Source: a bacterium
Lineage (GTDB): Bacteria; AUK180
Direction of reading: 5' to 3'
Assembly (NCBI GenBank): GCA_030622125.1
Contig: JAUXGM010000072.1
Location: forward strand, 1 to 11,330
DNA: 11,330 nt
Shown one piece after another: positions 1 through 11,330 of the stretch. The notes under the pieces are model-generated. The model was not told the DNA's origin and did not search any database. It worked only from the letters and a program-made list of their open reading frames with translations. The position numbers were made by a program, and so were the translations under genes. Within the stretch, counting starts at the first letter, position 1. Every line of letters starts with the position of its first letter.

Positions 1-768
1 AAGTAGTCTAATACCTTCTCTTGTAAAATGCATTATATTACCTACTTCTTCCAATGTTTTAAATCCGCTTCCGTCAAGTCCGAATCTTAATATTATCGCT
101 TGTTTATATTCTTTTTTTAAGCCATCTAATAATAATTTTATCCCATCCAACTGTTCTTTTTTTTCATTATCTACATAAAAAGATGAAAAGGAATTTAAAT
201 TTAAATAATTTATGAAATCTTCACTGTCTTCATTAAATTTATAAGAAAGTGAGTATTCTCCTGTAACTACATTAAATGTTTGAAGAAATTCTTCATTGCT
301 GATATTAAAATGTTCCGCCATTTCAACCGCTGTTGGTTTTCTTTTATTTTTTAAATAAAATTTTCTTATATAACTAAAAACCTTTATCTTAAAATTTATT
401 ATATGAATAGGAATCTTAACAATGTACTTGTTCTTGTTAATAAAAGCCTCTATATAGCTTTTTATCCAAAAATATGCATAAGTAGAGAACTTATTTTTGC
501 TATCGGGTTCAAAATAATCAATTGATTTTAAAAGTCCCAATATTCCTTCGGATATAATATCTAATTTACTAACGCCGGTGTATTTGAAATATTTTTTAGC
601 AATAGCAATTACCAATCTCTGATTGTGAAGAATAAGTTTTTTTCTTTGTTCGGCATCTTTTGTTCTTTTATATAATTGAAAATTTTCATATTCTTCCTCG
701 GCAGTGAATGGTTCATAATCTTTTATTGAATCAAAAAAAATCTTTAATAATCTATCTTCAATATTCAC
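1..768 (-). CDS. RpoD/RpoS-type sigma-70 family RNA polymerase sigma factor (partial, C-terminus off the left edge)
   Basis: Primary-type sigma factor that would direct RNA polymerase to promoters. The reading frame is open from 768 to the window edge, 256 residues without a stop. Residues about 5-30 (ending FTAEEEYENF) resemble region 1.2, and RLVIAIAKKY (51-60) is region 2.1. LDIISEGILGLLKSIDYF (69-86) and KFSTYAYFWIKSYI (93-106) are regions 2.2-2.4. Region 3 covers about 116-175, with a KPTAVEMAEHF helix. Region 4 starts near 205 (AIILRFGLDG, then TLEEVGNIMHFTREGIRL) and is cut by the edge. There is no long region 1.1, so it is a group 2 or alternative factor rather than housekeeping RpoD. 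The start is GTG, with AGGA five bases upstream at the stop of the preceding gene. The next Met lies far inside conserved sequence. The gene directly follows an NlpD-like gene, as rpoS does in Proteobacteria. Assignment to RpoS itself is inference from that order. Confidence 0.9.
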   Translation of the reverse strand, partial: MNIEDRLLKIFFDSIKDYEPFTAEEEYENFQLYKRTKDAEQRKKLILHNQRLVIAIAKKYFKYTGVSKLDIISEGILGLLKSIDYFEPDSKNKFSTYAYFWIKSYIEAFINKNKYIVKIPIHIINFKIKVFSYIRKFYLKNKRKPTAVEMAEHFNISNEEFLQTFNVVTGEYSLSYKFNEDSEDFINYLNLNSFSSFYVDNEKKEQLDGIKLLLDGLKKEYKQAIILRFGLDGSGFKTLEEVGNIMHFTREGIRLL

Positions 769-775
769 AAAATTC

Positions 776-1540
776 CTATGGTAAAAAAAGCAAGGGATTC
801 AAGGCGATTTTATTTTTTCTCACCTCAAAATGCAAGATATCTCCCGAAGTATCAGCAATGATCTCTCCTGTTTTTACATTTTCCTCTTTTTTTACCCTTA
901 TATTTTTACAGGGATAATAAAATACAAAATAACTATTATCAAGATGTATTCCTATCATCATACCGATTCCTTTTAAAAAATCTATATATTCAACCTTTCC
1001 GCTTTTAACTGTGACAATCTCCCTTGATTTAACTTTTAGATCTATTCCGTTGTTATTTGTAAAAACACCTAATTCCTTATTGTATATTTTACCGTATTTC
1101 TTAATAATATCCCTTCTGTCATGATTTTTGAGGGGCCAGGACTTCAAAAAAGTATGGCCATTAGAAATATCTGGTTCATCTTTTAAAATATTGCTCTTTT
1201 TTTTATCTTTTTTCTTTAAGAGAGGAATTCTTAATGTCTGTCCTGCATAAATAGTTCTATTATCAAAAATGTTATTTTCGTATGCAATTCTCTCGATAGA
1301 AATCCCATAATTCTTGCTAATTCTATATAATGTTTCACCTTTTTTTACGGTATGACAAAAAATTTTATTTTTTACTCTGATTTTATTTTTCTTCTTTTGT
1401 GAAGAGTTCTTTTTTATTGATCCTGGAACAGTGGTAGATTCTTTATTGATAACAGTTCTTCCTATGAATTGACAGGAAGAAAACAATAGTAAGGTAAGAC
1501 CAACCGCTACCCACCTCACTTTATTTCTTTTTTTTGTCAA
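776..1540 (-). CDS. NlpD/EnvC-like LysM + degenerate LytM (M23) lipoprotein
   Basis: Predicted envelope lipoprotein. The N-terminus is KKRNK, then a hydrophobic stretch ending in a LFSSC lipobox, with the lipid-bearing Cys at 23. A LysM peptidoglycan-binding module covers about 63-106 (HTVKKGETLYRISKNYGI to AGQTLRIP). A Lys-rich linker follows, then an M23/LytM fold at about 135-254 (GIDLKV, VTVKSGKVEYID, ILHFEVR, LNPL). The zinc ligands of active M23 peptidases look lost: the expected His before GID is Asn164, the YAH His is Pro210, and the first His of HxH is Ile235. E. coli NlpD and EnvC also lack ligands and activate amidases instead of cutting peptidoglycan, so a similar role is likely here. 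The start shown is TTG, overlapping the upstream gene by 20 bases. A GTG at 1519, one base after that gene's stop, is the alternative; it gives MRWVAVG and a 15-residue signal. Neither start has a strong Shine-Dalgarno site. The sigma factor gene starts 7 bases after the stop. Confidence 0.87.
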   Translation of the reverse strand: MTKKRNKVRWVAVGLTLLLFSSCQFIGRTVINKESTTVPGSIKKNSSQKKKNKIRVKNKIFCHTVKKGETLYRISKNYGISIERIAYENNIFDNRTIYAGQTLRIPLLKKKDKKKSNILKDEPDISNGHTFLKSWPLKNHDRRDIIKKYGKIYNKELGVFTNNNGIDLKVKSREIVTVKSGKVEYIDFLKGIGMMIGIHLDNSYFVFYYPCKNIRVKKEENVKTGEIIADTSGDILHFEVRKNKIALNPLLFLP

Positions 1541-1985
1541 AGATTCTTTCTATTTCGGTAATTGCTTCCTGAGGTTCATTGACTTTTATTACTTTATCAT
1601 CAACATCCCATGAATTCATACTTATTACGGTTTTATTTATTTTTAAAGCCATTGCAAGTTCAGAAAGAGTTCCCAGTCCACCGCCTATCGCTACAATTAT
1701 GTCGGCTGTTCTTACTATAATTGCATTTCTTGCTTGCTGCATACCGGTTACGATCGGAATGTCTACATATTTATTTGCTGCTTTTTTCTCTCCCCCTGGA
1801 AGAATGCCAATTGTTATTCCTTCCTTTTTCTTTGCACCTTTTGATGCCGCAGTCATAACTCCACCCAAGCCGCCGGTAACAAGTAACCAGCCTTTTTCCG
1901 CAACTTTTTCCCCAAATTCTTCTGCTATCTCTTCGTATTCTTTTAAGGGAATGCTGTTTCCAATAACACCAATGATCTTCGTCAT
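1521..1985 (-). CDS. TIGR00725-type LOG-like Rossmann-fold protein
   Basis: A 154-residue protein of the SLOG/lysine-decarboxylase-like superfamily. Seen: an N-terminal beta strand with GNS (MTKIIGVIGNS), VTGGLGGVMTAASKGA at 36-51, IGILPGG near 59-65, GMQQARNAIIV at 81-91, and the nucleotide-binding signature GGGLGTLSE at 101-109. Classic LOG phosphoribohydrolases carry PGGxGTxxE. Here the Pro is Gly, as in the TIGR00725 branch, whose members bind nucleotide-like ligands but whose substrate is not settled. Hydrolysis of nucleoside 5'-monophosphates is therefore possible but not shown. A Met four codons upstream (1997) is less likely to be the start, because the GGAG that fits the start at 1985 lies inside that extension. 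The gene begins 15 bases after the 3' end of tRNA-Pro and overlaps the NlpD-like gene at its end. Confidence 0.86.
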   Translation of the reverse strand: MTKIIGVIGNSIPLKEYEEIAEEFGEKVAEKGWLLVTGGLGGVMTAASKGAKKKEGITIGILPGGEKKAANKYVDIPIVTGMQQARNAIIVRTADIIVAIGGGLGTLSELAMALKINKTVISMNSWDVDDKVIKVNEPQEAITEIERIFDKKKK

Positions 1986-1991
1986 ACTAAA

Positions 1992-1995
1992 CTCC
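1992..1995 (-). promoter_or_regulatory. Ribosome binding site deciding the start of the LOG-like gene
   Basis: GGAG, six bases before ATG 1985. It sits in the 15-base gap after the tRNA CCA end, so a transcript cut at the tRNA 3' end would still carry it. Confidence 0.7.
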
Positions 1996-2000
1996 ATAAA

Positions 2001-2076
2001 TGGTCGGAGTGACTGGAATTGAACCAGCGGCCTCTCGGTCCCGAACCGAGCGCGCTACCAGCTGCGCTACACCCCG
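2001..2076 (-). tRNA. tRNA-Pro (anticodon CGG)
   Basis: A 76-base cloverleaf with encoded CCA. The acceptor is CGGGGTG with CACTCCG, and C1-G72 and A73 are the bacterial tRNA-Pro identity bases. G4-U69 is a wobble pair. The D arm is GCGC-AGCTGGTA-GCGC. The anticodon stem CTCGG/CCGAG closes the loop TTCGGGA, with anticodon CGG at 2043-2041. The T arm is GCTGG-TTCAATT-CCAGT. The gene is embedded in a protein-coding block in the same direction. Its first ten bases overlap the end of the export-family gene, whose TAG stop is formed by bases U8-A9-G10. No separate promoter or terminator is evident, so it is probably released from the operon transcript. Confidence 0.97.
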
Positions 2077-2594
2077 ACTTTTTTTAAAAAAATGCCCGTA
2101 TTTTTTATTATACCAATATCTAATAAATATGTCAATAAACTGACTAATATTCCAGCAATCAAAACACCAAGAAGAATAAATATTATGGATTTTCCTCTTG
2201 ATAGTTTTAAAAAAAATGCAATTAATGCCCCTGTCCAGGCACCACTACCCGGAAGTGGTATTGATACAAATAACATTAAACCAATAAATTCAAGTTCATC
2301 TACTAATTTTGATTTTTTTAATGCATGTCGCCTCAATTTTTCAATTATATTATTTCCATTTTTTAAATTTTCAAGCCATTTGTTGATAGGACTGAGAAGA
2401 TATACAAGCGGAACAACTATCAATGAATTGGAAATTACAGAAATATAAAAGGATTTTAGGATTGAAAAATTAAATGCAAAATGTGCTACGGGAATACCGC
2501 CTCTTAGCTCAAAGATCGGAAGTACAGAAATAATTGCGACAATCATCTCTCTTGAAAAACCATGACTTGACAAAAAATGAATAATTTTTTCCAT
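2067..2594 (-). CDS. Small multidrug export family membrane protein (COG2426/PF06695)
   Basis: A 175-residue integral membrane protein of the family named small multi-drug export protein. The transport activity of the family is poorly documented, so the name says little about substrate. Seen: two motifs typical of the family, LPIFELRGGIP at 25-35 and IPLPGSGAWTGALIA at 112-126. Both are amphipathic re-entrant-like stretches rich in Gly and Pro. Hydrophobic segments lie at about 17-30, 45-68, 103-129 and 136-160, and a basic loop (KLRRHALKKSK) at 86-96. The start ATG is three bases after the upstream gene's stop and has only a weak purine stretch before it, so translational coupling is likely. 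The last codons (V-G-V-stop) lie inside tRNA-Pro. Confidence 0.88.
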   Translation of the reverse strand: MEKIIHFLSSHGFSREMIVAIISVLPIFELRGGIPVAHFAFNFSILKSFYISVISNSLIVVPLVYLLSPINKWLENLKNGNNIIEKLRRHALKKSKLVDELEFIGLMLFVSIPLPGSGAWTGALIAFFLKLSRGKSIIFILLGVLIAGILVSLLTYLLDIGIIKNTGIFLKKVGV

Positions 2595-2597
2595 CGA

Positions 2598-3047
2598 CTA
2601 CTTTTTTTTAGGTATAAGTTCTTCCTTGCCTCTATTAAATACAAGTAGTTTGTAAAGTTCCACCTTTTTACCCATTTCAAATATCGCAATTCGGATCGTG
2701 CCTTTTTTATCCTCAAAATACATTGCAAGATAACCGGTATTCATCACCATTTCAGAATTTACCAATGTCCCCCAATTTTTTGGAATTTTCGGCATAACTG
2801 CTCCGGTATTTTTGAGAGCATCTTTACTTTGTTTTTGTTTTTCTTCTTGTTCTTTCTCGTCTTGGGAGACAACGGAAGGATGTTCTGCTTGTTTGCTACC
2901 CTCTGTTTTTGGAATAGTTTCCGGTGTGGTTTGATCTTTTAATTCAATGGAAGGTGGTTTTTTTATTGTACCTGTCGTTGTATCTGCACCATAAAGATAA
3001 GGTATTACCAAAGCAATAATAATAAATATTGCCAACTTACTTTTCAT
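2598..3047 (-). CDS. Small secreted protein of unknown function
   Basis: I do not recognise a family. The 149-residue product starts MKSKLAIF followed by a hydrophobic core ending near PYLYGA, a Sec signal peptide with likely cleavage around residue 20-22. There is no lipobox Cys. Residues about 25-90 are low complexity, rich in Lys, Glu, Gln, Pro and Thr (for example KEQEEKQKQSKDALK), and probably an extended or coiled linker. The last 55 residues form a compact region with alternating hydrophobics (MVMNTGYLAMYFEDKKGTI, then IFEMGKKVELYKLLVFN) that could be a small beta domain. The start at 3047 is preferred to a Met five codons upstream because a perfect AGGAGG precedes it. It overlaps the end of ptb by 11 bases. 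A periplasmic adaptor role is possible but unsupported. Confidence 0.75.
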   Translation of the reverse strand: MKSKLAIFIIIALVIPYLYGADTTTGTIKKPPSIELKDQTTPETIPKTEGSKQAEHPSVVSQDEKEQEEKQKQSKDALKNTGAVMPKIPKNWGTLVNSEMVMNTGYLAMYFEDKKGTIRIAIFEMGKKVELYKLLVFNRGKEELIPKKK

Positions 3048-3948
3048 TTTGCCTCCTTGCAATAATTAATCCCAATAAAATGGAATTAAATTTTGTCTTT
3101 GCATCATCTGCCCGTGAAAGTAATACAATAGGAACCATTGCACCTATTATAATACCGCCTGAGCGTGCTTTTGTAAAATATTGGATCGCTTTGGACATCA
3201 TATTTCCCGCTTCAACACTTGGAACAAGCCATATATCGGAGTTTCCCGATACCTTACTTTTAATTTCCTTATGTGAAGCGGATTTTTTGGAAATTGCAAC
3301 ATCAATTCCAAAAGGCCCTTCTACAATAATGTCCCGTCTTGATATTATATTTTTCTTTATTTTATCAAAATCAACCGTTGAGGGAATATTTTGAGTTATC
3401 TTTTCGGAAGCGGATATCATTGCGATCTTTATTTTTTTTATACCAAAACTTTTGGCAACTTCGATTCCGTTTTCCAGTATTTCAATTTTTTGTTCGTAAC
3501 TTGGAAAAGGAATCAGTCCGCCATCGGTTACAATTGTAAATTTCCTTGAAAAGGGATTTTCAAAAACAAAGGAATGACTCAATAATTTTCCTTTTTTTAA
3601 GCCTGCTGTTGATGATAGGACTCCTTCCATAAAGGTTGGTGTTGCAATTAATCCTTTCATCAGGATTGTTCCTTCACCACTCTTTATAGTATCAATGCTC
3701 TTTTTTACAATCTCAACAACTTCCACTGCATTTATTACTTTGAATATTTTAGGTGCAATTCCTTCCTTTTTTAGTATTGTTCTTATTTTTTTCTCATCAC
3801 CAACCAATATTCCCCGACAAAGTCCCTTTTTAACTGCCTTTGATATTCCAATAAGAGGTTCTTTATCATGGGCAGCTACAACTACAACTGTTTCCTTTCT
3901 TTTTGAATTTTTTAAGGTTTTTTCAAGTTCCTTAAAACTTTTAATCAC
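3037..3948 (-). CDS. ptb: Phosphate butyryltransferase (phosphate acyltransferase, PTA/PTB family)
   Basis: Moves an acyl group between CoA and phosphate (butyryl-CoA + Pi to butyryl phosphate + CoA). With an acyl kinase this gives ATP, or it works in reverse to activate acids. The 303-residue length matches clostridial Ptb (about 300) rather than longer Pta proteins. Family features: GILVGD (46-51), MKGLIATPTF (97-106), SASEKITQNIPSTVD near 179-193, VEGPFGIDVAIS (209-220), GGIIIGAMVPIVLLSRADD (264-282), and the N-terminal MIKSF shared with clostridial Ptb. Acyl preference cannot be read from sequence, so branched or other short acyl groups are possible. The start is GTG overlapping the panD stop by 8 bases, with GGAG seven bases upstream at 3956-3959. 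No butyrate kinase gene is in the window. Confidence 0.9.
   Translation of the reverse strand: MIKSFKELEKTLKNSKRKETVVVVAAHDKEPLIGISKAVKKGLCRGILVGDEKKIRTILKKEGIAPKIFKVINAVEVVEIVKKSIDTIKSGEGTILMKGLIATPTFMEGVLSSTAGLKKGKLLSHSFVFENPFSRKFTIVTDGGLIPFPSYEQKIEILENGIEVAKSFGIKKIKIAMISASEKITQNIPSTVDFDKIKKNIISRRDIIVEGPFGIDVAISKKSASHKEIKSKVSGNSDIWLVPSVEAGNMMSKAIQYFTKARSGGIIIGAMVPIVLLSRADDAKTKFNSILLGLIIARRQNEK
3052..3057 (-). promoter_or_regulatory. Strong ribosome binding site deciding the start of the small secreted protein
   Basis: AGGAGG four bases before ATG 3047, inside the end of the phosphate butyryltransferase gene. It rules against the longer reading that would start at 3062. Confidence 0.75.
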
Positions 3949-4306
3949 TTTCGTTCTCCGAGATCTTTAATATTTCATTTTTAGCGTCTAAAAATATTTT
4001 TGTTGGTTTATGTTTTTTTGCTTCATCATCATCTAATATGCAAAATGCAAAAATGATCAGCTTATCACCCTTTTTACCGAGTAGGGCAGTTCCGCCATTT
4101 AAAATTATTTCTCCTTTATTCCCTGTAATAGTGTATGTTTCAAATCTGTTTCCATTAGAAGTATTTACAACAAGAACTTTTTCATACTCATTGATATTTG
4201 CTTTAGACAATAATTCCCTGTCAATTGTAATACTCCCATCATAGGCAACCTCAGCATCGGTGACCGTTGCCATATGTAATTTAGAAAATAGATATTCTTT
4301 TTTCAT
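3941..4306 (-). CDS. panD: Aspartate 1-decarboxylase (pyruvoyl enzyme)
   Basis: Converts L-aspartate to beta-alanine and CO2, supplying the beta-alanine half of pantothenate and so of CoA and the ACP arm. It is made as a proenzyme that cleaves itself at Gly-Ser to form the pyruvoyl group. The site is plain: YDGSITI with Gly24-Ser25, the same numbering as E. coli PanD. Lys9, His11, Tyr22, Arg54 and Tyr58 (RFETY) all match known functional positions. NGGTALLGKKGDKLIIFAF covers the C-terminal barrel strands. The 121-residue length is normal. AGGTG precedes the ATG and a promoter lies just upstream, so panD heads the minus-strand block. panB and panC are not nearby. Its pairing with a CoA-using acyltransferase may be only loosely functional. 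Confidence 0.96.
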   Translation of the reverse strand: MKKEYLFSKLHMATVTDAEVAYDGSITIDRELLSKANINEYEKVLVVNTSNGNRFETYTITGNKGEIILNGGTALLGKKGDKLIIFAFCILDDDEAKKHKPTKIFLDAKNEILKISENESD

Positions 4307-4324
4307 ATTGCACCTTATTTTTTT

Positions 4325-4353
4325 ATTATATCATATTTAAGCATTCAAATCAA
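4325..4353 (-). promoter_or_regulatory. Sigma-70 type promoter of the panD block
   Basis: On the minus strand TTGATT (4353-4348) and a perfect TATAAT (4330-4325) are separated by 17 bases. The expected start near 4318 leaves a leader of about 12 bases that carries AGGTG (4315-4311) before panD. It is the only clear promoter seen for the eight-gene minus-strand block. Confidence 0.7.
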
Positions 4354-4367
4354 ATAAAAATTTGTAT

Positions 4368-4396
4368 TTGAAAAAAAGAATAAAATTGTGTAAAAT
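4368..4396 (+). promoter_or_regulatory. Sigma-70 type promoter of the glycosyltransferase gene, predicted leaderless
   Basis: TTGAAA (4368-4373), a 17-base spacer and TAAAAT (4391-4396). The expected start, 6-7 bases past the -10, is 4402-4403, which is the ATG itself. No Shine-Dalgarno site precedes the ATG. It lies back to back with the panD promoter. Confidence 0.7.
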
Positions 4397-4401
4397 TAAT
4401 T

Positions 4402-5385
4402 ATGAGTAAAAAGAACATTTTAATAATTACCGATAATTATGAATACAAGGGCGGTATTCGGGTAATGACGGATTCTATCCGTTCCAAATATAAAAATTCA
4501 AATGTGAAAATAGCAAGTATTATCAGTAAAAAGTGCAAATTGGAAGATATAGATATTATAAAGATTCATTTTCCATTTAATTTTATTTATTTAATACGAA
4601 TATTTTTTTTGCCGATCCTCATAAGAAAAAGGATTAAAAGATCAGACAGAATTATTGTTATTGCTCCAAATCCTCTTTTAGCATTGATGCCTCCGCTATT
4701 TCATAAGAATATAATCCTCTGGTATGCAACTACATTCCCTGATGAAACCATAAACAAATCTTTTAGCAGACTTAGTAAAAAAAATAAAATAGTTCTCTTT
4801 TTTGATTTTATACTTCTTCCCATATATTTTTTTCTTGAAAGGATAATACTACAAAATAGGAAAATAAAGATTGCTGCAATAAGTACGAAAAGTGCGAACT
4901 ATCACAAAATAAAAAGAAATATTAAAATTATTCGTTATCCGATAGAAAAATTCTGGTATGATAAAACTGCAGAAAAAAGATCGGGCGTTATATCGGTAGC
5001 AAGATACAATGATCCGCGGAAGGATCTGAAAACATTATTAAAAACAGCAATTATATTAAAAGATGTGAACTTCGTTGTTATCGGACCTTTACCTGATAAT
5101 TTTAATGCAAAATCATATATAAATATTCATTTTTTAGGTGAACTTGATAGGAAAGATATTAAAAAGTATTATGATCGGGCAAAAGTTTTTTATCTCCCAT
5201 CCAAACAGGAAGGGCTTGGGATAGTTTATTTAGAGGCACTGGCTTGCGGTTTACCTATAATAACAATGAAAAACGGCGGTGCCGAAGAAATAATTAAAGA
5301 TGGAGATAACGGCTTTCTTTTAGAAAAAGGTGATTATATCGGTGCTGCCGAAAAGATAAAAATGCTTCTTTGGAGATATATATGA
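4402..5385 (+). CDS. GT4-type (GT-B fold) glycosyltransferase
   Basis: Probable transfer of a sugar from a nucleotide-sugar donor to an envelope glycan or lipid; donor and acceptor are unknown. The C-terminal half carries the GT4 signature: VISVARYNDPRKDLKTLLKT (about 199-218), VIGPLPDN, HFLGELDRKDIKKYYDRAKVFYLPS, and the EX7E motif EGLGIVYLE with Glu270 and Glu278, followed by ALACGLPIITMKNGGAEEII. The N-terminal half is divergent, with a Gly-rich start (DNYEYKGGIRV) expected of an acceptor domain and very hydrophobic stretches at about 53-74 and 130-147 that suggest membrane association. At 327 residues it is at the short end, and the usual final helix is brief. The stop overlaps the next start as ATGA, so the two genes are translationally coupled. 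Confidence 0.85.
   Translation: MSKKNILIITDNYEYKGGIRVMTDSIRSKYKNSNVKIASIISKKCKLEDIDIIKIHFPFNFIYLIRIFFLPILIRKRIKRSDRIIVIAPNPLLALMPPLFHKNIILWYATTFPDETINKSFSRLSKKNKIVLFFDFILLPIYFFLERIILQNRKIKIAAISTKSANYHKIKRNIKIIRYPIEKFWYDKTAEKRSGVISVARYNDPRKDLKTLLKTAIILKDVNFVVIGPLPDNFNAKSYINIHFLGELDRKDIKKYYDRAKVFYLPSKQEGLGIVYLEALACGLPIITMKNGGAEEIIKDGDNGFLLEKGDYIGAAEKIKMLLWRYI
5372..5375 (+). promoter_or_regulatory. Ribosome binding site deciding the start of the editing-domain gene
   Basis: GGAG six bases before ATG 5382, within the last codons of the glycosyltransferase. It favours 5382 over an in-frame ATG at 5370, which would add only four residues outside the fold. Confidence 0.7.
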
Positions 5386-5765
5386 AGATATTGATGTTTC
5401 AATTTGAGGAGTATTCATATTCTTTGAATGCGGATCAAAAAAAAATGTTTGCAGATGGGATCATTGTTTTTACCCATGTTGAATCAAAAGACGAAGAAAA
5501 TAGTTCAAAGGTAGTCACAAAGTATATTAAGAATATTAAATGGTTTGCCGGAAAATTTAATAAAAAAGAGATCATTCTTCATTCATTCGCTCATCTTTCG
5601 GATGATAAAGCGACTCCCGAATTTGCAAAAGAGGTGTTAAAACAAGCTGAAGAACGATTAAAAAATTCAGGATATGATGCAAAACAAACGCCTTATGGAT
5701 ATGTTTTAAATTTTGAATTAAAGATGGACAATGCTCCGCTTGCACGTTTTTTCAAATCATTTTAA
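5382..5765 (+). CDS. Free-standing archaeal-type threonyl-tRNA synthetase editing domain protein
   Basis: A 127-residue protein that matches, end to end, the N-terminal editing domain of archaeal ThrRS (PF08915, a DTD-like fold), which removes serine wrongly attached to tRNA-Thr. Seen: the first strand MKILMFQFEEYSY, GIIVFTHVES in the middle, IILHSFAHLSDDKATPEFA at 64-82 (archaeal PFAHLS...AKP), then GYDAKQTPYGYVLNFELK at 97-114 and APLARFF at 118-124 (archaeal PFGYYKAFK and PLAELSR). The FAH histidine is kept as His71. The archaeal Lys in GYYK, reported as important for the reaction, aligns with Leu109. No synthetase or anticodon-binding domain follows, so it would act in trans, or on another substrate. 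It is coupled to the glycosyltransferase through ATGA, but no functional link is obvious. Family assignment is strong; activity is inference. Confidence 0.87.
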   Translation: MKILMFQFEEYSYSLNADQKKMFADGIIVFTHVESKDEENSSKVVTKYIKNIKWFAGKFNKKEIILHSFAHLSDDKATPEFAKEVLKQAEERLKNSGYDAKQTPYGYVLNFELKMDNAPLARFFKSF

Positions 5766-5774
5766 AAAAAACAG

Positions 5775-5803
5775 TTGAAAAAAAAGAGAAATTATGATAT
5801 AAG
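5775..5803 (+). promoter_or_regulatory. Sigma-70 type promoter of the zinc-ribbon gene, predicted leaderless
   Basis: TTGAAA (5775-5780), a 17-base spacer and TATAAG (5798-5803) preceded by TGA, an extended -10 TGn. The five bases to ATG 5809 place the expected start on or next to the A of the ATG, and no Shine-Dalgarno site is present. It probably serves the downstream aminotransferase and TldD/TldE genes too. Confidence 0.68.
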
Positions 5804-5808
5804 TTATT

Positions 5809-6171
5809 ATGAGTTTTGAAAAATCCGAAAGAGAGAAAAATCTTGCTGAACTTTTAAAAAAAATAGATGGCTTAGAAAAAAATGTCAGTGATATTAAAAA
5901 GAAATTTGACGAATTTAATATTGAAAAATTCAACAAAGTCATTACCTACTTATTATATGATTACGAGCAAAAACTTAGAAAAGAAGAAAAGGCGGACAAA
6001 ATAATAAAGGGCTTTTTAAAGGGTAGATTTCAGACCTGTGCTATCTGCGGAAAATTTAAATTCATTGAGGAATTAACAAAAGGTCATGCCATCTGTGAAA
6101 GATGTTTGGAAAAATATATAAACAAAGGTGTCTCTATTAAAGAGGCGACAAATAAAGAAAAACATAAATAA
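5809..6171 (+). CDS. Small coiled-coil protein with C-terminal four-cysteine zinc ribbon
   Basis: Unrecognised family, 120 residues. Residues about 5-40 have heptad-like spacing with many Lys and Glu (LAELLKKIDGLEKNVSDIKKK; one residue dropped here: LAELLKKIDGLEKNVSDIK is 13-30), a likely coiled coil, and 41-70 form a further charged helix. The C-terminus holds CAIC (77-80) and CERC (96-99), separated by 15 residues, a treble-clef or zinc-ribbon arrangement that should bind one Zn. There is no signal peptide, so it is cytosolic. Such an arrangement suits binding nucleic acid or a protein partner. It is the first gene of the downstream block, 16 bases before the aminotransferase, with its own leaderless-type promoter. 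A regulatory role is only a guess. Confidence 0.75.
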   Translation: MSFEKSEREKNLAELLKKIDGLEKNVSDIKKKFDEFNIEKFNKVITYLLYDYEQKLRKEEKADKIIKGFLKGRFQTCAICGKFKFIEELTKGHAICERCLEKYINKGVSIKEATNKEKHK

Positions 6172-6187
6172 TTTTTAAGGAGGTTGT

Positions 6188-7411
6188 ATGATCAACATAG
6201 AAAAAAATTATTCAATAAATGCAAGACGAATGAAAAAATCTGCTATTAGGCAATTATTAAAATTAGCCAGTAAACCGGAAATTATTTCATTCGCCGGTGG
6301 TTTACCTGCTCCTGAGGCATTTCCAGTTGAGGAAATTGCTGATATAGCAAGTGATGTGATAAAAAGAGATGGGAAAAAAGCGCTTCAATATGGAGCAACC
6401 GAAGGTTATTCTCCACTTGTAGAAGAATTAATTAAATGGGAAAAGGAAACAAATGATATTGACATCAAGCCGGAAAATCTCATTATTACAACTGCTTCAC
6501 AACAGGCACTTGATCTTATCGGAAAGATCTTTATTGATCCGTCGGATCCGGTAATTGTTGAAAGGCCGACATATCTTGGCGGACTTTCCGCTTTTAATCA
6601 GTATGGTGCAAAATTTATCGGGATACCAATGGAAAAGGGAAATTCGGGAATAGATATGGATTATTTAGAGCAGGAATTAGAAAGACTAAAAAAGTCGCAG
6701 GAACATTATAAATTTGTTTATGTTGTACCGGATTTTCAAAATCCTACCGGATTAACTATTCCAACGGAAAAAAGAGAAAAATTAATAGAACTTTCAGAAA
6801 AATATGAGTTTCTTTTAATAGAAGATTCTCCTTACAGAGAATTGCGATACGAGGGAACGACGCCTGAATTGATGTATAAAATGGATAATACGGGAAATGT
6901 TCTTTCCGTACATACATTTAGTAAAATATTTGCTCCCGGGATGAGAATCGGTTGGGTTGTTGGAAATGAAAAAATAATTGATAAGTTAAATACGGCGAAA
7001 CAAGCAGCAGATCTTTGCACCTCTACATTTACACAAGCGGTAACAGCGGAATTTATGAAGCGCGGGCTTCTCCAAAAAAATATTGACAAGGTGAAAAAAA
7101 TATACAAAAGGAAGAAGGATCTTATGATCGAGGGCTTTAAGCAATATCTTCCACAGAGAGAAGATATAACATGGACAGAGCCTGATGGCGGTTTATTCTT
7201 ATGGCTAACCCTTCCGAAGTATATAAATACCGATAAGATGTTTGATGAAGCTTTAAAAGAAAATATTGCGTACATCGTCGGTAGTGCCTTTGATTGTTAT
7301 GGAGAAAGTCTAAATACAATGAGAATAAACTTCTCTTATCCATCCGAGGATGATATAGTTGAAGGGGTAAAGAGATTGGCTAACCTTATCAAAAAAAATA
7401 TAAAAGATTAA
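6188..7411 (+). CDS. PLP-dependent aminotransferase, 2-aminoadipate (LysN)-like
   Basis: Class I/II (fold type I) aminotransferase of 407 residues, cytosolic. It resembles Thermus LysN, which moves an amino group between 2-aminoadipate or similar acids and 2-oxoglutarate. Shared landmarks: IRQLLKLASKPEIISFAGG and LPAPEAFP near the start, ALQYGATEGYSPL, TTASQQALDLIGK (cofactor phosphate loop), VVPDFQNPTGLT (Asn of the PLP site), IEDSPYREL (Asp to the pyridine N), and HTFSKIFAPGMRIGWV with the Schiff-base Lys246 and Arg252. GGLFLWLTLP and MRINFSYP (substrate carboxylate Arg) lie near the C-terminus. There is no N-terminal winged-helix domain, so it is not a MocR regulator. LysN-like proteins vary in substrate (aminoadipate, aromatic or branched-chain amino acids, kynurenine), and no lysine pathway genes are nearby. 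A strong AGGAGG lies four bases before the ATG. Confidence 0.92.
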   Translation: MINIEKNYSINARRMKKSAIRQLLKLASKPEIISFAGGLPAPEAFPVEEIADIASDVIKRDGKKALQYGATEGYSPLVEELIKWEKETNDIDIKPENLIITTASQQALDLIGKIFIDPSDPVIVERPTYLGGLSAFNQYGAKFIGIPMEKGNSGIDMDYLEQELERLKKSQEHYKFVYVVPDFQNPTGLTIPTEKREKLIELSEKYEFLLIEDSPYRELRYEGTTPELMYKMDNTGNVLSVHTFSKIFAPGMRIGWVVGNEKIIDKLNTAKQAADLCTSTFTQAVTAEFMKRGLLQKNIDKVKKIYKRKKDLMIEGFKQYLPQREDITWTEPDGGLFLWLTLPKYINTDKMFDEALKENIAYIVGSAFDCYGESLNTMRINFSYPSEDDIVEGVKRLANLIKKNIKD

Positions 7412-7420
7412 AAGAAAGAT

Positions 7421-8866
7421 ATGAAAAAATGGACAGATTTTGCTCTTGATTTAATAAAAAGACAGGGGGCTATCTATGGTGATGTACGAATAGTTGAAAG
7501 AAAGGATCAGGATATTCTTATTAAAAATGGAATAGTTGAATCAAATGCTTATAGTGAATCATTGGGAATAGGTGTCAGGGTTATTGTTGATGGAGCATGG
7601 GGTTTTGCTTCAACGTACAATTTAACAAAAAATAATATCAAAAAGATCGTCAAAAATGCCATAGATATAGCAAAAAGCAGTGCAAAATACATTGAAAAAC
7701 CAATAAAATTAGCTCCAAGCGAAGGTATTGAAGATGAATATATTTCTCCCTATAAAATGGATCCTTTTAGCCTGCCAGATGAAGAAAAGATAGGGCACCT
7801 TCTTGATGCAAACAAATCTATACGAATAGATCCAAAGATTATAATGGCATTTTCCAGTGCGAATTTCAGAAGAGAGGTAAAAATATTCACTAACACTGAG
7901 GGAAGTTTTATCAAGCAGACATTTATTCAATCCGGTGGAGGTATTAGTTGTGTTGCCTTTAAAGATGGTGAAATAGCAAGGCGTTCTTACCCCGCTTCTT
8001 TTGGTGGTGATTTTAGAAATAGTGGTTGGGAATTTATTCTTGAAATGAATTTTAAGGAAAATGGACCCAAAATAGCAGGGGAGGCAATAGAACTTTTGAC
8101 GGCACCTCAACTTCCTCATAAAAAAACCACATTGGTCATTGGTGATTCACAGCTTGCATTACAAATACATGAATCGGTAGGTCATCCGACGGAACTTGAT
8201 AGGGTATTGGGCTTTGAAAGATCCTATGCAGGCACGAGTTTTGTTACATTGGATAAACTTTATGAATTACAGTATGGTTCTAATATGGTCAATATTGTTG
8301 CAGATGCAACGGATCAAAGAGCCCTTGGAGGGTTTGCTTACGATGACGAAGGTATTCCTGCTCAATCAACATACTTGATCAAAGACGGACTTTTTGTAGG
8401 ATATCAAACATCCCGAGAAACAGCACCCATTATCGGTCAGGTTTCAAATGGATGTATGAGAGCAGATGGATTTCGTAATATTCCGCTTATTAGAATGACA
8501 AGCATCAATCTTCTTCCCGGTGATCATAGTTGGAAAAAGATCATCAGCGAAATTGATGAAGGATTCTATTTTGATGTAAATAAATCATGGAGTATTGATG
8601 ACAAACGATTGAATTTCCAATTCGGTTGTGAGATCGCTTATGAGATAAAAAACGGTAAACTTGGAAAGATATATAAAAATCCTACCTATACGGGAATTAC
8701 ACCGGAGTTCTGGAATTCCTGTGATGCGATCGGTTCAAAAGAATATTATCGGATATGGGGTATCCCGAACTGTGGCAAGGGAGAGCCGCCGCAGACGGCA
8801 CGAGTTTCACATGGTGCTTCCTTTGCAAGGTTCAAAAATGTAGAGATAGGAGTTGGAGAATGGTAA
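7421..8866 (+). CDS. tldD: TldD-family metalloprotease subunit
   Basis: Catalytic subunit of the TldD-TldE heterodimeric zinc protease, which degrades unfolded peptides in the cytosol and in enterobacteria acts on CcdA and on the microcin B17 precursor. The signature HEXXXH is present as HESVGH, His250-Glu251-His255, in LQIHESVGHPTELDRV. The distal Cys that completes the zinc site in E. coli TldD matches Cys451 in GIPNCGKGEPPQTARVSHGA. Other family features are SLGIGVRVIVDGAWGFAST near the N-terminus and GGFAYDDEGIPAQSTYLIKDG at about 306-326. The length of 481 is normal. The ATG is nine bases after the aminotransferase stop with a weak purine-rich site (AAAGAAAG). No toxin, antitoxin or RiPP precursor is seen nearby, so substrates cannot be named. 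Confidence 0.95.
   Translation: MKKWTDFALDLIKRQGAIYGDVRIVERKDQDILIKNGIVESNAYSESLGIGVRVIVDGAWGFASTYNLTKNNIKKIVKNAIDIAKSSAKYIEKPIKLAPSEGIEDEYISPYKMDPFSLPDEEKIGHLLDANKSIRIDPKIIMAFSSANFRREVKIFTNTEGSFIKQTFIQSGGGISCVAFKDGEIARRSYPASFGGDFRNSGWEFILEMNFKENGPKIAGEAIELLTAPQLPHKKTTLVIGDSQLALQIHESVGHPTELDRVLGFERSYAGTSFVTLDKLYELQYGSNMVNIVADATDQRALGGFAYDDEGIPAQSTYLIKDGLFVGYQTSRETAPIIGQVSNGCMRADGFRNIPLIRMTSINLLPGDHSWKKIISEIDEGFYFDVNKSWSIDDKRLNFQFGCEIAYEIKNGKLGKIYKNPTYTGITPEFWNSCDAIGSKEYYRIWGIPNCGKGEPPQTARVSHGASFARFKNVEIGVGEW
8848..8852 (+). promoter_or_regulatory. Ribosome binding site deciding the start of tldE
   Basis: AGGAG seven bases before ATG 8860, inside the end of tldD. It fixes the start at 8860; an upstream in-frame ATG at 8755 would only add 35 residues read from the shifted frame of tldD. 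Confidence 0.75.
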
Positions 8867-10194
8867 GAGAATATTTAAGTAAAATCGCCGAGTTTATTAT
8901 TAAGTCATCTGATGCCGATTATACAAGGGTTTTAATAAGAAAGACCGATAATAGACTTGTAAGATTTGCAAATTCCATTATCCATCAGAATGTATTTCAG
9001 GAAGATATTAGTATTGCAGTTGAAATGGTTTATGGGAAAAAGCACGGGTTTATGGAGCTTAATAAGGTAGATAACGAAACGATATTACAAAATCTTAAAA
9101 AATTGAAAAAAAATATTCTTATCCAACCGGATGACAAGGATTTTGTGGAATATCCAAAAGGACTTTCTTATGATTATAAAGAAAGATGGGATGATGAAAC
9201 GGCTGGGGTAACTCATAAGGCTGTGGCTGATATTGTAGGAAAAGCAATCCGAATTATAAAGACCGTTCGGGCAGAAGCATTCGGTGCCTTAAATGCTAAA
9301 AGTAACTTTGAACTTACAGTAAATAACTATGGTAATATTGCTTACTCTAAAAATACATTCTGTAATCTTACCTCAATCCCAACAAGGGATGAAAAAACAA
9401 CCTATAACAATTTTTCTTCATATAAGATAGATGATCTTGATATTGAAAAATTCTTTGAGTTGCCTTTAAAGCGACTGGAATATTATAAGAACGATAAGAA
9501 AATAGAATCAGGAAAGTATAAGGTTATTTTAGAGCCGCATGCGGTTGGAGACATGATAGGCTATCTTTCATATATGACATTTTCAGGGAAGCCTTATGCG
9601 GAAAAACAGAGTTATATTACAGACAAACTTGGTGAAAAGATAACAGGTGAAAATATTACACTTTATGATGATTACAATGATAAAATGACAATTGGAATTC
9701 CTTATGACGGAGAACTGAACGAAAGAAAAAAAATCACTCTCATTGAAAATGGCATTGCGAAGAATATTGCACTTGATACAAAGTGGGCAAAGAAGCTTGG
9801 AAAGGAATCAAACGGGCATGCTCTTTTTGGTTGGGATATGCCGATATGCACCAATATAATTATGAAAACCGGAGATAAATCACTTTCCGATATGATCACA
9901 GAAGCAGAAAACGGACTTTTGATCACAAGATTTAACTATACGAACAATGTTAATCAGAAGAAAACAATGTATACCGGAATGACAAGAAATGGTGTCTATA
10001 GAATAGAAAACGGTAAGATCGTTGGAACGGCAAATAATATGAGGTTTACCATAAACATTATGGAGACATTAAAAAATGTCCTTGCGATAGGAAAAGAACT
10101 TCATTATAGTAGTTCAGGCTGGTTTGGCGGCACCCTAATTCCGGCACTTATGATCGATAATTTTAATTTTACCGGTGCAACAAAATTTTCATAA
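8860..10194 (+). CDS. tldE: TldE/PmbA-family partner subunit
   Basis: Partner of TldD in the heterodimer that forms the closed protease chamber. It is 444 residues, as usual for PmbA/TldE. Family features: VRFANSIIHQNVFQEDISIAVEM is the paralogue of the TldD N-terminal motif (about 27-49; here written only as a range with key residues R, N and Q), VILEPHAVGDMIGYLSYM stands where TldD has its HEXXXH helix and lacks it, then DMPICTNIIMKTGD, MYTGMTRNGVYRIENGKI, and a C-terminal FGGTLIPALMIDNFNFTG, matching the PmbA ending. Absence of the zinc motif is normal for this subunit. The start overlaps the tldD stop by 7 bases, so the two are translationally coupled in a fixed ratio. The region before 8860 is in another frame of tldD and is not part of this protein. 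Confidence 0.94.
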   Translation: MVREYLSKIAEFIIKSSDADYTRVLIRKTDNRLVRFANSIIHQNVFQEDISIAVEMVYGKKHGFMELNKVDNETILQNLKKLKKNILIQPDDKDFVEYPKGLSYDYKERWDDETAGVTHKAVADIVGKAIRIIKTVRAEAFGALNAKSNFELTVNNYGNIAYSKNTFCNLTSIPTRDEKTTYNNFSSYKIDDLDIEKFFELPLKRLEYYKNDKKIESGKYKVILEPHAVGDMIGYLSYMTFSGKPYAEKQSYITDKLGEKITGENITLYDDYNDKMTIGIPYDGELNERKKITLIENGIAKNIALDTKWAKKLGKESNGHALFGWDMPICTNIIMKTGDKSLSDMITEAENGLLITRFNYTNNVNQKKTMYTGMTRNGVYRIENGKIVGTANNMRFTINIMETLKNVLAIGKELHYSSSGWFGGTLIPALMIDNFNFTGATKFS

Positions 10195-10205
10195 GAGAGA
10201 TATTT

Positions 10206-11084
10206 ATGTTAGATACCGAAACGATCAATGATTTTTTTACTACACCCTTATTTTACAAAATAATGCAATCAATTATTGTAATATTGGTATTGATAATCAT
10301 TTCTAATGTAGTCAAAAAGATCATAGGAAAAAATGTTAAAAAAAGGAAAAAAGCATTTAATTACAAGAAGATGACAACTTATATTACAACAGTAGTTATC
10401 TTTGTTCTAATTTTAATGATCTGGTCATCTATGGTAAAATCCCTTGCTATTATGATCTCCATTATCTCCGTCGGTATTGCACTTGCTTTACAGGAGGTTA
10501 TCTTAACGATTGCCGGCTGGTTTTTTATAATTTTTAAAAAGCCGTATGAAGTGGGTGATAGAATAGAACTCGGTGATATAAAAGGTGATATCATTGATAT
10601 AGATATGTATAATACTACTGTTTTGGAGATCCAAAATTGGGTGAAATCCGATCAGTCCACGGGTAGAATAGCAAAAATTCCGAACAGTGAAGTATTTAGA
10701 AAAATAATATACAATTATACACAGGGCTGGAATTATATTTGGGATGAGATCAAGCTTACTATTACCTTTGAAAGTGATTACAAAAAAGCGGAAAAGATAC
10801 TTCTTAATATTGTAAATGGATATACCGAAGGAATAGAAGAAAATGTTAAAAGATCAATTAAGAAATTGAATAGAAAATATCTAATTCACTTTAATATTTT
10901 TACACCAAAGGTATTTATAAAGATCAATGATTCCGGCATTACATTGATCTTACGCTACCTTGTTGATGTGAAAGAAAGAAGAATGGTAGAGGACAAGATC
11001 AACAGAGAGTTTTTAGATAAAATAGAAAAAGAAAAGAATATTAATTTAGCATACAATACCATAAGAATTACAGAGAGCAAGTAA
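10206..11084 (+). CDS. MscS-family small-conductance mechanosensitive channel
   Basis: Inner-membrane channel that opens under tension and protects the cell from hypo-osmotic shock. It has 292 residues, close to E. coli MscS (286). Three hydrophobic segments: about 16-38, 57-76 and the pore helix at about 77-110, with SVGIALALQEVILTIAGW corresponding to the Gly/Ala-rich TM3 of MscS. The beta domain follows at once (KKPYEVGDRIELGDIKGDI), then the charged alpha/beta domain (IPNSEVFRKIIYNYTQG, which is the family's VPNS site). The C-terminal tail is rich in Lys and Glu. It lies 11 bases after tldE with only a weak GAGA-type site, so it probably ends the block. The region after it is non-coding. 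Confidence 0.93.
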   Translation: MLDTETINDFFTTPLFYKIMQSIIVILVLIIISNVVKKIIGKNVKKRKKAFNYKKMTTYITTVVIFVLILMIWSSMVKSLAIMISIISVGIALALQEVILTIAGWFFIIFKKPYEVGDRIELGDIKGDIIDIDMYNTTVLEIQNWVKSDQSTGRIAKIPNSEVFRKIIYNYTQGWNYIWDEIKLTITFESDYKKAEKILLNIVNGYTEGIEENVKRSIKKLNRKYLIHFNIFTPKVFIKINDSGITLILRYLVDVKERRMVEDKINREFLDKIEKEKNINLAYNTIRITESK

Positions 11085-11099
11085 ATAAGGGAATACAGA

Positions 11100-11156
11100 G
11101 GTTAGAGGCATGCCCAGCACCGTGAAACTGGTGCGGGGTGAAAGGTTAGAGGTTAG
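11100..11156. repeat. GGTTAGAGG repeats flanking a hairpin
   Basis: GGTTAGAGG occurs at 11100-11108 and 11144-11152, and GGTTAG again at 11151-11156. Between the copies, 11113-11121 and 11130-11138 can pair (CCC, A/G mismatch, GCACC against GGTGC, then GGG) around an eight-base loop. There is no T-run after it, so it is not a classical intrinsic terminator, though a structured 3' end for the mscS transcript is possible. Confidence 0.6.
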
Positions 11157-11213
11157 TGAAAAACAATGTTAAACACCGTTCCCCCACAAAAGAGGGACAT
11201 TGCCGAATACAAT

Positions 11214-11241
11214 TGACAATGGACAATGGACAATTGACAAT
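11214..11241. repeat. Tandem 7-base repeat, four units of (T/G)GACAAT
   Basis: Units at 11214-11220 (TGACAAT), 11221-11227 (GGACAAT), 11228-11234 (GGACAAT) and 11235-11241 (TGACAAT). Short heptamer runs of this composition occur as dispersed intergenic repeats in several bacterial groups. No spacer structure is present, so it is not a CRISPR array. Confidence 0.8.
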
Positions 11242-11275
11242 GAAAAAAAGACAAATACAAACTCAGAAAACAAGC

Positions 11276-11327
11276 GGGACGTACCTCGGATGTTCAGGTG
11301 CGTCCCAAGAAAGTTGAGATGTGTCCC
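11276..11327. repeat. REP-like palindrome with an extra half-copy at the window edge
   Basis: GGGACGTACCT (11276-11286) pairs with AGGTGCGTCCC (11296-11306) over 11 positions with one G-T wobble, around a nine-base loop. A related half, AGATGTGTCCC (11317-11327), repeats the right arm at 9 of 11 positions. CGGGAC (11275-11280) could instead pair with GTCCCG (11323-11328). The layout resembles REP/RAYT-type or IS200-like imperfect palindromes, but no transposase is in view and the element may continue past the edge. Confidence 0.55.
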
Positions 11328-11330
11328 GGA

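Follow-up and report, generated by a model that had tools for sequence, protein, structure and literature searches.

A bacterial free-standing relative of the archaeal threonyl-tRNA editing domain that probably clears some other charged tRNA

We describe a bacterial, free-standing relative of the archaeal threonyl-tRNA editing domain which, judging from its sequence, probably clears some other charged tRNA. Two residues beside the catalytic chemistry of the archaeal domain have been replaced in every free-standing bacterial copy that could be read at both sites, and the genome retains both an intact threonyl-tRNA synthetase (ThrRS) editing site and a separate D-aminoacyl-tRNA deacylase (DTD). 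The gene lies in a stretch of 11,330 nucleotides (the window) from an assembly of 2.08 Mb that is 96% complete. It is a complete open reading frame with an ATG start and the sole PF08915 copy of this genome; its GC content does not differ notably from that of the window (31% versus 33%). The features discussed below are as follows, with residues of the Pyrococcus abyssi domain marked Pab.

4402-5385 (+), GT4 glycosyltransferase gene, upstream; its 3′ end runs 4 nt into the editing gene, and relatives do not share this neighbour
5382-5765 (+), free-standing PF08915-type editing-domain gene, 127 aa
5580-5597 (+), codons of the HSFAHL motif: His67 (Pab Tyr79), Ser68 (Pab Pro80), Phe69, Ala70, His71 (Pab His83), Leu72
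5703-5708 (+), codons of Val108-Leu109 (Pab Tyr120-Lys121), where the pocket lysine is gone
5745-5747 (+), codon of Arg122 (Pab Glu134, the cross-subunit residue gripping the substrate alpha-amino group; PMC4491819)
5809-6171 (+), gene for a coiled-coil protein of 120 aa that has a Cys4 zinc-ribbon-like motif and scores above threshold for no Pfam family
6188-7411 (+), class I/II PLP aminotransferase gene, two genes past the editing gene

The family assignment is secure. The PF08915 profile matches the 127-aa protein over nearly its full length (positions 4-136 of 137) with an E value of 1.8e-34 and a score of 119 bits against a cut-off of 30.2. The NCBIfam ThrRS model aligns through its N-terminal positions 28-134 of 613 only, indicating that no synthetase part is present; the reading frame has no linked ThrRS catalytic or anticodon-binding domain, and ThrRS is encoded on another contig. 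Archaeal ThrRS editing domains are the sole significant matches in the PDB, and the DTD profile PF02580 does not match the protein. An AlphaFold model built with 78 relatives as input (mean pLDDT 93, pTM 0.87) shows a predicted DTD-like fold. It superposes on the editing domains of P. abyssi, Methanocaldococcus jannaschii and Aeropyrum pernix with Z scores of 18-20 (123-127 residues aligned, rmsd 1.7-2.3), and on DTD with lower scores of 14-16, the archaeal editing domains being its best structural matches. A preliminary description, made from the sequence alone, had recognised an archaeal-type ThrRS editing domain without a synthetase; that observation is correct, well above chance, on both counts.

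The pocket is where the bacterial protein departs from its archaeal relatives. In P. abyssi, Lys121 places the catalytic water, the 2′-OH of A76 does the catalysis, and Glu134 of the partner subunit grips the substrate alpha-amino group (PMC4491819). Alignment bears out the earlier remark that the histidine of the FAH motif is kept (His71) and that Leu109 occupies the position of Lys121. It further reveals that Tyr120 has become Val108 and Glu134 has become Arg122, and the absence of any insertion or deletion between Gly118 and Glu134 makes this register secure. These changes extend across the family. Lys121 is missing from all 125 distinct stand-alone bacterial sequences readable at both sites, being replaced mostly by Leu, by Asn in a second subclade, and rarely by His, Cys, Ile or Met. 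The Glu134 site holds Arg or Lys in the same 125 of 125. Tyr120 is replaced by Val, Phe or Leu, and the archaeal Tyr79-Pro80 pair by His-Ser; among 119 distinct bacterial domains, the P. abyssi columns read H79 in 117, S80 in 113, H83 in 118 and L84 in 119. The positions of His83, Glu46 and Gly118 are almost invariant across bacterial copies, suggesting a site that is constrained rather than decayed. The seed-based scan is biased toward bacterial-type sequences, and unbiased PF08915 searches gave the same pocket result. The hint of altered chemistry or specificity in the preliminary description is thus supported at the level of sequence, and family-wide.

What these replacements might do can be gauged from mutants of the archaeal domains. 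K121M severely impairs three of them, yet leaves high affinity, and mutating the equivalent glutamate inactivates the M. jannaschii domain (PMC4491819). On these grounds the window protein might be inactive. However, the P. abyssi and A. pernix domains can do without Tyr120 and Glu134, and DTD, which has Met at the lysine position, is nonetheless active through the same RNA-based chemistry (PMC4491819). Loss of the lysine therefore does not equal loss of activity. In a weak hhalign profile alignment, Leu109 pairs with the Met of the genome's own DTD.

The rest of the genome constrains the possible roles. The preliminary description had pointed to the host's own ThrRS as informative, and the genome encodes one full bacterial-type enzyme with a complete N2 editing motif (HSSAH, CRGPH). 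Intact N2 motifs are also present in 20 of 20 other genomes examined that bear the editing gene. Consequently, cis editing by ThrRS very likely deals with Ser-tRNA-Thr already, and rescue of an editing-deficient ThrRS can be ruled out. The genome carries one separate DTD gene, and DTD was found in 7 of 7 genomes of the phylum; replacement of DTD is likewise ruled out. No true SepCysS scored above the TIGR02539 cut-off in any of 39 genomes with the stand-alone form, this one included, ruling out a SepRS/SepCysS pathway link for the stand-alone clade. The window also carries a sigma-70 factor, TldD/PmbA proteins, PanD and phosphate butyryltransferase-like genes. The bacterial-type ThrRS, the sigma-70 factor and synteny with independent bacterial metagenome-assembled genomes (MAGs) mark the genome as bacterial. 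Archaeal contamination of the contig was considered and is excluded by the bacterial neighbours and by gene order kept in independent MAGs.

The gene is one member of a broad bacterial group. A scan of 85,000 genomes recovered 193 bacterial relatives, and the 80 of these that were listed come from Bacteroidota, Ignavibacteriota, Calditrichota, KSB1, Zixibacteria, Aminicenantes, Cloacimonadota, deltaproteobacterial MAGs and others. The stand-alone clade spans more than a dozen phyla, and PF08915 searches had hits in 5 of 7 genomes in the host's own phylum, 12 of 40 in that of a Caldithrix genome, 17 of 132 in that of a Zixibacteria genome, 41 of 395 in that of a deltaproteobacterial MAG, and 2 of 395 in that of a Bacteroidales genome. 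In a tree of bacterial stand-alone copies, fused copies and archaeal ThrRS domains, built from 136 columns only and with many inner forks unresolved, all the stand-alone copies group as one clade (100/100), and a long branch sets this clade apart from the other two groups. The proposal that this genome gained the gene from Archaea is weakened by this placement, and a recent single gain is not supported. There may have been an ancient inter-domain transfer, in either direction, the genomes searched being bacterial. A mobile-element origin is unsupported, as no relatives were found in viral contigs, plasmids or phages. We found no published description of the bacterial stand-alone clade, in a search that was thin in subscription journals. 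One genome (G796) holds two near-identical stand-alone editing genes far apart on one chromosome (L147, L148). In another (G023; L043, about 8001-8411, and L109), the editing gene contains an in-frame TAA, reflecting either a pseudogene or a sequencing error.

The only bacterial copies that retain Lys121 are two fused ones, both in a single genome (G502). At one locus (L141:1341-2522 and 2728 onward, +), SepCysS is followed by an editing domain-SepRS fusion of the type described in PMC8762117, interrupted by masked Ns. At the other (L142:3587-5545, +), on a 3.4 Mb contig, a PF08915 domain forms the N-terminus of a complete cysteinyl-tRNA synthetase of 652 aa. This ED-CysRS fusion retains the GWYK pocket lysine, is present in this one genome only, and was not reported in the literature examined.

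The gene order downstream of the editing domain is shared by four relatives, two from the same family and two that are close MAGs: the 120-aa zinc-ribbon-like protein comes next, then the aminotransferase. In six Calditrichota loci (L024, L039, L043, L048, L060 and L087), the gene immediately before the editing gene encodes the tRNA CCA-adding enzyme, and in five of these loci the two genes overlap by 1-4 nt, although this link may stem from a single event in one lineage. Outside Calditrichota, neighbours give no pointer to tRNA, and the most recurrent one is a sirtuin. Of the 75 loci with gene context, 13 have a sirtuin gene with intact catalytic motifs no more than four genes from the editing gene; these loci come from at least seven phyla, and their pattern requires nine or more changes on the tree. 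In nine of them the sirtuin gene immediately follows the editing gene in the same orientation, in some with a 4-nt overlap. Examples include L065:8330-9079, L074:6994-7749 and L093:8412-9146, such genes often overlapping or lying a few bases away. All sirtuin-linked cases fall within one subclade, so joint transfer may account for them, and no sirtuin lies near the editing gene in the window or in loci of the host's own phylum.

We lean, by a little more than even chances, towards a small homodimeric, trans-acting aminoacyl-tRNA deacylase of the DTD fold, RNA-assisted and with a shifted substrate; its dimeric state, tRNA binding, catalysis and substrate are what we infer. If the archaeal ThrRS editing domains are a guide, the 3′-terminal adenosine of an acylated tRNA would dock on the conserved backbone (VE..D, HSFAHL, TPxG), and the tRNA's own 2′-OH would activate water to cut the ester. 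The pocket would operate without lysine (Leu109, compare Met in DTD), and where the archaeal partner subunit grips the alpha-amino group with a glutamate, the partner here would contribute the positively charged Arg122. With the lysine gone and Arg122 standing for Glu, the substrate is presumably not Ser-tRNA-Thr, and charge reversal at the alpha-amino site would disfavour an ordinary aminoacyl group with a free amino group as the preferred substrate. The target might rather be a different mischarged or abnormally charged tRNA, such as one carrying an acidic acyl group or a blocked alpha-amino group. A link to translation is suggested by the fold and by the CCA-adding enzyme upstream in the Calditrichota loci.

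Other readings deserve consideration. The protein could be an archaeal-derived factor that edits Ser-tRNA-Thr in trans, the same job as the archaeal domain, as the preliminary description had entertained. Membership of PF08915 is consistent with this, as is the ability of isolated archaeal domains to edit E. coli Ser-tRNA-Thr (PMC4491819). This is nevertheless quite unlikely, given the complete N2 site in the host's ThrRS and all other genomes examined, the universal loss of a lysine whose removal cripples the archaeal domains (PMC4491819), and the charge reversal at Glu134. Indeed, the intact N2, the separate DTD and the lack of SepCysS together make Ser-tRNA-Thr editing an improbable main role. 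It is also unlikely, though slightly less so, that the protein has lost catalysis and now binds or shields the acylated 3′ end of tRNA without hydrolysing it. The high affinity and lost activity of K121M would fit a family in which that lysine is always missing. Yet DTD works without it, the histidine and backbone motifs are strictly conserved, which argues against decay, and Arg or Lys in place of Glu throughout looks like re-purposing.

If the protein were a further deacylase for D-aminoacyl-tRNA or Gly-tRNA-Ala, redundant with DTD, the shared fold and the DTD-like hydrophobic residue at the lysine position would fit. The Gly-cisPro segment is missing, however, and the presence of DTD in every genome of the phylum makes this DTD-like alternative, also raised in the preliminary description, very unlikely. 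The lowest odds, barely below those of a second DTD-like deacylase, go to a speculative deacylase of O-acyl-ADP-ribose or a similar sirtuin-made ribose ester, acting on something other than tRNA. Sirtuins release O-acetyl-ADP-ribose, a ribose ester that has no alpha-amino group. An acetyl ester of this kind would account for the loss of Glu, Arg could bind phosphate, and the recurrent sirtuin neighbours point the same way. Against this, neither the window nor the host's phylum has a sirtuin close to the editing gene, the linked cases are confined to one subclade, and the ester of O-acetyl-ADP-ribose is carried by the other ribose. A broader idea, which we hold only tentatively and consider rather doubtful, is that the stand-alone clade represents a third functional branch of the DTD fold, whose charge reversal across the subunits turned it away from ordinary aminoacyl-tRNAs and towards N-blocked or acidic acyl-tRNA, or towards O-acyl-ADP-ribose from the adjacent sirtuin.

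The putative deacylase with a shifted substrate resembles several known systems and coincides with none. It shares the full-length PF08915 domain, the fold and the His83, Glu46 and Gly118 positions with the N-terminal editing domain of archaeal ThrRS (P. abyssi, M. jannaschii), which differs in being synthetase-linked, whereas the bacterial form is free and has Leu, Asn or His for Lys121 and Arg or Lys for Glu134. Tyr120-Lys121, Glu134 and ThrRS linkage, which mark the Ser-specific archaeal subgroup, are all absent from the window protein. Crenarchaeal ThrRS-2/ThrRS-ED (A. pernix) uses the same domain to edit in trans, apart from the synthetase. It carries an anticodon-binding domain as well and retains Tyr-Lys and Glu; the window protein consists of the editing domain alone. 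Published examples (PMC5424206, PMC8762117) include stand-alone tRNA-Thr-ED genes next to SepCysS in archaea and bacterial fusions of ED to SepRS. Like the window protein, these place PF08915 outside ThrRS, also in bacteria. The fused copy of G502 keeps Lys121 and Glu134, and a conserved Ser motif is reported for such domains; the window protein has neither, and the co-occurrence with SepCysS seen for tRNA-Thr-ED does not extend to the bacterial stand-alone form. DTD1 shares the fold, a hydrophobic residue at the Lys121 position and stand-alone status in bacteria; where it has SQFT and Gly-cisPro motifs, the window protein has HSFAHL and DNAPLAR.

Authors of the archaeal work argued that, with pocket side chains dispensable, the fold cannot be rewired, which may explain its few functional contexts (PMC4491819). 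Here, in a broad bacterial branch, two residues beside the chemistry have changed in every free copy, and tethered copies keep the lysine. Archaeal editing domains also hydrolyse Gly-tRNA-Gly (PMC4491819). PMC8762117 argues that this would make a free archaeal-type domain risky in bacteria and suggests that bacteria tether such domains for this reason, since the U73 determinant also occurs in their tRNA-Gly. That free copies are always rewired and tethered ones (in bacteria, two only) hold on to the lysine is what this idea predicts.
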